Source: Streptomyces sp. NRRL F-6676 (GTDB lineage: Bacteria > Actinomycetota > Actinomycetes > Streptomycetales > Streptomycetaceae). From it: DNA of 64,000 bases. The DNA is taken from positions 434,001-498,000 of the forward strand of contig NZ_JOHS01000001.1 of NCBI RefSeq assembly GCF_000725625.1, read 5' to 3'. The notes below the pieces were generated by a model that searched no databases, was not told the origin of the DNA, and saw only the letters and a program-made list of their open reading frames with translations. Both the position numbers and the translations under genes were made by a program. Shown here in pieces: positions 1-64,000 of the stretch (position 1 is its first letter; each line of letters begins with the position of its first letter).

Positions 1-1213
1 CGATCTTGATGGTGACCTTGATGCCGACCTTTCCGAGCTGTGACTGGACGATCTCCGCCTGCGGGTCCTCGGCCGGGATGACCAGGTCGAGCTTGATGTC
101 ACCGGCCCGGTGACCGGCCTCGGCGAGCAGCTTCCTGGACTTCGCCGGGTCGTAGGGGTAGGCGTCGGCCGACGACGGGTCGTAGGCGACGTAGCCCTTC
201 GGGAAGGGCTGGTCGGTGGCTTCGCCGTAGCCGAAGGTCAGCTTGTCGACGAACTCCTTGCGGTTGATCGCGTACCGGACGGCGTCGACGACCTTGTCGT
301 TGTCGAACGGCGCCTTGTTGACGTTCAGGCTGATGTTGGAGGCGTTGAAGCCGGGCTGGACGAAGACGTCGAGTCCGGTTTTCTTGGCGGCCTCCGCCTG
401 GCTGGGGTCGATGTCGGCGAAGTTGTAGACGCCGGTCCGCAGCCCGGAGACGACGGTGGAGGCGTCGGGCGCGGAGGTGAGTTCGACGTTGTCGATGTGG
501 ATGTTCTTCGCGTCCCAGTAGTCGGGGTTCTTCTTCAGCACCGCCTTGGTGCCCGGGACGATCTGCGTGACGATGAACGGGCCCGCGCCGACCGGCTTCT
601 GGTCCAGTGCGCTCGCGTTCTTCGCCGCCTTGGGGCTGGCGATCTGGAGCACGCGCTCGCCGAGCAACTGCGGGATCTGGTAGTCGACCTGACTCAGATG
701 GACGATCGCGTCGAGTCCCTCGGCGTCCACCGACTTGATGGACGTGAGGTCGCCGAAGAGCGCGGAGTTCTTCTGCTTCTTGGCGCGTTCGATGGCGGCC
801 TTCACGGCGGTGCCGTCCACCGGTTCGCCGTCGCTGAACTTCAGCCCGGGCCGCAGACGGAAGGTGATCTCGTCGCCCCTGGCGTTGTACTTCCAGCTCT
901 TCGCCAGGTCGGGGACGGCGTTGCCCTTCTCGTCGGTACGGGTCAACGAGGCGTAGACCAGGGCGAGTTCGCGGAACTGGGCGCCGCTGCCGCCGACCAC
1001 CGGGTCCCAGTGGGCGGGGAAGTAGGAGGAGGCCCACTTCAGCGTGGCGGTACCGCTCGCGGCGGCGGTGTCGCCGCCGCAGGCGCTCAGGGCGGGGGTG
1101 GCGACGGTGACGAGGACGGTTCCCAGGGCGGCGGCGCGCACCCGGTTCCGTCGGTCGGGGCGCGGGCCGGGGCCGGGACCGCGGCGGGTGGGGCGTGCGA
1201 AGCGTGCGAACAT
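1..1213 (-). CDS. ABC transporter substrate-binding protein, family 5 (3' end outside window)
   Basis: The gene runs off the left edge, so its C-terminus is missing; about 404 residues are visible. It is an extracytoplasmic lipoprotein that captures a peptide-, nickel-, opine- or other amphiphilic solute for an ABC importer. The N-terminus is basic, then a hydrophobic stretch ends in a lipobox-like LSAC near residue 45. The family-5 fold is recognisable from segments such as YASLTRTDEKG, FRLRPGLKFSDGEPV and VGAGPFIVTQ. The ATG at 1213 is preceded by a purine-rich AAGAAGGA. Permease and ATPase genes presumably follow beyond the window. A cysteine-rich leader peptide lies about 330 bases upstream on the same strand, which suggests control by cysteine or sulfur supply and hence a sulfur-containing substrate. 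That last point is inference. Confidence 0.88.
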   Translation of the reverse strand, partial: MFARFARPTRRGPGPGPRPDRRNRVRAAALGTVLVTVATPALSACGGDTAAASGTATLKWASSYFPAHWDPVVGGSGAQFRELALVYASLTRTDEKGNAVPDLAKSWKYNARGDEITFRLRPGLKFSDGEPVDGTAVKAAIERAKKQKNSALFGDLTSIKSVDAEGLDAIVHLSQVDYQIPQLLGERVLQIASPKAAKNASALDQKPVGAGPFIVTQIVPGTKAVLKKNPDYWDAKNIHIDNVELTSAPDASTVVSGLRTGVYNFADIDPSQAEAAKKTGLDVFVQPGFNASNISLNVNKAPFDNDKVVDAVRYAINRKEFVDKLTFGYGEATDQPFPKGYVAYDPSSADAYPYDPAKSRKLLAEAGHRAGDIKLDLVIPAEDPQAEIVQSQLGKVGIKVTIKI

Positions 1214-1542
1214 CGCGGAATCCTTCTTCGAGGGCGCGGGCTTCAAGAGCGCGGGCCGAAGCGCGCCACGGCGGCGTCGTCGTACGCCGGGGCGGGCAGG
1301 GCGGGGCATGCCCGGCCGGCGCGGCGCGCACGGGGGCGCGTCGCACCGAGGGGCACTCGGAAGCGCTCAGGGCATGAGGAGGTCGACGTCACGCGGGCGG
1401 GAGCCGGCGGACGGGGAGAACGAGGAGAGCGGCCGGGCCGGTGACACGGTGTTCGAGAACGGGCGCCGTGCGGCGGAGCGGCGGGAGGGCCGGTGCCGGC
1501 GGGAGGAGTCGCGGTCGCCTGTGAGCCGTGGGTGGCGGGCGG
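1214..1542 (-). other. Untranslated interval between leader peptide and transporter gene
   Basis: I see no convincing gene in these 329 bases. Reading frames across it have poor codon use. Because it separates a cysteine-rich leader ORF from the binding-protein gene on the same transcript, it is where an attenuator or anti-terminator structure would be expected. The sequence is very GC rich and could form several hairpins, but I could not single out one terminator by eye. Confidence 0.4.
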
Positions 1543-1617
1543 TCAGCGACAGAGGGCGCTACAGGTGCGCCGCAGGTCCACGTAGCGGCACACCACACCG
1601 GGGTGCGTCGTAAGCAT
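1543..1617 (-). CDS. Cysteine-containing leader peptide (24 aa), probable sulfur attenuator
   Basis: A 24-residue ORF starts at ATG 1617 and ends ..RRTCSALCR. It has three cysteines, at residues 10, 19 and 23; the last two sit in a CSALC motif right before the stop. Streptomycete genomes carry many such cis-acting leader peptides ahead of sulfur-assimilation and sulfonate/cysteine transporter genes, where ribosome stalling at Cys codons reports cysteine shortage. Another in-frame ATG lies at 1626, but it falls inside the -10 box. The expected transcription start coincides with the ATG at 1617, so translation is probably leaderless. The product is regulatory, not a functional protein. The downstream transporter gene is the likely target. 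Confidence 0.7.
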   Translation of the reverse strand: MLTTHPGVVCRYVDLRRTCSALCR

Positions 1618-1624
1618 GGTGCTC

Positions 1625-1654
1625 ATCCTGCGGTGAGCCGTGACCGGCTGTCAA
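1625..1654 (-). promoter_or_regulatory. Promoter of the leader-peptide transcript
   Basis: On the minus strand, TTGACA (1654-1649), an 18-base spacer and CAGGAT (1630-1625) form a good vegetative promoter. The predicted start lies 7-8 bases downstream, at the ATG of the leader peptide (1617), giving a leaderless message. Confidence 0.6.
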
Positions 1655-1656
1655 TG

Positions 1657-1672
1657 GACACTAAAAGGTGTC
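1657..1672. promoter_or_regulatory. Inverted repeat GACAC-N6-GTGTC upstream of -35
   Basis: A perfect 5-bp inverted repeat with an A/T-rich 6-base centre (TAAAAG) sits directly upstream of the -35 box of the leader-peptide promoter. The position suits a transcription-factor site. The factor is unknown; the Rrf2 regulator encoded at 2638-3096 is one candidate. Confidence 0.35.
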
Positions 1673-1714
1673 TCATTGGGCGGGACGGGCCGCCACCGGG
1701 GGCCGAGAGGCTGG

Positions 1715-2641
1715 TCAGGGGCCCGGCGGGGGAGCGGGGCGGGTGGCCGGGTGGGTCGCCGCCTCGTCCGGATGCAGCCACAGCGGACCCCCGGCGGTGT
1801 CGATCCGCACGGCCCCCGCAGGCGGCCACGCCCCGCTCGTCAGCAGCTCGCGCTCCGGTCCGGTCAGAGTGCGGTACCGGGCCAGGGCGGCCCCGGCCGG
1901 CCGGGGCGCGGGGTCCGTCAGCAGCCCCGGCCGCACCGCCTCGACGGCGTGGGCGTACTCCTCGTACGGCCGCCAACCGGGCACTGCCCGCAGGCTGTTG
2001 CCGGAACGGACGAGCAGCGTGGGCAGCGCGTAGCGGTGCCCGCCGTCCGGGGTCTCCTTGGCGGCGCCGGGGTGCGGGGAGCCGCCGTCGGCGGACAGCA
2101 CCTGGGGTACCGGCCGGCGGGCCTCCGCGTGGTCGGCGCGCACCCCGTCCCGTACGGCGTCGGAGGCGGCGTCGGTGGCGAGCCGCTCCGGGTCCAGGCC
2201 CGGCACGCCCCGTACCGCCGCGAGCGCCAGTGCGGGGGAGTCCGCGGGCTCGCCGAGGACGAAGACGGTCTCGCGCAGCCGCCGCAGCACCCGGTCGGCG
2301 ACCTCGCCTCCCTGCGCCTCGGCCGCCTTGGCGACGAGCGAGGCGGGCCAGGAACTCGCCGCCACCCGGCTCAGCCGGAAGGGCCGCGGGGCGTGGGTGT
2401 GCCGGGCGATGTCCTCGACGTAGCGCGCGTACCAGCGGGTCTCCGCGGCCGGGTCGGGGGCCGGGTCGTCGTCGTGGTCGAACAGGACGCTGTACACGCG
2501 ACGCCAGCGGACCCGGCCGTCGAGCGCCGCGCGCAGCCTGCGCAGCACGGGCTCCGAGCCCCAGGCCCACGGACACAACGGGTCGGTGTACTCGACGACT
2601 TCCACCGTTCCGGCCGGCGTACGGGCCGCCGCTCCGGTCAT
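1715..2641 (-). CDS. DsbA-family (thioredoxin-fold) protein
   Basis: This 308-residue protein has a thioredoxin-like start (VVEYTDPLCPWAWGSEP) followed by a helical insertion, as in the FrnE/YjbH branch of DsbA-like proteins. The active site reads C-P-W-A, so the second cysteine of the usual CxxC is missing; simple dithiol oxidoreductase activity is unlikely, whereas adaptor or isomerase-like roles are known in this branch. No signal peptide is seen, so it is cytoplasmic. The ATG at 2641 overlaps the TGA of the upstream Rrf2 gene by four bases (ATGA), so the two are translationally coupled. The start was chosen from this overlap and the family N-terminus; a longer in-frame extension into the regulator is not credible. 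Confidence 0.85.
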   Translation of the reverse strand: MTGAAARTPAGTVEVVEYTDPLCPWAWGSEPVLRRLRAALDGRVRWRRVYSVLFDHDDDPAPDPAAETRWYARYVEDIARHTHAPRPFRLSRVAASSWPASLVAKAAEAQGGEVADRVLRRLRETVFVLGEPADSPALALAAVRGVPGLDPERLATDAASDAVRDGVRADHAEARRPVPQVLSADGGSPHPGAAKETPDGGHRYALPTLLVRSGNSLRAVPGWRPYEEYAHAVEAVRPGLLTDPAPRPAGAALARYRTLTGPERELLTSGAWPPAGAVRIDTAGGPLWLHPDEAATHPATRPAPPPGP

Positions 2642-3096
2642 GCGGCTCCCTTCTCGGCCGCAGGCGCGACCGAACCGGCGGGCAGCGGCGCCGCCGGGTC
2701 CCCGGGCAGCAGCGAGGTGAGCGTCGTGGCGCGCAGCAGGGCGGCGGCCTCGTCCTCGATCCGGCGCCACACCCCGGGCAGCCCGGCGGCGGGCCCCGGG
2801 TAGTCGAGCCCGGTCAGCGGCTCGCCCCGGAGGGTGAGCAACTCACCGTCCACGGCGTGCGCGACGTCGAGGAGCGTGATGTCGCCTGCGGGCCTGCCGA
2901 GCCAGTACCCGCCCTCGCAGCCGCGCTGGCTGCGCACCAGTCCGGCCCTGCGCAACTCGCCCACCACGGATTTCAGAAAGCGGAACGGGATCTGCTGCGA
3001 GGAGGCGATGGCCTCGCACGTCAGGGGGCGGGAAGGTTCGCGGGCGAGCTCCAGCAGGGCCCGCGTGGCGTAGTCCGCCTTCGCGGAGATATGCAT
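2638..3096 (-). CDS. Rrf2-family transcriptional regulator
   Basis: This 152-residue protein begins MHISAKADYATRALLELA, the typical Rrf2 winged-helix start, followed by IASSQQIPFRFLKSVVGELRRAGLV and RGCEGGYWLGRPAGDITLLDV. Rrf2 proteins sense Fe-S clusters, nitric oxide or cysteine metabolites. Here the three-cysteine cluster of IscR/NsrR is not evident: only Cys27 and Cys59 stand out, so a cluster-free (CymR-like) sensor is possible. It is co-transcribed with the DsbA-like gene and diverges from the cupin gene, whose promoter it may control. Proximity to the cysteine leader peptide makes a sulfur or thiol signal attractive, but this is inference. Confidence 0.88.
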   Translation of the reverse strand: MHISAKADYATRALLELAREPSRPLTCEAIASSQQIPFRFLKSVVGELRRAGLVRSQRGCEGGYWLGRPAGDITLLDVAHAVDGELLTLRGEPLTGLDYPGPAAGLPGVWRRIEDEAAALLRATTLTSLLPGDPAAPLPAGSVAPAAEKGAA

Positions 3097-3198
3097 GCGC
3101 CCATGATGCCCGACGAGGCGGCCGGCACGAGGGCTCTTTGAGGCCTCGGCTGCTTCATTGCGGGAACATTGCCGCAGGTGAAGCGTAATGGACACCTC

Positions 3199-3228
3199 TT
3201 GACATCCTTTTTCGGACAGCCTTAGCGT
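3199..3228 (+). promoter_or_regulatory. Promoter of the cupin gene, giving a leaderless mRNA
   Basis: TTGACA at 3199-3204, 18-base spacer, TAGCGT at 3223-3228. The start point would fall at about 3235, on the ATG of the cupin gene (3236), and no ribosome-binding site is visible. This is a classic leaderless arrangement. Confidence 0.65.
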
Positions 3229-3235
3229 CCGAGCC

Positions 3236-3754
3236 ATGAGTGAGCCGTTGACCACCCCCGGCGAAGGTTTCCACCCCCATCTCGGCGACGCGGCGGGAGA
3301 GCCACCGGCCCCCCTGCGCACCCGACTTCACCACATCCGCGCCGACGCCCTCGACGGCGGCACCGCCCAGACCTCCGGGATGCGCAGGTTCGCCGCGATC
3401 AGCGGGAAGACGGTCGGCTCGGAGAAGCTGTGGATGGGCCAGACCCATGTCGCCCCCGCCACCTCCTCCTCCGACCACCACCACGGCGAGTCCGAGACCG
3501 CCATCCACATCGTCAGCGGCCACCCCGAGTTCGTCTTCGTCGACGACTCCGGTCCGCGGCCCGAAGAGGTACGGCTGCGCACGGCGCCCGGCGACTACAT
3601 CTTCGTCCCGCCGTTCGTCCCGCACCGCGAGGAGAACCCCGACCCCACCGAGGAGGCCGTGGTCGTCATCGCCCGCAGCACCCAGGAGGCGATCGTGGTC
3701 AACCTCCCGCACCTGTACGCGCTGGGACAGGAGGGCGACGACACGCGGCGGTGA
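3236..3754 (+). CDS. Cupin-domain protein
   Basis: This small (172-residue) single-cupin protein has metal-ligand motif 1 as SSDHHHGESETAIHIVSG and motif 2 as PGDYIFVPPFVPHREENP. Such cytoplasmic beta-barrels bind a metal and act as dioxygenases, isomerases or small-molecule sensors; the substrate cannot be read from the sequence. The ATG at 3236 is supported by the leaderless promoter immediately upstream. It diverges from the Rrf2/DsbA pair across about 140 bases and is probably part of the same response. Confidence 0.85.
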   Translation: MSEPLTTPGEGFHPHLGDAAGEPPAPLRTRLHHIRADALDGGTAQTSGMRRFAAISGKTVGSEKLWMGQTHVAPATSSSDHHHGESETAIHIVSGHPEFVFVDDSGPRPEEVRLRTAPGDYIFVPPFVPHREENPDPTEEAVVVIARSTQEAIVVNLPHLYALGQEGDDTRR

Positions 3755-3807
3755 CTCCGCCCCCGGCCCGCGCGAAGACACCGCGCCCGGGGCTCCCGGC
3801 AGCGAAG

Positions 3808-3853
3808 CGGAAAGTTTTTCCGTATAGTCGAAGCGGAAAGCTTTTCCGCTTCG
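3808..3853. promoter_or_regulatory. Two TetR-type operators around the aldo/keto reductase promoter
   Basis: Two copies of CGGAAA-N3-TTTCCG lie 26 bp apart, centred at 3815 and 3841. In the second, the arms extend to 11 bp (3829-3839 against 3843-3853). A -10 box TATAGT (3823-3828) lies between them, so binding would block transcription of the aldo/keto reductase gene. Related sites flank the start of the TetR gene that follows (5599-5668). Confidence 0.7.
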
Positions 3854-3920
3854 CCGTGCTGGCCTGCCCGTGCCCGGGCGCCGCCGTGCGGCGCGTCCGA
3901 CAATCACCGGGAGTCATGCC

Positions 3921-4943
3921 ATGCGGTACCGCCCCCTCGGCCGGACCGGGATCAAGGTCAGCCCCTACGCCCTGGGCACGCTGATGTTCGCCACCCGGAT
4001 CGGCAACCCCGACCCCGCGGACTCCGTGCGGATCATTCACAAGGCCCTCGACGCGGGCATCAACGTCGTCGACACCGCCGACGCCTACGGCGACTCGGAG
4101 GAGGTCGTCGGCAAGGCGCTCAAGGGCCGCCGTGACGACGTCGTCCTCGCCACCAAGGCCGGCCGGCCCACGGGTGAGGACCCCAACCGGCAGGGTGCCT
4201 CCCGGCGTTGGCTCACCACCGCCGTCGAGAACTCGCTGCGCCGTCTGGGCACCGACCACATCGACCTCTACCAGATCCACCGGCCCGACCCGGACACGGA
4301 CGTGGAGGAGACCCTCGCGGTCCTGACCGACCTGGTCCGCGCCGGGAAGATACGCGCCTTCGGGGCCTCGAACACCCCGCCCTCGGACCTCGTCACCGCC
4401 CAGTGGACCGCCGAACGCCGCGGCCTGATGCGCTTCCGCACCGAGCAGCCGCCGTACTCGATCCTCAACCGGGGCGTCGAACGCGAGGTGCTGCCCCTCG
4501 CGGAACGCTTCGGACTGGGCACCCTGGTGTGGGGGCCCTTCGGCCAGGGGATGCTCACCGGCCGCGTCCGCAAGGGCCGGCCCAACGACCTGCGCCGGGC
4601 GAAGCTGTTCAGCCACCTCAACGACGAGCGCCGCATCGACGTCGTCGAACGGCTGCTGCCGGTCGCCGCGGAGGCGGGCCTGCCGATGACCCACCTCGCC
4701 CTGGCCTTCACCCTCGCCCACCCCGGCGTCACCAGCGCCCTCATCGGCCCCCGCACCATGGCCCACCTCGACGACCTCCTCGCCGGGCTGGACGTCACCC
4801 TCGGCGACGACGTCCTCGACCGCATCGACGAGATCGTCCCGCCCGGCACCGACGTCGGCACCCTGGACCAGGCGTACGCCCCGCCCGCGCTGCACACCCC
4901 GCGCCTGCGCCGCCGCCCGCTGGACGAGCGCTCGGCGGCCTGA
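3921..4943 (+). CDS. Aldo/keto reductase
   Basis: This 340-residue (alpha/beta)8-barrel NADPH-dependent oxidoreductase reduces aldehydes or ketones in the cytoplasm. The catalytic tetrad is visible: Asp and Tyr in VVDTADAYGDSEE, Lys in VLATKAGRP and His in YQIHRPDPD. The length is normal for the voltage-gated-channel beta-subunit-like/YhdN branch. The ATG at 3921 starts the canonical MRYRPLGRTGIKVSP. The gene is controlled by two palindromic operators in its promoter and converges, with a 3-base gap, on the TetR gene that probably represses it. The physiological substrate is unknown. Confidence 0.92.
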   Translation: MRYRPLGRTGIKVSPYALGTLMFATRIGNPDPADSVRIIHKALDAGINVVDTADAYGDSEEVVGKALKGRRDDVVLATKAGRPTGEDPNRQGASRRWLTTAVENSLRRLGTDHIDLYQIHRPDPDTDVEETLAVLTDLVRAGKIRAFGASNTPPSDLVTAQWTAERRGLMRFRTEQPPYSILNRGVEREVLPLAERFGLGTLVWGPFGQGMLTGRVRKGRPNDLRRAKLFSHLNDERRIDVVERLLPVAAEAGLPMTHLALAFTLAHPGVTSALIGPRTMAHLDDLLAGLDVTLGDDVLDRIDEIVPPGTDVGTLDQAYAPPALHTPRLRRRPLDERSAA

Positions 4944-4946
4944 GGG

Positions 4947-5588
4947 TCAGTCCGGGCGCCGGGGGGCCGGGGGAGGAGGCGTCCGTTCGCCTCGGACGAG
5001 GGGCAGGAAGACGTCGTCGACGATCGCCTCGACGCGGGCGGGCTCCGGCGGCCGGGCGTGCATCAGCAGGTCGTGCCGCACCAGGTCGAACGGCATGGCG
5101 AGCACGGCCGCGGGGACGCGGGCGAGGTCGATCTCCCCTCGGTCGTGGGCGCGTTGGTAGAGGGCCCGGACGGCAGGGAGCGGCTGGTTCCCCATGATCT
5201 TCTCGCGGGCCTGCGCCACGGTGAGACCGGTGTCGGCCAGCAGCCCCGAGAAGGCGGTGGCCGCGGCGACGGCGAAGAACGCGGCGCGCGCCTCGCCCAG
5301 GCCCGTCAGATACGCGAGCAGGTCGCCGCGCAGCTCGCCGGTGTCGGGAACCTCGACCGGGTGGGTCTCGCGGTAGTGCTCCATCGCGGCCAGCACGAGC
5401 TGGTCCTTGTTGGCCCAGCGCCGGTAGAGCACGGCCTCGCTGGTGCGGGCGCGGACGGCGATGGACTCCATCGTCAGCCGGGCGTACCCCGTCCCGACCA
5501 GCTCCTCCCACGCGGCGGCGAGCAGCGCGGCCTCCAGCTGCTTGCCGTGCCGGCGGCGGCGGACGGGCGCGGACGCCTCTGTACTCAT
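4947..5588 (-). CDS. TetR-family repressor
   Basis: The 213-residue regulator has an N-terminal helix-turn-helix (LTMESIAVRARTSEAVLYRRWANKDQL split over helices 2-4) and a divergent ligand-binding half. It sits between the aldo/keto reductase gene and a divergently transcribed flavin monooxygenase gene. GGAAA-N3-TTTCC-like palindromes are found both in the intergenic region before the monooxygenase and in the reductase promoter, which points to one repressor for both. ATG 5588 is preferred over GTG 5591 because of spacing to a GTGGGG element. Confidence 0.88.
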   Translation of the reverse strand: MSTEASAPVRRRRHGKQLEAALLAAAWEELVGTGYARLTMESIAVRARTSEAVLYRRWANKDQLVLAAMEHYRETHPVEVPDTGELRGDLLAYLTGLGEARAAFFAVAAATAFSGLLADTGLTVAQAREKIMGNQPLPAVRALYQRAHDRGEIDLARVPAAVLAMPFDLVRHDLLMHARPPEPARVEAIVDDVFLPLVRGERTPPPPAPRRPD

Positions 5589-5598
5589 CACCCCACGA

Positions 5599-5668
5599 TA
5601 GAAAGGCTTTCCTGTCTTGGCAATCGCCGTCGTCTGCCCCTAGGGTGCTTAGAAAGAGATTCCTTTCT
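5599..5668. promoter_or_regulatory. Divergent promoter with TetR operators
   Basis: TAGAAA-GGC-TTTCCT (5599-5613) resembles the CGGAAA-N3-TTTCCG sites ahead of the aldo/keto reductase gene. A second inverted repeat, AGAAAG-N6-CTTTCT (5651-5668), overlaps the predicted start of the monooxygenase promoter TTGGCA (5617-5622), 18 bases, TAGGGT (5641-5646). Confidence 0.6.
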
Positions 5669-5693
5669 TGGTGGCGCGGCACGCGGAGGCGAG

Positions 5694-7253
5694 ATGACCG
5701 GGACGACGAGCACGACACCGCCGGCGCGGGGGCGCGGCGCACCGGAGGCGCTGATCGTCGGCGCGGGCCCGACGGGTCTGACGCTGGCCTGCGAACTCGC
5801 CCGCGGCCGCGTCCCGTTCCGGCTGATCGACGCCTCCCCCGGACCGCAACGCGGCTCACGCGGCAAGGGCGTCCAGCCGCGTTCCCTCGAGGTGTTCGAC
5901 GACCTCGGCATCGTCGACCGGGTGCTCGCCCGCGGCCGCACGGGCCTGCCGTTCCGCTCGACCGCCCCCGACGGCCGGGTGACGGTGACCGGCGGCGGCA
6001 CCCCGGAGGCCCGCCCCGGCGTCCCCTACCCGACGACGCTGATCACGCCCCAGTGGCGGATCGAGGAGGCGCTCCGTCTGCGGCTTGCCGAACTCGGCGG
6101 CGCCGTCGAGTTCGGCACCGCGCTCACCGGCTTCGACCAGTCGGACACGGGCGTCACGGCGGTGCTGGCCAGGGGCGGCGAAACCGAGACGGTCACCGCG
6201 CGCCGGCTGGTCGGCTGCGACGGCGGCCACAGCACCGTGCGCAGACAGGCCGGCATCGCCTTCGTGGGGGAGACCCGCGAGGAGGTGCGGATGATCGTCG
6301 CCGACGTCGCGGCCGACGGCCTGGACCGCGACGCCTGGCACACCTGGCGGCACGAGGAGGGCCTGCTCGGCCTCTGCCCGCTGCCCTCGACCGGTGTCTT
6401 CCAGTACCAGGCCGCCCTCGCGCCGGGACAGGACCCCGGACTCGGTCTCGCCCATCTCCAGGCGATCCTGGAGCGGCGCAGCGGCCGCACCGACATCCGC
6501 CTGCACGAACCGGAGTGGTCGTCGCTGTGGCGCGCCAACGTCCGCCTCGTCGACCGTTACCGGGAGGGCCGCGTCCTCCTGGCCGGCGACGCGGCGCACA
6601 TCCACTCGCCCGCCGGCGGCCAGGGCATGAACACCGGCATCCAGGACGCGCACAACCTCGGCTGGAAACTGGCGGCCGTCGCGAAGGGCGCCCCGGCGGC
6701 GCTGCTCGACACCTACGAGGCCGAGCGGCGGCCGGTCGCCGCCGGCGTCCTCGCGCTCTCGAACGACCGCCTCAGGCAGGCGATCGAGCAGAAGGACCTC
6801 CCCACCCGCCGCGACGCGCGCACGACACAGCTCGCCGTGGGCTACCGCGGCTCGGCCCTCGCACACGACGACCGCGACGGGGCCGCCCCGCTCCGCGCCG
6901 GCGACCGCGCCCCCGACGCCACCGGGCTGACGACGACGGACGGTGAACGCCGGCTGTTCGACCTCACCCGCGGCGGCCACTTCACCCTGCTGGACTTCGG
7001 CACGCGCCCGGTGTCCGGTGCCTCACCGGACGGCCGCGCCGCGGCGGCCCTCCCGTACGAACTCAGGACCCTCCACGTCGTCGAGGACCCGGCCGGCCCC
7101 GACGACGTCGCCGACACCGAGGGACGTCTCACCGACGCGTACGGCGCGGCCGACGACACCCTCGTACTGATCCGGCCCGACGGCCACATCGGCGTGATCT
7201 CCGATGCCGGCGACGTCTCCACGGTGTGGGACCACCTCGCGGCCAAGGGCTGA
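5694..7253 (+). CDS. FAD-dependent aromatic/polyketide hydroxylase
   Basis: A 519-residue class A flavin monooxygenase. Residues about 17-50 hold the Rossmann GxGxxG (VGAGPTGLTLACELARG). The FAD ribityl-binding motif is GDAAHIHSPAGGQGMNTGIQ. The last ~130 residues form the thioredoxin-like C-terminal domain of the pentachlorophenol/tetracycline-type hydroxylases. It uses NAD(P)H and O2 to hydroxylate aromatic or polyketide substrates, often as detoxification when isolated from a biosynthetic cluster. The ATG at 5694 follows GGAGG. It diverges from a TetR repressor with operators between them, so it is probably induced by its substrate or a toxic aromatic compound. Confidence 0.9.
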   Translation: MTGTTSTTPPARGRGAPEALIVGAGPTGLTLACELARGRVPFRLIDASPGPQRGSRGKGVQPRSLEVFDDLGIVDRVLARGRTGLPFRSTAPDGRVTVTGGGTPEARPGVPYPTTLITPQWRIEEALRLRLAELGGAVEFGTALTGFDQSDTGVTAVLARGGETETVTARRLVGCDGGHSTVRRQAGIAFVGETREEVRMIVADVAADGLDRDAWHTWRHEEGLLGLCPLPSTGVFQYQAALAPGQDPGLGLAHLQAILERRSGRTDIRLHEPEWSSLWRANVRLVDRYREGRVLLAGDAAHIHSPAGGQGMNTGIQDAHNLGWKLAAVAKGAPAALLDTYEAERRPVAAGVLALSNDRLRQAIEQKDLPTRRDARTTQLAVGYRGSALAHDDRDGAAPLRAGDRAPDATGLTTTDGERRLFDLTRGGHFTLLDFGTRPVSGASPDGRAAAALPYELRTLHVVEDPAGPDDVADTEGRLTDAYGAADDTLVLIRPDGHIGVISDAGDVSTVWDHLAAKG

Positions 7254-7282
7254 GCCCCGGGCCCCTGTGTTTTCATGGCGCG

Positions 7283-7810
7283 GTGAACGAGGCGAACGAG
7301 GCGGGGGTCCGGCTGCGGGCACGGACCGAGGACGACGTCGAGACGTGCGTACGGGTCCTGGAGCGCGTCCATCGTCGCGACGGCTATCCGGTGAACTGGC
7401 CCGACCGGCCCGCCGCCTGGCTGACGGGGACCGCCCCGCTGGGTGCCTGGGTCGCCGAACGCGACGGGCGCCTCGCCGGCCATGTCGGCCTGTCCCGGAG
7501 CGGTGCGGGGGACCTGGCTCCCGGTCTGTGGAGCGAGCGGAACGGAACGGACGAGGCCCGCACGGCGGTGGTCGGCCGGTTCTTCGTCGCCCCCTGGGCC
7601 AGGGGCCACGGCATCGGCGCACTGCTCCTCGACCGGGCCGTGCGGGAGGCGCGGCGCCATGGTCTGCACCCGGTGCTGGACGTCGTGGCCTCCGGCACCG
7701 CCGCGGTGGCCCTGTACACGCGGCTCGGCTGGGAGCCACTGGCCTCCGTCGAGCAGCACTGGGGCCCGTCCCGGCCGGTGACCGTGCACTGCTACGCCGC
7801 GCCGCCGTGA
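7283..7810 (+). CDS. GNAT-family N-acetyltransferase
   Basis: A 175-residue acetyl-CoA-dependent acyltransferase. Motif A is FFVAPWARGHGIGALLLDR (R/QxxGxG/A), followed by the C-terminal GTAAVALYTRLGWE. The acceptor substrate is unknown. The start is uncertain: GTG at 7283 gives a normal N-terminus (MNEANEAGVRLRARTEDD), while an upstream GTG at 7226 would overlap the monooxygenase gene. No clear ribosome-binding site is seen. It lies 29 bases after the monooxygenase gene and may be co-transcribed. Confidence 0.8.
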   Translation: MNEANEAGVRLRARTEDDVETCVRVLERVHRRDGYPVNWPDRPAAWLTGTAPLGAWVAERDGRLAGHVGLSRSGAGDLAPGLWSERNGTDEARTAVVGRFFVAPWARGHGIGALLLDRAVREARRHGLHPVLDVVASGTAAVALYTRLGWEPLASVEQHWGPSRPVTVHCYAAPP

Positions 7811-7826
7811 CCGTGCCCGGGGTCCT

Positions 7827-8963
7827 TCAGGAGGCCGCCGGGGTGAAGAACTCGGCCATCCGCTCCAGGCCCCGCTCGCCGAACATCATCTCCAGGCTCG
7901 CGGCGGACTCGGCGGCGGACGCCTCGCTGCGCGGGAACATCGCCTCCTCGTAGGTGGTCAGGGCGGCCTCGGTGTCGCCGGGGTGGGCGGCGAGGGCCAG
8001 GGCGAGTTCGGCGCCGTCGAACAGGGCGAGGTTGGCGCCCTCGCCCGCGAACGGCGACATCAGATGGGCGGCGTCGCCGAGCAGCGTCACGCCCGGGACG
8101 CGCTCCCAGCGGTGCCCGACGGGCAGGGCGTGGATACGGCGCGGGGCGATCGTCTCCGCGTCGGCGACCAGGCCGCGCAGCCCCTCGTCCCAGCCCTCGA
8201 AGCGGGCGAGGACGGCGGCCTTGGCGGCGGCCGGGTCGGTGAAGTCGACCGTGTCCAGCCAGCCTTCGTCGGCCCGGAGCGCCGCGTAGACGTGGAGGCT
8301 GCCGTCGGTCTCCCGGTGTGCGAGGAACCCGCGTGCGTGCCCCAGGGCGAGGAAGAACCCGCCGCCGACGACCGCCGCGCTCCGTGGATGCCGGGTGTCG
8401 GCCTCGAACAGGTCGGTCTCGACGAAGGAGATGCCGGTGTAGGCGGGCCGGGCGTCCGAGAGGAGCGGCCGGATCCGGGACCAGGCGCCGTCCGCGCCGA
8501 TCAGGAGGTCGGTGGTGAGGGCCGAGCCGTCGGCGAACGTCACCTCGTGGCGCCCGCCGCCCAGCGGCCGGGCCGCGGTGACCTTGCGGCCCCAGTGGAC
8601 GGTGCCGTCGGGCAGCGAGCCGAGCAGCAGATCGCGCAGCTCGCCGCGGTCCACCTCCGGACGGTCACCGGACTCGTCGTCCGCCGCGGCCACGTGCACC
8701 GTGCCGTCGGGGCCGAGCAGACGCATGGCCTGACCGCCCTCGTGGACGAGCGCGCGGAAACCGTCGTACAGACCGGCCGCGTGCAGCGCCTGCTGCCCGT
8801 TCTCCGCGTGGATGTCGAGCATGCCGCCCTGCGTACGGGCCGCGGCCGACGCCTCCAGTTCGAAGATCGCCGACTTGATGCCGTGGACGTGCAGGACGCG
8901 GGCGGCGGTGAGGCCGCCGAGGCCGCCGCCGATGATCGCGACGGGGTAGTGCGGGGTGCTCAT
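7827..8963 (-). CDS. FAD-dependent monooxygenase, TetX-like
   Basis: This 378-residue single-domain flavin monooxygenase has the dinucleotide motif AIIGGGLGGLTAARVLHVHG at the N-terminus, a DLLIGADGAWSRIR middle motif and GDAAHLMSPFAGEGANLALFDG near the C-terminus. The pattern resembles TetX-type and other small hydroxylases that inactivate antibiotics or modify aromatics, but the sequence alone does not show tetracycline activity. ATG 8963 follows GGAGG. Tandem palindromic operators overlap the upstream region, and a TetR gene lies directly upstream on the same strand, so the pair is a likely substrate-inducible resistance or catabolic unit. Confidence 0.88.
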   Translation of the reverse strand: MSTPHYPVAIIGGGLGGLTAARVLHVHGIKSAIFELEASAAARTQGGMLDIHAENGQQALHAAGLYDGFRALVHEGGQAMRLLGPDGTVHVAAADDESGDRPEVDRGELRDLLLGSLPDGTVHWGRKVTAARPLGGGRHEVTFADGSALTTDLLIGADGAWSRIRPLLSDARPAYTGISFVETDLFEADTRHPRSAAVVGGGFFLALGHARGFLAHRETDGSLHVYAALRADEGWLDTVDFTDPAAAKAAVLARFEGWDEGLRGLVADAETIAPRRIHALPVGHRWERVPGVTLLGDAAHLMSPFAGEGANLALFDGAELALALAAHPGDTEAALTTYEEAMFPRSEASAAESAASLEMMFGERGLERMAEFFTPAAS

Positions 8964-9027
8964 CGGAACCTCCGGAGGGAAGGGGAAGCGCCGGGGGAGT
9001 GCCCATGGGCTCCGGCTCCCTCCGAGC

Positions 9028-9062
9028 GTAACGAACATGTTCGTCACGAACAAGTTCGTTAC
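9028..9062. promoter_or_regulatory. Tandem TetR operators upstream of the TetX-like gene
   Basis: Two adjacent palindromes, ACGAACATGTTCGT (9031-9044, perfect) and ACGAACAAGTTCGT (9046-9059), lie 15 bp apart and are flanked by GTAA/TTAC. The same core appears upstream of the neighbouring TetR gene at 9822-9833. Confidence 0.7.
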
Positions 9063-9111
9063 GGGCGTCGCTGAGCCCGAGCGGACCTCTGGAGGCGAGG
9101 GGCGCCCGGGC

Positions 9112-9807
9112 TCAGCCCTCCGCGCCCGGCACCGGGGTGTGCGTGATGCCGTTGACGAGGACGTCGAAGTTCCAGCGCATCCGGTCCTGCGCGGGGCCGT
9201 CGATCAGTGCGGGCATGTGCGCCGCGATCGACGGATACGTGGCCTCGCCCGCGGCACGGAACGCGCGCAGGGTCGCGTTCCAGTCCTCCTCGAAGGCGGG
9301 ATCGTCCGCGTGGGCCCCGTGCTCGGCGGCGCCTGCCGTCGCGGCCTGGAGCAGTACGTCCACCCCCCAGGCAACCTGGGCGCGCGCGGCACCGCTGCGC
9401 GAGAGGAGGTCGAGGATGCGCTCCACCAGGCGCAGATAGTTCTCGCCGCTCGGACGGGCGACGAGCGCGGACCGGGCGAGCTGCGGCTGCGCGAACAGCA
9501 CCAGGGTGTACGACGTCATGACCGCGCGGAGCTGCTCGCGCCAGTCGTCACCGCCCTCCCGCCCGGTCAGGTCGACCTCGCCGAGCAGGGCGTCCAGGAC
9601 CGCCGCGTGCAGCTCGGCGGTGTTGGCGACGTAGACGTACAGCGAGGCCGGACCGGTGTCCAGCTCCTGCGCCAGCCGGCGCATGGTGACCTTGTGGAGC
9701 CCCTCCGCCCGCATGATCCGCACGGCGGCGTCCACGATCGCGTGCCGCGACAGGGCGGGCTTCGCCGGACGCTCCCGGCGGCTGATCGGCTCTCGTCTCG
9801 CAGTCAT
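9112..9807 (-). CDS. TetR-family repressor of the TetX-like monooxygenase
   Basis: 231 residues. The N-terminal helix-turn-helix shows LSRHAIVDAAVRIMRAEGLH and MRRLAQELDTGPASLYVYVAN. The C-terminal half resembles the TetR_C domain that binds drugs such as tetracyclines. The palindromic core CGAACGCGTTCG lies just upstream of its ATG (9807), and near-identical sites lie before the downstream monooxygenase gene, so autoregulation and repression of that gene are likely. Confidence 0.9.
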   Translation of the reverse strand: MTARREPISRRERPAKPALSRHAIVDAAVRIMRAEGLHKVTMRRLAQELDTGPASLYVYVANTAELHAAVLDALLGEVDLTGREGGDDWREQLRAVMTSYTLVLFAQPQLARSALVARPSGENYLRLVERILDLLSRSGAARAQVAWGVDVLLQAATAGAAEHGAHADDPAFEEDWNATLRAFRAAGEATYPSIAAHMPALIDGPAQDRMRWNFDVLVNGITHTPVPGAEG

Positions 9808-9817
9808 GGCGGCGATC

Positions 9818-9836
9818 GTAACGAACGCGTTCGCCA
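9818..9836. promoter_or_regulatory. Autoregulatory TetR operator
   Basis: Perfect 12-bp palindrome CGAACGCGTTCG (9822-9833) preceded by GTAA, matching the half-sites in front of the TetX-like gene. Confidence 0.6.
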
Positions 9837-9930
9837 GATCGGGGATCAGCCGGAGCCCGGCCGGAGCCTCCGATTCCACCGGCGCCTTCGGCCTCACGCA
9901 CCGAGAAGGATGCTTAACAGTCAGTGCAGT

Positions 9931-9945
9931 TGGAAACGATTATCA
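9931..9945 (+). promoter_or_regulatory. Zur-type box upstream of the PLP/sulfur operon
   Basis: TGGAAACGATTATCA agrees with the S. coelicolor Zur consensus (TGAAAATGATTTTCA-like) at 12 of 15 positions. It overlaps a probable -10 (GATTAT, 9938-9943), with a weak -35 (TTAACA, 9914-9919) 18 bases upstream, so zinc-loaded Zur would repress. An identical 15-mer, inverted, lies at 14097-14111. Confidence 0.65.
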
Positions 9946-10028
9946 CGAACTGATCATCGGGACGGCGCCGTCCGGCACCGGGGTGCTGCCGCGGTGACCG
10001 ACTGACGCCCGACACGGGGAGGTACCAC

Positions 10029-11534
10029 GTGAAGGACGCGCCCTTGTATCTGAGGCCGCGGGTCGACCCACCGCTCGCCTCATTGCTCGGGAACGCGCCG
10101 TTGTTGCACTCCTTGGCCGACGCCCTGGGATCGCCGCTGAACGTGCTGATCCCGGAGGCCGTCGCCGCGAACGCGGAGCGGTTCCGCTCCGTCTACCGGC
10201 GGCACCACCTGGCCGGGAGGGTGTACTTCGCCCACAAGGCGAATCGTTCCAGCGCCCTGGTGCGCAGACTCGCGGCCTGCGACCCGGCGGCCGTCGGCAT
10301 CGACGTGGCCTCCCTGGAGGAACTCCGCCACGCACTGAGCTGCGGCTTCACCGGGGACCGGGTGATGGCGACCGGCCCCAAGGATGCCGAGTTCCTGTGG
10401 CTGGCCGCCCGGGCGGGCGCGACGGTGAACGTCGACTCGGTCGGCGAGCTGGACCGACTGGCCGGTCTCGTACGGAAGTACGCACTGGCCAGGACCCAGG
10501 TGCTGGTGCGGCTGTCCGGCTTCGAGTCGGACCCCGCACCCGGCGGCGCCGGCACCCGGCTGCTCTCGCGCCGCAGCCGGTTCGGCACCCCGGTCGCCGA
10601 GGCCGGAGGGCTCTGGACGGCACTGGAACGGCACGCGGACAGCGTCGAACTCGTCGGCCTCGCCTACCACTTGGACACCACCGGCCTGGAGGAGAAGGGC
10701 CGTGCCCTGGAGCGCTGTGTGCTGCTCATGGACGACTGCCGCGCCCGGGGCCTCACGCCACGCGCGGTGGACATCGGCGGCGGCTTCGGCGTCGGCTACG
10801 TCGAGGACGCCGGGGAGTGGGAACGCTGGACGACCGCGCTGAGCGAGGCCGTCCTCGGCACCCGCCCGCCGCTGGCCTGGCGCGGCCACGGCTACGGCCT
10901 GCGCAACGAGGCCGGCACGGTCCGCGGCACCGCCGCCCTCTACCCCGCCCACCGGCCCACCGCGGGCCCCGGCTACCTGGACGCACTCCTGACCCGCCCG
11001 GCGCCCGTCCTCGGCCGGTCCCCGGCCACCCTGCTCCTGGAACACCTCCACGACCTGTACGTCGAACCCGGCCGCGCCCTCGTCGACCAGTGCGGACTGT
11101 CGCTGGCGCGGGTCCAGGAGGTGCGGCCCCTGGGCGACGAGCCCGACCGGTATCTGGTGCGGCTCGGCATGAACGCCGGTGACGTCAGCCTGGAGGAGCA
11201 CGGGGTCCTCGTCGACCCCGTCCTGCTGCCGCGCGGCGGCCCGCCCGAGGAGGCGGCGGACGGGGCGCCGGTCGGCGTCCACCTGGTGGGCAACCTCTGC
11301 CTGGAGGCCGATCTGATCACCCGCCGTCTGGTGTTCCTGCCCCGGCTGCCCCGGCCGGGGGACCTGCTGGCCTTCGTCAACACCGCCGGGTACGTCATGG
11401 ACTTCCACGCCCACCACGCGCAAATGCAGCCGTCGGCGCGGACGGTGGCGGTCACGGAGGAGGACGGGACCTGGCACTGGTGCCCGGACGAGAACTACTG
11501 GCCGCTCACACACCCGCAGGGAGTGCCGTCATGA
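10029..11534 (+). CDS. PLP-dependent decarboxylase, DAP/ornithine-decarboxylase fold type III (Y4yA/SbnH-like)
   Basis: 501 residues. An alanine-racemase-type TIM barrel with the PLP lysine at 70 (YFAHKAN) is followed by a C-terminal beta domain. Recognisable elements are VDSVGELDRLAGL, GLAYHLDTTG, VDIGGGFGVGY (phosphate-binding glycines), EPGRALVDQCG and the dimer active-site motif GNLCLEADLI. The group includes diaminopimelate decarboxylase and siderophore decarboxylases such as SbnH. This member is longer and lacks an obvious primary role. GTG 10029 follows GGGGAGG. It is the first gene of a coupled three-gene operon behind a Zur-type box. I infer decarboxylation of an amino-acid-derived intermediate made by the next genes; the true substrate is unknown. 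Confidence 0.85.
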   Translation: MKDAPLYLRPRVDPPLASLLGNAPLLHSLADALGSPLNVLIPEAVAANAERFRSVYRRHHLAGRVYFAHKANRSSALVRRLAACDPAAVGIDVASLEELRHALSCGFTGDRVMATGPKDAEFLWLAARAGATVNVDSVGELDRLAGLVRKYALARTQVLVRLSGFESDPAPGGAGTRLLSRRSRFGTPVAEAGGLWTALERHADSVELVGLAYHLDTTGLEEKGRALERCVLLMDDCRARGLTPRAVDIGGGFGVGYVEDAGEWERWTTALSEAVLGTRPPLAWRGHGYGLRNEAGTVRGTAALYPAHRPTAGPGYLDALLTRPAPVLGRSPATLLLEHLHDLYVEPGRALVDQCGLSLARVQEVRPLGDEPDRYLVRLGMNAGDVSLEEHGVLVDPVLLPRGGPPEEAADGAPVGVHLVGNLCLEADLITRRLVFLPRLPRPGDLLAFVNTAGYVMDFHAHHAQMQPSARTVAVTEEDGTWHWCPDENYWPLTHPQGVPS

Positions 11535-12868
11535 GGTACGACAGCATCACGGAAGCCATCGGCAACACACCGCTCGTCCGCATCGACCCGGCGGTGCACG
11601 GTCTGCGCCACATCGACCTCTACGCCAAGCTGGAGATGCTCAACCCCTTCGGCTCCGTCAAGGACCGCCCGGCCTGGCACATGGCACGCCCCCATCTGGA
11701 GGGGGCGGCGGGCGGCGACGGCACGGTCGTGGAACTCTCCAGCGGCAACACGGCCAAGGCGCTCGCCCTGCTGGCCGGCATGCACGGGCTGAAGTTCAAG
11801 AGCGTCACCAACCGGATGCGCGTGCCCGAGATCAAGGAACTGCTCCTGCTGCTCGGCGCCGAGATCGAGGAACTGCCCGGCCGGAGCGAGTGTCTGGACC
11901 CCACCGACACCGACGACCCGCTCACCCGCTTCCACCAGGCGCTCTCCGGGCCCGGCAGCACCTATCTCCACACCGACCAGTACTTCAACCCGCGCAACGT
12001 CGAGGCACACGCGGCCGGCACCGGGCCCGAGATCGTCAAGGACCTCGACGGACGGGCCCCGGACTGGTTCGTGGCCTGCGTCGGCACGGCCGGCTCCTCC
12101 ACGGGCGTCGCCCGCGTCCTGCGCGAACACGACGCCGGCGTACGGGTGCTCGGACTGGTCGCCGACAAGTCCGACTTCATCCCCGGCATCCGCACCATCG
12201 ACGAGGTCCACCAGGTCGGCCTCTTCGACCCCGCCACCTACGACCGGCTCGCACCGGTCACCTCGCAGCAGGCCATTGACGGCATGGTCACCCTGATCCG
12301 CCGCTGCGGACTGCTCTCCGGACCCACCGGCGGCGCCGCCTACCACGGGGCCGTCCGCGAACTGGCCGCCGCCGACGCCGAACTGGAGGGCACCGGCCGC
12401 CGCCAGACCGCCGTGTTCATCGTGTGCGACCGGGCCGAGAGCTACCTCAGCTACGTACGGCAGCGCCGCCCGGAACTGCTCGGCAGGGCCCGGCGCGGAC
12501 ACTCCCTGGCCTCGCTCGGCGACGAGGACGTCCACGCACAGGGCCGCGCGGTCGACGTCGACGGCGCACGGCGCTGGATCGCGGAGGGCGAACCCCGCCC
12601 GATGGTCGTCGACCTGCGCGGCCCGCACGCCTACGCCGCCCTGCACATCGAGGGCTCGGTCAACATCGTCGACGAACTCTTCGAGGAACTCGTGCGCGGC
12701 GGACTGCCGTTCAGCAAGTGCACCCCGGTGCTGCTCGCGTGTCCGGTGGGGGAGAGGTCGCTGCGCTATGCCGCGCTGCTGTCCCGCATGGGCCACCCGG
12801 ACGTCAGGAGCCTGGCGGGCGGCATCGTCGCCTGGCGGGACGCCGGCGCACCGCTGGTGAGGGAGTGA
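11531..12868 (+). CDS. Cysteine synthase-like PLP enzyme fused to a rhodanese domain
   Basis: 445 residues in two domains. Residues about 1-320 are a fold type II PLP enzyme like CysK/SbnA: IGNTPLVRI, NPFGSVKDRPA with PLP lysine 44, SSGNTAKALA, and phosphate loop GTAGSSTGVARVL. Residues about 340-445 are a rhodanese-like domain ending with the active loop CPVGERS, whose Cys404 is intact and can carry a persulfide. The ATG overlaps the previous stop (ATGA), so it is translationally coupled. The fusion suggests that sulfur delivered by a desulfurase (next gene) is incorporated by the synthase half into an activated serine or similar acceptor. Domain identity is visible; the reaction is inferred. 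Confidence 0.85.
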   Translation: MRYDSITEAIGNTPLVRIDPAVHGLRHIDLYAKLEMLNPFGSVKDRPAWHMARPHLEGAAGGDGTVVELSSGNTAKALALLAGMHGLKFKSVTNRMRVPEIKELLLLLGAEIEELPGRSECLDPTDTDDPLTRFHQALSGPGSTYLHTDQYFNPRNVEAHAAGTGPEIVKDLDGRAPDWFVACVGTAGSSTGVARVLREHDAGVRVLGLVADKSDFIPGIRTIDEVHQVGLFDPATYDRLAPVTSQQAIDGMVTLIRRCGLLSGPTGGAAYHGAVRELAAADAELEGTGRRQTAVFIVCDRAESYLSYVRQRRPELLGRARRGHSLASLGDEDVHAQGRAVDVDGARRWIAEGEPRPMVVDLRGPHAYAALHIEGSVNIVDELFEELVRGGLPFSKCTPVLLACPVGERSLRYAALLSRMGHPDVRSLAGGIVAWRDAGAPLVRE

Positions 12869-12871
12869 GCC

Positions 12872-14080
12872 GTGGCCGAGGAGACGACCGCCGAAGAACG
12901 CGCCTGGCAGGAGAAGCTGAGGACACAGTTCCCCCTCGTCACCGCGCACCCCGACCTGGCGTATCTGGACAGCGCGGCCACCTCGCAGAAACCGCGGGCG
13001 GTCCTGGACGCCGTGGAGACCTACCTCACCACCACCAACGCCAACGCGGGCCGCGGCACCTACCCCTGGGCCAACCGCACCACGGAACTGGTGGAGCGGA
13101 CCAGGGAGCGGGTCAAGGAGTTCCTGGGGGACCCCCGACCGGGGCGCTCCGCCGTCCACTTCACCAGCGGCACCACCGAGGGACTGCGCACCGTCGCCCG
13201 CGACTGGCTCGTGCCGTACCTGGAGGACGGCGACGAGATCCTCGTTCCGTTCTCGGACCACCGGGCCAACCTGGACCCCTGGCTCGAAGCGCGGCGGCTG
13301 CTGGCCGAGCGCGGTGTCGAGGTGCGGGTGCGGGCGCTGCCCGTCCAGGAGTCCTCCGGCGACTACGACCACCGCGCCCTGGCCGGGATGGTCGGCCCCC
13401 GGACCCGGTTCGTGGCGGCGACGCACGTCCATCACGTCTACGGCGGCGACATGAACGTGCACCGGCTGCGCGCCGCCGTCGGCCCGGACGTGCCGATCTG
13501 CCTGGACGCCGCGCAGAGCGTCGGCCACCTCCCCGTCCGGGTCGGCGACCCGGACCTCGACGTCGACTTCGTCGTCTTCTCCGGGCACAAGGCGCTGGCC
13601 CTGCCCGGCACCGGAGCGGTGTGGGCGCGCAACACCAGGGGGCCGGTGTTACGGCCCGGCGGCTGGCAGGGCACCCCCAACACGGTGGGCATCGTCTCGC
13701 TCCTGGCGGCGCTCGACTGGCTGACGGAGGCCGACCCCGCCCGCGTCGCCCGCCATGTCACCCGGCTGGCCACCCGCCTGACCGACCGCCTGGGGCGACT
13801 GGAGCCGTACGACATCCTCGGCTGCCCCGCGAGCCTCACCGCGGACAGCGCGCTCCCCACGGCCCAGCGGCGGCACGGCATCGTCACCTTCCGCCACCGT
13901 GACATCCCCTCCGACGACCTGGGCTTCATCCTCTACAGCCACGGTTTCATGGTCCGGGCCGACAACCTCTGCCAGGCGGGCGCCGACGAGGACGGCGGAT
14001 CCGTACGGGTCAGCCTGCACGTCTACAACACCGACGAGGAGATCGACCGCCTGCTGACGGTGCTGGCCTCACTGGAGTAG
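12872..14080 (+). CDS. Class V aminotransferase, SufS/NifS-like cysteine desulfurase homologue
   Basis: 402 residues. The start is SufS-like (FPLVTAHPDLAYLDSAATSQ KP). PLP lysine 240 sits in SGHKALALPGTG, and the C-terminal segment FMVRADNLCQAG places Cys367 at the SufS active-cysteine position, followed by VRVSLHVYNTDEEIDRLL. It therefore looks able to form a persulfide from cysteine. It differs from housekeeping SufS in the HVHHVYGGDMNV segment. Leucine 260 is encoded by TTA (13649-13651), the rare codon read by bldA tRNA, which ties the gene to developmental or secondary metabolism. GTG 12872 lies 3 bases after the previous stop. Its likely sulfur acceptor is the rhodanese domain of the preceding protein. 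Confidence 0.85.
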   Translation: MAEETTAEERAWQEKLRTQFPLVTAHPDLAYLDSAATSQKPRAVLDAVETYLTTTNANAGRGTYPWANRTTELVERTRERVKEFLGDPRPGRSAVHFTSGTTEGLRTVARDWLVPYLEDGDEILVPFSDHRANLDPWLEARRLLAERGVEVRVRALPVQESSGDYDHRALAGMVGPRTRFVAATHVHHVYGGDMNVHRLRAAVGPDVPICLDAAQSVGHLPVRVGDPDLDVDFVVFSGHKALALPGTGAVWARNTRGPVLRPGGWQGTPNTVGIVSLLAALDWLTEADPARVARHVTRLATRLTDRLGRLEPYDILGCPASLTADSALPTAQRRHGIVTFRHRDIPSDDLGFILYSHGFMVRADNLCQAGADEDGGSVRVSLHVYNTDEEIDRLLTVLASLE

Positions 14081-14096
14081 CGCAACAAAGAGTTAT

Positions 14097-14111
14097 TGAT
14101 AATCGTTTCCA
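14097..14111 (-). promoter_or_regulatory. Second Zur-type box, upstream of the methyltransferase gene
   Basis: TGATAATCGTTTCCA is the exact reverse complement of the 15-mer at 9931-9945. It lies just upstream of a TAGATT -10 box (14116-14121) for the methyltransferase gene. Exact identity of two 15-mers 4.2 kb apart indicates one regulator for both units. Confidence 0.65.
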
Positions 14112-14168
14112 CCTGTAGATTGTGCGGTGACCACAACAGGTGAGAGACGGATGAGGTGACAGGGCCGG

Positions 14169-14936
14169 ATGGGTGTGAGCATGGGAGCGGCCGGTATGTG
14201 GGTCGAGCGCTGGGAACGGCAGCAGCGGCGCTACGCCGTGGACCGCGAGGAGCGGTTCGCGGTCATCGCCGACGTCACGGAACATCTCTGCGCCGGCGGC
14301 GGCCGGCCGCTCCTGCTGGACCTGGGGTGCGGCCCCGGCTCGCTGTCCGTCCGGCTCGCCCGCCGGCTGCCGGACGCCGAGATCGTCGCCGTCGACATGG
14401 ACCCCGTCCTGCTGGAACTGGGCCGCACCCATCACGCCGACGCCGCCCGGTACGTGGACGCGGTGATCGGCGAGGACGGCTGGACGGACGCGCTGGCACT
14501 GGACCGCCCCGTGGACGTCGCCGTCTCGACGACCGCGCTGCACTACCTCCCCGCCCCCGTCCTGGGGCGCACGTACCGCGCCCTCGCCGCCCTGCTCCGC
14601 CCCGGTGGCGCGCTGGTCAACGGCGACCACTTCCCGCCGGAGGAGTCGCCCTGCGCGGACCTGACCGCCCATGTGGGGCGCCGCCGGGCCGAGCGGACCG
14701 GTGCCCACGGTCACGAGGACGAGGACTGGGAGTCGTGGTGGCGGGCCGCGGCCGCCGACCCCGAACTGACCGACCTGTTCGAACAGCGCGAGAAGACCCG
14801 CCCGGCCTCGGGCGACGGCAACCAGCACCTCTCCGTGGCCCGCCACACCGAACTGCTCCACCGGGCGGGCTTCCGCCACGTCACCCCGGTGTGGCAGGCC
14901 GGGGACAGCCGCGTACTGGTGGCGCTGAAGGGCTGA
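14169..14936 (+). CDS. Class I SAM-dependent methyltransferase
   Basis: 255 residues. The SAM-binding motif is LLLDLGCGPGSLSVRLARRL, then the acidic loop EIVAVDMDP and the motif IV-like VDVAVSTTALHYLPAP. It methylates a small molecule; no quinone- or rRNA-specific signature is seen. ATG 14169 is used, but ATG 14181 is possible. The gene has its own promoter with a Zur-type box identical to that of the upstream PLP operon and is therefore the probable tailoring enzyme of the same pathway. A hairpin terminator follows at 14940-14971. Confidence 0.87.
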   Translation: MGVSMGAAGMWVERWERQQRRYAVDREERFAVIADVTEHLCAGGGRPLLLDLGCGPGSLSVRLARRLPDAEIVAVDMDPVLLELGRTHHADAARYVDAVIGEDGWTDALALDRPVDVAVSTTALHYLPAPVLGRTYRALAALLRPGGALVNGDHFPPEESPCADLTAHVGRRRAERTGAHGHEDEDWESWWRAAAADPELTDLFEQREKTRPASGDGNQHLSVARHTELLHRAGFRHVTPVWQAGDSRVLVALKG

Positions 14937-14939
14937 AAA

Positions 14940-14971
14940 CCGCTTGCCCGGCCGAACGGGCCCGCAGGCGG
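14940..14971. terminator. Hairpin between convergent genes
   Basis: CCGCTTGC (14940-14947) pairs fully, with one G-U, to GCAGGCGG (14964-14971), and the loop contains a further short CCG/CGG stem. It sits between the methyltransferase gene and the convergent acetyltransferase gene. Confidence 0.5.
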
Positions 14972-14978
14972 CTGAAGT

Positions 14979-15605
14979 TCACAGCGCGAGGCTCATCAGG
15001 ATCTCGTCGCGGTCGTCCCCGGGCGCCAGACGCAGCGCCCCCGGCCACCGGCCGACCTCCGTCCATCCGGCCTTGCGGTAGAAGTGCTCCAGTCCCAGGC
15101 CCGCCCGCGCCGACAGCTTCAGACGCTCCAGTCCCATGTCCTCCCGCGCGACATGGCGGACACGCCCCATCAGCGCGGCACCGACGCCCCGGCCCCGCAG
15201 ACCGACCCGCGTCTGCACATGGTTGACCACGCCGCAGTGCGCCTCCAACGGGTGCGCCTCCCGGCGGAGCACCAGCCACCCCGCGAGTGCGCCGCCGAGC
15301 GTGGCCGTGAGCAGTCTGCCGCGCGCGGGCGCCAGGCTCTCCACGAGCCGGTCCACGGCGGGGCGGAGGGCGGCCGGTGTCACGGGCGGCGGCGGGCAGT
15401 CCGGCGGAACGACCGCCCCGCCGGCATCGACCACCGCCGCCCAGCAGTCCGCCAGCTCCTCACGCAGGGAGCCGTCCACGTCGGAGGGCCGGGTGAACTG
15501 GGTGAGGGACAGACGGACGGGGAGGGGAACGGGGGCAGGGGCCGGGGCGGCGGGCGTGGTGGGGCTGCCGGGCGCGCCGGGGTTGGTGGCGTCGTAGGAG
15601 TGCAC
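14979..15605 (-). CDS. GNAT-family N-acetyltransferase
   Basis: About 208 residues. The acetyl-CoA motif is RVGLRGRGVGAALMGRVRHVA, followed by LKLSARAGLGLEHFYRKAGW. The proline/alanine-rich N-terminus before PVRLSLTQFTRPSD is variable, so the start is uncertain: GTG 15605 is preferred because codons further upstream (to GTG 15656) look non-coding. The acceptor is unknown. It converges on the Zur-boxed methyltransferase gene, but nothing links it to that pathway. Confidence 0.78.
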   Translation of the reverse strand: MHSYDATNPGAPGSPTTPAAPAPAPVPLPVRLSLTQFTRPSDVDGSLREELADCWAAVVDAGGAVVPPDCPPPPVTPAALRPAVDRLVESLAPARGRLLTATLGGALAGWLVLRREAHPLEAHCGVVNHVQTRVGLRGRGVGAALMGRVRHVAREDMGLERLKLSARAGLGLEHFYRKAGWTEVGRWPGALRLAPGDDRDEILMSLAL

Positions 15606-15860
15606 GGTCGGAAGACTGCCCCAGCGGCGCCCGCTCACCCCACTGAGCCCGCTCACTCACTGACGCCCGCTCACCCCCCTGACGCCCAGGATCCCACCGC
15701 GCGGTGTCCGTGGCGTTGTCGTGGACAAGCCCCGCGGACCTGCCGCCGCGGGCGGAGGGCCGGCCCGGGGAAGGCGAGCCGAACTGCTCTCGCGAGGCCG
15801 ACACCCTCCCGCGCCGCGCAGGGGCGCTCCCCGGCCTCCCGCTCCCGCGCATCCGACCCC

Positions 15861-15916
15861 TTGACGTAACGACCCGCGGGACCGAAGAATTCAGGCCACT
15901 GCCTGACAACGTTGTC
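15861..15916 (+). promoter_or_regulatory. Promoter with LacI-type operator
   Basis: TTGACG (15861-15866), 18 bases, AAGAAT (15885-15890), then a perfect 12-bp palindrome GACAACGTTGTC with central CG (15905-15916) just downstream of the expected start. Central-CG palindromes of this kind are typical LacI-family sites. A further arm pair, TTGTC-N3-GACAA, is at 15716-15728. Confidence 0.55.
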
Positions 15917-15926
15917 CGACTGAGAG

Positions 15927-18900
15927 GTGCCGCAGGTGCTGCCGAGATCCCCGATCGACCGCCGTCGCTTCGTCCAACTCCTCGGCGCCGCAGGCGCGCT
16001 CGCCTCGCTCCCACTGACCCTCGGCAGCGGCGAGGCCCAGGCGCAGGGACGCAAGCAGGGCCACACGGCGTCGGACCCGGTGGCGGACACCTATCACCGC
16101 GTCCTGCTGAACCACACCCGGTGGACGGAGACCCAGTGGGACGCGGCCCGCGGCTACTACACGGACAAGGACTTCGGTTTCGCCGTCGTGCTCGGCCACG
16201 CGGTCCTGCTCACCCGCGGCGGCTACGACGCCGACCGAGCGGGGATCGACAAGCAGCTCCTCAAGGCCCGGACCATAGCGACCATCGAGCACTTCGCCGC
16301 GTCCAACAGGCTGACGGGTGGCACCCAATGGGGCCGGACACTGTTCTTCGACACCACGTTCCAGCTGTACTTCGTCCTCGCGGCGCGGTTGCTGTGGGAC
16401 GACCTCGACGAGACCACGCGCGCCCGTGTGGACACCATCGCCCGTGAACAGGCCGCCTACACCACCGCGTTGGGCACGGGCAACGACCCCGCGTCGGGCA
16501 GCTGGACCCCTCATGGCCTGCTCGGCGGCCACGAAGGGGACACCAAGCTCGAGGAGATGGGCGTCTACGCGCAGTCCCTGGCCCCGGGGCTGGCCTGGGC
16601 CGCCGACGACCCACGGCACGGTGACTGGGCCGAGGCCTTCGGCGCGTGGTCGCGCAACGAGACGGGACTGCCCCAGGCGGACCTGGCGAACCCGGCGCGC
16701 GTGGACGGAGTCCCCGTCTCCGACAACACCGCCCGCAACCTGTACGACACCTTCATCGTCGAGAACCACGGCTCCTTCGGACCGCACTACCAGGAGGAGC
16801 TGTGGCGCACGTCGGGCCGTAACGCCGCCCACTTCATCGCCGCGGGCCGGGCGATGCCGCAGGTGCTCACCCACCAGCCCAACGCCGACCAGCTGTGGAG
16901 CTCCCTCCTCGGCGTGATGAGCGACGCCGGTGAACCGTTGATGCCCATGGTCAACGACCGTGAGCACCTCTACGGCCGTGACGTCATCCCGCTCGTGTTC
17001 CTCGCCCAGGTGCTGGGGGACAGGGCGGCCGCCCGGGCGGAGGTCGCGCTGGCGGAGCGGCTGGAGGCGTACCAGAGCTACCCGCCCGAGTTCAGGATCG
17101 CCAAGTTCTCGGGCGAGCCGAAGTACGAGCCGGAGGCGCGCGCGGAGCTCGCCATCAGTTACCTCCTGCATCTGTGGGCCAACGATCAGGGCCGCACGGT
17201 GCGCCCCCTCTCCTCGGACGAGCTGTTCGAGCGCGCCGCGGGGGTCACCGACTTCGGCCCCGGCCCCGGCCTGGTGTCGCACCAGACGCCCGCGGCATGG
17301 GCGGGCGCCGTGACCAAGCCCGGCTTCGTGAAGTTCGCCTGGCAACCGGGCCACGACGACTGGCTGTTCAGGCTCAGCGGCTCCACGGCGATGTTCCTGC
17401 CGGCGACGTCCCTGAAGGCGACGGAACGCCAGGTGCGCACGTACCACAAAAGCCGGGACGGGTTCGACGGCAGCGCCACGATGCTCCAGGTGGGGCCCGG
17501 GTACGCGGGATTCACCACGCTTCCCACCGGTGCCGTCGTGTACGCGACGTCGGGCGTCGCGGCGGGGGAGGGGCACCTGGAGATCCACAACCTGACCATG
17601 CCCGGTGTGCCGGGCCTGACCGGGGCACGCACCTACCGCTTCGCCGAGGGAAGCGCCACCGTGGCCTCCTCCGACTCCCGGCCGGCCCCGTCGGGCGGAC
17701 GCGTCGACGAGGTGACGTTCGCGCGCACCGAGGTACGGCATGTGCGCATGCTCGGTGTGCGGCCCGACCCGGCCTACGGATACTCGCTCTTCGCCCTCGA
17801 AGCGCGCGACGGGGCGGACGGCGCCGATCTGGCCCGGACCGGCACGGCCACCGCCTCGTCCTACGACACCGGCAAGGAGCCGGCGCTGGCGGTGGACGGC
17901 AGCACGACCACCCGGTGGGCCGTTTCACGGGCGGACCGCCCCCGCGCGGACAGCTGGCTCGCCGTCGACCTGGGGGCTCCGCACACGGTGGACCGGGTCA
18001 CCCTGCGCTGGGAGGCCGCCGCGGGGCGCGCCTACACGGTGCAGGGGTCGGCCGACGGACTCCGGTGGGAGGACCTCGCCTCCTGGCCGGTGCCCGACGT
18101 CACCAGCCGGGGCGGATGGCTGGATGTCGACGGCCGCGCGGGCCTGGTGGTACGGGGATCGGACTCCCGCCTGACGGTCCACCAGGACGAGATCGTCCTG
18201 GCCGACGGTCCGGCCGCGCCCCTCGTGGTCGAGGGATTCCCCGGCGCCTCGTCCCGTACGCTGCGCGAGCGGGCCGCGGCACCCACGCCACGCGCGGACG
18301 CCGAGGCCGTCCGCGTGACCCTCACCGACGACCACCTCAGCCTGTTCAACCTGTCGGACGAGCCCGTCACCACGCGCGTCGACGTACCGCAGACGGGAAC
18401 CGGGAGGCTGCTCTTCGAGGGACACCAGACCCTCACCGACGGTGGGACCGCCTACGACGCCGCACTCGACGCGGCCGAAGCCCAACTGCTCCCGCCACGG
18501 CTGACCCTGCGTCCTCTCGACGGCCGCCGCCTGCCGACGGGCCTGCGGGCGCGGGTGCTCGACGGCGCGTCGGTCGAACTCACCGGACCGGCCTGCCGCG
18601 TGCGGGTGACCGCCCAGGGACGCAGCGAGGTGGCCGTGGTCCGCGCGGGCCGCCCCACGACGGTCACCCTGAAGCAGGCGACCGCCTACCCCCTGCGCGA
18701 TCTGGCACTGGGCCGCACGGTGTTCCCGACCAGCCCGCTGCCCGCGGGCATGTCGGACCCTGCCGCCGCCGTCGACGGCGATCCGGCGACGGCGTGGACG
18801 CCCGGTCCGAACGGCCGTCTGGTCGTCGACCTCGGCGCCCAAATCCGTGTCCGCGACATCCGCACGGACTGGACGAACGGCCGTGTTCCCACGCTGCACG

Positions 18901-19064
18901 CCGAGTTCAGCGACGACGGCCTCACCTACACCCCGGCCGGCCGGCTCACGGGCCGTGCCCGCACCCGGCACCTCGGCACGGACATCACCGCCCGCTACGT
19001 GGCCCTGGCCACCGACGCGGAGCACGGGAACGGTGCCCGTCTGGTCCGTCTCTCCCTGGAGTGA
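15927..19064 (+). CDS. Tat-exported carbohydrate-active protein with discoidin-like domains
   Basis: 1045 residues. The Tat signal is DRRRFVQLLGAAGALASLPL with an AQA-type cleavage near residue 38. Residues about 50-430 are alpha-helical and resemble the (alpha/alpha) toroid of polysaccharide lyases. Residues about 450-610 are beta-rich. Two F5/8 type C (discoidin)-like modules follow: one near 620-750 (ATASSYDTGKEPALAVDGST, DSWLAVDLGAPHTVDRV) and a second at the C-terminus (DPAAAVDGDPATAWTPG, GRLVVDLGAQIRVRDIR). I could not assign a CAZy family. It is probably a secreted lyase or glycosidase for a complex polysaccharide, induced through the LacI-type operator just upstream. The start is GTG 15927; GTG 15936 is an alternative. 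Confidence 0.75.
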   Translation: MPQVLPRSPIDRRRFVQLLGAAGALASLPLTLGSGEAQAQGRKQGHTASDPVADTYHRVLLNHTRWTETQWDAARGYYTDKDFGFAVVLGHAVLLTRGGYDADRAGIDKQLLKARTIATIEHFAASNRLTGGTQWGRTLFFDTTFQLYFVLAARLLWDDLDETTRARVDTIAREQAAYTTALGTGNDPASGSWTPHGLLGGHEGDTKLEEMGVYAQSLAPGLAWAADDPRHGDWAEAFGAWSRNETGLPQADLANPARVDGVPVSDNTARNLYDTFIVENHGSFGPHYQEELWRTSGRNAAHFIAAGRAMPQVLTHQPNADQLWSSLLGVMSDAGEPLMPMVNDREHLYGRDVIPLVFLAQVLGDRAAARAEVALAERLEAYQSYPPEFRIAKFSGEPKYEPEARAELAISYLLHLWANDQGRTVRPLSSDELFERAAGVTDFGPGPGLVSHQTPAAWAGAVTKPGFVKFAWQPGHDDWLFRLSGSTAMFLPATSLKATERQVRTYHKSRDGFDGSATMLQVGPGYAGFTTLPTGAVVYATSGVAAGEGHLEIHNLTMPGVPGLTGARTYRFAEGSATVASSDSRPAPSGGRVDEVTFARTEVRHVRMLGVRPDPAYGYSLFALEARDGADGADLARTGTATASSYDTGKEPALAVDGSTTTRWAVSRADRPRADSWLAVDLGAPHTVDRVTLRWEAAAGRAYTVQGSADGLRWEDLASWPVPDVTSRGGWLDVDGRAGLVVRGSDSRLTVHQDEIVLADGPAAPLVVEGFPGASSRTLRERAAAPTPRADAEAVRVTLTDDHLSLFNLSDEPVTTRVDVPQTGTGRLLFEGHQTLTDGGTAYDAALDAAEAQLLPPRLTLRPLDGRRLPTGLRARVLDGASVELTGPACRVRVTAQGRSEVAVVRAGRPTTVTLKQATAYPLRDLALGRTVFPTSPLPAGMSDPAAAVDGDPATAWTPGPNGRLVVDLGAQIRVRDIRTDWTNGRVPTLHAEFSDDGLTYTPAGRLTGRARTRHLGTDITARYVALATDAEHGNGARLVRLSLE

Positions 19065-19151
19065 CACCGGGCCGGTCACCGGCCGATCGCTCCCCCCAGC
19101 GACGCCGTGCGGGCCGCCGTGCGGTCATCCGCCGGCCGTCGGTCGGTGGGG

Positions 19152-19193
19152 GCGGGCCGTGCCGTCGACAACGATGTCGGCAGCACGGCCCGC
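19152..19193. terminator. Strong bidirectional terminator
   Basis: GCGGGCCGTGC (19152-19162) and GCACGGCCCGC (19183-19193) form a perfect 11-bp stem. Inside the loop, CGACA and TGTCG form a second short stem. It lies between the convergent discoidin-type gene and the Endo H gene. Confidence 0.75.
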
Positions 19194-19201
19194 GCGGGTT
19201 C

Positions 19202-20146
19202 CTACGGTGTGCGGACCGCGTCACTGCCGTAGAGCTCCCTGGTGAAGGCGGTGATGTCGGCGCTGCGGTCGGTGCCGTCGAGGTTGTACGTCAGATAGAC
19301 GCCGTATCCCTCACTGACGGTGCGGCGGGCGAGGTCGGCGGCCGTGCTGCGTGGCGTGCGGCCGATCTCGACGGCCGCCGGTGACAGCTTCGACTTGGGC
19401 AGTGCGATGCGGGGCACCTGCCAGCTGCCGTAGTAGGGATTCCAGGCGTAGTCGAACGTGCTGGAGATGTCGATGCCGCCGTAGGACAGACGAGAGGCGG
19501 CGGGGCCGATGTTGTACAGGCTGATGATCTTGTCCGGCATGTCCGCGCGCAGTGCCGTCACCAGCTGCACGAAGGAGCCGGCATTGGGCTGTGCCGTGCC
19601 GTTGTTGCCGTACTCGGCGTATTCGTCGTCGAAGTCGATGCCGTCGAGGCCGTACGTGCGCACGGCGTCCGACAGCTGGTGCGCGAACGCCGCAGCCGAC
19701 TGCTGGGACGTGAAGTTGGCGAATCCCGCGCCCTGGTGGTTGCCCAGCACCGAAAGTACGACCTTGATGCCCTTCTGCTGGAGTGGCCGTATCTGGGTGG
19801 CGGCGTTGTCCAGAACGCGTCGCACGTTGTCGTTGAAATACAGGTACGCCGTCTTCGTGGCCGTGTCGTAGTTGATGTTCGCCGCGAAGATCACGGCGAT
19901 GTCGAAGACGTTGCCGCCCTGGGTGAGCGTGTACTTGCCGGCGTTGAGCATGCTGTTGTTGTTCACCTCGATGTAGGCCACCGAGGTCGGTCCCTGCTTG
20001 GCGGGTGCGGGTGCGGGTGCGGGTGCGGGTGCGGTGGCCGGGGTCGCCGCCGCGCCGGTCGTGACGGTGGTGCCGAGGACCAGGACCGTGACGGCCGAAA
20101 GCATGAGCGCGGCGGTCCGTACTGTGCTCCGTAGCGGAGTGAACAT
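19202..20146 (-). CDS. endoH: Endo-beta-N-acetylglucosaminidase H (GH18)
   Basis: 314 residues, matching Streptomyces Endo H over its length from memory (VEVNNNSMLN-type start of the mature protein, VIFAANINYDT, LSVLGNHQGAGFANF, EYAEYGNNGTAQPN, YNLDG, ELYGSDAVRTP end). It cleaves the chitobiose core of high-mannose and some hybrid N-glycans, leaving one GlcNAc on the protein. The catalytic GH18 motif DGIDFDDE is at 168-175, with acid Glu175. A Sec signal peptide covers about residues 1-34, followed by an (AP)n linker. ATG 20146 follows GAGGGGAG. It is secreted and would feed mannose oligosaccharides to the mannan/mannose locus at 25-36 kb, although it has its own promoter. Confidence 0.95.
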   Translation of the reverse strand: MFTPLRSTVRTAALMLSAVTVLVLGTTVTTGAAATPATAPAPAPAPAPAKQGPTSVAYIEVNNNSMLNAGKYTLTQGGNVFDIAVIFAANINYDTATKTAYLYFNDNVRRVLDNAATQIRPLQQKGIKVVLSVLGNHQGAGFANFTSQQSAAAFAHQLSDAVRTYGLDGIDFDDEYAEYGNNGTAQPNAGSFVQLVTALRADMPDKIISLYNIGPAASRLSYGGIDISSTFDYAWNPYYGSWQVPRIALPKSKLSPAAVEIGRTPRSTAADLARRTVSEGYGVYLTYNLDGTDRSADITAFTRELYGSDAVRTP

Positions 20147-20463
20147 CGTTGGCCGGTCTCCCCTCGCGAGGTTGGTGTCCGACGTGCTCGAAGACGCTGG
20201 GTGAGCCCTCCGAGTTTTCCACCCTTGTGACTGCACACCGACAAGCGTGCGTGAACTCTTCACGGCTTCCCCACGTGCCCCGAGCGCGGCCTCCGGCCGT
20301 TCGCCCCGCCGGCACCGGGTCACCCACTGGGATGAACGCCGCCGGATTCGCGGATGGCGGAGGAGCGCCGCCCGGATAGTGAGGGGGGACAGGAGGGCGC
20401 TTCGCACCGTCTCGCCCTTCTCCCCGCCCCACCGCCGTCCCTCGCCCCCGCCCAGGAGGACCC
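20147..20463. other. Divergent promoter region, no gene
   Basis: 317 bases separate the Endo H gene (minus) from the methyltransferase gene (plus). A possible -10 (GATAGT, 20375-20380) lies about 85 bases before the methyltransferase ATG. No credible ORF, tRNA or operator palindrome was found. Confidence 0.4.
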
Positions 20464-21372
20464 ATGGTCGACACGGAGCCACGGAACGCCGAAGCGTACG
20501 GCGTCGACGAGGGAGTCGGCGCCACCGCGCTGCTGGTCGCCGCGGCCCGGGCGCTGGAGACCCACCGCGAGGACAGCCTCGTGCGGGACGTCCACGCCGA
20601 GCAGTTCGTGCGGGCGGCCGTCGCCTCCACGGGCTGGCCCGTGCGGCCGCACCAGGTGCCGGACGTGGACACCAACCCCCTGTGGGGCCGCTTCGCACGC
20701 TACTTCGGCCTGCGCACGAGGGTCCTCGACGACTTCCTTCTCCGCTCGGTGCGGGACGGGGCGCGCCAGGTGGTGCTCTTCGGCGCCGGCCTGGACAGCA
20801 GGGCGTTCCGGCTCGACTGGCCCGAGGGCCGCGTCCTGTTCGAACTCGACCGGGAGGGCGTGCTGGAGTTCAAGCACCGGGTGCTCGCCGGAACGCCGGC
20901 GACACCCCGGGTGACGCGCGTGCCCGTGCCGATCGATCTGCGTGCCGACTGGGAGGGCGCGCTGACCGCGGCGGGCTTCGACCCGAGCGTGCCGACGGCA
21001 TGGCTGGCGGAGGGGCTGCTGTTCTATCTGCCTCCCGCCGCCGAGCGGCAACTCATCGACGCCGTGGACCGGTTGAGCGCGCGCGGAAGCACCCTGGCCT
21101 ACGAGGTGAAGCTGGAGAAGGATCTGCGGGCGTACCGCGACAGCGCGCTCTACACCGCGACGCGGGAACAGATCGGCATCGACCTGCTGGATCTCTTCAA
21201 CGGCGAGCCGCGCCCCGACTCCGTCGGGGACCTGGCGGGCCGGGGCTGGTCCACCGTGGTCCGTACGCCCTTCGACTTCACCCGCCGGTACGGACGGGGA
21301 CCGCTGCCCGAGCCCAACGACGCGCTGGAGGGCAACCGTTGGGTGTTCGCGGACAAGCCCGCCAGGTCCTGA
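20464..21372 (+). CDS. SAM-dependent methyltransferase, leucine-carboxyl-methyltransferase type
   Basis: 302 residues of the LCM/PPM1-like family common in actinobacteria. The SAM motif is QVVLFGAGLDSRAFRLDWP followed by VLFELDREGVLEFK, with the later AEGLLFYLPPAAERQLI. Bacterial members are thought to O-methylate carboxyl groups of small metabolites; the partner is unknown. The N-terminus EPRNAEAYGVDEGVGATALLV is typical. ATG 20464 is preceded by CCAGGAGG. It stands alone, between Endo H and the convergent furan operon. Confidence 0.88.
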   Translation: MVDTEPRNAEAYGVDEGVGATALLVAAARALETHREDSLVRDVHAEQFVRAAVASTGWPVRPHQVPDVDTNPLWGRFARYFGLRTRVLDDFLLRSVRDGARQVVLFGAGLDSRAFRLDWPEGRVLFELDREGVLEFKHRVLAGTPATPRVTRVPVPIDLRADWEGALTAAGFDPSVPTAWLAEGLLFYLPPAAERQLIDAVDRLSARGSTLAYEVKLEKDLRAYRDSALYTATREQIGIDLLDLFNGEPRPDSVGDLAGRGWSTVVRTPFDFTRRYGRGPLPEPNDALEGNRWVFADKPARS

Positions 21373-21405
21373 CCCGTGGGCCCGGGGCGGGCGGCGCGCG
21401 GGGCC

Positions 21406-22527
21406 TCACGGCAAAGGGGCCGCGCCTCTGTGCTGCGGGATCAGGACCGGTTTGACGACGAGGCCCGCGTCGCAGTCCCGTTCGGCCTCGTTGACGTGGG
21501 CGAACGGATACGTACGGATCAGTTGGTCGAACGGGAAGCGCCCGGCCCGCCACAGCGCCGCCAGCCGGGGGACGAGGAGCGCGGGCACCGCGTCCCCCTC
21601 GCAGATGTGGGAGATCCTGCGGCCCTGCTCCAGCGTGCCCACATCGAGGGACAACGGGGCGTGCAGCCGGGCCACCAGACCGAGGTGCCCGGTGGGCCGC
21701 AGCGCCAGGAGCGCGTCGTTGATCAGCCTGCCGGAACCCGTGGTGTCCAGCGCGTACCGTGCGCCGCCGCCGGTCAGCCGCCGGATGCGGCCGGGCAGAT
21801 CGGGTGCCGAGGCGGGGAGGGGCGAGGCGTGGAACCTCTCGGCGAGCCGGAGCCGTTCGGGGTGCCGGTCCACGGCGACGGCCACCGCCCCGGCGGCCGT
21901 CGCCGCCATCACCGCGGCCAGGCCCACCGCCCCCGCCCCGAGGACGACGACGGTGTCGCCGGGGCCGGCACCGAAGGTGTTCAACACCGCTCCGGCGCCG
22001 GTGAGGAAGCCGCAGCCGAGCGGCCCGAGCAGCTCCAGGGGCAGCGAGGGATCCACCCGGACCGCGTTGCGCGCCAGGACCAGGGCGAAGCCGGCGAACG
22101 CGGACTGGCCGAACCAGCGGGGAGCCAGCGCACCCCCGGCCGCGTCCGTGAACCGTGCGGCGTGCTCCTGACGCCCGCCGAACAGGTTCAGCGACGCGAA
22201 CTCGTCGCAGTAGGCGGGCGCCGCGCCCCGGCAGTGCGCGCAGTGCCCGCAGGAGTCGAAGCTCAGTACGACATGATCGCCGACGTCCAGACCCGTGCCG
22301 GAGCCGCCCGTCTCCACCACGACACCGGCGCCCTCGTGACCCAGGACCGCGGGCAGCGGGGAGCGGCCCGCCGAGCGCCGGACCGCGAGATCCGTGCGGC
22401 ACATCCCGCAGCCGGCGATGCGCACCAGCACCTCGCCCTCGGCCGGCCCGGCCGACAGGAGCACCTCCTCGACGGCGAAGGGGGCGTCGTACGCGCGCAG
22501 CACCGCCGCGTCGAATCTCAGGGGCAC
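21406..22527 (-). CDS. Zinc-dependent alcohol dehydrogenase (class III-like MDR)
   Basis: 373 residues. Catalytic zinc ligands are in GCGMCRTDLAV and GHEGAGVVVE; the structural zinc cluster is CGHCAHCRGAAPAYC; the Rossmann motif is VVLGAGAVGLAAV. Architecture and length match aryl/benzyl-alcohol dehydrogenases that use NAD. GTG 22527 overlaps the aldehyde dehydrogenase stop by 10 bases, so it is the last gene of the mfnB-like operon. A plausible job is interconversion of the hydroxymethyl and aldehyde groups on a furan product; this is inferred from the operon only. Confidence 0.88.
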   Translation of the reverse strand: MPLRFDAAVLRAYDAPFAVEEVLLSAGPAEGEVLVRIAGCGMCRTDLAVRRSAGRSPLPAVLGHEGAGVVVETGGSGTGLDVGDHVVLSFDSCGHCAHCRGAAPAYCDEFASLNLFGGRQEHAARFTDAAGGALAPRWFGQSAFAGFALVLARNAVRVDPSLPLELLGPLGCGFLTGAGAVLNTFGAGPGDTVVVLGAGAVGLAAVMAATAAGAVAVAVDRHPERLRLAERFHASPLPASAPDLPGRIRRLTGGGARYALDTTGSGRLINDALLALRPTGHLGLVARLHAPLSLDVGTLEQGRRISHICEGDAVPALLVPRLAALWRAGRFPFDQLIRTYPFAHVNEAERDCDAGLVVKPVLIPQHRGAAPLP

Positions 22528-23930
22528 GTCTCCTCCGGGCGGTGCACGACGAACGGCTGGAGGTTGCCGTACAGACCCCACGGCCCGCCCGCCACCCCCA
22601 CACCGCTCTCCTTGGTGCCCGCGAAGGGCTGGGCGAGGGAGAGTTCGGCGTGGTGGTTGATCCAGGCCGTGCCGCAGTCGAGCCGGCTGGCGACCTCCTC
22701 GGCCCGGTCCAGGTCCGTGCCCCACACCGAGCCGCCCAGCCCGAAGCCGGTGCCGTTGGCGGCCTCGACGGCGTCGTCCAGGCGGGTGTACGGCAGCACG
22801 GGCAGGACGGGGCCGAACTGCTCCTCGGTCACGATCGGGCTGTGGGCGGGTACGTCGGTCAGGATCGTCGGAGCGAAGAAGTGGCCCGGCCCGGCGAGCC
22901 GTCGGCCGCCGGTCACGGCGCGGGCACCGGCCGCCACCGCCTGGCGGGTGCGGTGTGCGACGCGGGCGAGTTGCGGGGCGTTGTTGAGCGGGCCGAGGCG
23001 GGTGGCCGGATCGAGCCCCGGCCCGACGACCGTGTCCCGGGCGCGCTGCGCGAGCGCCTCGACGACCTCCGAATGGCGCCGGGCGGGGACGTAGAGCCGT
23101 TTGACGGCCATGCAGACCTGGCCGCAGTTGCGGAAGGCCGCCCAGAACAGCCGGTCCGCGACGGCGTCCACGTCCACGTCCTCCAGCAGGATCGCGGCGT
23201 CGTTGCCGCCCAGCTCCAGGGTGACCCGGGCGAGCGTGTCCGCCGTCGCGCGGGCGACGGCCCGCCCGGTGGGGATCGAACCGGTGAAGGTCACGTGCCG
23301 GATCCCGGGGTGGGCGACCAGCCGGGCACCGAGGGGCTCACGTCCGGTGACGACCGTCAGGACGCCCGCGGGGAGGGCGTCGGAGAGGACGGAGCCCAGC
23401 AGCAGGGTGGCCAGCGGGGTGTACGGGGAGGGCTTGAGCACCACCGTGTTGCCCGCGGCGAGCGCCGGGGCGAACTTCGCCGCCGCGAGCTGGAGCGGGA
23501 AGTTCCACGGCACGATCGCGGCGACCGGGCCCAGCGGACGCCAGCGCAGCTCGCTGCGGACCGGCCGCTCGTCGACGAGGGGGCGGGGGCGGCCGTGGTC
23601 CAGCGCGGCGAAATAGCGCAGCCGCGCGGCCGTACGGGCGACCTCCGCCCGCGACTCGGCCAGGGGCTTGCCCTGTTCCCGGGTGAGCAGGGGCGCGAGG
23701 TCCGCCCCGGCCGCCTCCACGGCGTCGGCCGCCGCACGCAGCGCGGCCGCACGGGCGGCGGGGTCCGACCGCCACCCGTCCCAGGCGGCACGGGCACGGT
23801 CGACGACCGCGTCCAGTTCCCCTGGCCGCAGCTCGGGGACCGTGTCGACGACCTCGCCCGTCGCCGGATCGGTCACGGTGAACCGTCCGGCGCGGGTGCT
23901 GGCGGTGCGGTGGGCGCGCCGGGCCGGCAT
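22518..23930 (-). CDS. Aldehyde dehydrogenase
   Basis: 470 residues, NAD(P)-dependent. Motifs: IVPWNFPLQLAAAKFAPALAAGNTVV (split by helices) for cofactor and substrate contacts, TFTGSIPTGRAVA, general base Glu in LELGGNDA, and nucleophile Cys273 in NCGQVCMAVKR. The C-terminal motif FGPVLPVLPY is normal. It oxidises an aldehyde to an acid; with an MfnB-like enzyme encoded 8 bases upstream, a furan aldehyde is a sensible substrate. ATG 23930 is chosen from spacing and family length; the reading frame stays open much further upstream, but only as a shadow of the synthase gene. Confidence 0.9.
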   Translation of the reverse strand: MPARRAHRTASTRAGRFTVTDPATGEVVDTVPELRPGELDAVVDRARAAWDGWRSDPAARAAALRAAADAVEAAGADLAPLLTREQGKPLAESRAEVARTAARLRYFAALDHGRPRPLVDERPVRSELRWRPLGPVAAIVPWNFPLQLAAAKFAPALAAGNTVVLKPSPYTPLATLLLGSVLSDALPAGVLTVVTGREPLGARLVAHPGIRHVTFTGSIPTGRAVARATADTLARVTLELGGNDAAILLEDVDVDAVADRLFWAAFRNCGQVCMAVKRLYVPARRHSEVVEALAQRARDTVVGPGLDPATRLGPLNNAPQLARVAHRTRQAVAAGARAVTGGRRLAGPGHFFAPTILTDVPAHSPIVTEEQFGPVLPVLPYTRLDDAVEAANGTGFGLGGSVWGTDLDRAEEVASRLDCGTAWINHHAELSLAQPFAGTKESGVGVAGGPWGLYGNLQPFVVHRPEETCP

Positions 23931-23938
23931 CCGGGCGG

Positions 23939-24694
23939 TCAGCTCGCGGCGGCGACGGCCGCCGCGTGCGCCTGGACGTGCCGGTCCATCTCCGCCCGGA
24001 AGGCGGCCACCAGAGCGGGTCGGATGCGGCCGGCGTTGCGGTCGCCGCCCTCGCAGACGGCCCCGCGCACCCCCACGATGTCCGTGCCCATACGGGCCAG
24101 TTCGCCGAGATCGGCGGCCTTGACGCTGCCCGCGAGGGCGGCGAGGAGACCGGCCTCGTGGGCCAGCCGCACGAACCGGGCGCAGACCTCCGGCGGGGTG
24201 TGGTCGAACAGCCGTGACCCGTCCTTGACGGCCGTGTCGAGCATGGCCCCGTCGGAGCCGGAACGGCGGGCGATGTCGGGCAGCGCGAGCGGGTTGACGC
24301 AGCCGATCCGGTGGGCGTCGGCGTAGCCCGAGGCGACGACGAACGCGTCGGGCCGGTGGTCCTTCACGGCCCGGACGACCCCGCGCATGACCTCCACGGC
24401 CTGCTCGGGCGTGGTGCAGCCGTAGAGCCCGACCTTGATGTACGACGCGCCCGAGACGACCGCGCCGAGCGCGGCCTGGGCCACCGTACCGGGCTTGTAG
24501 GGCACGTCCCCCACGGTGGCGGAGACCGGCCTGTCCGCCGGGACCGCCTCGCGGATCGCTCTGATCACCCAGGGGTAGTTCGCGCCGAGCGAGCCCTCGT
24601 CGGGCTTCTTGACGTCGACGATGTCGAGGTGTTCGGCCGCCTTCGCGCAGTCGAGGGCCTCCTCGACACTGTCCGGTGAGACGAGAAGCAACAC
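23939..24694 (-). CDS. (5-formylfuran-3-yl)methyl phosphate synthase (MfnB-like)
   Basis: 251 residues. From memory the protein follows archaeal MfnB from its first residues: [15 protein letters not shown], then [20 protein letters not shown] with the Schiff-base lysine region, [24 protein letters not shown] and [13 protein letters not shown]. MfnB condenses two glyceraldehyde-3-phosphate molecules into 4-(hydroxymethyl)-2-furaldehyde phosphate, the furan precursor of methanofuran. The GTG start at 24694 is supported by AAGGAG six bases upstream and by the family N-terminus. It is first in an operon with aldehyde and alcohol dehydrogenases. Streptomyces does not make methanofuran for methanogenesis, so the product here is probably a small furan metabolite or cofactor side chain. 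Confidence 0.85.
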
Positions 24695-24970
24695 CGTGCA
24701 CTCCTTCCCCGTGTGCGCGCCGGCCACGACGGGCGGGGCGCGCCGTCACGGAATCCCGGGCGATCACCTCATGGTCACAGCGGCCCGGCGGCCACCGGTA
24801 GAGCGCACGGAATCCGACCGCACCGCCGCCGTGCACCGCACACCCCCCGAGTGCGCCGTCCGCGCCGGTACACATCCGACACGCCGTTCGCGGCGGCCCC
24901 ACCCGCCTCTTCCGTGCCACCGGCGTCAGCACCCTCGCGCACCACCCCGGCCACCGCGAAGGTGAACGGG

Positions 24971-25972
24971 TCACGGGCCGTGGCGGACGACCCGGGTCGG
25001 AACGGTGACGCGGCGGGCGGCCGGCGGGGCCGCGTCCCGGTGTTCGAGGCGGTCGATCAGCAGCCGTGCGGCCTGCCTGCCGATCTCGTCGGCGTCGTAG
25101 GAGACGAGGGTCAGCGGCAGACCGAGGACGTCGGAGAGGTCGAAGTCGTCGAAACCGGCGACGGGAAGGGTGACCCCCGCCTTGTACAGGGCCCGGATCG
25201 CGCCCTGGCTGATGCGATTGTTGGTGCAGAACAGCGCGGTGGGCCGCTCGTCCTGCCCCAGCAGTTCGACGGTGGCCTGCTCCGCCGCGACCGCGTCGAC
25301 CAGACCCTGACGGATGAGGGCGTTGTCCGGCTCGGTGCCGACCTCCTCGTGCGCCGCCCAGAAACCGCGCAGGCGTTCGGCGCCGGTGTAGAGCGCGGGC
25401 GGGTTGCCGAGGAACGCGATCCGGGTGTGCCCGTCGGCCAGGAGACAGGCGGTGGCCTCGCGCGCGCCGTGGAAGTCCTCGACCAGGACGCAGTCGGTGT
25501 CGAGCCCCGCGGGCGGCCGCGCGGCGAAGACGACCGGGACGTGCCGCATGGCCGCGGCCAGATGCTGCTGCCGGCTGCCTGCCGGGACCACGATCAGCCC
25601 CTCGACCTGGTGGTCGACGAGCCCGTCGATGAGTTCGGGTTCCCGTTCGGGCTGCTCGCCGGAGTTGCTCAGCAGCATGCGGAAGCCGTACTCCGTCGCG
25701 ATCTCCTGGACGCCGAGCGCGAGCCGTGAGTAGAAGGGGTTGGCGAGGTTGGTGACGACCAGGCCGATCATCCCGCTGCCCCCGAGGCGCAGACTGCGCG
25801 CGGTCTGGTTGCGGCGGTAGCCCAGCCGGTCGACCGCCGCGAAGACCCGCTCGCGCGTCGCCTCGGACACGCCGGGGTCGTTCTTCAGCACACGGGACAC
25901 GGTCATGGCGCTGACCTGCGCGAGCTTGCCGACATCGTGCATGGTCGGCCCGCTGCCCCGGCGAGCGGTCAT
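24971..25972 (-). CDS. LacI-family transcriptional regulator
   Basis: 333 residues. The N-terminal helix-turn-helix is TMHDVGKLAQVSAMTVSRVL and the hinge VNxxxxVSEATRERV-like segment is GYRRNQTARSLRLG. The periplasmic-binding-protein-like sensor follows (VTNLANPFYSRLALGV, FLGNPPALYTGAERLRGF, FDDFDLSDVLGLPLT). It lies downstream of the ROK and isomerase genes on the same strand and is the natural repressor of the mannan/mannose locus, releasing when a mannosyl sugar or sugar phosphate binds. A LacI-type palindrome occurs in the divergent promoter region at 28693-28704. Confidence 0.92.
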   Translation of the reverse strand: MTARRGSGPTMHDVGKLAQVSAMTVSRVLKNDPGVSEATRERVFAAVDRLGYRRNQTARSLRLGGSGMIGLVVTNLANPFYSRLALGVQEIATEYGFRMLLSNSGEQPEREPELIDGLVDHQVEGLIVVPAGSRQQHLAAAMRHVPVVFAARPPAGLDTDCVLVEDFHGAREATACLLADGHTRIAFLGNPPALYTGAERLRGFWAAHEEVGTEPDNALIRQGLVDAVAAEQATVELLGQDERPTALFCTNNRISQGAIRALYKAGVTLPVAGFDDFDLSDVLGLPLTLVSYDADEIGRQAARLLIDRLEHRDAAPPAARRVTVPTRVVRHGP

Positions 25973-26016
25973 GCCCCTGCCCCTTCCTCCGTCTGCCTGC
26001 ACCGGCACCCCCGGCC

Positions 26017-26946
26017 TCACCGGGCGTCCGGGACGCCCCGCACCCACGCGGCCGCCCCGGTCAGGGGGGCCTCGTCGGGGTGCCGGGCCGGCCGGACGGG
26101 TACGTCGTCCGGTCCGCCGCCCGAGGCCAGCCCCGCGGTGAGCGCGGGGTGGATCAGGCCCCACGACTGGGCCATGGAGCCACCGACGACCACCGCGGTG
26201 GCGTCGAAGCGGTCGATCCAGGGAGCCAGGGCCAGGCCGAGTGCCTCGAAAGCGTAGCGGAAGGCCGACACCGCGGCGGCGTCGCCCGCCGTGGCACGTG
26301 CGGCCAGCTCACGGACGTCGGGGAGGAGTTGTCCCGCCTGGGGGGAGAGGCGCGCGTAGTGCCCCCGGATGCCGCGGCGGGAGACGGTGTCCTCCAGCGG
26401 GCGGCCGTGCACCGTCAGCCGGTGCACGTGCCCGTGCGGCGGGACCAGCGGGCCGGTGTGGACGGGACGCCCGGCGGCCAGGAACGAGGAGCCGACCCCC
26501 GTGCCCAGCGTCAGGCAGACGACACGGTCGTGGCCCGCGGCGGCACCGGCGCCGTACTCGCCGAGGGCGAATGCGTCGGCGTCGTTGAGGAAGCACAGCC
26601 GCTCCGCCCGGCCGGCCAGCCGCGCGCGCAGCCCCGCCCCGACGTCGACGCCGGACAGCGACTCGAACTTGCCCACGCCGGTGAAGCGGCCGACGCCGGT
26701 GGCGTAGTCGAAGGGGCCGGGGATCGCCACACCCCAGCACCCGCCGTGTCCGGCGGGCAGCGCGAGGGCGGCCCCGGCGACGGCGTCGAGGAGGTCGTCG
26801 GCCGCCGCCTGTGGGTCCAGCGGCACGCGGAGCACCGTCGAGGGGACGGGCCGGCGCGTGCCGGGGTCCACGAGGGCGGCGGTCACATGCGTACCGCCGA
26901 CGTCGAGGACGGGCACCGGGGCCCGTCCCGTACGGGCATCGCTCAC
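26017..26946 (-). CDS. ROK-family protein (sugar kinase-like), zinc motif lost
   Basis: 309 residues with the ROK/actin-like ATPase pattern: VLDVGGTHVTAALVD (phosphate 1), GVAIPGPFDYATGVG, FLNDADAFALGEYG with catalytic Asp, LTLGTGVGSSFLA, and VVVGGSMAQSW. The CxCGxxGCxE zinc-binding signature of most ROK kinases is replaced by a cysteine-free segment around VHGRPLEDTVSRRG. It probably phosphorylates mannose or another imported hexose, but the altered motif leaves this open. GTG 26946 overlaps the upstream isomerase gene's stop (GTGA), so they are coupled. Confidence 0.85.
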   Translation of the reverse strand: MSDARTGRAPVPVLDVGGTHVTAALVDPGTRRPVPSTVLRVPLDPQAAADDLLDAVAGAALALPAGHGGCWGVAIPGPFDYATGVGRFTGVGKFESLSGVDVGAGLRARLAGRAERLCFLNDADAFALGEYGAGAAAGHDRVVCLTLGTGVGSSFLAAGRPVHTGPLVPPHGHVHRLTVHGRPLEDTVSRRGIRGHYARLSPQAGQLLPDVRELAARATAGDAAAVSAFRYAFEALGLALAPWIDRFDATAVVVGGSMAQSWGLIHPALTAGLASGGGPDDVPVRPARHPDEAPLTGAAAWVRGVPDAR

Positions 26947-28661
26947 GGTTCGACCACCAGCGCCTTGACGATCCGTACCTCGTCGCCGCCCAGCGCGCGG
27001 ACGCGGTAGGCGCCGACAGCGGCGGGGACGGTGAGGGTCTCCGCGAACGCCAGCGGGTGCGTACGGCCGTCCCGCGTCTCGACGACGGCACCCTCGCCCG
27101 CGGCGACGTTGAGGATGTGGAAGCGGCCCGCGGTGTCGTCGGGGGCCTCGCGGCCCTCCGCCACCACGAGGCGGTGCACCGCGTAGAACATCTCGGGCAG
27201 CGCGCCGAGGACCTCCTCGCGCCAGCCCTCGCCCGAGCGGAGCGTGCGCGGCTGCTGGACGAGGTCCTTGGTGACGTCCGCCCCGCGCCGGGCGGTGTCC
27301 AGGTTGGCGAAGCCGTGCGCGTAGGGCAGCGGCCGGGAGGCACCGGCGGCGTCCTTGCGCAGCCAGTCGTACAGCCGCAGGGAGTACAGGTACGGCGTCG
27401 CGCTCACCTCCAGCACCAGGTTGCCCGCGCCGGAGGCGTGCGGGGTGCCCGCCGGGATTATGAAGAGCTGCCCGACGGTCGCCGGGTGGGACTGGACGTG
27501 GTCCTCGACGGGCATCGGGGTGCCGTGGGCGATGGAGTCCTCCACCTGGCGCCGCATGGTGTCGGGGTCCGCCTCGTCGGCGAGCCCCAGCAGCACCCGC
27601 GAACCGTCCTCGCCGGCCGTGACGTAGTACGTCTCGTGCTGGGTGTACGGCCAGCCGAAGACCTCCCGCATGTACTGCTCGCGGGGGTGGAGGTGCAGGG
27701 ACAGGTTGCCGCCGCCCATGGTGTCGAGGTAGTCGAACCGGATGGGGAAGGACGTGCCGAACCGGCGGTGCACGTCCTCGCCGAGCATCTCCTCGGGGTG
27801 CTCGACGCACAGCAGCTGGAACGGGATCTCGACCTGTGCCCCGCCCCTCTCGCCGACCAGGACGCCCGCCTCGGGCGCGATCAGCTCGTAGCCGAGGGCC
27901 GTGTTGCCGGCCTGCGGGGTGAAGCCGAGCTCGCTCGCCGCCCACTGGCCGCCCCACGGGGTGGAGTTGAAGTACGGACGGGTGCGCACCGGCCCCCGGG
28001 CCAGATGCGCCAGCGTGGCGCGCAGCGCGGCACCGTCGAGGGAGGCCGGGCGGGCGGGGTCCTGGACGTCGATCCACCTCTCGACGCGGCCCGCGAGCGC
28101 GTCACGGTGTCGGTCCTGTACGGGCCAGTCGGTGTAGAACAGGCGGACCAGACCGCCGGGTGCGGCGGGCCGCCCCAGGTTGACGCCGACCGGGAGTTCG
28201 CCCTTGGCGACGGCCGCCTCGGCGTACCGCTTCGGCAGGTCCGCGTACCACAGCACGTCCGGCGCGCACAGCGCGGCACCCGGCCCGTACACCACCAGCA
28301 CCTCGTCCACGGCCGGTCGTTCGGGCCGCGGAACGGCGTCGAACAGGTCCGCGACCCGGGCCGTGGACAGGGGAGTGAAGAACGGGTCGCCGTCGGGGAC
28401 GGGGCGGGCGGCGATCCGCTCACCGGCGTCCGCCGCGTAGTGCTCACGGACATCGAGGAACGACACCTCGCGGCCCGTGGCGCGCACGGCTTCCGCGAGG
28501 CCGTCGGCCAGCGCGGCCCAGTCGAGCGCCGCGGGACCCTCCACCGCCAGGACGAGCGGGCCGGGCGGCAGCGCCGCGGCCGGGACGGACCAGCCGACGG
28601 CCACCTCCCCGGCGGCGGGCGGATAGCTGGGCAGAGGGTCGTACGAACGGGACACGGGCAC
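26943..28661 (-). CDS. Class I mannose-6-phosphate isomerase-like protein with extra N-terminal domain
   Basis: 572 residues, longer than ordinary ManA (about 390). The C-terminal ~330 residues hold the cupin-type isomerase core: GGGNLSLHLHPREQYMREVF, QHETYYVTAGEDGS and IIPAGTPHASGAGN supply metal ligands. The first ~230 residues (LVLAVEGPAALDWAALADGL, REVSFLDVREHY, YGPGAALCAPD) look like a P-loop nucleotide-kinase fold without a Walker A lysine. Expected reaction: mannose-6-phosphate to fructose-6-phosphate, taking mannan-derived sugar into glycolysis. GTG 28661 follows AAGGAG. It is first gene of the isomerase-ROK-LacI operon and diverges from the sugar ABC importer. Confidence 0.85.
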   Translation of the reverse strand: MPVSRSYDPLPSYPPAAGEVAVGWSVPAAALPPGPLVLAVEGPAALDWAALADGLAEAVRATGREVSFLDVREHYAADAGERIAARPVPDGDPFFTPLSTARVADLFDAVPRPERPAVDEVLVVYGPGAALCAPDVLWYADLPKRYAEAAVAKGELPVGVNLGRPAAPGGLVRLFYTDWPVQDRHRDALAGRVERWIDVQDPARPASLDGAALRATLAHLARGPVRTRPYFNSTPWGGQWAASELGFTPQAGNTALGYELIAPEAGVLVGERGGAQVEIPFQLLCVEHPEEMLGEDVHRRFGTSFPIRFDYLDTMGGGNLSLHLHPREQYMREVFGWPYTQHETYYVTAGEDGSRVLLGLADEADPDTMRRQVEDSIAHGTPMPVEDHVQSHPATVGQLFIIPAGTPHASGAGNLVLEVSATPYLYSLRLYDWLRKDAAGASRPLPYAHGFANLDTARRGADVTKDLVQQPRTLRSGEGWREEVLGALPEMFYAVHRLVVAEGREAPDDTAGRFHILNVAAGEGAVVETRDGRTHPLAFAETLTVPAAVGAYRVRALGGDEVRIVKALVVEP

Positions 28662-28692
28662 AGCTTGCTCCTTGCTCGGCTCCACGGTGTCA

Positions 28693-28704
28693 GTTAACGA
28701 TAAC
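28693..28704. promoter_or_regulatory. LacI-type operator in the divergent mannose-locus promoter
   Basis: GTTAACGATAAC is a near-palindrome with central CG, 31 bases upstream of the isomerase start. A second GGTGTC..GTTAAC element recurs at 28840-28850 nearer to the importer gene. Both fit control by the LacI protein of this locus. Confidence 0.5.
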
Positions 28705-28952
28705 AACGCTTGGCCGAAGGTGTCCATGGTGGTGCGGATGTCCCTTGGAAGCTGCTGTACGCCTATAACCAGCACGTTTGCCGATGGCGGCCCGCAAAAT
28801 GGATTCTTTTCCTTTCGGAGTCTTGCTACCGCTGGAATGGTGTCGTTAACCTCCACGCAACACGTACCGGGCAGCTCCGGGGTCCCTCCGGCGTCGCGCG
28901 CCCTGTGCTTCACATCCGGCCATGCAGTGGCCCGATTCCGTGAAGGTGATCA

Positions 28953-30266
28953 ATGTCAGCATCGGGCAGGACCAGCCGTGCGGCGGGGCCGCTCGCCCGG
29001 CGCCGCTTCCTCGCCGGGGTGGCCGCCGGTGCGGCCGCCCTGACGGCCGGGGGCTGCGCACGGGGAACGAGCACGTCCGCACAGCCGGGAACCACGAGCA
29101 TCTCCAACGACAACGCCACCTGGGACGACGGCTACCGCGCGGCCGGCCAGGAGCTGAAGAAGATCACCGGGTACTCGCTCAGGCCGCTGTCGAACCCGTC
29201 GGTCACCTCCTACCAGCAGGTCGTGCAGATGACCTTGCAGACCTCGAAATCCTCCGACCTCGTCAAATGGGCCTCCGGCTACCAGCTCAAACGGCTGGCC
29301 CGGGCCGGCGGGCTCACCGACCTGGGCGGGGTCTGGAGGAGCTACGCGGGCAAGGGCTGGGTCCGCCGCGCGTCCCGGGACGCCTTCTCCTACCGCGGCA
29401 CGGTGTACGGCATCCCGCTGTACGAGTCGTACTACGTGCTCTTCTACAGCAAACCGGTGTTCAAGAGGCTGGGCCTGTCCGCCCCGGCGAGCTGGGAGCA
29501 GCTCCTGCACTGCGCCGAGGTCCTCAAACGCAACCGGATCACTCCGTTCCTCGCCAGCCAGGTGGGCGGCTGGCCCGCCATCGAGTGGTTCCAGGAACTG
29601 GTCAGCAAGACCGATCCGCACTTCTACCAGCGGCTGGTGGCCGGACAGGCCTCCTACACCGACGAGCCGGCCCGCCGGGCGATGGACCTCTGGCAGGACT
29701 TCATGCGCAAGGGCTGGATGACACCGCCCGACTTCGACCAGGCACGCGGCCCCGGCGCCCTCAAGGAGGGCACGCTGGGCATGTTCCTGCACGGCACCTG
29801 GCAGGCCGCCGGCATGGCCGCGGCGGGCATGAAACCGGGCACCGACTACGGCGCCTTCCTCCTGCCGACCGTGCGCCCCACCACCGCGAAGAGTGTGATC
29901 ACCGAATCGGGCGTCTTCGTCGTGCCCAGCCGCGCTTCCTCGCACCGGGCGGCCATGCGGAACGTCGCGGCCTGGCTCGACCCGTCCGTGCAGCGGGTGT
30001 GGAGCGACTTCCTCCAGGACAGCTCCGCCAACCCCACGGTGCGCGCCGGCAACCCGGTGGTGGCGGCGCTCCAGCGGGACATCGCCCGCGACCACCGGCT
30101 GCCGCTGGTGCGCTACTGGGAGGCCAGTCCGCCCAGCCTCATCCAGGGCAACACCGACGACCTCGGCGGCTTCATGGCCGGGCAGACCTCTCCGGCCACG
30201 ACCCTGCGTCGGATGCAGGAGCGCGCACACGACGAATGGGCGGCCTGGAAGCGAGACGAAGCATGA
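28953..30266 (+). CDS. Carbohydrate ABC transporter substrate-binding lipoprotein (family 1)
   Basis: 437 residues. A Tat-type twin arginine (ARRRFLAGVAAGAAALTAGGC) runs into a lipobox with lipidated Cys. Mature-domain segments GTVYGIPLYESYYVLFYSKPVFKRLGL and MFLHGTWQAAGM are typical of oligosaccharide-binding MalE/family 1 proteins. It delivers a sugar, here probably manno-oligosaccharides released by GH76 or Endo H, to the permeases encoded next. The ATG at 28953 has a GAAGG-like site nearby. It is the first gene of a five-gene co-directional run. Confidence 0.92.
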   Translation: MSASGRTSRAAGPLARRRFLAGVAAGAAALTAGGCARGTSTSAQPGTTSISNDNATWDDGYRAAGQELKKITGYSLRPLSNPSVTSYQQVVQMTLQTSKSSDLVKWASGYQLKRLARAGGLTDLGGVWRSYAGKGWVRRASRDAFSYRGTVYGIPLYESYYVLFYSKPVFKRLGLSAPASWEQLLHCAEVLKRNRITPFLASQVGGWPAIEWFQELVSKTDPHFYQRLVAGQASYTDEPARRAMDLWQDFMRKGWMTPPDFDQARGPGALKEGTLGMFLHGTWQAAGMAAAGMKPGTDYGAFLLPTVRPTTAKSVITESGVFVVPSRASSHRAAMRNVAAWLDPSVQRVWSDFLQDSSANPTVRAGNPVVAALQRDIARDHRLPLVRYWEASPPSLIQGNTDDLGGFMAGQTSPATTLRRMQERAHDEWAAWKRDEA

Positions 30267-31213
30267 GCACCTCCCTCACCGACCGACGCCCGCCGACCGC
30301 GGCCGGCGGACCGGCCGCACCCCGGCGCGCGACGCCCCCCGGACACTCCCGGCACACCCTGCGCGAACGGCTGGCGGCCGGCGGGTTCATGGCCCCGGCC
30401 GTCGTCCTGGTCGCCCTGTTCCTGCTGGCCCCCTTCGTCTGGACGGTCTACCGCAGCTTCTTCAACGACTCGCGGACCTCACCGTTCAGCTGGTTCGACA
30501 ACTACGCCCTGTTCGCCTCCGACCCGGCCCTGGCCCGCTCCGTCCAGAACACCCTGCTCTGGGTGGTGGGCACGGTCGCCCTCCCGTTCGTCCTCGGCCT
30601 CGCCATCGCCTGCATGACCAACGCCGGCCGTTTCTCCCGCCTCGCCCGGCTCTGCGTCGTCCTGCCCTACGCGCTCTCGGGCTCCGCGGTGGCGGTGGTG
30701 TGGAACTTCATGCTCACCACCGACGGCGCCGTCAACCAGGTCCTGACCACCCTCGGACTGGACTCACTCGCGCAGGGGTGGCTGCTGACCTGGCCAGGCA
30801 ACACCCTGGTGATGATCCTCGCCAACGCCTGGCAGGCCACCGGCGTGGCCGTCATCCTCTTCCTCGTCGGATTGCAGTCCATCCCGCCCGAGACCCTGGA
30901 GGCCGGCGCCCTGGACGGCGCGACCGGCTGGCAGCAGTTCCGTCACATCGTCCTGCCCCAGCTCCGCCCGGTGTCGATCATCGTGATCGGGATGAGCCTG
31001 GTCAACGGACTCAAGTCGTTCGACCTGATCTGGGTGCTCACCCAGGGCGGCCCCGGGCGGGCCACCGAGACACTCGCGGTGTCCATGTACAACGAGACCT
31101 TCCTGGAACTGCGGCCCGGCGCGGGAGCGGCGATCGCGGTCGTCCTCACCGTGATCGTGCTGGCGGCCTCCTGGCTCTATCTGCGCCGCCAGCTCGACGT
31201 GAAAGGCGTGTGA
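30263..31213 (+). CDS. Sugar ABC transporter permease (MalF type)
   Basis: 316 residues with six predicted membrane helices after a proline-rich cytoplasmic N-terminus. The EAA loop that contacts the ATPase is ETLEAGALDGATGWQQFRHI with VLPQLRP. Overlaps the binding-protein gene by ATGA and is followed after 3 bases by the second permease gene. No ATPase gene is present; streptomycete sugar importers generally share the MsiK ATPase encoded elsewhere. Confidence 0.93.
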   Translation: MSTSLTDRRPPTAAGGPAAPRRATPPGHSRHTLRERLAAGGFMAPAVVLVALFLLAPFVWTVYRSFFNDSRTSPFSWFDNYALFASDPALARSVQNTLLWVVGTVALPFVLGLAIACMTNAGRFSRLARLCVVLPYALSGSAVAVVWNFMLTTDGAVNQVLTTLGLDSLAQGWLLTWPGNTLVMILANAWQATGVAVILFLVGLQSIPPETLEAGALDGATGWQQFRHIVLPQLRPVSIIVIGMSLVNGLKSFDLIWVLTQGGPGRATETLAVSMYNETFLELRPGAGAAIAVVLTVIVLAASWLYLRRQLDVKGV

Positions 31214-31216
31214 CCC

Positions 31217-32032
31217 ATGTCCCTCGGCCGCGTACTGCGCAACGCCACCATCGCCGTCCTCGCCCTGCTGTGGCTGGTCCCCACCTGGCTCCTCGTCGTC
31301 AACGCGCTGGTCCCCGCGACGAGTTACTCCGGCAGCCCGCACTGGCTGCCCCAGGACTTCGGACTGTTCGACAACATGTCCCAGGCCTGGGACAAGGCCC
31401 ACCTCGGACCGGCCCTCGGCAACAGCCTCCTGTACGCCGTGGTCAGCGCCGTGGCCGCCGCGGTGCTGGCCGGCTTCGCCGCCTTCGCCACCGTCATCAT
31501 GCCCGTCAGACGGCAGGCGGTGTGGTTCTGGGCCATCTACTCCGGCACCCTCCTGCCCCTCCAGGTCTTCCTGCGACCCCTGTTCCTGTCGTACGCGCAC
31601 ACCTCGCTCTACGACACCCAGCTCGGGCTCGTGCTCATCTACACGGCGATCGCGGTCCCGTTCGCGTTCTTCGTCCTGCGCAACTACGCCCTGACGCTGC
31701 CGCGCGAGGTCGTGGAGGCCGCGCGGATCGACGGCGCCTCCTGGTGGCGGGTGTTCTGGCAGATCCACGTCCCCCTGACCCGGTCCGCGATGATCGCCGT
31801 GTTCGTGTTCCAGTTCGTGGCCGTCTGGAACGACCTGATGTTCGGCATCACCATGGTCACCAGCCGCAACATCCGGCCCGTGATGGCCGCGCTCGCCGAT
31901 TTGCAGGGCAACTACTCCAACGTCGGGCCGCCCGTCGTCCTGGCCGGCGCCCTGCTGGTCTCGCTGCCGACCCTGGTGCTGTTCTTCTCCGCCCAGCGTT
32001 TCTTCGTCAGCAGCCTGAAGATCCACCGCTGA
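31217..32032 (+). CDS. Sugar ABC transporter permease (MalG type)
   Basis: 271 residues, six membrane helices; the EAA loop reads EVVEAARIDGASWWRVFWQI followed by HVPLTRS. Partner of the MalF-type permease. It ends with QRFFVSSLKIHR, a usual C-terminus for the family. 53 bases separate it from the secreted GH76 gene. Confidence 0.93.
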   Translation: MSLGRVLRNATIAVLALLWLVPTWLLVVNALVPATSYSGSPHWLPQDFGLFDNMSQAWDKAHLGPALGNSLLYAVVSAVAAAVLAGFAAFATVIMPVRRQAVWFWAIYSGTLLPLQVFLRPLFLSYAHTSLYDTQLGLVLIYTAIAVPFAFFVLRNYALTLPREVVEAARIDGASWWRVFWQIHVPLTRSAMIAVFVFQFVAVWNDLMFGITMVTSRNIRPVMAALADLQGNYSNVGPPVVLAGALLVSLPTLVLFFSAQRFFVSSLKIHR

Positions 32033-32085
32033 TCCCGCACGCCCTTTCCCCTTCCGTCGTCACCACGTCACCAAGGGACACCTCG

Positions 32086-33291
32086 ATGCCGCGCTCACTG
32101 CTCATCCGTGCCGCCGCCTCCGTGCTCTGCGCCGGACTGCTCTGGACCGCCGCCCCCGCCCACGCCCAGAGCCCCGCACCCGCCCGCCCCGTCGCCTCCG
32201 GCACCTGGGCCGACCGCGCCACCGGCGCCTACCGGGCGCTCCAGGACCACCTGTACGAGGGCCCCAGCCGGCACGGCCTCTATCTGGAGCACACCCCCCG
32301 GCAGGCCGGCGACCAGGAGCACTCCTTCCTCTGGCCGTTCCGGGAGGCCGCCCAGGCCGCCGTCGACATGCAGGAACTGCCGCGCACCGGGTCCGCCTAC
32401 CGGCAGGACGCGGCCGAGCGCCTCGACACCGCCGAGCTCTACCACACCGGCGGTGACCGCCCCGGCTACGCCTCCTATCTGCCTGCCCCCCTCGGCACGG
32501 GCGGCGACACGTACTACGACGACAACGCCGTGGTCGCCCTCACCGAACTCGACCAGTACGAGGCCACCGGCGACGCGCGCTTCCTGGAGCGGGCCGAGCG
32601 GGTCGTGCCCGTCGTCTCCCGGGCCTGGGACGACGACACCGCCAAGGCGTGCCCGGGCGGCATGGACTGGTACGACTCACCGGACAACACCATCCGCGCC
32701 ACCAACGTCACCGCCCTGTCCGCCCAGCTCGCCGCCCGCCTCTACACGCACACCCACGACCGCGCCTACCTGACCAAGGCGGAGCAGTGGTACGGCTGGG
32801 TGTACTCCTGCATGCGCAAGGCGCCCGGCCTGTACGTCAACGACCGCGGCGACGACGGCAGTACGAACGCGACCCTGTGGACCTACAACTCCGGCGCCAT
32901 GATCGGCACCGCCACCGCGCTCTACCGGGGCACCAAAGACACGGGGTACCTGAAGAAGGCGGTGGCCGACGCCCGCGGCTCCCTGGCGTACTGGACCGAG
33001 GGCAGCAGGCTGCACGACCAGCCGGCCGTGTTCAACTCCTTCTACTTCAAGGACCTGCTCGATCTGGACGCCGTGCGGCCCGACCCCGCCTACCTCAAGG
33101 CCATGAGCGCGTACGCGGACAGCACCTACAAGTCCAACCGGGACCCCGCCACCGGGCTGTTCCGCTTCCAGCCCTCCAACGGCGGCGACTACGACCCGGC
33201 GGCGCCGGCCGCGACCCTCAACCAGTCGGCCATGGTCCAGATCTTCGCCACCCTCGCCGACGCCACCCAGCACAAGCACCGGCGTTCCTGA
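32086..33291 (+). CDS. Secreted GH76 alpha-1,6-mannanase
   Basis: 401 residues. A Sec signal peptide covers about residues 1-27 (ending PAHAQS). The (alpha/alpha)6-barrel of GH76 is recognised by TYYDDNAVVALTEL with the catalytic Asp145-Asp146 pair, GGMDWYDSPDNTIRATNVT and LYVNDRGDDGSTNATLWTYN. It cuts alpha-1,6-mannan backbones (yeast mannan, actinobacterial lipomannan-type polymers) outside the cell, releasing oligosaccharides for the adjacent importer. The ATG follows AAGGGACACCTCG. The last codons run into a 36-bp tandem repeat. Confidence 0.9.
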   Translation: MPRSLLIRAAASVLCAGLLWTAAPAHAQSPAPARPVASGTWADRATGAYRALQDHLYEGPSRHGLYLEHTPRQAGDQEHSFLWPFREAAQAAVDMQELPRTGSAYRQDAAERLDTAELYHTGGDRPGYASYLPAPLGTGGDTYYDDNAVVALTELDQYEATGDARFLERAERVVPVVSRAWDDDTAKACPGGMDWYDSPDNTIRATNVTALSAQLAARLYTHTHDRAYLTKAEQWYGWVYSCMRKAPGLYVNDRGDDGSTNATLWTYNSGAMIGTATALYRGTKDTGYLKKAVADARGSLAYWTEGSRLHDQPAVFNSFYFKDLLDLDAVRPDPAYLKAMSAYADSTYKSNRDPATGLFRFQPSNGGDYDPAAPAATLNQSAMVQIFATLADATQHKHRRS

Positions 33292-33386
33292 CGCGACGGA
33301 CCGCACCAGCCTCACCGGTGTTCCTGACGGGACGAATCCCACCACCCTCACCGGCGTTCCCGACGGGACGGACCGCACCGCCGCAC
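33279..33386. repeat. Three tandem 36-bp repeats
   Basis: Three imperfect 36-bp units (33279-33314, 33315-33350, 33351-33386), each beginning CCGG(C/T)GTTCC and continuing GACG(G/C)GACG. The first overlaps the last four codons of the GH76 gene; the rest fill the gap before the GH38 gene. 36 is a multiple of three, suggesting duplication of the GH76 gene's end. Confidence 0.8.
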
Positions 33387-33412
33387 CCCCAACGCAAAGG
33401 ACTCCACGCACC

Positions 33413-36400
33413 ATGTCCAAGCCACCGCTCACCCGGCCCTCCTGGTGGGACGCCGACCTCGCGCGCGACCTGCTGAAGGAGCGCGTGGCCACCACCGCCC
33501 ACCTCGGCGGCGCGCGGGTGCGGCTCTCCGGCGAGCCACTGCTGCGTCACGACGGCAGGGGCGGCCTGCTGCAATCCGTCCGGCTGCGGGTGGACCACCC
33601 CGACGGCACCCGCCCGCCGCGCCTCACCAGCGTCCGGGTCACCACCGCCGGGGGCACCCCCGTCCACTGCGAGCTCCTCCCGGGCCCGGACGGCGACACC
33701 CGCCTCCTCGTCCCCGAAGTGACCGAACCCACCTCCCTGTCGATCGAACTCCCCGAACTTCAGGAGGGCACCGCTCTCCCCTTCGAGGCACACCCGCAGC
33801 GCCACTGGACCCTGCACCTCGTCCAGCACTCCCACCTGGACATCGGCTACACCGACCCGCAGGGCAGGGTGATGGCCGAGAGCCGCGCCTACCTCGACTC
33901 CCTCCTGGAACTGTGCCGCGACACCGACGACTGGCCGGAACCCGCCCGGTTCCGCTGGGCCGTCGAGGGGTTCCACTCCTTCCAGGACTGGCGGGCCCAC
34001 CGGCCCCGGCGCCAGGTGGAGAGCTTCCTGGACCGGGTCCGTGAAGGGCGCGTCGAACTCACGGCCATGCCGTTCAACCTGCACACCGAGACCTGCTCCA
34101 CCGACGAACTGCACGAACTGCTGCGCCCGGTCGCCGAGTTGCGCGAACGGCACGGCATCGACCTCACCACGGCCATGCAGACGGACGTGCCCGGCCAGGT
34201 CGTCGGGCTGCCCGACGTCCTCGCGGACAACGGCATCCGCTACCTGTCCGTCGCCCACAACTGGGCGGGCCGCGCCGTGCCCCACCTCGTCGGCGGGGAG
34301 CACCTGCCCCGGCTGTTCCGCTGGCAGGCGCCGAGCGGCAACAGCGTCCTGGTGTGGCGCACCGACACCCCGCACGGCCTGGCCTACATGGAGGGCTCGA
34401 TCCTCGGCTTCGACGAGTCCTACGACCACGTCGACGACCTGCTGCCCGCCTACCTCGGCGCCCTGGCCCGCTTCCCGTACCCCCACCAGGGGCGCGGCAT
34501 CCCCGGCTTCCCCGCCCTCGACCTGCCCGGCACGGCGGACCCGTACCCGTGGGACGTCCTGCATCTGCGGGTGCTCGGCAAGTTCGCGGACAACGGCCCG
34601 CCCCGCCGCGTCATCTCCGACACCGTGCGCCGCTGGAACGAGGAGTGGGCGTACCCGCGGCTGCGCGCCTCCCGCAACCAGGACTTCTTCGAGGACGCGG
34701 AGAAGCGGGTCGGGGACCGCCTGGAGACCTACCGGGGCGACTGGAGCGACTGGTGGGTCGACGGCGTCGGCGCCGGCGCCGTCCCGCTGGCCGCCACCCG
34801 GCGCGGGCAGGCGGCCCTCGCCGAGGCGCAGACCGTGGCCGGGTACGCCCAGCTGCTCGGCGTTCCCGACAGCACGGCGGTCACCGCGGGCGCCCCGGCC
34901 GTCTACCGCTCCGCCTCGCTGTTCAACGAGCACACCTGGGGCGCCGGCGACCCCTGGACCCACGGCGACCACGGCCACGGCTCCGGCGAGAAGCAGTGGC
35001 ACTGGAAGTACGCCCAGGCCCTGCGCGCCCACGACGACGCCGAGACCCTCCTGGACGCCGCCTCCGCCCTGCTGGGGGAGGCCCTCGCGCCCGCCGCCGA
35101 CGCGCTCGCGTCCTTCTACGCCGTCAACACGTGCAGTTGGCCGCGGACCGAGACGGCCCGGCTCTTCCTCCCGGAGAGCACGGTGGCGCTCGGCGAGCCG
35201 GTCCGGGTCCTCGACGGACGCACCGGAGAGCCCCTCTCCTTCGCCGAGGAGGCGCAGAGCAACGACCGTCACCGCGCGGCGGGCCGCTTCCTGAACGTGC
35301 CCGTCACGGACGTGCCGGCCTGCGGCGCCGTACGCCTGGACGTCGTCATCGGCACCGCCTCCCCGGCGCGGGAGCCGGCGGAACCGGCCGCCGGAGCCAC
35401 CGTCCTGGAGAACGACCACCTGCGCGTCACGGTCGATCTGCGCGAGGCGTGCGTCTCCTCCATCGTCGACAAGGCGACCGGCCGCGAGATGGTGCGCCAG
35501 GACGCCGCCGTCGGCTTCAACGGGTACCTCTACGACGAGTACGCCACGGCCGGCGGCTTCAACCACCAGTCCAGCAAGACCGTGGCCGACGACTCGATGC
35601 ATCTGCTCGCCTCCCGCAGCACCGCCCCGCCCGCGGCACTAGTGGACCGCACCACGGACGCCACCGGACAGACGCTCGTCTACGAGTGCGCACCCGCCGG
35701 GACCCGCAGGCTCCGCGTACGGGTGCACCTCCCGCACCACGCGGCCCGTGTCGACATCGAGAACCGGATCGACAAGACCGCGACCCTCACCAAGGAGAGC
35801 GCCTTCTTCGCCTTCCCCTTCGCCCTCGACCACCCCACCGTGCACACGGAGGCCACCGGCGGCGTCCTCGGCACCGACCGCGAGACCGTGCCGGGCTCGG
35901 CGGCCCACATGCGTGCCGTACGGCGCTGGATCAGCCTCAGCGACGGCACCCACCACGCCGCCCTGGCGACGGCCGACGCCCCGCTCGTGCAGCTCGGCGG
36001 GATCGCGATCCCCTACGTGCCCTACCCGCCGTCGCTGCCCCGTGAGGAGCCGGGCACCGTCTTCTCCTGGGTGCACAACAACATCTGGGACACCAACTTC
36101 CCCGCCCAGCAGGCGTTCGACCACGTCTTCCGCTACAGCGTCGGCTTCACCACGGCGGAGGAGGACCCCTCGGTGCACGCCGCACGCGTCGCCGCCGTCA
36201 CGAGCCACCCCCTCGTCCCGGTCCGCGCCCGTGCCGCGACCGGCTCACCGGCGTGGGCGCGGTTCCTGACCCTGGACGATCCCCGGGTACGGCTCGTCGG
36301 CGTCACCGTCCCCGCCGCCGGCCAACTCCTGGTCCGGCTACAGTCGATGGCCGACACGCCCGTCACCTGCGGACTGCGCACGCCCTTCACCGTGACCCGC

Positions 36401-36544
36401 GCCGCGCGCACCACCTACCTCGGCCTGTCCCCGCGCGACATCGCCCCGGACCCGGACGGTGCGATCCCGGTCGAGGTCCCGGCGCTCGGCACGGCGGCCG
36501 TGGTCCTCCATCTGTCCCCGTCCACCGCCGGGGGCGACGACTGA
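33413..36544 (+). CDS. GH38 alpha-mannosidase
   Basis: 1043 residues, no signal peptide, so cytoplasmic. The zinc-site motif HSHLDIGYTD (about residue 138) is the GH38 H-x-H-x-D hallmark; AMQTDVPGQV (near residue 256) carries the likely nucleophile Asp, and VEGFHSFQDW and HTWGAGDPWTHGDHGHGSG add further zinc and substrate contacts. The C-terminal half is the beta-sandwich of the family. It trims alpha-linked mannose from imported oligosaccharides. It is the last gene of the importer run and ends in a hairpin terminator. Confidence 0.9.
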   Translation: MSKPPLTRPSWWDADLARDLLKERVATTAHLGGARVRLSGEPLLRHDGRGGLLQSVRLRVDHPDGTRPPRLTSVRVTTAGGTPVHCELLPGPDGDTRLLVPEVTEPTSLSIELPELQEGTALPFEAHPQRHWTLHLVQHSHLDIGYTDPQGRVMAESRAYLDSLLELCRDTDDWPEPARFRWAVEGFHSFQDWRAHRPRRQVESFLDRVREGRVELTAMPFNLHTETCSTDELHELLRPVAELRERHGIDLTTAMQTDVPGQVVGLPDVLADNGIRYLSVAHNWAGRAVPHLVGGEHLPRLFRWQAPSGNSVLVWRTDTPHGLAYMEGSILGFDESYDHVDDLLPAYLGALARFPYPHQGRGIPGFPALDLPGTADPYPWDVLHLRVLGKFADNGPPRRVISDTVRRWNEEWAYPRLRASRNQDFFEDAEKRVGDRLETYRGDWSDWWVDGVGAGAVPLAATRRGQAALAEAQTVAGYAQLLGVPDSTAVTAGAPAVYRSASLFNEHTWGAGDPWTHGDHGHGSGEKQWHWKYAQALRAHDDAETLLDAASALLGEALAPAADALASFYAVNTCSWPRTETARLFLPESTVALGEPVRVLDGRTGEPLSFAEEAQSNDRHRAAGRFLNVPVTDVPACGAVRLDVVIGTASPAREPAEPAAGATVLENDHLRVTVDLREACVSSIVDKATGREMVRQDAAVGFNGYLYDEYATAGGFNHQSSKTVADDSMHLLASRSTAPPAALVDRTTDATGQTLVYECAPAGTRRLRVRVHLPHHAARVDIENRIDKTATLTKESAFFAFPFALDHPTVHTEATGGVLGTDRETVPGSAAHMRAVRRWISLSDGTHHAALATADAPLVQLGGIAIPYVPYPPSLPREEPGTVFSWVHNNIWDTNFPAQQAFDHVFRYSVGFTTAEEDPSVHAARVAAVTSHPLVPVRARAATGSPAWARFLTLDDPRVRLVGVTVPAAGQLLVRLQSMADTPVTCGLRTPFTVTRAARTTYLGLSPRDIAPDPDGAIPVEVPALGTAAVVLHLSPSTAGGDD

Positions 36545-36554
36545 CCCGGGAGGT

Positions 36555-36570
36555 GCCGTGAGGCCACGGC
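36555..36570. terminator. Hairpin between GH38 and metallo-hydrolase genes
   Basis: GCCGTG (36555-36560), AGGC loop, CACGGC (36565-36570). It fills the gap between two convergent stop codons. Confidence 0.55.
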
Positions 36571-37512
36571 TCACCCGAGCCCGGACGCACTCCTCGTCCG
36601 CCCGGCTGCTGCCCATGGGCCGAGGGCGAACCGGTCACCGTCCCGTCGCACTTCCAGGGCCCCTGCGCCACCGAAGTGCGCGGGAACGACCAACTCCCGT
36701 TCGTCGGCCGCCCGCCCGAGAATCCGACGGCGGCTGGCCACCGCCTGCTCCGGGGCCAGGCAGGCGCTGCTGTTGCAGCAGGGGTGCAGGATCTGCACCG
36801 GGCTGTGCAGCAGATCTCCGACGAACACCGCCCGGTCGCTGCCGGACGCCAGTCTCAGCACGGACGAGCCGGGAGTGTGGCCGGGCGCCGACTCCAGGGT
36901 GAGGCGTTCGTCAATGCGGTGGAAACCGTCCCACAACAGGGACTGTCCGGCCCGGTGGACGGGCGCGACGCTGTCCTCGTAGATCAGGCGGTCGACCTCC
37001 TGCGCACCGTTCCCGTACCCGTTGTCCGGACCGTAGTGGAAGTCGTCGGCCGCCGGAATGAGGTACTGGGCGTTGGGGAACGCCGGTACCCACTGCCCGT
37101 CCGCGCCGACGGTGTTCCAGCCGACGTGGTCGACGTGGAGGTGGGTGTTGACGACGACGTCGACATCCTGCGGACGGACGCCGGCCCTCGCCAGGAGGCC
37201 GAGGAAGTCACTCCGGGCGTGGTGGAACGGCCCCATGCCGGGCCGCTCGCGCAGGTTCCCCGCCCCGGTGTCCACCAGGACGGTCCGGCCCGCGCTGCGC
37301 AGCACCCAGCTCTGCAACGCGAGCACCACCAAGCCGCTGTCCGGCTCCCAGTGGTCCGGTGCCAACCAGCCCTCGTTCGCCTTCCACACCTCGGCGGCAG
37401 CTCCGGAGAACATGCCGGAGGCGGGCAGGAACGGCTCGTGCCACTCGACGACCCGGATGACCTCGACGTCTCCCAGCACCATGCTCCGCACACTCTCGTA
37501 CTCGTTGGTCAT
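36571..37512 (-). CDS. MBL-fold metallo-hydrolase
   Basis: 313 residues. The metal-binding motif is NTHLHVDHVGWN (HxHxDH), with further ligands in SAPGHTPGSSV and VPAHFGG and metal-bridging Asp in FVGDLLHSP. Such enzymes hydrolyse lactones, esters or organophosphates; the WxxxxGxxPDHWEPDSG-type N-terminal region resembles quorum-quenching lactonase-like members, but substrate cannot be fixed. ATG 37512 is chosen for its position in the divergent promoter. The divergently encoded AraC protein is its probable activator. Confidence 0.87.
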   Translation of the reverse strand: MTNEYESVRSMVLGDVEVIRVVEWHEPFLPASGMFSGAAAEVWKANEGWLAPDHWEPDSGLVVLALQSWVLRSAGRTVLVDTGAGNLRERPGMGPFHHARSDFLGLLARAGVRPQDVDVVVNTHLHVDHVGWNTVGADGQWVPAFPNAQYLIPAADDFHYGPDNGYGNGAQEVDRLIYEDSVAPVHRAGQSLLWDGFHRIDERLTLESAPGHTPGSSVLRLASGSDRAVFVGDLLHSPVQILHPCCNSSACLAPEQAVASRRRILGRAADERELVVPAHFGGAGALEVRRDGDRFALGPWAAAGRTRSASGLG

Positions 37513-37553
37513 GTGCTCGACCTTAAGAACGGCCGAGTGATCGTCCCAATGTG

Positions 37554-37585
37554 TATCCGGCTCAAAAAAATACGAATCCAGCTCA
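37554..37585. promoter_or_regulatory. AraC-type direct repeats in a divergent promoter
   Basis: TATCCGGCTCA (37554-37564) and AATCCAGCTCA (37575-37585) are direct repeats 21 bp apart, i.e. two helical turns, in an unusually A/T-rich spacer between the metallo-hydrolase and AraC genes. The spacing is what an AraC dimer or two-HTH arm would contact. Confidence 0.55.
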
Positions 37586-37613
37586 TCCTTCATACGACGG
37601 ATATCCTGGATCA

Positions 37614-38552
37614 ATGGATGTGGTGAGCGACGCGATCTCTGCCGTCCACCTCGGGCACCCCTGGTCCCACCGGCTGCGGACGAGCGGGAACTGGTGCGTA
37701 CGACTGGACCGGTATGACGGCGCGGGCTTCTACGTCGTCCTCAAGGGCCACTGCTGGCTCCTGACCGACGGGGGCGACCCCCTGTCCCTCGGAGTGGGTG
37801 ACGCGGTGCTGCTGCCCCATGGCACAGGCCATGTGCTCGCGGACTCCCCGGTCGACGCGGCGGCCGCGAAGAGGGAGGCGGTGCCGTTCGCGCGATGGCG
37901 TGCGGAGACGGAGTCACGGACCCAGCCCCCTCGCCACGAGACCGAGATGCTCTGCGGCACGTACTGGCTCGATTGCAGCCGCATGCACCCGCTCATGGCG
38001 GAGCTGCCCGAGGTCGTCCACCTTCCCAGCCGGGTGAGCGGCCACCTCGAACTCCGTGCCGCCATCGATCTGCTCGCCGGTGAGCTGGACGAACTGCGCC
38101 CCGGCTCCTGCGTGGCGCTGCCGAGTCTGCTCGACCTGCTCCTCGTCTACCTGATCCGCGCCTGGATGACCGAGGCGCCCAGCGGAGCCTGGCCCCGCGT
38201 ACTGGGCGACCCGGTGGCCGCCGCCGCCCTGCGGGCGCTGCACTCGGATCCGGCGGCGCCGTGGAGCAATGACCGTCTGGCGGCGGAGGTCGGCGTCTCC
38301 CGTCCCACCCTGGCACGCCGGTTCACCACCCTGGTCGGCCGTCCTCCCATGACGTACCTCACCTGGTGGCGGGTGATCCGCGCCGCCACCCTGCTCCGCG
38401 ACACCACGGACACCCTGGCCACCATCGCCGGCCGAGTCGGCTACGGCAGCCCGTACGCGCTCTCACACGCCTTCCAACGGGAGTTCGGCATCACACCGGG
38501 GCGGTATCGGGCGCAGGCCGCGGGACGGTCCGCCGACGTCGGAACGGACTGA
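37614..38552 (+). CDS. AraC-family regulator with cupin sensor
   Basis: 312 residues. The N-terminal half is the cupin-6-like sensor (GFYVVLKGHCWLLTDGGDPLSL, DAVLLPHGTGHVL). The C-terminal ~100 residues hold the two helix-turn-helix motifs (RLAAEVGVSRPTLARRFTTLVG and ATIAGRVGYGSPYALSHAFQ) and the family end FGITPGRYR. ATG 37614 is preferred over an upstream in-frame start because the latter lies among the direct repeats. It likely activates the divergent metallo-hydrolase gene. Confidence 0.9.
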   Translation: MDVVSDAISAVHLGHPWSHRLRTSGNWCVRLDRYDGAGFYVVLKGHCWLLTDGGDPLSLGVGDAVLLPHGTGHVLADSPVDAAAAKREAVPFARWRAETESRTQPPRHETEMLCGTYWLDCSRMHPLMAELPEVVHLPSRVSGHLELRAAIDLLAGELDELRPGSCVALPSLLDLLLVYLIRAWMTEAPSGAWPRVLGDPVAAAALRALHSDPAAPWSNDRLAAEVGVSRPTLARRFTTLVGRPPMTYLTWWRVIRAATLLRDTTDTLATIAGRVGYGSPYALSHAFQREFGITPGRYRAQAAGRSADVGTD

Positions 38553-38810
38553 CAGCGGTGGCGCGGTCAGGCAGTCGCGCCGACAGCCCCGCCGAAATGG
38601 CCTCCGCGGCCCTCACGTCCTGAGCCGCGGCCGGGTGGCGGGCGGCGTCGCTCACGCGTGTACGCCGGGCGGCGCGGGCGGGCCCCGCCCCGGCAACCGT
38701 CGGGAACCCGGCAGCGGGCGTTCAACTTCCCGCTACCGTACGGCTGTGGCGGGTCAGGAGTGTACGGGCTGCCGTCGATCACGGCCCTCACCCCACCGGA
38801 CGGAGCCCCC

Positions 38811-40682
38811 ATGACAGCCGAACCACGTCACCCCCTGCACAGACGCACGCTCCTGCGCGCGACGGCCGTACTGCCCGCGGCCGGTGTCGCGGCCGCCGCC
38901 TTCGACGCCACCCCGGCGCAGGCGGACGCCCCCGGCCGCGCGGGCCGGTTCGACAGCGAGAGCCCGCGCTTCACCCTCGCCGTCCTCCCCGACACCCAGT
39001 ACCTCTTCGACGCCGACAGCGCCGACCCGGCGCCGCTGACCGCGACCTTCCGCCACCTCGTCGGCGAACGGTCGGAACGCAACATCGCCTTCATGACCCA
39101 CCTCGGTGACGTCACCGAACACGGCACCGAGGACGAGATCGAGCGCGCCGCCGCCACCTTCCGGACCATCCACGGCAAGGTCCCCTACAGCGTCCTCGCG
39201 GGCAACCACGACATCAGCTCGAGCACCGACGACCAGCGCGGCGCCTCCGCCTACCTCGCCGCGTTCGGACCCGCGCGCTACGCCTCGATGCCGACCTTCC
39301 GCGGCGCCTCGCCCGACGGCTACAACAGCTACCACGTGCTGCGCGCCGCCGGCAGCCAGTGGCTCGTCCTCGCGCTCGACTGGCGCGTGTCGGACAAGGG
39401 CCTGAAGTGGGCGCAGGGCGTCCTGGACGCCCACCCCACGCTGCCCGCCGTCCTCACCACGCACGACATCGTCTGGGCGGACGACGACGGCAAGGCCCAG
39501 CTGTCGGACAACGGCCGGCGCCTGTGGGACGGGCTGATCCGCGGCAACGACCAGATCTTCCTCGCCCTCGGCGGGCACTACTGGCCGCCCGGGCGCACGG
39601 TCCTCACCAACGACGCCGACAACGATGTCCACCTCCACATCACCAACTACCAGGACCGCTACTACGGCGGCGCCGGAATGATCCGCGCCTACGGCTTCGA
39701 CCTCGCCCGCGGTGTCATCGACGTCGAGACGTTCGCCCCCTGGCTCCTGACCCGCGACCCCGAGGAGCGCAGCCTGCTGGAGGCCGAGAACCTCGAACTG
39801 ACCGGCCCCGCCGACCGGTTCAGCCTGGACATCGACTTCGACAAGCGGTTCGCGGGCTTCGCGCCGGTCACCCCGGCGAAGCCGAGGCCGCCCGCCGCGG
39901 TGATGCCCCGCGGTACCGTCGCCTACTGGCGCTTCGACACCGCGGGCACCCGCGCCGGGGGCAAGGAGGGTGCCCCGGTGGCCGACGGGACCCTCGTGCG
40001 CGACCTCACCGGCAACGGCAACGACCTCACCGTGCGCCGGCTGACGGGCGGCGGCCCCGACACCCTGACCTGGTCCGCCGACCACCACCCCGGCCAGCCC
40101 GCCCACGCGAGCCTGCACTTCGACGGCGGCAAGGACCCGAACCGCGGAGCCATCCTCACGACCTCCGCGCGGGCGGCCCTCAACAGCGAGAAGTTCCTGC
40201 ACGGCTACACGATCGAGACGTTCCTCCGGCTGCCCGAGCCCTTCGAGGGCGACCACGCCTGGATGGGCATCCTCAGCTGGGAGGGCCGCAACGGCGACGC
40301 AGGCAAGACCACCGGCTGGTCCCCGCTGGAACCCACGTGCAGCCTCAACCTCTCGCCCGAGCGGTTCCTCCAGTTCGTGGTCTACCCGCAGCGCCAGGAC
40401 GCCGACCCCACGTCGTGGAGCCACGCGCTGCCCGTCGGCCGCTGGATGCACCTCGCCGTCGTCAACGACGGCCGCCGCACCGTCCTGTACGTCGACGGCT
40501 CGAAGATCGCCCGCAACCCGACGCAGCCGTCGACCGGGATCGCCACCCTCGGCAAGCCCTTCGTCCTCGGCGCCACCCAGTTCGACGCGCAGTACGGCCA
40601 GGGACTCTACGGCTCCCTCGGCGACACCCGCATCGTCAACCGGGCCCTGCCCGTCCGGGACTTCCTCACCCCGTTCGACTGA
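38811..40682 (+). CDS. Tat-exported metallophosphoesterase with C-terminal LamG-like domain
   Basis: 623 residues. The twin-arginine signal is LHRRTLLRATAVLPAAG with AQA cleavage near residue 37. Residues about 47-330 are a calcineurin-type phosphoesterase: LPDTQ, HLGDVTEHG, LAGNHD, TTHDIV and GGHYWPPG carry the dimetal ligands. Residues about 365-620 are a concanavalin/LamG-like sandwich (VAYWRFDTAG, YTIETFLRLP, MHLAVVNDGRRTVLYVDGS). It probably releases phosphate from extracellular esters while binding a polysaccharide or glycoconjugate. ATG 38811 has GGAG upstream and starts the signal peptide. Confidence 0.9.
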   Translation: MTAEPRHPLHRRTLLRATAVLPAAGVAAAAFDATPAQADAPGRAGRFDSESPRFTLAVLPDTQYLFDADSADPAPLTATFRHLVGERSERNIAFMTHLGDVTEHGTEDEIERAAATFRTIHGKVPYSVLAGNHDISSSTDDQRGASAYLAAFGPARYASMPTFRGASPDGYNSYHVLRAAGSQWLVLALDWRVSDKGLKWAQGVLDAHPTLPAVLTTHDIVWADDDGKAQLSDNGRRLWDGLIRGNDQIFLALGGHYWPPGRTVLTNDADNDVHLHITNYQDRYYGGAGMIRAYGFDLARGVIDVETFAPWLLTRDPEERSLLEAENLELTGPADRFSLDIDFDKRFAGFAPVTPAKPRPPAAVMPRGTVAYWRFDTAGTRAGGKEGAPVADGTLVRDLTGNGNDLTVRRLTGGGPDTLTWSADHHPGQPAHASLHFDGGKDPNRGAILTTSARAALNSEKFLHGYTIETFLRLPEPFEGDHAWMGILSWEGRNGDAGKTTGWSPLEPTCSLNLSPERFLQFVVYPQRQDADPTSWSHALPVGRWMHLAVVNDGRRTVLYVDGSKIARNPTQPSTGIATLGKPFVLGATQFDAQYGQGLYGSLGDTRIVNRALPVRDFLTPFD

Positions 40683-41104
40683 CGCGCGCCTCACCGGGGC
40701 CCGGGGCGCCGGTCCGGACAGTCGAGCTCCGGCACCGGGAACCCGAGGAAGGGCAGGCGCGCGGCCACCACGGCCGGGCTCCTGCCCGTCCCGCTCGCCA
40801 CGGCCCGGCAGCTCGCCCGTGTCCACGGCCCGGCAGCCCGCCCGTACCCCGGTGGCGGCCGCCGAGGTGCGTCGGCGCGGTCGACGGGCGACAACTTCGC
40901 AGCCGACCGTGCGTAGTTGACGACTCGCGGCATTTTTTGGCAGCCGGGTACGACACCGCGAGCAGGGCGGTGCCGGTGAACCGTGTCACCCCGGCAGGCG
41001 ACGCCATGTCGTTGACGGCCGCACCGTCTGCGCCTACTTTGCCCTCACCTTGCGCGGTGCGGACCTCCGCCCGCCGGACGGCTCCGGAGAGAAGGAGCGA
41101 GGCG
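40683..41104. other. Intergenic, only a weak small ORF
   Basis: 422 bases between two plus-strand genes. A minus-strand ORF of 80 codons (40691-40933, starting MPRVVNYAR) exists, but its codon bias is weak and I recognise no family; it could be a remnant. The rest shows no RNA gene or strong hairpin. AAGGAG at 41093-41098 belongs to the next gene. Confidence 0.3.
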
Positions 41105-42094
41105 ATGAGGGCAGTGCTCCAGGAGCGGTTCGGTCCGCCGGACATCCTGCGGCTGGGGGAGACCGACCGGCCCCGGCCCGGCGTCGGCGAGGTACTGGTC
41201 CGGGTGCAGTGCGCCGCGGTCAACCCCTACGACTGGCACATGATGCGCGGAGACCCCTACGCCGCCCGCCTGTTGGGCGGGATGGGGCTGCGCCGTCCCA
41301 AGTGCCGGGTGGCCGGCATCGACGCCGCCGGGGTGGTGGAGGCGGTCGGCACCGGGGTGGACGGGCTCCGGCCCGGTACCGCGGTACTGGGCTTCTGCCG
41401 GGGCGCGTTCGCCGAGTACGCGTGCGCCCCGGCACACTGGGTGGTGCCCAAGCCCGAACGCCTGTCCTTCCCCGAGGCCGCGGCCGTGCCGATGGCAGCG
41501 GTGACCGCGTTGCGCGGCATCCGGACGGTGGGCCGGGTACGGGCCGGACAGCGGGTGCTGGTCAACGGGGCGGGCGGCGGCGTCGGCACCTTCGCCGTGC
41601 AGCTCGCGGCCGGCCTGGACGCGGAGGTCACCGGGGTGTGCGGTGCCGGCAGCGCGGCACTGGTGCGCACGCTGGGCGCGGCGCACGTCCTCGATCACGC
41701 CCGTGAGGACTTCACCGACGGATCCGTCCGCTACGACGTCATCCTGGACAACGTGGGCAACTTCTCGCCGGTCCGGTTGCGCCGGGTCCTCACCCCGACC
41801 GGAACCCTGGTGGCCAACGGCGGCGGCTCGCCCGGCCGGGTGTTCGGGGCGATCGGCACCATGCTGAAGGTCACCGCGGTCGCCGCGACCGGCCGGCAGC
41901 GGCTGCGGCCGATCGTCCCCGCGACCCCGGACGGCCCGGTCCACGAGGACCTGCTCGCCGTGACCGCGCTCATCGAGGCGGGCCGGGTCACGCCCGTGGT
42001 CGGCCGGACCTACTCCGTGGCCGACGCCGCCGAGGCCGTACGCCACGTGGAGGAGGGCCACGCCCGCGGGAAGACGGTGCTCACCGTGCGCTGA
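41105..42094 (+). CDS. NADPH:quinone oxidoreductase-like MDR dehydrogenase
   Basis: 329 residues, zinc-free medium-chain reductase. It starts MRAVLQERFGPPDILRLGE, contains CAAVNPYDWHMMRGDP, GIDAAGVVEAVGTGVDGLRPG and the nucleotide motif VLVNGAGGGVGTFAVQLA. No zinc-binding cysteine cluster is present, as expected for quinone or enoyl reductases. AAGGAG seven bases before the ATG fixes the start; the longer open frame upstream is only the shadow of the phosphoesterase gene. The substrate is not evident from neighbours. Confidence 0.9.
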   Translation: MRAVLQERFGPPDILRLGETDRPRPGVGEVLVRVQCAAVNPYDWHMMRGDPYAARLLGGMGLRRPKCRVAGIDAAGVVEAVGTGVDGLRPGTAVLGFCRGAFAEYACAPAHWVVPKPERLSFPEAAAVPMAAVTALRGIRTVGRVRAGQRVLVNGAGGGVGTFAVQLAAGLDAEVTGVCGAGSAALVRTLGAAHVLDHAREDFTDGSVRYDVILDNVGNFSPVRLRRVLTPTGTLVANGGGSPGRVFGAIGTMLKVTAVAATGRQRLRPIVPATPDGPVHEDLLAVTALIEAGRVTPVVGRTYSVADAAEAVRHVEEGHARGKTVLTVR

Positions 42095-42129
42095 CGTACG
42101 GACTGCCGGACCTGCCCCCGGCGGCCCCT

Positions 42130-42882
42130 TCAGCCGCCGTGGACCACGGTCGACAGATCGACGCGGCGGATCTCCAGCACATGGTCCTCCGGCAACGTGG
42201 ACCATTGCGGAGCCGGCTGCGGCCAGCCGGTGGACGCGATGACCACGCGGTCCGCGTGGCGGCGGTAGTTGAGGGCGAAGAAGTCCGCGCCACGCCGCCG
42301 GATCACCTCCGAGCGCGGGGAGTGCGCGGCGTAGGCGTACAGCGCATCGGGGGTGAGGAGCAGACAGTTGAGGCTGGCGAAGCGGGTGGCCCGGGCCCGG
42401 ATGCCGGCCGCGGTGGCCCGGATGGCCCGCGGCGGCTCCATGCCCTCGTCCATCCGGCGTCGCACGGCGAGGTAGAAACGCTCGCTGTCGGTGCCGCCCT
42501 CGGCACCCGCCAGACGTGCCTCACCGATCTCGTCGTCCAGACAGGACAGGGGGGCGAAGTCGCCGTTGTGGGCGAACGCGACCGAGTCGTCCCCGAACGG
42601 ATGGGTGTTGCCCGGCAGCGGGGCCACCCCGGGGCTCGCCATGCGGAGGTGCAGCAGGGCCGCGTCGCCGGCCGTCGCGCGCAGGGTGTCCCTGAACCGG
42701 TCGCCGACGTGGGCGGGGGCAGGGCTCTTGTCGGTGATCACGGACCCGTCCGGGGCCACCGAGGCGACCCCCCACCCGTCGCCGTGCTCGCAGGCGAGGG
42801 AGAGGAAGGGCTCGATGTCCTCGGCCAGCAGCTCACCGAGCGGAGCGGTCCTGCGGGAGACGACGCCGAGAAGTCGACACAT
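42130..42882 (-). CDS. Class II glutamine amidotransferase
   Basis: 250 residues. The N-terminal nucleophile Cys2 (MCRLLGVV) is exposed after Met removal, and HGDGWGVA, LLHLRMAS and THPFGDDSVAFAHNGD match the GATase_6 (YafJ/EgtC-like) family. It hydrolyses glutamine or a gamma-glutamyl amide. No synthetase domain is attached. It lies 111 bases downstream of an amino-acid ABC importer on the same strand, so the imported compound may be a glutamine-like or gamma-glutamyl substrate; this is inference. Confidence 0.88.
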   Translation of the reverse strand: MCRLLGVVSRRTAPLGELLAEDIEPFLSLACEHGDGWGVASVAPDGSVITDKSPAPAHVGDRFRDTLRATAGDAALLHLRMASPGVAPLPGNTHPFGDDSVAFAHNGDFAPLSCLDDEIGEARLAGAEGGTDSERFYLAVRRRMDEGMEPPRAIRATAAGIRARATRFASLNCLLLTPDALYAYAAHSPRSEVIRRRGADFFALNYRRHADRVVIASTGWPQPAPQWSTLPEDHVLEIRRVDLSTVVHGG

Positions 42883-42993
42883 GGTGGTGCGCCTCGTTTC
42901 TGAGGGGGAGGTGGTCCGAGGAGGAGTACGGCCGGGGCGGGACATGCCCGCCCCGAGGGTCCGAGAGCGTGGCCGGTGCCGCCCGGCGTCATG

Positions 42994-43839
42994 TCACGCG
43001 GCGCGGGCCAGGGCCGCGGACTTCGCCGGCGCCGCACCGCGTGAGCGGCCGGCGCGTCCCTCCAGCCGTGCCGCCGCGGCCGCCAGCGCGGTGTTCACCA
43101 GCACGTACACCAGGGCCACGACCAGGAAGCTCTGCACGATCGTGTGGTTGTACTCGCCGAGCACCTTCGCGGAGTTCAGCAGCTCCAGGAAGCTCACGAC
43201 GTACCCGAGCGTGCTGTCCTTCAGCAGCCGGACGAGCTGGCCGACCAGCGACGGAACGGTCTGGCGGACCGCCTGGGGAAGCACCACGAGCCGCATGGCC
43301 GGCCAGTACCCGAGCCCCAGCGCGTACGCCGCCTCCGTCTGGCCCCGGGGCAGCGCCCGCACCCCGGCGCGGAAGATCTCGGCGAACACCGCCGCGTTGG
43401 TGAGCACGATCGGCCACACCAGCTGCCAGAACAGCGGCATGCGCACCCCCGTGCTGGGCAGCCCCAGCAGGAACGCGTAGATGAGCAGCAGCAGCGGCAC
43501 GGCGCGCAGCACCTCGACGTACGCCGCGGCGGGCCAGCGGACCAGCCGGGTACGGGAGAGCCGGCCGAGCGCCAGCAGCGCGCCGAGCGGCAGCGCGAAC
43601 GCCGTGCAGACCACCGTCACCCGCACGGTCGCCTCCAGCCCGTCGAGCAGATAGCGCAGCACCGCCGGCTCGGTGAACAGCCGCCACTTGTCCGCGTCGA
43701 GCTGTCCGTGTGCCGCGAACCGGTGGACGACCCCGGCGAACAGGGCGGCCAGCACGATGAGCGACACGGCCGTCGCGACAGCGATCCTTCTGCGGCCGCG
43801 CGGCCCCGGGGGGTCGAACAGGTCGTCGTCGTGGTTCAC
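42994..43839 (-). CDS. Amino-acid ABC transporter permease (second)
   Basis: 281 residues, polar-amino-acid permease family (HisM/GlnP). N-terminal membrane helix at about residue 20-42, core LDGLEATVRVTVVCTAFALP, LRAVPLLLLIYAFLLGLP and EAA-type loop ALPRGQTEAAYALGLGYWPA. GTG 43839 overlaps the previous permease's stop (GTGA). Together with the preceding permease it forms the heterodimeric channel of the importer. Confidence 0.9.
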   Translation of the reverse strand: MNHDDDLFDPPGPRGRRRIAVATAVSLIVLAALFAGVVHRFAAHGQLDADKWRLFTEPAVLRYLLDGLEATVRVTVVCTAFALPLGALLALGRLSRTRLVRWPAAAYVEVLRAVPLLLLIYAFLLGLPSTGVRMPLFWQLVWPIVLTNAAVFAEIFRAGVRALPRGQTEAAYALGLGYWPAMRLVVLPQAVRQTVPSLVGQLVRLLKDSTLGYVVSFLELLNSAKVLGEYNHTIVQSFLVVALVYVLVNTALAAAAARLEGRAGRSRGAAPAKSAALARAA

Positions 43840-44483
43840 CGCTGTACCGCCAGTCTGCGCTCGAGACGGGCCGCCGCCTGCCCGATCGCCAGGGTGAGGG
43901 CGATGTAGCAGAGGGCGGCCGCGCCGAAGGTGACGAGGGGGCGTGCGTACCGCAGGTCCAGCAGCTGCGTCTGTCCGGTCAGCTCCTGCGTCACGCCGAC
44001 CGCGGCGGCGAGCGAGGAGTTGAGGGTGACGGCGATGAGCAGCGAGGCCAGCGGCTGCACCATGGACCGCAGGGCCTGCGGGAGGACGACGAACCGCAGG
44101 ACCTGGCCGAAGGTCAGGCCGAGCGCCCGCCCCGCCTCGATCTGGCCCCTGGGCACCGCCCGCACCCCCGACCGGACCGCCTCGCCGAAGAAGGCGGCCC
44201 AGTACAGGCTCATCGCTGTCACCGCGGTCCAGAACAGCGAGTAGACGAGCCCGATCTCCGGCAGGCCGAAGACGAACAGGGTGAGCAGCACCAGCAGCGG
44301 GACGGCACGCAGCGTCCCCACGTAGGCGCGCGCGAACAGGCGCAGCGGAACCACCGGACTGATCCGCAGCACGGCGAGCCCGACACCGAGCAGGCCGGCG
44401 AGGAGGAACGTCAGGCCGCTCAGTTCCAGTGAGACCAGCAGACCCTGTCCGAAGACGTCGAGGTGGGAGAGGATCAGGCCCAT
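43836..44483 (-). CDS. Amino-acid ABC transporter permease (first)
   Basis: 215 residues, same family: FGQGLLVSLELSGLTFLLAG, LRAVPLLVLLTLFVFGLP, and the EAA loop AVPRGQIEAGRALGLTFGQV. Five base pairs separate it from the binding-protein gene. No ATPase gene occurs in this operon. Confidence 0.9.
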   Translation of the reverse strand: MGLILSHLDVFGQGLLVSLELSGLTFLLAGLLGVGLAVLRISPVVPLRLFARAYVGTLRAVPLLVLLTLFVFGLPEIGLVYSLFWTAVTAMSLYWAAFFGEAVRSGVRAVPRGQIEAGRALGLTFGQVLRFVVLPQALRSMVQPLASLLIAVTLNSSLAAAVGVTQELTGQTQLLDLRYARPLVTFGAAALCYIALTLAIGQAAARLERRLAVQR

Positions 44484-44488
44484 CGACC

Positions 44489-45478
44489 TCAGCCGATCGC
44501 CGGAGGGGCCGGGGCGGCGCCGGGCACCTGGGTGCCCACGGTGGCCTTCCAGACCTTGGCCCAGGTGCCGTCGGCCGTGATCTTCTTCAGCCAGTCGTTG
44601 ACGAACGTCTTGAAGTCCGGCTTGTCCAGCGGAAGTCCGATGCCGTACGGCTCCTTGCTGAAGGTGCCCGCGAGGACCTTCACATCGGGATTGGTCGACG
44701 CGTTGCCCGCCAGGATGCCCTGGTCGAGAACGTACGCGTCGGCGCGTCCCTGCCGCAGCGCCTGGAGGCATTCGGTGTTGGTCTCGAAAAGCTGCACCTT
44801 CGCGGTGGGCGCCGCCTTCTTGACGGCCGTGGCGGCGGTGGAGGCGGACTCCGTCACCACCGTCTTCCCCGCGAGACCCGCCGGCGACGTGATATCGGAG
44901 TTCGACGACTTGACCTGAATTCCCAGCCCGTCCTCGTAGTACGGGCCGGCGAAGGCGACCTGCTTCTGTCGTTCGGGCGTGATGGTGTACGTGGCGAACA
45001 CCGCGTCCACGGAATGGTTCTTCAGCAGTGCCTCACGGGTGGCGGAGGTGACGTTGACGCGCTTGACGGAATCCTTTCCGGTGACGTACTTGGCCAGCAG
45101 CCGGGACAGGGCCGCGTCGAATCCCTCCACCTTTCCGGTGGTGGGATCGAGGAGGGAGAACAGGGCCGCGGTCTGGGTGCCGCCGACGGTCAGCGTGCCC
45201 TTCTCGCGGATCGCGGCCGCGGTGGAGCCGCTCGGCACCAGCGAGTCGGCGGCGGGCTCCGCCTCCTTGACCAGCCGGTCGACGACCCCGGCCGCCGAAC
45301 CGGACGAGGACCCGGAGGACGCCGGCTTCCCCCCGGGGACCCGCGCCTCGCCGGCCGAGTTGCCCGAGCAGGCGGTCGCGGAGAGCGCGGTGACGGCCGC
45401 GAGGACGGCCACGCGGGTGCCCCAGGAAGTGGCGGCGAGGCGGATCGACGGCATTCCGCCGCGGTGACGGGTGAACAT
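44489..45478 (-). CDS. Amino-acid ABC transporter substrate-binding lipoprotein
   Basis: 329 residues. Signal peptide with lipobox ATAC near residue 37, then a serine/glycine-rich linker. The SBP_bac_3 domain is clear: IREKGTLTVGGTQTAALFSLL, VEGFDAALSRLLAKYV, VDAVFATYTITPERQKQVAFAGPYYEDG and LQALRQGRADAYVLDQGILAG. It binds a polar amino acid. AGGAG precedes the ATG at 45478. First gene of the importer operon, divergent from the LysR gene. Confidence 0.92.
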   Translation of the reverse strand: MFTRHRGGMPSIRLAATSWGTRVAVLAAVTALSATACSGNSAGEARVPGGKPASSGSSSGSAAGVVDRLVKEAEPAADSLVPSGSTAAAIREKGTLTVGGTQTAALFSLLDPTTGKVEGFDAALSRLLAKYVTGKDSVKRVNVTSATREALLKNHSVDAVFATYTITPERQKQVAFAGPYYEDGLGIQVKSSNSDITSPAGLAGKTVVTESASTAATAVKKAAPTAKVQLFETNTECLQALRQGRADAYVLDQGILAGNASTNPDVKVLAGTFSKEPYGIGLPLDKPDFKTFVNDWLKKITADGTWAKVWKATVGTQVPGAAPAPPAIG

Positions 45479-45730
45479 GATGCTCCTGGCGTGGAGAGGG
45501 ACGGACGACGAAGGAAGGCGCGGCAAAGCGCGCGGGCGCAGGGCATGTCGAAGGAAATGCACAGCGGAAAAATGGGGCTTACCGGGACCGGGCGGCCCGC
45601 GGGGGACGAGCGGTGAATGATCCGGCCTCAGGAAAAACCGTGCGGCCCCGTTTCCGCCGTGACTCCATTTCACCCGGTCCGGCCGCGTCACGTCCAACGA
45701 GGATTCTTTGGGGATCCCATCAACCTCCCT

Positions 45731-45736
45731 TATAGT
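45731..45736 (+). promoter_or_regulatory. -10 box of the LysR gene, leaderless start
   Basis: TATAGT ends seven bases before the GTG at 45743, so transcription probably begins on the start codon; no ribosome-binding site is present. The -35 region is weak (TTTGGG around 45708-45713). Confidence 0.45.
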
Positions 45737-45742
45737 TGCGGG

Positions 45743-46720
45743 GTGTTGGACATACGCCAGTTGGAAGTCCTGGCGGAGATCGCGCGCACCGGCTCGTACA
45801 CGGCCGCCGCCGCGGCACTCGGCTACACGCAGCCCGCGGTCAGTTATCAGATGCGGCGCCTGCAACAGGCGGTCGGCGCACCCCTGGTGGCCCGGGCCGG
45901 CCGCGGGCTGAGGCTCACCCAGACGGGAGAGGCCCTCGTACGCCACGCGGACACGATCTTCTCCGCGCTCCGTGCCGCCGACCAGGACATCGCCTCCCGG
46001 GTCGCCCGCGGCGGCGGCCTGGTGCGCGTGGCCGCCTTCCAGAGCGGCTGCGCGGCCCTGCTGCCCCAGGTCGTGGAACGGCTGCGCGCCCGCCACCCCG
46101 GCATACGGGTCACGGTGACGCAGGCCGAGCCGGTCGAGGCCCGCCGCATGATCAGGGCCGGCGAGGCGGACCTCGGCCTGCTGTGCAACTGGGCCAACGA
46201 GAGCGTCCCCGAGGGCGAGTCCACGATGCTCCGGGTGCCGCTGATGTCCGACCGCCGTTGCGTGGTCATGCGCCGGGACCACCCGATGGCCGGCCGCGAC
46301 ACCATCCACCTCGGTGAACTCTCCGACCACGACTGGGTGATGGAGAGCTTCCGCGACCGCTTCACGGCCGCCTGCACCAGCCTCGGCTTCGAACCCCGGA
46401 TCAGCGCGACCGTCGACGACACCCGCACCCTCCGGTCGCTCGTCGCCGCGGGGCTCGGCATCAGCCTGATGAGCGAACTGGCCCTGCGCGACAACACCGA
46501 CCCGGACCTGGTCCACCGCCCGCTGCGCGACTGGCCGCTGCGCCGCACCTACGCCCTGCTCTGGCCCGACATGGCCCAGGTCACCGCCGTGGCCACGGTC
46601 CTCGCCGAGGTGCGCCACGCCGTCCGCGTCCTGCGCACCGAGGAGGGACTGGGCGGCCCGCACGACGCGGACGGTACGGAGCCGGAGGGGGAGAAGGGAG
46701 CGGGGCGGCCCGCCGGGTGA
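45743..46720 (+). CDS. LysR-family transcriptional regulator
   Basis: 325 residues. N-terminal helix-turn-helix LDIRQLEVLAEIARTGSYTA and LGYTQPAVSYQMRRLQ; the rest is the substrate-sensing LysR domain (VRVAAFQSGCAALLPQVVERL, LLCNWANES, LVAAGLGISLMSELAL). Divergent from the amino-acid importer operon, which it probably controls. The start GTG 45743 is supported by the leaderless promoter. Confidence 0.92.
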   Translation: MLDIRQLEVLAEIARTGSYTAAAAALGYTQPAVSYQMRRLQQAVGAPLVARAGRGLRLTQTGEALVRHADTIFSALRAADQDIASRVARGGGLVRVAAFQSGCAALLPQVVERLRARHPGIRVTVTQAEPVEARRMIRAGEADLGLLCNWANESVPEGESTMLRVPLMSDRRCVVMRRDHPMAGRDTIHLGELSDHDWVMESFRDRFTAACTSLGFEPRISATVDDTRTLRSLVAAGLGISLMSELALRDNTDPDLVHRPLRDWPLRRTYALLWPDMAQVTAVATVLAEVRHAVRVLRTEEGLGGPHDADGTEPEGEKGAGRPAG

Positions 46721-46733
46721 GTCGTCCGCCACC

Positions 46734-49700
46734 TCAGCGCACCGTGCCCTTGTTCCGCCCCGTCAGGATGTCGAACGCCACGTCCGCCAGGGAGGAGGAG
46801 ACGGCGACGGTCGCCGCCGGCGGGCTCTGCGGGACGCCCGCGAGGAAGTGCAGCGGGCCGTTGGTGAGCTGGACCAGGGTGACCGGAACACCGTTCTCGG
46901 GGCCCATCGAGACCTCGTACGTCGGGGTGACGATGCGCAGGCGCAGACCGAGGAGCTCCGAGGCGATCCACGGAGTCACGTCGCCCGCGAGGTTCGCGTA
47001 GTTGCCCCGGATCCGGATGTCCGAGGCCAGCGCCGCCACCGACGTGCCGGCGCCGACGCCACCGATGTGGGCGGCGTACCGCTCGGGGTGGTCGGTCAGC
47101 TCGGTGGCGGTCGCCGCGCGCATCTTCTTGATGACGTCGCCGAGCCCGTCGGACTCGGTCAGACCGAGCCTGGCACGTACATGCGGCCCCGCGACCTCCA
47201 GGACGGCACGGAAGAAGCAGTCGCCGTCCCCGAACACGTCCCGGGGCGTCTCACCCGCGCTGTCGAGCCGCGACCACTGGTAGGGCGTGAGCAACCGCTG
47301 CCCGCCGCCGTAACGGGGCACGGGGCGGCTCCTGTCGTACGTGGGGGCGGGCGGGGCGGGGAGGTCTGTCTGGACGGTCCCGGAGGGTTTGACGGTCGTC
47401 GTTCCGCTCTCGGGGGCCGAGGTCCTGGTGGCCTTGGCCGCCGTCTCGGTGCCGGTCGCCCCTGGGGCCTCGGCCTGCCCGGCGTTCAGGACCTTTCCGG
47501 CCGTGGCCGGCTTCGCGGGCGCGGTGTCCGTCGTGCCGTCCGGCTCCTCGTCGGTGGTCTCGTGCGCCGGCGGGGCCTCGGTCGTGCGGAACAGGATGTC
47601 ACCGGTGACCCACCGGGTGCCGCCCGGCCCGCGCACCTCCAGGACGGCCACGGCCCGCACCCGGTGGCCGTCCATGCCCTCACCCTTGTCGTTCTCCATC
47701 GGCGTGCCGAAGCGCAGCAGTTCGCGGCGCTGGCTGGAGGCGGTGGCGGTCTGGCCGAACGACGCGCGTTCACCGCCCAGCGGCACCGACGCCCCGCCGC
47801 GCCGCCCGGGGCCGCCCGAGTACTCGAAGGTGGCGCCGGTGGCGACGACCGTGTCGGCCTGCGTCTGGAAGCCGTCCGCGGACAGCTCGATCCGGTCGAT
47901 CGCGGTGTCCTTCGTCGTCACCTCGGCACGCGGCGCGTACAGCCGCACCGACACGGACGTGCGGTCGCTGCCCCGGTCGCCCAGGTACGGCGCGGTCGCC
48001 GCGGCGTCCAGGAGCGTCAGCCTGCCGTCGGCGGCCAGAGTGGTCAGCCGGATGAACATGCCCTCGGCGGACCTGGTGGTGCGCGGGTTGAGATCCTGCC
48101 GCAGCGACGGGTCCACCGTCCGCAGGGCCTCGCCCAGCCGGTCGATGCCCGCGAAGTCGTACACCTGGAACGGCCGGGACGGCACCCAGGGCTCGTCGCC
48201 CAGCAACTCCCGCAGGCCCTGGGGCAGTTCCATCTCGATGACGGCGTCGCCCGGGGCGGCCGGCGTCGGTGCGGTCCTCGGGTCCGAGGTGAACATGCCC
48301 GGCCCCTCGGTGAGCGCGGGGCTCTCGCCGGTCGTCTCCGAGGAGTTGAACCGCAGGACCACCCCCGCCGGTTCGCTCCCCGTGCGCCCGGCGACCCACG
48401 GCAGTCCGGAGAGGGCCGGCGGGGAGAGGTCGATCAGGCCGGCCGCAGGGGCCGCGAGGGTGGTGAGGCCGTCGCCGAGCGCACTGATCAGCTTTCCGAT
48501 CAGCGCGTCGTCCAGCGCCCAGGACCGAACCGTCACGACGTACTCGTACGGCACGCGGAACTCGGCCGTGTTGCCGAACGTCCGCTGCCAGGACCGTAGT
48601 TCGCGGCTGGAGAGCTGGGCGTCCTGCCAGGCGGTGCGGCGGGCCAGGCTCGCGGTCGGCCGGAACTGGTGGATGCCGTGCTGCCCGGCCGGGGAGAAGG
48701 TCAGCTCATGGCTGTTCCCCGTGCTCCGCGCGATACGGGTGGCGCCGGGCACGTCGAGGGCCGTGCCGGCGCCCCGCGAGTGACCGAACACGTTGTCCAG
48801 GCCGGAGGAGCGGGTGACGAGCTTGCCGCGCAGCTCGGCGAGCCTGGTGCCGCGGGCCGGCCGGGCGACCAGCGCCACCTCCACCAGCCGGGGCCCCAGC
48901 CAGGAGCGGTGCACGAAGTGGAAGGCGGTGTGCCCGCGCGGCCCCGCGTTGACGAGTGCGCGCAGCCCCAGGGACGTCCCGTGCTCGTTGATCCGCGACA
49001 GCACACCGGGCAGGTAGGTGGCCGAGCCCGGCTCGGTCGTGCCCGGGGCCTCGCGCTCCACCAGTGTGCGCACCCGCTCGGTGAACGCCTTGCGGCCGCC
49101 CGCGAGGTCGACGTCGCTGGCGGCCCCGTAGCCGAGCACGCCGCCGCTGGAGACGTACGGGGACGGCAGCAGGCGGTCGGCGCGGTTGGCGCCGAGCGGA
49201 GTGCGTCCCGCCTGCCGGGCCAGTTCGGCCAGTTCGGGATGGTTCTGGAGGTCGTTGTCGACCAGCGAGAACTCCAGCGTCCCGTCCGGCTCGACGACCT
49301 TCCTGCTGGTCAGACCGGGGCTGGGATGGAAGGTGCCGGACGCGGCGTTGCGCCGGCCGCGCTTCACGGTGACGACCAGATGCACCTTCGCGGTGAACCG
49401 GTAGACGGGGGTGGTGTCCTCCACGGTGACCCGGAAGACACCGGTGATGTCGTTGGAGGTGACATTGCGACCGGTGCTGCGCTGGTAGGCGTAGCCCCCG
49501 GACGGCGTGAAGGCGTCGCTTCCGGAGCCGTACCGGCCGGACGCGGAGAAGGCGATCTGATGGGAGGAGTTCACGCCGGAGGTGAACGCGGAGGCATCGA
49601 CGGACTGGAGCCACCGCTCCGCGTCCATCGGTTCGCCCTCGGGCAGCAGTTCCACGTCCGTGAGATAGCCCTCGACCTCGACGAGGTAGTCCGTGCCGGT

Positions 49701-52700
49701 CACCAGGCCCGGGGTGCCGGCGCTCTCGACCACGTACGAGTCCCGGAAGACGCGCAGAGCGTTGCCGGCCATGTGCTGCGGCGAGAACGCCGTGTCGAAG
49801 ACCTCGCGGCCCGACGACTCCTCACGTGTCACCGGCTCGCCGAAGGCGGTCCGCCACGCCCAGCGCGCCGCCCCCGTCGCCTGCGCGCCCAGCCAGGAGC
49901 CGGTGCCGGAGAGCAGGTCCCACAGGGGACCGCGGCGGGCCGGGGCGGTGTCGGGGGCGGCGTGGGCGTCGGTACGGGCACCGGTGTCCGTGGGGGTGTC
50001 GCCGTCGGCGGGCTCGGTGTCCTGGTTCTGGGCCTCCAGATCGATGTCGTCGGGGAAGGCGCCCGGCATCGGCTTGCGTGCGCGCAGCGCCCGCTCCTCC
50101 TGGCGGGCGGCCTCCCTGTCGAGCTCGTCGAGCATCGCCGGGACGGTCTCGCGCAACTCCGCGCTGCCCGGCGCCCGGTCGAGGAGGGCGGTCTCCGGCA
50201 GTCGCAGCAGGCCGTTGTGGTACGTGTGGCCGGCGCCCGGCCCGGCCAGCTTCCGCATGTCGGCGTCCCGCACGTCGCGCACGACGGCCGGCTTCGGCCG
50301 CGGCCCGGTGTGCGGCGTCCTCGACGTACGGTCGGTCGGCACCGCGAGCCGGACCGTACCGTCCTCGGGGTCGGGGGTGAGCCCCTCGGCATGGCTGTCG
50401 CTGATCGTCATGGTGTGGGTCACGGGCACCGAGAAGACCTGTGTGCCGTTGGCGGTGGGACTGAGCATGTAGTACTCGTGGCCCGTTCCCGCGCTCGAAC
50501 CGGCCGTCGTCGACTCGGCCCGGTGATACGTGTAACGCGCCCCCAGCTCCTGAAGTCTCCGGTCGCCGTGCGCGCCGAAGGGGTTGGTCACGGAGGCGCC
50601 GCCGCCGGCGCTCCAGCCGAAGGGCGTCCGCTGGAACTGTTCGTCGCCCGCGAGCGTGGACCCGACGTAGTTCAGCGTCTGCACCCCGGGCAGGGAGCGC
50701 TCGTGGACCACCCCGTCGTTGTCCGAGCCCGGTGTGCCGTCCGTGCCGGTGTAGCGGCGCGCGGTCCTCAGCCGTACCGTCGCGCGACGCGTGCCGTTCG
50801 GGGTGGGCAGTTCGAAGGTGATCGCGTCGCTGCCCTCGATCATCTCGTCCAGGGCGCCGCGCAGGGCCAGCCGGGACCGCATCCGGTCCAGTTTGCGCTG
50901 GTTGTTGAGGCGTTGGACGCGCAACGCCTCCTCGGTGGTGTGGTCCCACAGGCGTGGCCGCGGTCGGTCCGACGGCAGGTAGCCGTTGTCCCGGAGCCAC
51001 TCCTCCGCCTGGTCGAACAGCGGTTCGGTGCCGCTGACCTGGAGCGGTGTCGTCGACACGCCCAGCTGGGTCAGGTGCAGCACCTCGCGTGGCGGATACC
51101 GGGTCTCCTCCGGTTCCTTCCCGAGCGTGTGCTCCGAGGGGACCCGCATGTTCAGCGCGTAGCCCTTGCCCTTCCCGAGCCGGGAGTCGGCGGCGGGGTG
51201 CACCGGCGCGCTGTCGGGGCGGACGAGGGTGACGTGCAGTGCCAGGTCGGGGCGGACCAGCAGCAACGGGTCCCCCGTGCGCAGGGAGTGCGCGATGCGC
51301 GCGCTGCCCGCCGAGGTCAGGGTGTGGGCGAACTGGTGCGAGGCACCGACCTGTCCGCTCACCGAACCGCCCAGCGGCTCCACCCCGGTCACGGGATCGG
51401 GCTCACCGGAGGAGAGCCCGAACCGCAGCGGCAGGGTGACCCCGAGGGAGTTGGCGATCTGCGACGCGCCCTGCATACGGATGGAACGCAGGACGTAGGA
51501 CTCCAGCACGGACGACGCGCTGGCCGGCCCCGTCACGGTCTCGCCGCCGCTCAGGGTGGTCGAGAACCTCAGATAGCCGATCGCGCTTCCCGACGCCGAG
51601 TACAGCGTCGGCGACGCCACCGAACCGCCCCAGGACTGGGGCAGGTTGCTGCGCTGGTTGCCCTCCTTCATGAACTCGAACAGCTCGTCCACGGACCGCT
51701 CCGACAGTTCCGCCAGAGGGGGGAACGCCTCCATCAGATCGGCGAACATCCCGTCGTGGTCGACCAGCGACTCCGGGCCGAAGAGCGGGAGTTCGTCGAG
51801 CAGCCGGTCGACGGGGGCGGGCCGGGACTTCGCCTCCTCCTCCCGCTGCTTCTGCTTCTCCTCGTCGGTGGGTTCGGTGGGTCTGGTGGGTTCGGCCGGT
51901 TCTGTGGGCTTGGTGGGCTCGGCCGGATCGGCGGGCTCGGTCGGCTTCGTGCTCGGCCGGTCGTCCTTGGGCTCGGGAGCCTTGGCCAGATAGGTGGGGA
52001 ACCATACGGTGAGCGGGGACTGGGTCTTCGGCGCCTCGGGCGGCTCGGTCGCCTCGGTCGCCTCGGGCGTCTCGGATGCCTTGGCCGCCTTCGGGGTCCC
52101 GGCCGGTGCGGGTGGCGCGGGGGTCTCGCCCGCGTCCTGCCACTCCGGCTGCCCGGCGTTGGCGAGAATGTCACGCGAGCGGCCCGAGTTGCGGCGCACC
52201 TGCCAGGTCATGGCGAAGTCGTAGGGCAGCGAACGACCCTTGCTGCGCCACAGGACCATCGGCTGCACCGTGCGCCCGACCGTCACCGTGGTGGTGAGCT
52301 GGTTCCAGGTCATGTTGATCTGCGGCGAGAAGGTGATGCTGCTCAGCGCGCCGTGCTTGACGGCCCAGGGCTGGCTGAAGGTGAAGTTGAGCGCACGCAG
52401 GTCACCGGCGCCCGAGGTGTCGCCGTCCTCGTGGATGCCGAACGCCCACCGCTGGATGCCGACGGGCGGACCGTCGGGCATGGGCTCCATCTGTTCGGGC
52501 GCGGGCCCGATGAGCGAGAGCTGGAGCCGCAGTGAGACCGGGTAACGCTGCCCTCGTAAGGTGACGTTGAGGGGCAGTCCGGCGTCGCTGAACAGCCGTG
52601 ACCACTCGGCGGTGAGCAGCCGCGCGGTCAGTGTCCCGCGCACGGCGTCGTGGAAGGCGGGGTCCTCGGCCGCGCCGTCCTCGGCGGTCGCGATGGCCAG

Positions 52701-55700
52701 GTCCTGGAGCCACTCCACGACGTGGTCCGGGACAGGGGTGATGTTCGTGAGGGCCTGCGCACCGTCGCGACGGGTCCCGAAGGTCTTCACGGCCTCGCCG
52801 GGGTCGTCGTCCTTGGGGGCGGGAGTGTCGTCCTCGGGACCGGGCTCGGGTTCGGGGTTGGGCTTCGCTTCCGGCTTCGGGTCCGGTGTGGGTTCGGGTT
52901 CCGGTTCCGGCTTCGAGTCCGGTGTGGGTTCCGGTTCCGACTTCGGGTCCGGTGCGGGCTCCGGTTTCGGCTCCGGGTCCGGGTCCGGTGTGGGTTCCGG
53001 TTCCGGCTTCGGGTCCGGTGTGGGCTCCGGTTCGGCGGCCGTCTCCGTGGACGGTGTCGTCTCCTCGGCCGTGTGGGGAGGCTTGGCCTCGTCCTCGGCG
53101 GGGGGTGTGACGACGATGGTGGGCGGTTCGACGGGCGGAGGGGTGACCGTCCTGAGGGAGGTGCTCGGTTCGTCCTCGGGTGGAGGCGTGACGACGATGG
53201 TGGGCAGCGTGTCGGGCGAAGGGCCGACCGTCCTGAGGGGCGTGCTCGGTTCGTTCTCGGCCGGGGGCGTGACGACGATGCTGGGCAGTTCGTCGAGGGG
53301 CGGCGTCACCGTCACGATGGGCACCAACGGCGCACTGGCGGGTGGGACTTCGGCCTCTTCGGTGGTGGGCGCCGGTGCCCCCTCCGCTTCTGAGTCGATC
53401 AACTGGTGGAAGTCGTTCAGGGCTTCGTACATCTCGTTGTACCGGCGGGTGACGGTGACGGGGTTGGTGGTCAGCGCCGGGGGACGCGTCCCGTAAAGGG
53501 CCTGCATGAGGGCGTGGGCCTGCGCCGGCTCGTGCGTGCGTACGGCGTCCGTGCCGTTGTTGCGAAGACGCCCGGTGAACGGGTCGGGTCCCTTGTTCGT
53601 TCCGAGGTAGGCGTTGGTCAGCTGGGCGAAGTACTCGGCCGGGCTGCGCGAGGAGTAGTTCTCGGTCTCCACACCCTTGAGATCCGTGCGCGGGCCGTCG
53701 GGCCACTCGGCGGCCGCGCCCTGTTGAATCTTGGCCGCGTGGAGGGCGTCGATCTGTGCGCGTTGGCCGTCGTCGAGGCCCCACAGATGGATGAGGTGCG
53801 CGAGTTCGTGCGTGACGGCCGAGTAGCCGTCGGGGAAGTGTCCGTGCTGGTCCACCGTGGTGACCTCGCCGACGAGGTTCTCCTCGGGCACGGCGATGAT
53901 CCGCCGCTGGGGATCGGTGAGCGCACGCAGTGTGTCGGCGGTGCGGGTGCCGCCGGGGTCCGTGTGTTCAGGGATGTCGGTGAGGTGCGCGAACTCCGGA
54001 AGATCGGTGACGCGGGTGTCACGGGGCACGACGACCACCCGGGCGCCGCTGTGCAGGACGTTCTCGGCGATCCGGGGATCGCGAAGCATCCGGTTGAGGA
54101 TGCGGCCGACCTCCGTACGGGCCGTGGCGGGCTGCTCCACACCGTCCGGGACGAGCACGTGTGTCCGGGTGAACTCGGCGGTCGGGGGCAGCACATCCGG
54201 CTCGACGATGGCCCCGGTGCCGTTGTCGGTGCCATGGCCGGTGTCGGTGTCGGTGTCGGTTCCCGCGACGTGGCGGTCCTCGCCGGCGGAGGCGGGGGGA
54301 GTGGCCACGGACTCCGCGGCCCGCGGGTTCGGCGAAGTGGAGCCGTCCGTGTGCGGGGCGACGCCTTGGGATTCGATCTCCGGACCCGGGGCGGCAGTGG
54401 TCCCGGCGTCTCCCGGGGTCCCCGTGGTCTGCCCGTTCTCGGTCCTTTCCGTGGCCTCGCGGGGCGGCGTGGGGCCGGTGGTGCCCGCTGCCGCGCTGTC
54501 GGCCGTGTTCGTCCCGTCGGCGACGACGGTCCCGCCCGGCGCGGTTTCCCCGCCCATGGGCGGGGACGCGTAGACGCCGACCATGGGAAGGGCCTGCGGA
54601 CGGGGCAGGGCGGGCCGCCCGGTGGGAGGAGCGTCGGACTGCGTCTTCGGAAAACCGGCCCCCGTGCGGTCCTGGTTGCCGCCGCCCGGGGACGAGGTGC
54701 CGCCGGCCGGTGGTGTGAGGGAGGGGCCGGGGCCGGGGGAGGAGCCCTTGCCGTCGCCGGGGTTGTCGGACGAGTGGGAGGAAGAGGAGTCGTTGTCCTC
54801 GGAACCTGGGATGTCCGTGGTGCCCAGCGTGTTGACGTTGGGCGGCTTGTTGATGTTGAACTTGCCGCCGAAGGCCGCCGCGCCCTGTCCCAGGTGGCGT
54901 TCGCTGATGGAGCTGAGGCCGCCGCCGAGGAACGTCATCAGGCCCTCGGTGGGGAGGTGGAAGACCGCCGCCGTCGCCAGCTCGCCGAGCGCTTCCGCGC
55001 CTCCCTCGCTGAGGAAGTGCGTGAGGTCCTCGCTCAGTTCGTGCTTGAACCGTTCGATCGGGCTCAGTTTCACCTTCGGCACCGGATCGGGCGTGGGCGT
55101 GGGGACGGCCCTGGGCTCCGGACGCGGCTTCGGTTGCGGAACCGGGTCGGGCTTCGGCTCGGGGGTCGGGTTCGGCCTGGGATTCGGATTCGGATTCGGT
55201 CTGAGGTCCGGATCGCGCTTCGGCTTCGGGTTGGGCGTGTGGTTGTTGAAGTTGTCGTCGAATTTGTGGCTGAACTTGTTGCCGTCGCCGTCGATGTTCT
55301 TGAACAGGTCCTTGTTGTTCGTGAGATTCTTGAAGTTGTTCTTCAGACCTTTGAGGATGTCGTTGAGGAATCCGTGGAACAGTCCGGTGAACGCGCCGAA
55401 GACGCCGTCCTGGATGATCTGGTCCCAGTCGAACCCGTCCGGCCTGCGGCCCTTGGGCGCGCCCAGCATCATTCCCAGCCGCACGGCGAAGGTCTGGAAC
55501 GCCTCCTCGAACATCTCGGAGAGGCTGGGCAGCGCGTGGCTGCGTTTGGACAGCCACTGCAACACCGTGAGGATGGCGACCCGGCTGCGTGCCTTCGCCA
55601 CGGCGGCCTGGCTGGAGGCGGTGCCGCCGGTGAAGACGGACAGCGCCGTGATGACGGCGAGTTCGAGGAGCAGCGTGATCAGCTCGGCGATGATCTGCCA

Positions 55701-56030
55701 CTTGGCCTCCATGATGTCCATGGAGGACTGCGTGCGGGACTTCTCCAGGTCGTCGAGCTGTCTGGCGAAGTCCTTCAGGTAGTTGACGCCGCCGTCGTCG
55801 AGGAACATGTGCATCGCGCGCACGTAATTGGCCCCGACCTTCGGGGGCAGGGACCGGCCCACGCCCCCGGCGGTCGCTTCGATCACGTCCGACAACTCCC
55901 GCATGCGCCGGGCCAGCCGGCCGTACGGTTTGCCGTTGGCGTAGGCCATGTCCTCGTCGGCCTGGAGCATCCTCTCGCCGATCAGCACGAACAACAGATT
56001 GTTCAGCTGCGGCGATACCTTGATGCTCAT
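46734..56030 (-). CDS. Giant polymorphic-toxin-like protein with zincin and C-terminal OTU protease motifs (3098 aa)
   Basis: The single 9.3-kb gene encodes 3098 residues. Residues 1-230 are helical, with a hydrophobic segment at about 112-134 ([19 protein letters not shown]), resembling the CpnT/WXG-like N-termini of type VII-secreted toxins. A Pro/Asn/Lys linker follows near 263-315. A gluzincin-like motif HELAH lies at 741-745, with Glu799 in SPAEYFAQL as third ligand. Near 900-977 three IVVTPP repeats and near 995-1080 an EPTPDPKPE repeat tract form stalks. About 1090-2880 is beta-rich and unassigned. The end holds an OTU-type cysteine protease: [10 protein letters not shown] with Cys2938 and PLHFLAG with His3061. 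One TTA codon occurs at 52557-52559. No immunity gene or ESX machinery lies nearby. Start ATG 56030 (MSIKVSPQ) is preferred to 56162. Confidence 0.8.
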
Positions 56031-56220
56031 CGGGCGGATTCCAGTTCTCGTGCCGACCCTATAGGTTTCCGTTCTTCTTGCGCGCCCGACACCGCCCCCT
56101 TTTCGGGGATTTTCTGCTGTGGGCTGCCGCGAGCCTAATGCGGTTTCAACTCGGGTGAGCAATGGGGCGGGGCCGCTCTGCGGTTAATGCCTGATTTTTC
56201 GCCCGCGATTTCATGTCGGA

Positions 56221-56256
56221 GAAACGTGGCCGCCACATTGAAACGTGGCCGCCACA
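56221..56256. repeat. Two tandem copies of a palindrome-containing 17-mer
   Basis: GAAACGTGGCCGCCACA occurs at 56221-56237 and 56240-56256, period 19 bp. Each contains GTGGC-C-GCCAC, a perfect 5-bp inverted repeat around one base. Looks like a double operator for an unidentified factor. Confidence 0.6.
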
Positions 56257-56428
56257 CTCCCTTGTTGTGGCCGGGCGTGGCTCTGCCCGCGTTCGGACCC
56301 TGACGGCGGCCGGTCGCCGCACCGCACGCGCGGTCCTGTCCCACGTGGTGTTGTGGCACGCCGAGGACCGGATCGTCCGCGCCGGCAACCACACCCGTCG
56401 TCTTCGCCCGAACCGGACGCCGCGGGCG

Positions 56429-56451
56429 TTGTCAGTGGTGGCCCCTAGTCT
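56429..56451 (+). promoter_or_regulatory. RecA-NDp-like (PafBC-dependent) DNA-damage promoter
   Basis: TTGTCAGTG (56429-56437), 8 bases, TAGTCT (56446-56451) fits the actinobacterial motif TTGTCRGTG-N8-TAnnnT exactly. The start would lie on the ATG at 56459, giving a leaderless mRNA. No LexA box is visible. Confidence 0.7.
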
Positions 56452-56458
56452 TCGGCAC

Positions 56459-57877
56459 ATGACTCACGACGCACAGACGTACGCCTATTTACGGCCCTCC
56501 GCGGTCCGCCCCGCGGCGGAGGGCGGCACGCTCAGCCTGGAGACCTCCGGCGGGACGACACCGGCGGGGCGGGAGGCCCATCCGCGGTTCTTCCACGGCT
56601 TCCTGACCCGACCTCAGATAGCGGCGGCCGGCCTGCTGTGCGTCGCGGACGTCGCCGCCACCCGCTACTACCAGCCGCTGAACCCCGCCTGGCTGGACCC
56701 GGTGGTCACGGGGAACGGCGACCGGCTGCGGTTCGAGTCGTTCTCCGGCTGCTGCGGCGTCTACGCGCGGCTCGACATGCTGGGCGACGCGCTCGACGGT
56801 GACGACGTCGGGCACGGCACGACCAACGTCGACGTCAACCTCCCGCTGCGCGAAGCCCTCACCCGCGTCGGCCCCGTCGACCCGCTGCTCATGGAGGTCG
56901 GGCCCGACGAACTGACCGTCACCACCTTCGACGGACCCGTGGTGGAGAAGAAGGTGCCCCTGCCCGAGCGCTGGCTGCGCGGCTTCGCCGAGACCCAGGT
57001 GGTCGCCGCCGGGTTCGAACCCCGCGCCGAACTCTCCGCCGCCGAGGCCGTGCGCTTCCTCAGAGCACTGCCCCGCTCCCGCGCCTCACGGGCCACGCGC
57101 TGGGTCGTCCCGGCCGGCCGCTCGCTGCGCGCCACCACCCGGCCGGTCCCCGGCGCGGTGTGCCTGCCGGGCCCCGACCGGCTCGCCGCACTGAGCCGGG
57201 TGCTCCGCCACGCCACGGGCCTGCGGATCCACGGCCCGGCCGTCACCACCGGCAGCGGCCCCGTGGCGAGCGCGTGGGAGGTGGGTCTGCCCGGAATGCG
57301 CCTCACCCTCACCCTGTCCCCGGACCCGGCGCGGGGCTTCTCCGGCGAGGGCGGGGTCCTGGAGGCGCTGGCCACGGAGGAGTCCGCCGAGGACGCCGAA
57401 CTGGTGTCGGTGCTCCTCGCCTGGGACCCCGCCGTCGACCTCGCGGATCTCGCCGCGCAGAGCGGCCTCACCCCGCAGCGCGTCCGGGCGGCACTCACCC
57501 GCCTCGGCACCGCCGGGCGCATCGGCTACGACGTGACGGAGGCCGCGTACTTCCACCGCGAGCTGCCGTACGACACCGGGCGCGCCGAGCGCCACAACCC
57601 CCGCCTGCGCGCCGCCCGCGCCCTGGTCGAGGCGGGCGCGGTGCGCCTCGACGGCGAGCTGGCCACGGTCACCGTCGACGACCACGTCCACCGCGTCAGA
57701 GCCGCCGAAGGGCGGCTGACCTGCACCTGCCGCTGGTGGGCCGCGTACCGCGGCGGCCGCGGACCGTGCAAGCACGCCCTGGCCGTCCGCCTCGTCCGCC
57801 GGGCGGCGGGGGCGCGGACGGCCGCCACCAACGCCACCACCCCTGACACCACGACCCCTTCCCACGGAGCCGTCTGA
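56459..57877 (+). CDS. SWIM zinc-finger protein
   Basis: 472 residues. The C-terminal SWIM finger is CxC-x12-CxH: Cys422, Cys424, Cys437 and His439 in TCTCRW..PCKHALAVRL. The body is the uncharacterised domain usually found before SWIM in actinobacterial proteins of this type, with a winged-helix-like part (LADLAAQSGLTPQRVRAALTRLG). SWIM fingers bind nucleic acid or protein partners and occur in recombination-repair factors. Codon 11 is TTA (56489-56491), so translation may depend on bldA tRNA. ATG 56459 fits the leaderless DNA-damage promoter. It overlaps the next gene by one base (TGATG) and forms a two-gene operon with it. Confidence 0.87.
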   Translation: MTHDAQTYAYLRPSAVRPAAEGGTLSLETSGGTTPAGREAHPRFFHGFLTRPQIAAAGLLCVADVAATRYYQPLNPAWLDPVVTGNGDRLRFESFSGCCGVYARLDMLGDALDGDDVGHGTTNVDVNLPLREALTRVGPVDPLLMEVGPDELTVTTFDGPVVEKKVPLPERWLRGFAETQVVAAGFEPRAELSAAEAVRFLRALPRSRASRATRWVVPAGRSLRATTRPVPGAVCLPGPDRLAALSRVLRHATGLRIHGPAVTTGSGPVASAWEVGLPGMRLTLTLSPDPARGFSGEGGVLEALATEESAEDAELVSVLLAWDPAVDLADLAAQSGLTPQRVRAALTRLGTAGRIGYDVTEAAYFHRELPYDTGRAERHNPRLRAARALVEAGAVRLDGELATVTVDDHVHRVRAAEGRLTCTCRWWAAYRGGRGPCKHALAVRLVRRAAGARTAATNATTPDTTTPSHGAV

Positions 57878-60513
57878 TGCGCGGGATCCCCCGATACGAC
57901 ATTCCCGACGAGGTCACCGAGGCCTCGTACGAACTGCTGCACGCCGTGCGCGAAGGCCGCGCCGAGGCGGTGCCCAAGCTGTCCGAGGCACTCACCGTCG
58001 CCGAGCGGCGCACCTGTCTGCCGGTGCTGAAGTCCTGGCGCTCGTCCCTGAACAGGGACTGGGCCAACGGCCACACGGACATACGCGTCGCCCTGCTGGC
58101 GGCCGGCGCGGCGTGCTCCACCGGCGCGGCCGCCGCCGCCCAGTGGCTCGCCTCCAACGAGCTGCGCTGGGCCATGCGGGACCCCGCGCCGGTCGTCGAG
58201 GCGCTGGCCGACCGCGACCCCGAGTGGCTGGGCCAGGTCGCGCACCGGCTGGCCGGGCGCCGCACCGTCGCGCGGGAGGAGTACCCGCTGATCTCCCGGC
58301 TGGTCAGCGCCGCGAACTGCGCACCGCCCACGACCGACGGGTTCGTCCTCGGCTGGGAGGAGGCTTGCAGCGGGGTCGCCGGTGAGCCGGTCGGGGAGAC
58401 ACTGCGGAAGAATCCCTTCCTGACGGTCATGGTCCCGCGGCTCTTCGAGGTGCCGCAGGCCGGCTCGCACCTCCAGGACAGCTGGGAGCACGACCCCGGC
58501 TGGGCCGCGGCGCTCGCCGGGTTCGCCCGGGAGGGCCTGCTCAGCCGGGAGGCGCTGCTCGACGGCTGCCTCTCCCGGCTCTCCCGCGAGACCCGGCTCG
58601 GCCTCGTCAAGGGCTTCCTCGCCCTGCTGACCGCCCTCGACCCGACCGAGGACGAGCAGGCGGCGCACACCCTGACCTGGGTGCGGATGGTGCCCGACGC
58701 CCACGGCCTGGTGGTGGCCCGGGCCCAGGAGACGCTGGCCGGGCTGGACGCCGCGGGCCGCCTGGCGACCGAGCACCTGGTCGAGGCCTCGGAAGCCGCC
58801 CTGACCCGGCCCGAGAAGAAGATCGTGCGGGCCCAGCTCACCCTGCTGGACAAGGCGGTCAAGCGCGGCGGCCCGGACACGGACGCGTTGCTGCGCGCGG
58901 CCGCCGTCGCCTTCGGCCACGAGGAGCACAGCCTCCAGGAACGGGCGCTCGCCCTGGTCGTGCGCCACCGCAGGCGCGCGAGCGACGCCGTCCTGGCCGA
59001 ACTCGCGGAGAGCGCCGGGCAGCTCGGACCCGACCTGCGCGCACGCGCGGCCGCCGCGCTCGGGGGCGTCCTCCCCGACGAGGGCGCCGGCACCCCGCCC
59101 GGCGAGGGGGACGGGCTGCCGCCCGTGCCGGAGCCCGAGCGCCTCGCGCCCGTGCCGCCCACCGCCGCGGAACTCGCGGAGGAGGTCGGCGTCCTGATGC
59201 ACGGTACCGACGAGGCGCCCGGTCAGGCGGAGCGGGTACTCAACGGCCTCGTCGTGCACGCCCACGCCGACCTGCCCGGCCTGCGCGCCGCTCTCCAGCC
59301 GGTCGTGGGGCGGCTGTTGGAACACTGGACCACGGACTTCCGTGGCCTGGGCTGGCACTGGCGTCCCTTCGTCGTCCTCGCGGTCATGGGCGGTGTTCCC
59401 CAGGAGGAGTTGGACGGCATCCGCCGCCTGGCCCTCGACCACAGCAGCACGCACTCGGCCAGTGCCTCCGTCCTCGCCGTCCGCGTGGCCGAGATCGCGA
59501 CCCGGCTGCACGGCGACCCCCTGCCCTTCCTGCTGGCCACCCCCACCTGGACGACGGGCACCCTCGACCCCGCGGAACTGGTGGAGCGGCTCGCCGCCTA
59601 CGAGGGCTCCGGCACCGAACCCGGCCCGGCCGACCTCGACCAGGCCCTGCTGCGCCTGGACCGCGTGATACCGCCCGACGCGGTGACGGCGGCCGCGAAG
59701 CTCACCTCCCCGGCCGGACGCCGGCTCGCCGCCCGCCTCGCCGAGGGCGCGCTGCCCGCCCCGGCCGCCTTCCGCGAGAGGGAACGCCTCGGGCTGCGGA
59801 ACCCCCGCCCCGGTGTGCTGGTCCGCACGGAGGCCGTCGCCGGACGCGAGGGCTTCTCCGAGCCGTTCCGTTCCCTGCTCGGCGCGCACGATCCCCTCGA
59901 CAGCCCGGACGCGGGCAGGCGCATGGAGTGCACCCCGGAGTCGCTGGCGCTGCTGCCCCAGCACCGGGAGGTCGTCGCGGCACGGATGCTGGTCACCTTC
60001 GTCGCCCACGCCTACTGGAACGAGAGCGATGCCCCCGTGCTGCCCGCACTGGCCGAGTCGGGGGGACCGGCCGGGCCCGCCACCCACCTCCTCGTGGCGT
60101 ACGGCCTCGGCGCACGGCGGGCCGACGAGCAGTTGTACGCCGTGGACGCGCTGCTCCTCCTGGCCGCCCGCGGCGCGCTCGACACGGCGCGGCTCGGCGG
60201 GGACGTCGCCGAACTGACCGGCCTGCGCCGGCTCACGTTCCAGCGGGTCGTGAGCGCACTGCGGGAGGTCGCGCGCGCCGGCGCGTACGGCACGGTGTGG
60301 GCGGTGCTGTCGGCCGCCCTCCCCGCCCTGCTCCAGGGCGAGGCACCGCACGGCCTGCCCGCCGCGCTCACCCTCGCGGCCGACTGCGCCGAAGGCTGCG
60401 GGGCCCGCGGGCCCCTCCCCCCGGAGATCGACGCGCTGGCGGCCCGCACGGGCTCGTCCCAGACGGTCAAACAGGCACGGCGCATCAAGAACGCACTGGA
60501 GAGGACGGCATGA
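57877..60513 (+). CDS. Large alpha-helical (HEAT-like) protein of unknown function, DUF6493-type
   Basis: 878 residues, almost wholly helical with repeated Leu/Ala-rich segments (e.g. AERRTCLPVLKSWRSSLNRD, LADRDPEWLGQVAHRLAG, LRARAAAALGG) resembling HEAT-type solenoids, plus an internal linker near 395-425. No enzymatic motif or membrane segment is seen. Such proteins accompany SWIM zinc-finger proteins in many actinobacteria, I recall under the DUF6493 label, but that name is not verified here. Start ATG 57877 overlaps the SWIM stop (TGATG), so translation is coupled. Likely a scaffold partner of the SWIM protein in a stress or repair role. Confidence 0.82.
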   Translation: MRGIPRYDIPDEVTEASYELLHAVREGRAEAVPKLSEALTVAERRTCLPVLKSWRSSLNRDWANGHTDIRVALLAAGAACSTGAAAAAQWLASNELRWAMRDPAPVVEALADRDPEWLGQVAHRLAGRRTVAREEYPLISRLVSAANCAPPTTDGFVLGWEEACSGVAGEPVGETLRKNPFLTVMVPRLFEVPQAGSHLQDSWEHDPGWAAALAGFAREGLLSREALLDGCLSRLSRETRLGLVKGFLALLTALDPTEDEQAAHTLTWVRMVPDAHGLVVARAQETLAGLDAAGRLATEHLVEASEAALTRPEKKIVRAQLTLLDKAVKRGGPDTDALLRAAAVAFGHEEHSLQERALALVVRHRRRASDAVLAELAESAGQLGPDLRARAAAALGGVLPDEGAGTPPGEGDGLPPVPEPERLAPVPPTAAELAEEVGVLMHGTDEAPGQAERVLNGLVVHAHADLPGLRAALQPVVGRLLEHWTTDFRGLGWHWRPFVVLAVMGGVPQEELDGIRRLALDHSSTHSASASVLAVRVAEIATRLHGDPLPFLLATPTWTTGTLDPAELVERLAAYEGSGTEPGPADLDQALLRLDRVIPPDAVTAAAKLTSPAGRRLAARLAEGALPAPAAFRERERLGLRNPRPGVLVRTEAVAGREGFSEPFRSLLGAHDPLDSPDAGRRMECTPESLALLPQHREVVAARMLVTFVAHAYWNESDAPVLPALAESGGPAGPATHLLVAYGLGARRADEQLYAVDALLLLAARGALDTARLGGDVAELTGLRRLTFQRVVSALREVARAGAYGTVWAVLSAALPALLQGEAPHGLPAALTLAADCAEGCGARGPLPPEIDALAARTGSSQTVKQARRIKNALERTA

Positions 60514-60546
60514 GCCCGTAGCGCCCCGGGCGCGGCCCGAGCGGCC

Positions 60547-61749
60547 TCAGCGGGGCGCGGGGCCGGGTTCGGCCGCGGACGGCTTCTCGCGACGGGCACC
60601 GTACCAGTCCAGGACCAGGACGGTGGCGTCGTCGCCCAGCTGTCCGTGGCAGGCCTCCAGGACCGCGGTCGTCAGGGCGCGGACGGCCTCCCGCGGGTGC
60701 AGGGCGCGGGTGTCGCGGACGAGTGCGGCCAGGTCGACGGCCGCGGCACCGCGGTCCTGCATGCCGTCGGTGAGCAGCACCAGCCGGTCCCCGGGGCGCA
60801 GCTCCAGTTCCTGCACCCGGTAGTGGGTGGGCGCCGCCACCCCGAACGGCAGGTTCACGCCGAGGGCGACCTCCTCGGCGACGCCGTCGCGCACCCGCAG
60901 GGGCCAGGGGTGCCCGGCGTTGACCAGCTCGCAGACACCCGTTTCGAGATTCACGCACAGCAGTTGACCGGTGGCCAGCCCGCGGGCGTGGCGCAGCAGG
61001 GCCTGGTGGGCCTCCCGGGCCTGTCTGAGCGCGTCGCAGCCATCGCGGCGCGCCCGGCGCAGCGCACCGACCAACAGGGTGGCCAGCAGCGCGGAGTCGG
61101 TGTCGTGCCCCATGGCGTCGGTGATGGACAGGTGCAGCGTGTCACGGTCGAGGGAGTAGTCGTAGGTGTCACCGCCGATGTCGTCGGCCGGGACGAGCCC
61201 CGCGGCCAGGGTGAACTGGACGGCCTCGCAGCAGGAGGCCGAGGGGAGGAGCTGGTGCTGGATCTCCGCGGCCAGACTGGTCCGGGTGGTCCGCCGGCCC
61301 AGGTGGTAGAGGTCGGTGAACCGGCGGTCCGTGACGACGATGTACGCCAGCACGTGTGCCGCTTCGGCGATCTGCTCCAGCGTGGCCCCGTCGGCGTGCT
61401 GCAAAGTCACCTCCAGTACGCCGAGGCAGTCGCCCCGGTTGGTCACCGGTGTGATGACGCGCTGTCCGCCCTGGTCCTCGGGTTCCACGTACTGCCGCTG
61501 GCTGCGCAGGACCTCGTCGTAGACACTGCCCCGCAACGCGAAGGGCTCGGCGCGGCCGTCGCCGTCGCCGTCGTCGCCCGCGGACAGCCGCACCAGTTGC
61601 TGGCCGACGAGGTCGGCGAACAGGAAGGACACGCGCTCCGCCCCGAACCTCTTTTGCAGGTCGCGTGCCACCACGTCGACGGACTCCCCCGGAGGCGCTG
61701 CCTCCGCGGCGGTGAGAAGCTCACCCAGTTCGACATCCGCATTCTCCAC
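60547..61749 (-). CDS. GAF-type sensor with SpoIIE (PP2C) phosphatase domain
   Basis: 400 residues. The first ~165 residues look like a GAF sensor (RVSFLFADLVGQQLVRLSAG, GDCLGVLEVTLQ). Residues about 180-385 are a PP2C/SpoIIE Ser/Thr phosphatase with metal-binding motifs DDIGGDTYDY, ITDAMGHD, LVLLTDGMQD and GDDATVLVLDW. Streptomyces has many such RsbU-like phosphatases that dephosphorylate anti-anti-sigma factors in osmotic or developmental control. GTG 61749 follows GGGAGG, fixing the start. No anti-sigma partner gene is adjacent. Confidence 0.9.
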   Translation of the reverse strand: MENADVELGELLTAAEAAPPGESVDVVARDLQKRFGAERVSFLFADLVGQQLVRLSAGDDGDGDGRAEPFALRGSVYDEVLRSQRQYVEPEDQGGQRVITPVTNRGDCLGVLEVTLQHADGATLEQIAEAAHVLAYIVVTDRRFTDLYHLGRRTTRTSLAAEIQHQLLPSASCCEAVQFTLAAGLVPADDIGGDTYDYSLDRDTLHLSITDAMGHDTDSALLATLLVGALRRARRDGCDALRQAREAHQALLRHARGLATGQLLCVNLETGVCELVNAGHPWPLRVRDGVAEEVALGVNLPFGVAAPTHYRVQELELRPGDRLVLLTDGMQDRGAAAVDLAALVRDTRALHPREAVRALTTAVLEACHGQLGDDATVLVLDWYGARREKPSAAEPGPAPR

Positions 61750-61902
61750 GGCAACCTCCCATCGGCTGCCGTTCCTTCTTCCCCCGCTTTCCCCGAGGTC
61801 ACCTGGCACGGTCCATTACGACCGGTCCTGAACGGGTATGGCGTTTCCTGTCGCGGGCGGCACGGACGAGATCATTTCCGGGCACGACAGGACGCCGGCA
61901 CG

Positions 61903-61932
61903 GCGGAGCCCCGCCCCGTGACGGGGCTCCGC
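61903..61932 (-). terminator. Hairpin terminator after the SapA-like gene
   Basis: GCGGAGCCCCG (61903-61913) and CGGGGCTCCGC (61922-61932) form a perfect 11-bp stem with an 8-base loop, 20 bases beyond the SapA-like stop codon. Confidence 0.75.
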
Positions 61933-61952
61933 ACGCGTGCCGCCGGTGACGG

Positions 61953-62381
61953 TCAGCCGCAGAAGCCCGCGAAGCTCGCGTACGCGTCGTCGATCTGCCC
62001 CCGCACGGTGACGCACTCGCCGCGCCCCGGGACGTAGACGGGGCCCGCGTACGTCGTGTAGGCGCCCGAGTCCGAGGCGCTGACCTGGGTGTGGTCGGTC
62101 TGGAACACCTTCGCCTGCATGTACACGGGCGCGCCCTTCCGCGCCCGCACGGTCACGGCGCAGTTCTCGCCGGTCCGTTCGTTCCAGGTGAGGTAGACGG
62201 TGCCGAGCTCACCGATGTCGTAGCCGTGCAGGACGCCGTACCCGGAGCCGCAGGCCCCGTTGTACGCGGCCGCGTAGGCCCCCTGCGCGGTGGCGGAGGC
62301 CGGTGCCGCGAAGACGGCGGCCGAGGCCACCGCGGCGGCGGCGACGGCGGTGACGGCGGCGGCTCGATGCATGCGCTTCAT
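61953..62381 (-). CDS. Secreted SapA-like spore-associated protein
   Basis: 142 residues. Signal peptide about 1-37 (alanine-rich, ending ASATA). The mature domain holds four cysteines (NGACGSGYG, ENCAVTV, RGECVTVRG, AGFCG) that could make two disulfides, and segments VYLTWNERTGENC and DSGAYTTYAGPVYVPG agree with my memory of spore-associated protein A of S. coelicolor in both length and pattern. Function of SapA is unknown; it is a developmental exoprotein. ATG 62381 begins a good signal peptide (MKRMHRAAAV). A strong terminator follows. Confidence 0.75.
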   Translation of the reverse strand: MKRMHRAAAVTAVAAAAVASAAVFAAPASATAQGAYAAAYNGACGSGYGVLHGYDIGELGTVYLTWNERTGENCAVTVRARKGAPVYMQAKVFQTDHTQVSASDSGAYTTYAGPVYVPGRGECVTVRGQIDDAYASFAGFCG

Positions 62382-62577
62382 GATGTTCCCCCTGGGGAAG
62401 GACCGTACGGCCCCTCCGTCGCATTGATCGCCCTGCCGGGCGGGCCGCGGGACTCTTCCCGCACCCGCCCAGTTGGACCGGCGGCCCGGCCGAACGGTTG
62501 GTGACGGAGATGTCACCGTTCTGTCACCGCTCGCCTTCGGCCCGTTGTCGCCCACCGGGGCGACCGCCCGGCGAAGG

Positions 62578-64000
62578 TCACGGCGCCGAGCGGAACGCGC
62601 GGCCCTCCGCCGTCAGGGCGGAGTTCGAACGGAACAGCGTGGTCCCCGGCCCCGTCTCGTCCGTGCCGAGGCCGAACCAGGCGTAGCGCTTGAGATAGGG
62701 CAGCCCGGCCAGCATCTTGGTGGCCGAGGTGAGGAACGCCGCCTGCTCGGCGTCCGTGGGGTAGCGGGTGCCCCGGGAGAAGTCGATGAGGGCGAACTCG
62801 GTGAGCCAGATCGGCTTGTGATAGCGCGCGTACACCGCGCTCAGATAGCCGCGCAGCTGCTCCACGGCGGCCTCGGTGCGAAAGTCGCCGCCGTACCAGT
62901 GCAGTGCGATGAAGTCCACGCGGTACCCCCGCTGCTTCGCCCCGCTCATGAAGCGGTCCAGCCAGCCACCCGCCCGGTCGCCGCCGTAGGCCACCGCGGG
63001 GCTGCCGAGCGTGGCGCCGGTCGCCTGCACCTTGGGCCACAGATCCAGCGCCTGGTCGACGGTCATGTTCGACTGGGCGCTCATGTCGGGTTCGTTGAAG
63101 CCGAGCAGATAGGGGCCGGCCGCCTTCGCCTCCGAGAGCGCCTGCGCGGTAACGCTCTTCGCGCCCCAGATCATCGGTACGAAGTCGGCGCGGCCGGAGG
63201 CCGCGATGCCGGGGTGCGCGGTCGACCAGGTGTAGTACCAGCCGGCCCCGGAACGGCTCAGCGCGTCGGACATGCCGGGGAAGGACCAGACACCGACACC
63301 CTTGCGGGACGAGGAGACCACCGGATCGGCGGCGGGTGCGGCGGCCTCGCCGCTGGGGGCCCGCGACGCCCGGGCGGTGCCGGCCGAGGCCGACGGCTCG
63401 GTCTTCTTCCCTTTCTCCTTCTCCTTCTGCTTCTTCTTCGCCGACGAGCCGGGGGAGGGAGAGACGCTCGTCGTCGCGCTGGCGCTCGTCCTCGCGCTGC
63501 TCGCCGTCGGCGCGCCCGCCGGGGCCGCGGCCGTACGGTCGGCGTCCTGGTAGTGCACCAGGGCGAAGGCACCGAGGACGACCGTCGCCGTCGCGACCGC
63601 CGCCGTGACCGTGCGGGCGTGCCCGGCGCGGCCCGGCGTACGGCGTCGGGACGCGGCCCGCCCGGCGGCGTGCGCGCCCCGGGGACGCGGACCCGCGCTC
63701 CCGGGCGCCCCCGCCTCCGTGCCCCCGGCCGGCGGCACCGCCGGCGCGATCGCCGCCCACACCGCCTGCCGCAGTCCGGCCGGCGGGACGACCAGCGGGA
63801 GCCCCATGAGCAGCCGGCCCACGGGAACCAGCCGGCCCTGCCGCGCACCGCAGTGGGCACAGCCCCGGGCATGGCGCGCGATCCGCTTGCGCCACAGGGG
63901 ACTCGGCACCGCGTCCCACCCCTGGACGAGCTCGGACAGCTCCGCGCAGGCCGGCCGCGCGGCGAGCACCCGGACCACCGTCCTGGCCACGTCGAGCTGC
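62578..64000 (-). CDS. Membrane-anchored GH128-like glycosidase fused to an N-terminal zinc-finger/sigma-type region (5' end outside window)
   Basis: The reading frame is open to the right edge, so the true start is probably outside; an ATG at 63990 exists but the codons before it continue coding. Visible residues (about 474) begin with LDVARTVVRVLAARPAC and a Cys/His pair segment RHARGCAHCGARQGR that resembles anti-sigma/zinc-finger tails of certain ECF sigma factors. One membrane helix (TAAVATATVVLGAFALV) precedes a Lys/Glu- and Ser-rich linker, then a (beta/alpha)8 Asl1/GH128-type domain with GFNEPD and IWLTEFA as acid/base and nucleophile motifs. It may link cell-wall or glucan sensing to transcription, but the upstream part must be seen. 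Confidence 0.75.
   Translation of the reverse strand, partial: QLDVARTVVRVLAARPACAELSELVQGWDAVPSPLWRKRIARHARGCAHCGARQGRLVPVGRLLMGLPLVVPPAGLRQAVWAAIAPAVPPAGGTEAGAPGSAGPRPRGAHAAGRAASRRRTPGRAGHARTVTAAVATATVVLGAFALVHYQDADRTAAAPAGAPTASSARTSASATTSVSPSPGSSAKKKQKEKEKGKKTEPSASAGTARASRAPSGEAAAPAADPVVSSSRKGVGVWSFPGMSDALSRSGAGWYYTWSTAHPGIAASGRADFVPMIWGAKSVTAQALSEAKAAGPYLLGFNEPDMSAQSNMTVDQALDLWPKVQATGATLGSPAVAYGGDRAGGWLDRFMSGAKQRGYRVDFIALHWYGGDFRTEAAVEQLRGYLSAVYARYHKPIWLTEFALIDFSRGTRYPTDAEQAAFLTSATKMLAGLPYLKRYAWFGLGTDETGPGTTLFRSNSALTAEGRAFRSAP

Follow-up and report, generated by a model that had tools for sequence, protein, structure and literature searches.

The genome of Streptomyces sp. NRRL F-6676 carries four neighboring genes, three for PLP enzymes and one for a methyltransferase (MT), with the same 15-mer before the first and, inverted, before the last. 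The locus raises the question of whether these genes form one pathway under zinc control, and what such a pathway would make. The window analyzed here is a stretch of 64,000 nucleotides, and the features discussed are collected in Table 1.

Table 1. Genes and putative control sites of the quartet in the window
Feature	Position	Strand	Basis
Y4yA-like fold-type-III PLP decarboxylase, 501 aa	10029..11534	+	profile search
CysK/CysM-like PLP domain with C-terminal rhodanese domain, 445 aa	11531..12868	+	profile search
SufS-like class-V PLP enzyme, 402 aa	12872..14080	+	profile search
Class I SAM-dependent methyltransferase (MT), 255 aa	14169..14936	+	profile search
GNAT acetyltransferase, possible accessory	14979..15656	-	Pfam
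Zur-type 7-1-7 box TGGAAACGATTATCA, operon promoter	9931..9945	+	exact match; matrix score
Zur-type box, MT promoter, same 15-mer inverted	14097..14111	-	exact match
Sigma70-like promoter TTAACA-18-GATTAT, PLP operon	9914..9943	+	consensus match only, 9/12 positions; shuffles mean 0.0

The PLP operon consists of three genes (10029-14080, + strand), and the MT gene comes after it. The decarboxylase stop overlaps the start of the CysK-rhodanese fusion as ATGA (ATG at 11531), and a gap of 3 nt separates the fusion from the SufS-like gene (suf). Open reading frames and profile searches agree with the initial annotation, which had described a PLP decarboxylase, a CysK-rhodanese fusion, a SufS-like enzyme and an MT; its statement that NRPS, IucA/C and exporter genes are absent nearby also holds for the window, where a Pfam scan of eight neighbor genes found none of them. 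None of the four quartet proteins reaches the cut-off of the NCBIfam models listed for them. One scan of genome contigs gave 174 related loci, and the best 80 were retained (by title, 79 Streptomyces and one Actinacidiphila). A GNAT homologue occurs in 30 of these 80 best loci (tblastn), every one within L022-L063.

The residues expected of active enzymes are conserved among the relatives. The decarboxylase matches Orn_Arg_deC_N (1.4e-21), with a diaminopimelate decarboxylase (5x7m) as its top PDB match, and an alignment of 80 sequences shows the AHKAN lysine and the CLE.D motif to be conserved. Its kinship with Y4yA is seen in plasmid records, of which 84 of 85 span 80% or more of the query; where these homologues are annotated, many bear the name Y4yA, and others are called alanine racemase or unnamed. 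The fusion contains PALP (8e-52) and Rhodanese (1.7e-14) domains, its top PDB match being 3dwg, named cysteine synthase B; K44 is found in 81 of 81 sequences, and the rhodanese loop CPVGE.S is conserved. The SufS-like protein matches Aminotran_5 (9.3e-66) and, as its top PDB match, SufS (1.2e-45), and falls below the NCBIfam SufS cut-off (232.8 vs 475.1 bits). The residues of its predicted chemistry, Cys367 (persulfide), Lys240 (PLP) and His130 (active site), are each present in 78 of 78 sequences. The folds nearest to the MT are the CysG/BelI carboxylate O-methyltransferases and MM_2633; the His-His-Asp metal site of CysG/BelI is not kept in the MT, where Tyr126 follows the invariant His125.

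It is also evident that the four genes are inherited together. Matches to the decarboxylase, the fusion and the SufS-like protein lie side by side in 80/80 best loci, and the MT is present in 79, at a distance of 2.8 kb from suf in L064; these counts include partial genes for the decarboxylase (L047), the SufS-like protein (L054, L059 and L097) and the MT (L022 and L073). Among 295 Streptomyces genomes, the fusion is found in 68, the MT in 74 and both in 65 (P = 2e-51, Fisher's exact test, uncorrected for kinship or physical linkage), and three genomes (G411, G426 and G604) bear the fusion without the MT. Across the phylum, the fusion occurs in 5 of 396 genomes. Nine genomes have the MT only, and the cases examined among them (all except G566 and G630) do not support the MT as a free-standing Zur gene. 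G246 has two MTs, each close to the end of a different contig, one of them beside suf; the quartet of G496 has decayed, the MT of G485 is broken and adjoins znu-type genes, and four further genomes carry distant MT paralogues without a box (L187-L190).

The 15-mer TGGAAACGATTATCA has two exact copies in the whole 8.12-Mb genome, at the operon and MT promoters, exactly as first reported. No further site with up to three mismatches exists in the window; shuffled windows are expected to hold 0.12 such sites, and two were reached in 2 of 100 shuffles. The published Zur motif of S. coelicolor is the 7-1-7 palindrome tGaNNatSatNNtCa (PMC5472717), with which TGGAAACGATTATCA agrees at 9 of 11 specified positions. 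A looser consensus, which was written with TGGAAACGATTATCA in mind, matches the genome at 22 sites with up to two mismatches, compared with 2 for the reversed control. Gene identities are given for a subset of these 22 sites and were named from reading the sequence; those of znuA and of the ribosomal and COG0523 genes are independent of how the consensus was written. Two sites precede znuA, one of them a single base off TGGAAACGATTATCA; a weaker site is found close to ribosomal paralogues and a COG0523 gene, another close to a second COG0523 gene, and two overlapping sites fall between an AMP ligase and a coelibactin-type NRPS. Of the genome's four Fur-family genes, one is on the znuA strand, some 1.8 kb past that gene. 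In a matrix built from six other sites (five from the looser consensus and the published zitB site), TGGAAACGATTATCA scores 21.5, within the range of the six themselves (19.6-23.8). The near-identical znuA site, this score and the zinc-gene neighbors agree with the initial reading of the boxes as Zur-type, and TGGAAACGATTATCA is, judged by its sequence, a credible Zur box. The -10 element of the sigma70-like operon promoter falls inside the first box, and a promoter scan found no sigma70-like promoter at the second.

The two boxes differ greatly in their conservation. Taking a matrix score above the 99% shuffle level as a pass, the MT-promoter box passes in 79/79 of the best loci, mostly 53-68 bp from the start, with 0, 1, 2 and 3 mismatches to the consensus in 37, 16, 24 and 2 loci, respectively. 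By contrast, no more than 9 of 77 loci have an operon-promoter box that passes: in L022-L024 it lies within 100 bp, and in six others at 149-299 bp, where it possibly serves neighbor genes instead. L022-L024, which are the three closest loci with upstream sequence to read, keep the operon box within one mismatch (the operon promoter of L047 falls off its contig). The half site TGGAAACGACTA is kept in 27 of the 77 operon promoters besides L022, 20 of these being TGGAAACGACTACTC, and the remaining ones have no recognizable box near the start. Exact TGGAAACGATTATCA copies occur in two of 101 Streptomyces genomes at three sites, two of which are those at this quartet; the third (G426:C202:32388) is about 1.2 kb beyond the CysK-rhodanese gene of G426 (29830-31164), in the place expected of an MT promoter. 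The full operon box is a feature of this strain and its nearest kin and not of most strains. Because the MT box is so much more widespread than the operon box, control by zinc seems to be the general case for the MT but confined to some strains for the PLP operon, and the initial claim that zinc controls the three-gene operon is not supported as a general rule. Homologous clusters lacking a conserved Zur-type box had been named beforehand as evidence against zinc control. For the MT this objection fails among the 80 best loci, but there are exceptions in two distant variants described below (L129 and L130), which show no good box, and in G246, outside the 80-locus set, where the MT adjoining suf (L184) has no box above score; the second MT of G246 (L185) has a box.

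Many quartets sit among zinc genes. Zinc-homeostasis genes occur within 10 kb on either side of a large minority of the best loci, 33 of 80, and in 1 of 20 controls, a comparison that is biased in favor of the loci since the markers were drawn from the loci themselves; the figure rises to 41 of 80 when a His-rich protein is counted. The markers were Zur-like Fur proteins, COG0523 GTPases, ribosomal L28/S14/S18 paralogues, zinc substrate-binding proteins, ZnuB-type permeases and AztD-like proteins, most of them identified by reading the sequences (Pfam confirmed FUR and ArsR, for one member each), and the controls were 20 evenly spaced 20-kb stretches of three Streptomyces genomes. In L085, the quartet, a His-rich gene, ArsR, Fur, a zinc-binding protein and an ATPase follow one another in a row. 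The initial 24.2 kb of the window lack any such marker, as do 47 of the 80 best loci. Searches of the 80 best loci with IucA, ornithine cyclodeaminase, opine dehydrogenase, MATE, MFS and FecCD queries gave no or one match each, and no conserved exporter or siderophore-type importer was found across them. L064 and L069 show PKS/NRPS-like ORFs, and the quartet of genome G539 has a coelibactin-like NRPS at a distance of about 10 kb.

More distant forms vary further. In L128 (genome G050), the trio shows 57-67% identity and lies near a Fur-family gene and an MFS transporter; a Zur box without mismatch is found at 3404, and the MT of this locus is a different one, with a box next to its start. In L129 and L130, the counterparts of the trio (36-46% identity) are accompanied by a protein bearing a C-terminal heavy-metal-associated domain (MTCKHC), which had no match in the plasmid search, and no good Zur box was found.

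Taken together, the MT boxes and the gene neighborhoods suggest that the quartet serves as a metabolic module for zinc starvation; Zur-type control of the MT and the place of the quartet in the zinc response are well supported at the level of sequence. Its product is probably a small sulfur- or amine-containing molecule. The explanation we favor, at somewhat less than an even chance, is a Zur-repressed biosynthetic module that makes a small S/N zinc ligand during zinc starvation. The sequences show the boxes, the gene unit, the kept active-site residues and, for a large minority of loci, the zinc genes nearby; from these we infer the following scheme, from Zur binding through each catalytic step and the order of the steps to the product and its role in zinc. 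Zur with zinc bound would occupy the 7-1-7 box of the MT promoter and, in this strain and close relatives, that at the operon -10, and both promoters would be released when zinc is lost. Sulfur would be drawn from cysteine or a conjugate of it by the SufS-like enzyme, whose conserved Cys would hand it on to the rhodanese Cys in the fusion. The CysK-like domain next to this rhodanese would convert O-phospho- or O-acetylserine into aminoacrylate, to which it would attach the sulfur or a different nucleophile. Decarboxylation by the Y4yA-like enzyme would leave an aminoethyl unit, and methylation by the MT, perhaps at a carboxylate, would follow. The resulting small S/N ligand would serve to buffer or scavenge zinc, and could be a sulfur zincophore. 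The transporters or IucA/C genes of several Y4yA/CysK clusters elsewhere and the make-up of L128 speak for this scheme. It counts against the scheme that a CysK domain making plain cysteine from cysteine sulfur would run a futile cycle; so do the scarcity of the operon box, the missing boxes of L184, L129 and L130, the absence of zinc markers near this quartet and in 47 of the 80 best loci, and the want of a conserved exporter or siderophore-type importer in those 80. A stronger version, which we consider doubtful, is that the quartet represents a new class of zinc-ligand pathway without an NRPS or NIS synthetase, in which a persulfide relay, a fused beta-replacement enzyme, decarboxylation and methylation yield an aminoethyl-sulfur zincophore or buffer under Zur.

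Four other explanations deserve consideration. The strongest, though an unlikely one, is a zinc-sparing sulfur supply, in which the SufS-like enzyme and the rhodanese would replace a zinc-dependent relay (SufS-SufU, or CysM with its carrier and JAMM) and sustain cysteine or Fe-S synthesis. SufS His342 (in IHPHD) is used with the zinc protein SufU, and CysM depends for its supply on a carrier and a zinc JAMM protease. The IHPHD His is retained in the SufS of this genome, which is followed by a SufU-like ORF (read by eye), whereas only 1 of the 78 SufS-like proteins has His at that position; the fusion of a rhodanese to CysK and the cysteine synthase B match of the CysK domain point the same way. 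However, SufE-type SufS enzymes likewise lack that His, the conserved decarboxylase and MT are left unexplained, and presence is patchy (68 of 295 genomes).

A little less probable is a sulfur-free aminopolycarboxylate or diamine zincophore following SbnA/EDDS logic, for which CysK would join a Ser-derived aminoacrylate to the amine of an amino acid, Y4yA would decarboxylate, and the SufS-like enzyme would act as a lyase or epimerase. Elsewhere, Y4yA and CysK do occur with a cyclodeaminase and MATE, or with an opine dehydrogenase and IucA/C, and a loop of about 20 aa found in the SufS of this genome is missing from the SufS-like protein, which might let in a larger substrate. Nevertheless, cyclodeaminase and opine dehydrogenase have no match in the 80 loci, and MATE and MFS have single matches; moreover, the persulfide-type Cys is invariant and the rhodanese loop conserved.

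We give a similarly low probability to the MT alone being the true Zur target, with the adjoining PLP operon linked to it, independent of zinc in most strains, and boxed only in one clade. The contrast between the two promoters, with only three operon boxes within 100 bp, speaks for this explanation, but the trio and the MT are co-inherited (65 genomes with both), the trio shares the zinc islands, and both boxes here are identical 15-mers. Finally, that TGGAAACGATTATCA is the site of another regulator or a chance repeat is very improbable: the fit to the published motif is incomplete and the genome has four Fur-family genes, but the znuA site one base off, the zinc neighbors and the low number of sites expected per window argue against it.

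If the favored explanation of a Zur-repressed ligand pathway is right, the quartet would add to the zinc-starvation response a branch not described before, one found in about a quarter of the sampled Streptomyces genomes and often in zinc islands. It would predict a metabolite open to testing, require no more than four genes and tie a metallophore-type Y4yA/CysK core to sulfur transfer. Either outcome, a small ligand under zinc control or a sulfur route that spares zinc, would bear on actinomycete life at low zinc.

Among known systems, staphyloferrin B offers a resembling logic, in which SbnA and SbnH combine a CysK-like enzyme with a PLP decarboxylase. The analogy to SbnA/SbnH drawn in the initial annotation stands for the fold and for the neighborhood of Y4yA and CysK; it does not extend to the SbnA equivalog cut-off, which the fusion misses (136.2 vs 349.95 bits), or to the rest of the system, because SbnB-like genes and IucA/C-type synthetases are each found in 0 of 80 quartet loci. 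The coelibactin locus of S. coelicolor is under Zur control (PMC6103462). The present genome has a coelibactin-like NRPS elsewhere, named from reading the sequence, with a Zur-like box, whereas the quartet has no NRPS. A role of the quartet as a replacement for coelibactin is not supported, as no depletion is seen: strict NRPS homologues co-occur with the quartet in 4 of 9 genomes (P = 0.22), and looser ones in 16 of 30, an enrichment (P = 1.3e-4). Production of [S,S]-EDDS is not known to need a large NRPS. In Amycolatopsis japonicum this compound is a metallophore under Zur control (PMC6103462). The portion of PMC7676072 consulted holds no enzyme assignments usable for the quartet. Among the matches listed from the open-licence PMC literature, the quartet was not recognized from titles and the starts of abstracts, although it may be in print elsewhere, and the phrase 'Y4yA family' was not found.

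The same pairing, a decarboxylase beside a CysK-like gene, is seen in the plasmid modules of Y4yA and cysteine-synthase-family genes in rhizobia, Agrobacterium, Rhodococcus, M. avium, Nitratireductor and Sulfitobacter, whose Y4yA decarboxylases share about 30-35% identity with the present one across most of its length. These modules variously include ornithine cyclodeaminase, opine dehydrogenase, IucA/C, MATE/MFS and importers; exporters, importers or IucA/C are present in five of seven annotated Y4yA/CysK clusters and not clear in the other two. In contrast to the plasmid modules, the Streptomyces locus combines the pair with a rhodanese fusion, a SufS-like enzyme, an MT and putative Zur boxes.

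Beside Zur-like boxes stands a MinD/CooC-like P-loop ATPase, encoded with a small conserved protein, and at the divergent arrangement of L192 two strong boxes are present. This is possibly a zinc-linked ATPase so far undescribed. In two distant variant clusters (L129 and L130) the trio encloses an HMA-domain protein, of which the N-terminal region is of unknown kind; a search of plasmids with the L129 protein returned zero matches. A small His-rich repeat protein, possibly binding zinc, recurs near the quartet (L085, 5093-5392; L096, 13439-13822; and 11 further loci).

Features near the trio, the quartet or Zur-like boxes
Feature	Location	Strand	Remark
HMA-domain protein inside variant-cluster trio	L129 5025-6311	-	C-terminal HMA metal-binding domain
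HMA-domain protein inside variant-cluster trio	L130 12063-13421	-	C-terminal HMA metal-binding domain
MinD/CooC-like P-loop ATPase and small conserved protein	L005 522-1490	-	adjoins Zur-like box
MinD/CooC-like P-loop ATPase and small conserved protein	L192 770-1750	-	divergent from zinc-binding-protein gene
Second class I methyltransferase family, member	L128 1562-2350	-	Zur-like box (2320) upstream
FAD monooxygenase and TetR gene	window 7827-9897		

A second class I methyltransferase family occurs near the quartet in 5 of the best 80 of 174 related loci (L024, L045, L058, L069 and L094), with a further member in the variant cluster L128. Upstream of the quartet, ABC-exporter genes are found in L039 (35-8386), L027, L032, L034, L036, L040, L045 and L048, and are accompanied in L027, L032, L039, L040 and L048 by a gene that reads as YcaO-like from its sequence; these genes may represent a neighbouring RiPP locus. 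In the window itself, the FAD monooxygenase/TetR pair has the look of an ordinary oxidoreductase under TetR control; its inverted repeats, ACGAAC/GTTCGT, lie around 9032-9064.

Away from the quartet, the same genome carries a coelibactin-like NRPS/AMP-ligase divergent pair (L004, G000:C18:93243-96257), at which Zur-like boxes overlap. Homologues with at least 80% identity are present in 9 of 295 Streptomyces genomes, the source genome included. In genome G539 a coelibactin-like NRPS and the quartet share one contig, about 10 kb apart (G539:C295:646-2058 and 12097-13428).
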